DNA of 9,402 nucleotides from Gammaproteobacteria bacterium (lineage in GTDB: Bacteria; Pseudomonadota; Gammaproteobacteria; Competibacterales; Competibacteraceae): assembly GCA_020047885.1 (NCBI GenBank), contig JAIFNF010000328.1, forward strand, positions 1-9,402, written 5' to 3'. This document shows positions 1 through 9,402 of the stretch, piece by piece. Below the pieces are notes generated by a model. The model had not been told where the DNA came from. It did no database searches and saw nothing but the letters and a program-made list of their open reading frames with translations. The number at the start of each line of letters is the position of its first letter. The first letter of the stretch is position 1. The position numbers were made by a program, and so were the translations under genes.

Positions 1-134
1 AGGCGCTGGAACAAAATGGTAAGAATCTGGGAGGCCGCCCCCTGAAGGTCAATATGGCGACAGAGAAACCCGCCAGAGGGGGACGTAGCGGTGGCGGTGG
101 CGGCGGTGGCGGCGGTGGCCGCTCGAGATGGTAA
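1..134 (+). CDS. RRM-type RNA-binding protein, C-terminal fragment
   Basis: The reading frame enters from the left edge (first full codon at 3) and gives 43 residues ending at TAA 132-134. The first part reads ALEQNGKNLGGRPLKVNMA, which matches the last helix and strand of an RNA recognition motif (the usual form is a small 'AL..LNG..L.GR.L.VN.A' pattern). It is followed by a basic linker and a tail of ten consecutive glycines ending in RSRW. This is the typical end of the small glycine-rich RRM proteins of bacteria, single-domain proteins of roughly 80-150 residues that bind single-stranded RNA, often with a role in cold adaptation or mRNA handling. The RNP1 and RNP2 motifs lie outside the window, so family membership rests on the C-terminus only. 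The glycines are encoded by alternating GGT/GGC (90-119), a simple repeat that could change length by slippage. Confidence 0.75.
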   Translation, partial: ALEQNGKNLGGRPLKVNMATEKPARGGRSGGGGGGGGGGRSRW

Positions 135-158
135 TATCTCGCTGCATATAGCAAAACG

Positions 159-186
159 GCAGGGGTAACCAGATGTTTACCCCTGC
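159..186. terminator. Two-way intrinsic terminator between RRM gene and minus-strand operon
   Basis: There is a perfect 10-bp inverted repeat, GCAGGGGTAA (159-168) and TTACCCCTGC (177-186), with an 8-nt loop. It lies 24 bp after the RRM gene stop and just beyond the stop of the small minus-strand gene at 206. On the minus strand the stem is followed by CGTTTTGC; on the plus strand by the weaker TATTCTTC. Its place between two converging genes fits a shared terminator. The U-tracts are short, so efficiency is uncertain. Confidence 0.7.
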
Positions 187-205
187 TATTCTTCAATCAG
201 CAAAT

Positions 206-481
206 CTACAACGACCGAACCTTCAGTCGACCTTGAGCTTCCGCATCGTCCGTCGTCAAGGCGCTGCCCAGATCGTCTTGCCATTCAATCCCGCCTCCAC
301 CGTATCTGACCGGCGTCAAGTCAGTTTCCACCGCGACCGGCAGGTAAGCCACATCGTAATAGGGATTAGGCCCACCTTCATCCTGAGGTTCTTCGTACAA
401 ATCCCAGCGCGGCCAATCATCCGGACTTTCCTTGCCCGCACGGGAAACCGCGCGACGTTCATACAGCGTATAGAGCTTCAT
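206..481 (-). CDS. Small conserved-looking hypothetical protein, 91 aa, in operon with alaA
   Basis: I do not recognise this protein. It begins MKLYTLYERRAVSRAGK and is rich in acidic and aromatic residues in its middle (SPDDWPRWDLYEEPQDEGG, then PNPYYDVAYLPV), with a GGGG stretch near residue 63. It has no predicted signal peptide, membrane segment or cysteine, so it is probably a soluble cytoplasmic protein. The start is supported by GAGAGG in the minus-strand leader, about 7 nt before ATG. It starts 15 bp after the alaA stop on the same strand, so it is almost certainly co-transcribed with alaA, and its end lies just before a convincing terminator. The opposite-strand frame over the same region lacks such support. 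Function is unknown; the link to amino-acid metabolism rests only on its position. Confidence 0.7.
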   Translation of the reverse strand: MKLYTLYERRAVSRAGKESPDDWPRWDLYEEPQDEGGPNPYYDVAYLPVAVETDLTPVRYGGGGIEWQDDLGSALTTDDAEAQGRLKVRSL

Positions 482-496
482 CAGCGAGACCTCTCG

Positions 497-1726
497 TTAC
501 GCAGCGCCATACCGCTTGCGGTAGCGATCCAGAAAGCGGGCCAAGCGCCCCATAGCGTCTTTCAGATCATCTTCATGCGGTAAAAACACTACCCGCATGT
601 GATCAGTCTGCGGCCAGTTGAATCCCGTCCCCTGGACCAGCAACACTTTTTCTTCCAATAACAACTCCAGAACAAACTGCTGGTCGTCAGCAATCGGATA
701 GATGTGGGGATCGAGCCGGGGGAACAGATACAGCGCCGCCCGCGGTTTAACGCAACTGACGCCGGGAATCCCGGTTAACAGATCAAACGCCAGATCGCGT
801 TGTTTGCCCAAGCGCCCAGTCGGCAACACCAGATCATCAATGCTTTGATAACCGCCCAGTGCGGTCTGAATCGCGTTTTGCCCCGGTACATTGGCGCACA
901 ACCGCATGGAGGCCAAAATCGTTAAACCTTCAATATAATCCTGCGCGTGACTTTTCTCGCCCGAAACCACCATCCAGCCGGCGCGGTAGCCGCAGCAGCG
1001 GTAATTTTTCGACAGGCCATTGAACGTCACACACAACACGTCATCCGCAAGCGAGGCTATCGATGTATGCTCAGCGCCGTCATAGAGCACCTTGTCATAG
1101 ATCTCATCGGCGTACACAATCAACTGGTGCCGCCGCGCCAAATCCAAAATGCCCTCCAATATCTCCACCGGATACAGTGCGCCCGTGGGGTTATTGGGGT
1201 TGATAATCACGATCGCCCGGGTGTTGGGGGTAATCTTGCCCCGGATATCATCCAGATCCGGCAACCAGTCCGACGATTCGTCGCAATGGTAATGGCGCGG
1301 CAACCCACCCGACAAGCTGACCGCCGCCGTCCACAGCGGGTAATCCGGCGCGGGAATCAACACCTCATCGCCGTTGTTCAGCAAAGCCTGCAAAACCATC
1401 ACGATCAGTTCAGACACGCCATTACCGACGTAGATGTCTTCCATCTGTACGCCGACGATCTGCTTCTGCTGGGTGTAGTGCATGATCGCCTTGCGGGCGG
1501 CGAACAAGCCTTTGGAGTCACAGTAACCGGAAGCGTCCGGCAGGTTGCGAATCACATCCTGGACAATTTCATCCGGCGCAGTGAACCCAAACGGCGCCGG
1601 GTTGCCAATATTGAGCTTGACGATCCGTTGACCTTCATCTTCCATTTGTTTGGCGCGCGCCAGCACCGGCCCGCGAATGTCGTAGCACACATTGGCCAGC
1701 TTGGCGGATTTGAGGACGGGTTGCAT
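497..1726 (-). CDS. alaA: Alanine aminotransferase (glutamate-pyruvate transaminase), AlaA type
   Basis: This 409-residue fold-type I PLP enzyme catalyses L-alanine + 2-oxoglutarate = pyruvate + L-glutamate (EC 2.6.1.2) in the cytoplasm and is a main route of alanine synthesis. It resembles E. coli AlaA (YfbQ, about 405 aa) along its whole length: KLANVCYDIRGPVL near the N-terminus, LNIGNPAPFGF (38-48), GYCDSKGL (67-74), PAPDYPLWTAAVSLSGG (125-141), CDESSDW (148-154), the INPNNPTGA loop (175-183), YADEIYDK (205-212), the PLP-binding lysine K240 in FNGLSK, and a carboxylate-binding arginine near R378. The frame stays open upstream to 1843, but homology starts at the Met at 1726, where AGGA lies 9 nt upstream; the longer start would also run into the divergent ATPase gene. 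A promoter lies just upstream (1758-1786). A small gene follows in the same operon. Confidence 0.95.
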   Translation of the reverse strand: MQPVLKSAKLANVCYDIRGPVLARAKQMEDEGQRIVKLNIGNPAPFGFTAPDEIVQDVIRNLPDASGYCDSKGLFAARKAIMHYTQQKQIVGVQMEDIYVGNGVSELIVMVLQALLNNGDEVLIPAPDYPLWTAAVSLSGGLPRHYHCDESSDWLPDLDDIRGKITPNTRAIVIINPNNPTGALYPVEILEGILDLARRHQLIVYADEIYDKVLYDGAEHTSIASLADDVLCVTFNGLSKNYRCCGYRAGWMVVSGEKSHAQDYIEGLTILASMRLCANVPGQNAIQTALGGYQSIDDLVLPTGRLGKQRDLAFDLLTGIPGVSCVKPRAALYLFPRLDPHIYPIADDQQFVLELLLEEKVLLVQGTGFNWPQTDHMRVVFLPHEDDLKDAMGRLARFLDRYRKRYGAA

Positions 1727-1740
1727 GGAAATCAATCCTG

Positions 1741-1777
1741 AGGGCAGTAAAACTGGTATTATCAGCCAGTTCGCCCT
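1741..1777. promoter_or_regulatory. Nested inverted repeat over the alaA promoter, possible operator
   Basis: An outer pair AGGGC (1741-1745) / GCCCT (1773-1777) encloses an inner pair ACTGG (1752-1756) / CCAGT (1766-1770), with the alaA -10 box in the middle and the likely start site at its edge. A dimeric or tetrameric regulator bound here would block alaA. The symmetry is visible; the operator role is inferred. Confidence 0.35.
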
Positions 1778-1786
1778 GATCGCCAA
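1758..1786 (-). promoter_or_regulatory. Sigma-70-type promoter for alaA
   Basis: Read on the minus strand, there is TTGGCG (1786-1781) and GATAAT (1763-1758) separated by exactly 17 bp. The -10 matches the consensus at five of six positions and the -35 at four of six. Transcription would start near 1751, leaving a leader of about 25 nt before the alaA ATG at 1726, with the AGGA ribosome site inside it. No equally good promoter was seen for the divergent ATPase gene. Confidence 0.55.
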
Positions 1787-1825
1787 GCGCTCTCGATTAA
1801 AGACCGTATTGCGGAGAAATGACCT

Positions 1826-4015
1826 ATGCCCCATCGCCGCCACCGCCGCCGCACGCTGGACGATATGCCGGAACTATCCACTGATGACGATGTTTTTGAC
1901 TTCTCGTTTGGCCTTGATGAAGACGAGTTGGAATTGAATGATGATGCCGAAGCGCTGCTCGAAGAATTAGCGCACCTCAGCCCCAATTACGCGATTCTGC
2001 GGCGTTGCTGGGTGCTGCGAGCCTGGTTGGGGGTGCGCCCGGAACGGGTAGAAGCCTACCTGCAGCAACATCGGCGCAGCCGGATATTGACTGCATTAAA
2101 TATCCAGTTGCGGGGTCCGATTAGCCCAGCTCTGCAACGGCAACTGAGCAAACAGAATGTGGAGTCGCGCACGACCGACACCCGCCCGCCCTTCGGCAAC
2201 GTCGCCACCATCGCCGCCGCCCTGGGACTGGCACCGCTGGAACAGGAACTGTTGTTGCTGGCCGCTATGCTGCATCTGGATCCGACCTTGTACCTAGCCT
2301 GTCAGCCGCTGGGCGAATTCAGCCGCCGGGGAGCCTGCGCCGCACTGGCGACCATGCTGGGCGCACGTCCTGATGCGGTCTACCGGGCGCTGCTGCCCAA
2401 CGGCTTGCTGGCGCGAACCGGCCTGGTCCGGATCGACGACAGCCATCGCTACCACCTGAAAGCCAAGCTGGATATTCTCGACCGCCTGCCGCAACTGCTG
2501 CTGAGCGAGCCGGTCGATACCGCGACCCTGTTCCAGCATTATGTCGCCCTGGCGCGGCCAGCAGTGCTCACTGCCAATGATTTCGCTTACCGGTCGGAAG
2601 ACGTTACGCTCGCCCGCCAACTGCTGGCCAAAGCCGCGGCGACGGGAACGCCAGGGGTCAATGTGTTGTTGTACGGCCCGCCCGGCACCGGCAAAACCGA
2701 ACTGGCGATGACCTTGGCCGAGGCCGCCGGTCTGACCCTGTTCACGGTGCAGGCCAGTGATGAGGAAGAGGATCCGCTCAACGCTCGACAGCGGCTATCC
2801 CGCTACAGCCTGGCCCAGCACCTGCTCGCCCGCCGCCATGAATGCGCCCTCCTGTTCGACGAGGCCGGCGATGTGCTCTCGGAAGGCGGTGAGATGGATC
2901 TGCCGTTCTTTATGCCCCGTGACAGCGGCATCAACAAGGGCTGGCTGAACGGGGTGCTGGAACAGAATCCGACGCCAGCCATCTGGGTCATCAACCGCAT
3001 TGATACCGTTGATCCGGCATTCCTGCGCCGCTTCGATTTACAACTTGCTCTGGATATTCCCCCCCGGCCGGTGCGGGAGCGGATTATCCGTCGCCATCTC
3101 GGTGAATTAGCCGTGGATGCACGCTGGATTGCCGAGCGGGCGGAAAATCCCCATCTCAGTCCGGCGCTGGTGCAGAAGGCGGCGCGGCTGGTGCATTTGC
3201 TGCCGGAGGCGTTTGCCGAACAGGGCGAAGCGCTGCTAAGTCGAATCCTCGATCACGCTCTGGCCGCGACCCGCCATGGCGAACCGCCTTTCCAGCCGAC
3301 GATGGTGGGTATTGGCGATAACTATGATCCGGCACTGATTAACGCCGATTGCGACTTGCCACGGCTGGTTCAGGGTCTCGCCCGCCAGGGTCGAGGGCGC
3401 ATTTGCCTGTACGGACCCTCGGGAACCGGCAAGAGCGCGTTCGCCGCCTGGTTGGCGCGTCGCCTGGATCGACCGTTGTTGCTACGCACCGCCTCCGACC
3501 TGCTCAACCCTCTGGTAGGCGTGACCGAGGAGCGGATTGCCGCGATGTTTCAGGAAGCCCACCAAAGCCGGGCGGTGTTGCTGATTGATGAAGCCGATTC
3601 CTTCCTGCGCTCCCGACAGTATGCCCGTCAGACCTGGGAGGTCACGCAAGTTAACGAATTGCTGGTACGCATGGAGCAGTTCGATGGCATTTTGCTGTGC
3701 GCGACGAACCGGGTCAGCGACCTCGACCCGGCGGTGCGGCGACGGTTTGATGTCAAGGTGCGCTTCTGGCCACTGGCCGCCGAGCAGGCCGAACAGTGTT
3801 TACAACGTGCTTTGGAAGAAGCGGGAACCTGGTCGGAAGAGCGTGGTTTGAACGAGGATCTGTTGACCCGGTTATGGGCGATTGGGTCGCTAACCCTCGG
3901 GGATTTCGCCACGATCCGCCGCCGCGCTGCGCTGCTCGATCAGCCGCTGACCCCGGAATTGTTGCTGGGTGCGCTGGCCGAAGAGGCAGAATTACGGCGG
4001 CAAATGGAAGAGTAG
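1826..4015 (+). CDS. Tandem AAA+ ATPase (two ATPase modules), function unknown
   Basis: A 729-residue cytoplasmic protein of the Vps4/SpoVK/Cdc48-like AAA+ group. Residues 1-50 are a basic start followed by a strongly acidic stretch (residues 20-45); residues 50-250 form an alpha-rich N-terminal region I cannot assign. Module 1 has Walker A GPPGTGKT (284-291), Walker B ALLFDEA (341-347), sensor-1 N390 in WVINR and arginine fingers R401/R402 in FLRRFD. Module 2 has GPSGTGKS (530-537), VLLIDEAD (584-591), sensor-1 N628 in CATNR and arginines 638-640. Both modules therefore look able to bind and hydrolyse ATP, unlike many tandem AAA+ proteins with one dead site. The ATG at 1826 is preceded by GGAGAA 7 nt upstream. 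Such proteins usually form hexameric rings that remodel or unfold other proteins; the substrate is unknown. The gene ends 76 bp before queF and may be co-transcribed with it. Confidence 0.85.
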   Translation: MPHRRHRRRTLDDMPELSTDDDVFDFSFGLDEDELELNDDAEALLEELAHLSPNYAILRRCWVLRAWLGVRPERVEAYLQQHRRSRILTALNIQLRGPISPALQRQLSKQNVESRTTDTRPPFGNVATIAAALGLAPLEQELLLLAAMLHLDPTLYLACQPLGEFSRRGACAALATMLGARPDAVYRALLPNGLLARTGLVRIDDSHRYHLKAKLDILDRLPQLLLSEPVDTATLFQHYVALARPAVLTANDFAYRSEDVTLARQLLAKAAATGTPGVNVLLYGPPGTGKTELAMTLAEAAGLTLFTVQASDEEEDPLNARQRLSRYSLAQHLLARRHECALLFDEAGDVLSEGGEMDLPFFMPRDSGINKGWLNGVLEQNPTPAIWVINRIDTVDPAFLRRFDLQLALDIPPRPVRERIIRRHLGELAVDARWIAERAENPHLSPALVQKAARLVHLLPEAFAEQGEALLSRILDHALAATRHGEPPFQPTMVGIGDNYDPALINADCDLPRLVQGLARQGRGRICLYGPSGTGKSAFAAWLARRLDRPLLLRTASDLLNPLVGVTEERIAAMFQEAHQSRAVLLIDEADSFLRSRQYARQTWEVTQVNELLVRMEQFDGILLCATNRVSDLDPAVRRRFDVKVRFWPLAAEQAEQCLQRALEEAGTWSEERGLNEDLLTRLWAIGSLTLGDFATIRRRAALLDQPLTPELLLGALAEEAELRRQMEE

Positions 4016-4030
4016 AGGTTATACAAACAT

Positions 4031-4073
4031 CCCCTTGCCCGCTGGGAGAGGGGTTGGGGAGAGGGCGTTTTTT
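4031..4073 (+). terminator. GC-rich hairpin followed by T6 tract in the ATPase-queF gap
   Basis: CCCCTTGCCC (4031-4040) pairs with GGGAGAGGGG (4044-4053) around a 3-nt loop with one G-A mismatch and one G-T pair. It is followed by a second G-rich run (TTGGGGAGAGGGCG) and six Ts (4068-4073). The T-run is 14 nt from the stem, so this is not a textbook terminator; pairing of the first C-rich arm with the second G-rich run would move the stem closer. The sequence resembles the C-rich/G-rich dispersed repeats ('CCCCTCTCCC...GGGAGAGGGG') common between genes in proteobacteria. It could act as a partial terminator or as a processing site. Confidence 0.4.
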
Positions 4074-4091
4074 CAACTGCGGGATAGACCG

Positions 4092-4502
4092 ATGTCTGAA
4101 GCCACTATTGCTGGCCTGACCCTGTTGGGCAGCACTGTCACTGAATATCCGCGTGAATACGCGCCCCAGATTCTGGAGCGGTTCGCCAACCGTTATCCCC
4201 AGCATGAGTATGTGGTGGAACTGGATTGCCCGGAATTTACCTGTCTGTGTCCGGTCACCGGCCAGCCTGACCTGGCTCGGGTCACCATCCGTTACAGCCC
4301 GCGTGACTGGCTGGTGGAATCAAAGTCGCTGAAATTGTATCTGTTCAGCTTTCGCAACCAAGGGTCGTTCAGCGAGGACAGCATCAATCGCATCGCGGTC
4401 GATTTATTGGCGCTGTTGCAACCGCGCTGGCTGGAAGTGCGCGGTGATTTCGCCCCCCGCGGCGGCATTGCCATCAAGCCCAGTGTGCGGCTGGAGTCGT
4501 AA
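4092..4502 (+). CDS. queF: NADPH-dependent 7-cyano-7-deazaguanine reductase (preQ0 reductase), short type
   Basis: This 136-residue enzyme reduces the nitrile of preQ0 to the aminomethyl group of preQ1 using two NADPH (EC 1.7.1.13), a late step of queuosine precursor synthesis. It belongs to the tunnelling-fold family. The signature is clear: ELDCPEFTCLCPVTGQPD (43-60) holds the catalytic cysteine C53, which forms the thioimide with preQ0, and the proton donor D60, seven residues apart as in the Bacillus enzyme. The QueF motif VESKSLKLYLFSFRNQ follows at 75-90. The length shows the one-domain (YkvM) type, not the two-domain 280-residue type of E. coli. The start at 4092 is set by homology; the ribosome site (GGGA, 7 nt upstream) is weak, and no better start lies downstream. 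queC begins 3 bp after the stop. Confidence 0.95.
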   Translation: MSEATIAGLTLLGSTVTEYPREYAPQILERFANRYPQHEYVVELDCPEFTCLCPVTGQPDLARVTIRYSPRDWLVESKSLKLYLFSFRNQGSFSEDSINRIAVDLLALLQPRWLEVRGDFAPRGGIAIKPSVRLES

Positions 4503-4505
4503 CGC

Positions 4506-5177
4506 ATGAGCCAGGCGCTTGTGGTGCTTTCCGGCGGCCAGGATTCAACCACCTGCCTGTACTGGGCGCTGCGCCAATTCGGCAACGGTCAGGTGGAAGC
4601 AGTGACTTTTGATTACGGTCAGCGGCATCGTCTGGAACTGGACTGTGCGGCGCGGGTGGCTGCTCAAGCGGGCGTACCGCAAACGGTGTTGCCCATCAAC
4701 ACGTTCGCGGCGCTGGGCGGCAATGCGCTGACCGAAACCGGTATCGCGGTGCGGGATGGCGTCGATGCCCAAACCCGGTTGCCCAATACCTTCGTGCCCG
4801 GCCGCAACCTGATTTTTCTAACTTTCGCCGCCGCCCTTGCCTACCCACGAGGCATTCACCATCTGGTGACCGGCGTCGCCCAGACCGACTACAGCGGCTA
4901 TCCCGATTGTCGGCAAGCGACGATTCAGGCGCTGGAGCAGGCGATTCAGTTGGGGATGGCATACGACATCACGATTCATGCACCGCTGATGTTCAAATCC
5001 AAGGCGGACACGGTACGACTGGCCAGTGAACTGGGCGCACTGCCAGCGCTGGCCGATACGCACACCTGCTATAACGGCGTTCGTCCGCCCTGTGGGGAAT
5101 GTCCGGCCTGCCGGTTGCGGGCGCGGGGCTTTGCCGAGGCGGGCATCGCGGATCCACTGCTGGCGCTCTGCGCATGA
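4506..5177 (+). CDS. queC: 7-cyano-7-deazaguanine (preQ0) synthase
   Basis: This 223-residue ATP-dependent ligase converts 7-carboxy-7-deazaguanine and ammonia to preQ0 (EC 6.3.4.20). It has the PP-loop nucleotide motif SGGQDSTT at 9-16, [11 protein letters not shown] (35-45), [10 protein letters not shown] (96-105), GYPDCR (131-136), and the zinc-binding cysteine set C188, C196, C199 and C202 in TCYNG...[11 protein letters not shown], all standard for QueC. Length matches the family (about 220-230 aa). The ATG at 4506 has GGAG 9 nt upstream, inside the end of queF. Its stop overlaps the queD start as ATGA, which points to translational coupling. The product is the substrate of the upstream gene's enzyme, QueF. 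Confidence 0.96.
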
Positions 5178-6217
5178 ACGACCGGCTGTATTTCATCGCG
5201 GCAGCGCCCTTTGAAGCCGCACGGTGTCTGACCGGAACGCAGGATGAACGCCAGATGCGGCTGCATGGGCACAGCTTTCTGGCGCGGGTTCGGGCGACGC
5301 TGCCCAGGGGTTTTGCCTCCTTTCCCGGTGCCGAGGCGGAAGTGCTCACCCAGCGGTTGCAGGATGCCGTTGCTCCTCTGGATTATGCCTTTCTGAATGA
5401 ACACGTGCCGAACCCGACCGATGAGCAACTCGCCGACTGGATTGGCGAGCGCCTGGAGGTGCCAGACATCGCGCACATCAGCGTCCAGAGCGCGGCGCAT
5501 CAAGGCGTGTCCGTCGATGCTGACCGTCAGGCGCACGGCTGGCGGCGCTTCCGTTTTGAAGCCGCGCATCAGTTACCGAACGTTCCACCGGGTCATCCGT
5601 GCGGGCGAATGCATGGGCATGGCTTTGAAGTCATCCTCTGGGCGACTGGCGCGGACTACTCACCGTTGGCAGTCGCTTGGACGCCATGGCATGAACAGTT
5701 GCACTTGGCGTGTCTGAACGATGTGCCGGGGTTAGAAAATCCAACCAGTGAGCGGCTGGCGGCGTGGTTGTGGGCGCGGTTACAACCGGATTTACCGCAA
5801 CTGTCACGGGTTACGGTGTATGAAACCGCGACCGCCGGCTGTCATTATGACGGCAGCCGCTACCGGATCTGGAAGGAGCGCGTTTTTGACAGTGCACTGT
5901 GTTTGCGCAACGCCCCGGTCGGCGATGCCCGTCGCCGGACGCATGGACATAGCTATACCTTGCGTCTGCATCTGACCGCCCCGCTGGATGACACCATGGG
6001 CTGGACGGTCGATTACGGCGAGGTCAAGGCGTTATTTGAACCGCTCTACCGGCAACTGGATCATCACCGGCTGAATGACCTGGCGGGCCTGACGGAACCG
6101 ACGCTGGCCGAATTACTGGGCTGGATGCGCGCGCAGATGGCGATGGTGTTGCCCGCTCTGGATCGAATTGATCTGGAGCAAACGCCGGGTTGCGGGGCAA
6201 TATTGTCTTGGAGTTAG
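5174..6217 (+). CDS. queD: 6-carboxy-5,6,7,8-tetrahydropterin synthase, triple PTPS-domain fusion
   Basis: QueD converts dihydroneopterin triphosphate to 6-carboxytetrahydropterin (EC 4.1.2.50). Normal QueD has about 120 residues; this one has 347 and contains three PTPS repeats: about 5-115, 125-227 and 234-345. Each keeps the core HGH motif (H31/H33, H147/H149, H257/H259). Repeat 2 is closest to E. coli QueD ([44 protein letters not shown]) and alone has all three zinc histidines (H132, H147, H149), the cysteine C143 and glutamate E217. It lacks about 9 residues, including the Asp-His pair. Repeat 3 has [10 protein letters not shown] and LDHHRLND (D296, H297) but L242 in place of the first zinc His and R253 in place of Cys. 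Repeat 1 has R17 and Q27 at those two places and D70-Y71 for Asp-His. The start is the ATG overlapping the queC stop; an upstream extension of the frame lies inside queC. Confidence 0.88.
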
Positions 6218-6232
6218 GCGATTTCCTGAAAA

Positions 6233-6254
6233 GAGGATACCTGCCTTGATCCTC
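6233..6254 (+). terminator. Small hairpin after queD, possible weak terminator
   Basis: GAGGAT (6233-6238) and ATCCTC (6249-6254) form a 6-bp stem with a 10-nt loop, 15 bp after the queD stop. No T-run follows, so termination here would be weak; the larger palindrome just downstream may do more. Confidence 0.25.
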
Positions 6255-6278
6255 ACTCCAACCAAACGTGAGAATTTT

Positions 6279-6350
6279 AGCCACGGAATGACACGGAATA
6301 ACACTGAAAAATAAAGAATTTTCCGTGTTTTTCTGTGTCATTCCGTGGCT
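6279..6350. repeat. 72-bp palindromic repeat, copy 1 (between queD and icd)
   Basis: Near-perfect inverted repeat: the outer 16 bp, AGCCACGGAATGACAC (6279-6294), match the reverse complement of 6335-6350 exactly, and pairing continues inward with two mismatches and one G-T pair to a short A/T-rich loop near 6311-6318. Each arm is made of 10-bp units: CACGGAATGA (6282-6291), CACGGAATAA (6292-6301), CACTGAAAAA (6302-6311). A related copy lies at 8769-8857. It has no coding capacity; frames running through it are by-products. It could form a long RNA hairpin at the end of the queFCD transcript or a DNA cruciform. No clear target-site duplication is seen. Confidence 0.85.
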
Positions 6351-6367
6351 CATCATCTGGAATGATG
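6351..6367. repeat. Short inverted repeat next to palindrome copy 1
   Basis: CATCAT (6351-6356) and ATGATG (6362-6367) flank a 5-nt loop and directly abut the large palindrome. A similar small dyad, ATGATC/GATCAT, lies 24 bp beyond palindrome copy 2. The stem is short and A/T-rich; a role is not evident. Confidence 0.3.
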
Positions 6368-6385
6368 ATCGACGCTCGGTATAGT
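6357..6385 (+). promoter_or_regulatory. Possible icd promoter
   Basis: TATAGT (6380-6385) matches the -10 consensus at five of six positions. The segment 17 bp upstream (CTGGAA, 6357-6362) is a poor -35 with three of six matches. Transcription would begin near 6392, giving a leader of about 95 nt before icd that carries the dyad at 6442-6455. A separate promoter is expected, because icd is cut off from queD by 270 bp with the palindrome. Confidence 0.35.
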
Positions 6386-6441
6386 TTTTATGAGAAATCA
6401 CCTTAGCAACGGAGCCACCTGTCCTGTCCATACCGCTGGCC

Positions 6442-6455
6442 TGACCTTCAGGTCA
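6442..6455. promoter_or_regulatory. TGACCT-TC-AGGTCA dyad in the icd leader
   Basis: A perfect 6-2-6 inverted repeat 32 bp before the icd ATG. The size and symmetry fit a binding site for a dimeric helix-turn-helix regulator; with a 2-nt loop it is less likely to act as an RNA hairpin. No regulator can be named. Confidence 0.35.
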
Positions 6456-6487
6456 ATTCAACTTAAATCAGCAACGAGGTTTGATCC

Positions 6488-8725
<2,238 letters not shown>

Positions 8726-8768
8726 GGCAACTCGCAAAAAATAGTCCCATACCCTTCCTTCCAAACCT

Positions 8769-8857
8769 AGCCACGGAACAACACGGAACAACACGGAAAA
8801 AAACCAGAAGATCCTTCTTTTCTGTGTCTTCCGTGTCTTCCGTATCGTTCCGTGGCT
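8769..8857. repeat. 89-bp palindromic repeat, copy 2 (after icd)
   Basis: The outer 11 bp AGCCACGGAAC (8769-8779) match the reverse complement of 8847-8857. Inner pairing continues with a few mismatches and a bulge to a loop around 8800-8815. The left arm has three 10-bp units: CACGGAACAA (8772-8781), the same again (8782-8791) and CACGGAAAAA (8792-8801). The right arm carries the reverse units, with an extra TCTTCCGT-type unit compared with copy 1. It lies 43 bp after the icd stop and could serve as an RNA 3' hairpin that terminates or stabilises the icd message. It belongs to the same family as 6279-6350, in which the terminal AGCCACGGAA is identical. Confidence 0.85.
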
Positions 8858-8881
8858 TAATCCTTATACGCGGTCAAAGCG

Positions 8882-8911
8882 ATGATCCAAGCAGATCATT
8901 CGAGGGTTTTT
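8882..8911 (+). terminator. Small hairpin and T5 run before queE
   Basis: ATGATC (8882-8887) and GATCAT (8894-8899) form a 6-bp stem with a 6-nt loop, followed 7 nt later by GGGTTTTT (T5 at 8907-8911). The stem is A/T-rich and not directly next to the Ts, so it is a poor terminator candidate. I see no clear promoter for queE between it and the GTG at 8947. Confidence 0.2.
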
Positions 8912-8946
8912 AGTGCTTGCCTCAATGCTGTTTATGGGGTTGAACG

Positions 8947-9402
8947 GTGAAGATTTACCAAGTCAAGGAAATCTTCTACACCCTTCAGGGAGAAGGGGTC
9001 TGGACTGGGCGGCCGGCGGTGTTTTGCCGGTTTGCGGGCTGCAATTTATGGAGTGGGCGGGAGGCGCATCGGGCGACAGCGGTTTGCCGTTTTTGTGATA
9101 CCGATTTTGTCGGTGTTGATGACTCCGGCGGCGGCCAGTTTGCTACGCCGGAGGCGCTGGCCAACGCTATTGCAAAGCATTGGCCAGCACATAGTCCCCA
9201 CGCCCGGCCCTATGTGGTTTGCACGGGCGGAGAACCCCTACTGCAACTGGATCAACCGTTGATCGCCGCGTTGCACGCCCGGGGGATTGAAGTGGCGGTG
9301 GAAACCAACGGGACTTTGGCGGCGCCGTTCGGATTGGACTGGATTTGTGTCAGCCCCAAGGCCGCCGCGCCGTTGCGGCTGACCTGGGGCGATGAATTGA
9401 AG
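8947..9402 (+). CDS. queE: 7-carboxy-7-deazaguanine synthase (radical SAM), N-terminal part, cut by window end
   Basis: QueE rearranges 6-carboxytetrahydropterin to 7-carboxy-7-deazaguanine (EC 4.3.99.3) with SAM and a [4Fe-4S] cluster. The visible 152 residues run through the right edge; a full protein is about 210-220 aa. The start is GTG at 8947: an in-frame TGA lies at 8941-8943, and family homology starts at once (KIYQVKEIFYTLQGEG, then TGRPAVFCRFAGCNLWSG). A modest GGGGT ribosome site lies 7 nt upstream. Cluster cysteines are C32, C47 and C50, spaced CX14CX2C, rather than the radical SAM CX3CX2C; this extended loop is known from Burkholderia multivorans QueE. Also seen are FCDTDF (49-54), the SAM-binding TGGEPLLQ (93-100), VETNGT (118-123) and SPKA (136-139). 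It acts between QueD and QueC but is separated from them here by icd. Confidence 0.93.
   Translation, partial: MKIYQVKEIFYTLQGEGVWTGRPAVFCRFAGCNLWSGREAHRATAVCRFCDTDFVGVDDSGGGQFATPEALANAIAKHWPAHSPHARPYVVCTGGEPLLQLDQPLIAALHARGIEVAVETNGTLAAPFGLDWICVSPKAAAPLRLTWGDELK

Follow-up and report, generated by a model that had tools for sequence, protein, structure and literature searches.

A three-repeat QueD protein predicted to form one composite active site per chain

How can a QueD protein assemble an active site when its catalytic residues lie in different repeats of one polypeptide? This question is raised by queD3 (5174..6217, + strand), which was assigned by its open reading frame, by Pfam and NCBIfam matches and by alignment as the gene of a three-repeat QueD (6-carboxytetrahydropterin synthase) of 347 amino acids. 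It lies in a stretch of 9,402 nucleotides from a gammaproteobacterium of the Competibacteraceae, which is called the window here.

Genes of the window and residues of the three repeats

The ATG start codon of queD3 at 5174 overlaps the stop codon of queC (ATGA), and its own stop codon ends at 6217. The upstream gene queC (4506..5177, + strand) encodes 7-cyano-7-deazaguanine synthase (TIGR00364, 235.9 bits versus a cut-off of 150.3) and is preceded by queF for a single-domain preQ1 synthase (about 4092..4502, + strand, start inferred; TIGR03139, 151.8 bits versus 86.9, scanned as 4059-4502). Downstream of queD3, a gene for monomeric isocitrate dehydrogenase (6488-8725, + strand) separates it from queE (7-carboxy-7-deazaguanine synthase; 8944..9402, + strand), which is truncated by the window end and has an inferred start. 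The queE product matched with 64% over 150 amino acids the QueE of Thiothrix fructosivorans (L044), a neighbor of the triple gene assigned by TIGR04508 (347.5 bits, cut-off 240). The window furthermore contains genes for an ATPase with two AAA domains (1826-4015, + strand) and an aminotransferase (497-1843, - strand); neither tRNA genes nor Rfam families at the gathering threshold were found in it. Two related inverted repeats, both starting with AGCCACGGAA, are located after queD3 (6279-6350; 32-nt arms, 8 nt between them, 91% complementary) and after the isocitrate dehydrogenase gene (8769-8857; 20-nt arms, 49 nt between them, 90% complementary).

Three stretches of the 347-residue protein were matched by the Pfam family PTPS (E = 7.8e-50) and likewise by the NCBIfam model for QueD (TIGR03367; 131.1 bits, curated cut-off 89.25), so that the three PTPS repeats proposed in an initial annotation of this DNA are confirmed. 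The Pfam scan revealed no domain except PTPS in the queD3 product, hence no QueF domain, and NCBIfam gave PTPS/QueD models only.

Repeat 1 (residues 1-118; 5174..5527, + strand) has R17 instead of a zinc His and is devoid of the Cys; it contains H31/H33 (HGH), D70-Y71 and PTDE. Repeat 2 (residues 119-228; 5528..5857, + strand) carries H132, a CxxxHGH motif consisting of C143, H147 and H149, as well as E217 and PTSE, and is without Asp-His and GW..DF. Repeat 3 (residues 229-347; 5858..6214, + strand) has G276-W277, D280, Y281 and D296-H297, with L242 replacing the zinc His and R253 the Cys. The positions given for repeats 2 and 3 in the initial annotation, L242 and R253 included, were thus correct in the translation. 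On the + strand, the codons of the predicted zinc site and catalytic Cys (H132, C143, H147, H149) are found within 5567..5620, the E217 codon at 5822..5824, and those of W277, D280, Y281, D296 and H297 within 6002..6064.

The motif CxxxHGH is the signature of PTPS-I (QueD), CxxxxxHGH that of PTPS-II (biopterin type) and ExxHGH that of PTPS-III (folate type) (PMC5041015). Both other motifs are absent from repeat 2, where the position of the PTPS-III Glu is occupied by G144 and that of the PTPS-II Cys by H141. According to PMC7546909, the acceptor site of rat PTPS comprises T105, T106 and E107; by our own matching, PTSE of repeat 2 and PTDE of repeat 1 may correspond to this pterin anchor. Metal binding and formation of 6-carboxytetrahydropterin by the queD3 product are predicted. 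Judged by sequence and gene context, the product is a QueD, and its architecture is new.

E. coli QueD (4ntk, 4ntm, 3qn9; PTPS-I of COG0720) has one PTPS domain of about 120 residues per chain, whereas queD3 encodes three domains in 347 residues; in contrast to the E. coli enzyme, its residues are partitioned and two of the three sites in a ring seem inactive. Repeat 3 shared 37-38% identity with E. coli QueD, and the best Foldseek rows showed about 50%.

Conservation of the residue split among relatives

A first protein search yielded 2764 proteins at an E-value of 0.001 or better, the best 120 of which were listed; these have 339-381 residues and include the window protein. With a Magnetococcales query, 2887 proteins were found, and the best 120 of these share one entry with the first list; names such as Ferrovum and Nitrosomonas occur among them. 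Family members are known from the listed matches, and other architectures may occur among the remaining hits. When genome contigs were scanned, 219 encoding stretches were obtained, and the best 80 were kept as related loci; they belong to Competibacteraceae, Chromatiaceae, Thiothrix, Methylococcaceae, Magnetococcales, symbionts and others. Of 274 genomes sampled evenly from the class to which one Thiothrix genome belongs, 15 showed a match of at least 246 bits, a count that includes the center genome and one already-seen genome with its match in two pieces; any match was obtained in 145 of the 274.

The alignment comprised 332 rows, namely 239 listed proteins and 93 from loci (80 from the contig scan and 13 further ones). 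These rows are related to one another rather than independent; over residues 5-340 there are 325 distinct ones, and about 130 remain at 80% identity. The separation of the zinc ligands, Cys and Glu in repeat 2 from GW, D280 and D296-H297 in repeat 3, described in the initial annotation for the window protein, extends to its relatives. All nine core residues were distributed in this way in 331 of 332 rows and in 324 of the 325 distinct ones, one unread residue being the exception. In repeat 2, H132, C143, H147, H149 and E217 were each present in 332/332 rows; in repeat 3, W277, D280 and H297 reached 332/332 and D296 331/332, and C143 occurred together with D296-H297 in 331/332. Residue 281 was Tyr in 210 and Phe in 122 rows and is thus aromatic in all 332. 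The aromatic pair Trp51/Phe55 distinguishes QueD from mammalian PTPS, and W277 with residue 281 provides such a pair in repeat 3 of all rows. An earlier count by regular expression (122/239) was too strict for ET..AG and LDH after residue 230; therefore, the alignment count is used. As 331 rows retain all nine key residues, the split is not a product of chance; chance or a pseudogene is ruled out by the invariance of residues across the aligned relatives.

In many bacteria, QueD seems to be a fusion of three copies, of which the middle one alone retains the metal site and the last one alone the helper residues; a working site would then have to combine parts of two different copies. As far as the alignment tells, the repeat 3 copy of Asp-His is the one retained by selection, a family-wide trait. 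The motif GW..D was found in 327 rows of repeat 3 and was missing from repeats 1 and 2 in all 332 rows, as was W..D[YF]. The initial annotation had stated that repeat 2 lost both this strand and Asp-His. Absence of GW..D is general, but loss of Asp-His holds for the window protein and its 17 nearest listed relatives and not for the family, because 96/332 rows keep D-H at the correct place of repeat 2 and 236/332 lack it. A looser count, D-H anywhere in repeat 2, gave 167 rows, 71 of them with D-H at other places.

Retention of D-H in these 96 rows weakens our preferred explanation, a site shared by repeats 2 and 3, and would fit a repeat 2 which is self-sufficient and pairs with other copies of repeat 2, leaving repeats 1 and 3 as passive oligomerisation modules. 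Repeat 2 does carry the zinc ligands, Cys and Glu in full, and it is the part of the query on which the stronger single-QueD matches in the class sample mainly fall. A passive repeat 3, however, is at odds with the invariance of its W277, D280 and H297 and the near-invariance of D296, and repeat 2 is without GW..D in all rows and without D-H in most; we regard such self-sufficiency as very improbable.

The putative pterin anchor was invariant in repeat 2 (T191 and E193, 332/332), present as PTDE in repeat 1 (E84 in 314/332) and lost in repeat 3. The zinc-His position was Arg in 284, Cys in 41 and Leu in 7 rows of repeat 1, where residue 71 was Tyr in 330 of 332 rows, and it was never His in repeat 3 among the 332 rows. 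CxxxHGH occurred in repeat 1 of 9/332 rows, which all lack the zinc His and do not include the window protein, and in repeat 3 of none (0/332). Repeat 1 is probably a scaffold. Despite the lost third zinc ligand, both His of HGH were retained at the aligned columns in repeat 1 (332/332; window 5264-5272) and repeat 3 (331/332; window 5942-5950). The other sites are decayed, as described in the initial annotation, but it is the third ligand that they have lost and not the two histidines; a pure scaffold would not need HGH, and its retention in repeats 1 and 3 counts against our preferred explanation.

Gene context and other PTPS proteins

Among the 80 related loci (best 80 of 219), queC was present in 67 and ended at most 100 nt upstream of the triple gene in 64. 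In 70 of the 80, queE adjoined the triple gene, starting no more than 400 nt downstream; an isocitrate dehydrogenase gene follows queD3 also in the nearest relative (L001). The listed relatives are annotated by NCBI/JGI as 6-carboxytetrahydropterin synthase or 6-pyruvoyltetrahydropterin/6-carboxytetrahydropterin synthase.

The triple protein was the sole PTPS protein found in 19 of the 80 related genomes (best 80 of 219 loci), all from the second 40. It is probably the sole one in three more from the first 40 (G006, G015, G037), giving 22/80; in G006 and G015, one weak PTPS match each was not among the matches listed. The gene tgt was found in 21 of the 22 sole-copy genomes and was above the cut-off in 20. 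QueE-like matches occurred in all 22 and adjoined the triple gene in 15, but only two exceeded the TIGR04349 cut-off, which counts against our preferred explanation; the TIGR04349 match of genome G078 had only 30.7 bits, yet QueE adjoins its triple gene.

From the remaining related genomes, 90 extra PTPS matches were fetched and classed: 40 had ExxHGH, 35 HGAT, 3 HSHH, 5 CxxxHGH with D-H and 2 CxxxHGH without D-H; the other 5 comprised one fragment and four proteins of a single type, in which Cys and D-H are combined with HGG. Two extra triple genes (G036:C49, truncated at a contig end; G034:C90, with a frame change) and matches of the first 40 genomes weaker than E = 5.9e-9 were left out of the 90. 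Like the queD3 product, the single-domain HGAT and ExxHGH paralogs from the same genomes share the PTPS domain, but they are without the CxxxHGH Cys, and the HGAT type also lacks the second His of HGH.

A separate queD of normal type that performs the reaction was named in the initial annotation as refuting its interpretation. Five of the 80 related genomes (best 80 of 219 loci) contained an additional PTPS that has both CxxxHGH and D-H, which counts against our explanation; none was found among the classed matches in the other 75. This absence is not proof, because many of the related genomes are drafts or metagenome bins. The fused protein might hence be a regulatory or structural paralog, with another PTPS performing the QueD reaction, as these five genomes and the presence of other PTPS paralogs in many genomes would allow. 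Such a role is nevertheless hardly credible: the triple protein is the only PTPS found in 19, probably 22, of the 80 genomes, most of the extras are without the CxxxHGH Cys (35 HGAT, 40 ExxHGH and 3 HSHH of the 90 classed), the triple gene sits in queC-queE clusters, and its catalytic residues are invariant. Its occurrence as the only copy in some relatives and the queC/queE context both support the role as the genome's QueD put forward initially, and the queD3 product very probably functions as QueD, using one composite site per chain. Checks of motifs in single repeats could misjudge three-repeat QueD proteins.

In the HGAT paralog (35 genomes; L081, L082, L085, L087 and others), HGAT replaces HGHS, the CxxxHGH Cys is missing, and D-Y, N-Y or N-F replaces D-H; it is frequent in Chromatiaceae and Competibacteraceae. 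The HGG type (L101:339-1544; L102, L103, L104; genomes G034, G026, G027, G059) has Cys and Asp-His with HGG in place of HGH and may represent a modified QueD or have a regulatory role; in L101 this domain terminates a protein of 402 residues, the first 250 of which gave no Pfam match at E = 0.001. Second copies of the triple gene (L100, L106) were frame-broken in a Thiorhodococcus minor genome and cut by the contig end in an Ectothiorhodospiraceae genome.

Predicted fold, arrangement of the active site and origin

AlphaFold predicted a single chain as one tight three-domain body (pLDDT 95.4, pTM 0.91), in line with the compact single-chain body expected from the initial annotation. Repeats 2 and 3, between which it had placed the working site, are packed neighbors in the model and match the two T-folds of a uricase chain in the fold comparison. 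The fold-comparison rows mostly span residues 116-347 and hardly cover repeat 1. A match to bimodular QueF (range 1-347, 183-188 residues, rmsd 5.6-5.7) was not counted toward ring closure, which is suggested by the confidence of the model.

We propose that, in this QueD of the queuosine pathway, a single chain with three PTPS repeats takes the place of the usual trimer ring. Repeat 2 would contribute the zinc ligands H132, H147 and H149, the catalytic C143, E217 and E193, and repeat 3 would contribute Trp277, Tyr281, Asp280 and the Asp296-His297 pair activating the Cys. The two remaining potential sites, as well as repeat 1, would be decayed scaffold. Two chains would probably stack head to head like the QueD hexamer, resulting in two sites per dimer versus six. 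In the preferred arrangement, at least Asp-His would come from repeat 3 of the other chain and repeat 1 would face repeat 1, thereby placing repeat 2 opposite the other chain's repeat 3 and creating two living and four dead sites. The explanation as a whole, that is QueD as a one-chain trimer with a sole kind of composite site and preferably cross-chain Asp-His, is considered likely.

Published work describes PTPS as two trimers arranged head to head (PMC7546909) with each site drawing residues from three monomers (PMC7546909, PMC4790348), and the site of GTP cyclohydrolase I as formed by two monomers of one ring and one of the opposite ring (PMC4005822). The rat PTPS sequence is found as six chains in three structure entries. 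Its site residues reportedly derive from monomers A, A' and B, including Cys A42, Asp B88 and His B89, and Asp-His is said to be contributed by the facing trimer. With two chains per entry and a threefold crystal axis, A and B would lie in different trimers. By this analogy, Asp-His of a PTPS site probably comes from the facing ring; as the sites moreover use three monomers, they may form between two chains. A cross-chain contribution to the queD3 site thus appears reasonably probable, and a site lying wholly inside one chain is doubted.

The chain could instead close into a ring with one site at its own interface of repeats 2 and 3, and a dimer would then be unnecessary for the site. Repeats 2 and 3 are indeed packed neighbors in the model, and the site of bimodular QueF forms between two fused T-folds of one chain (PMC5372742). 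The residue pattern is compatible with this arrangement: a same-ring model pairs R1-R2, R2-R3 and R3-R1, a cross-ring model R1-R1', R2-R3' and R3-R2', and since both predict that repeat 1 loses both halves, that repeat 2 may lose Asp-His and that repeat 3 loses zinc, the pattern fits them equally. Mutual information between repeats (332 rows) was dominated by the clade split, and pairs that might have discriminated between the models ranked low. The use of three monomers by PTPS and of the opposite ring by GTP cyclohydrolase I, described in the papers cited above, speaks against a purely same-chain site. The same holds for the rat enzyme, whose chains A and B, reported to provide Cys (A) and Asp and His (B) of the triad, are perhaps in different trimers. 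Additionally, W277/Y281 and D296/H297 are located at opposite ends of one helix in the model (residues 281-295), which is estimated to span about 21 Å along its axis; one repeat 3 may therefore not serve one substrate with both ends. We consider a purely same-chain site unlikely.

A site built from R2, R3 and R3' would solve this problem of helix reach. A more elaborate reading makes the protein an obligate two-chain machine, each site consisting of R2 and R3 of one chain and R3 of the other, with four decayed but still conserved pseudo-sites being reused; taken as a whole, pseudo-sites (HGH of repeats 1 and 3; R17, D70 and Y71 of repeat 1) included, it is distinctly unlikely. If true, the second task of the pseudo-sites might be, for example, binding of an effector, or of the QueE encoded next to the gene for product hand-over.

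Returning to the preferred one-chain trimer, bimodular QueF (E. coli, V. cholerae) belongs to the same pathway and T-fold superfamily; its T-folds are described as fused, with active-site elements split between domains and joined in the tertiary structure (PMC5372742). It is, by analogy, a precedent for tandem T-folds with a divided active site. Unlike the three-domain queD3 product, bimodular QueF has two domains and nitrile reductase chemistry, and it is described as having no central tunnel (PMC5372742). Uricase and GTP cyclohydrolase IB differ in chemistry and have two T-folds per chain, whereas queD3 has three. No description of a three-repeat QueD was found in titles and beginnings of abstracts of open-licence papers, which leaves absence from the literature unproven.

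The queD3 product looks like a natural, old and widespread homo-oligomer that was fused into one chain and freed from symmetry, with one composite site. Hundreds of sequences display which half-sites selection retained. Two questions thereby become accessible to testing: which residues of QueD have to be supplied by separate subunits, and for what reason cells would exchange six sites for two. A tree was calculated from 16 proteins split into repeats and 12 single PTPS proteins, with a midpoint root for display. The repeat 1 row of L175 was very long and its placement is unsure. All repeat 1 sequences formed one clade (100/100), and so did all repeat 3 sequences (100/100); repeat 2 rows were unresolved as a clade, and six single QueDs from relatives grouped together (99/97). 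According to this tree, the clades of repeat 1 and repeat 3 are both old; most simply, the three-repeat form had a single origin that predates the divergence of its hosts.
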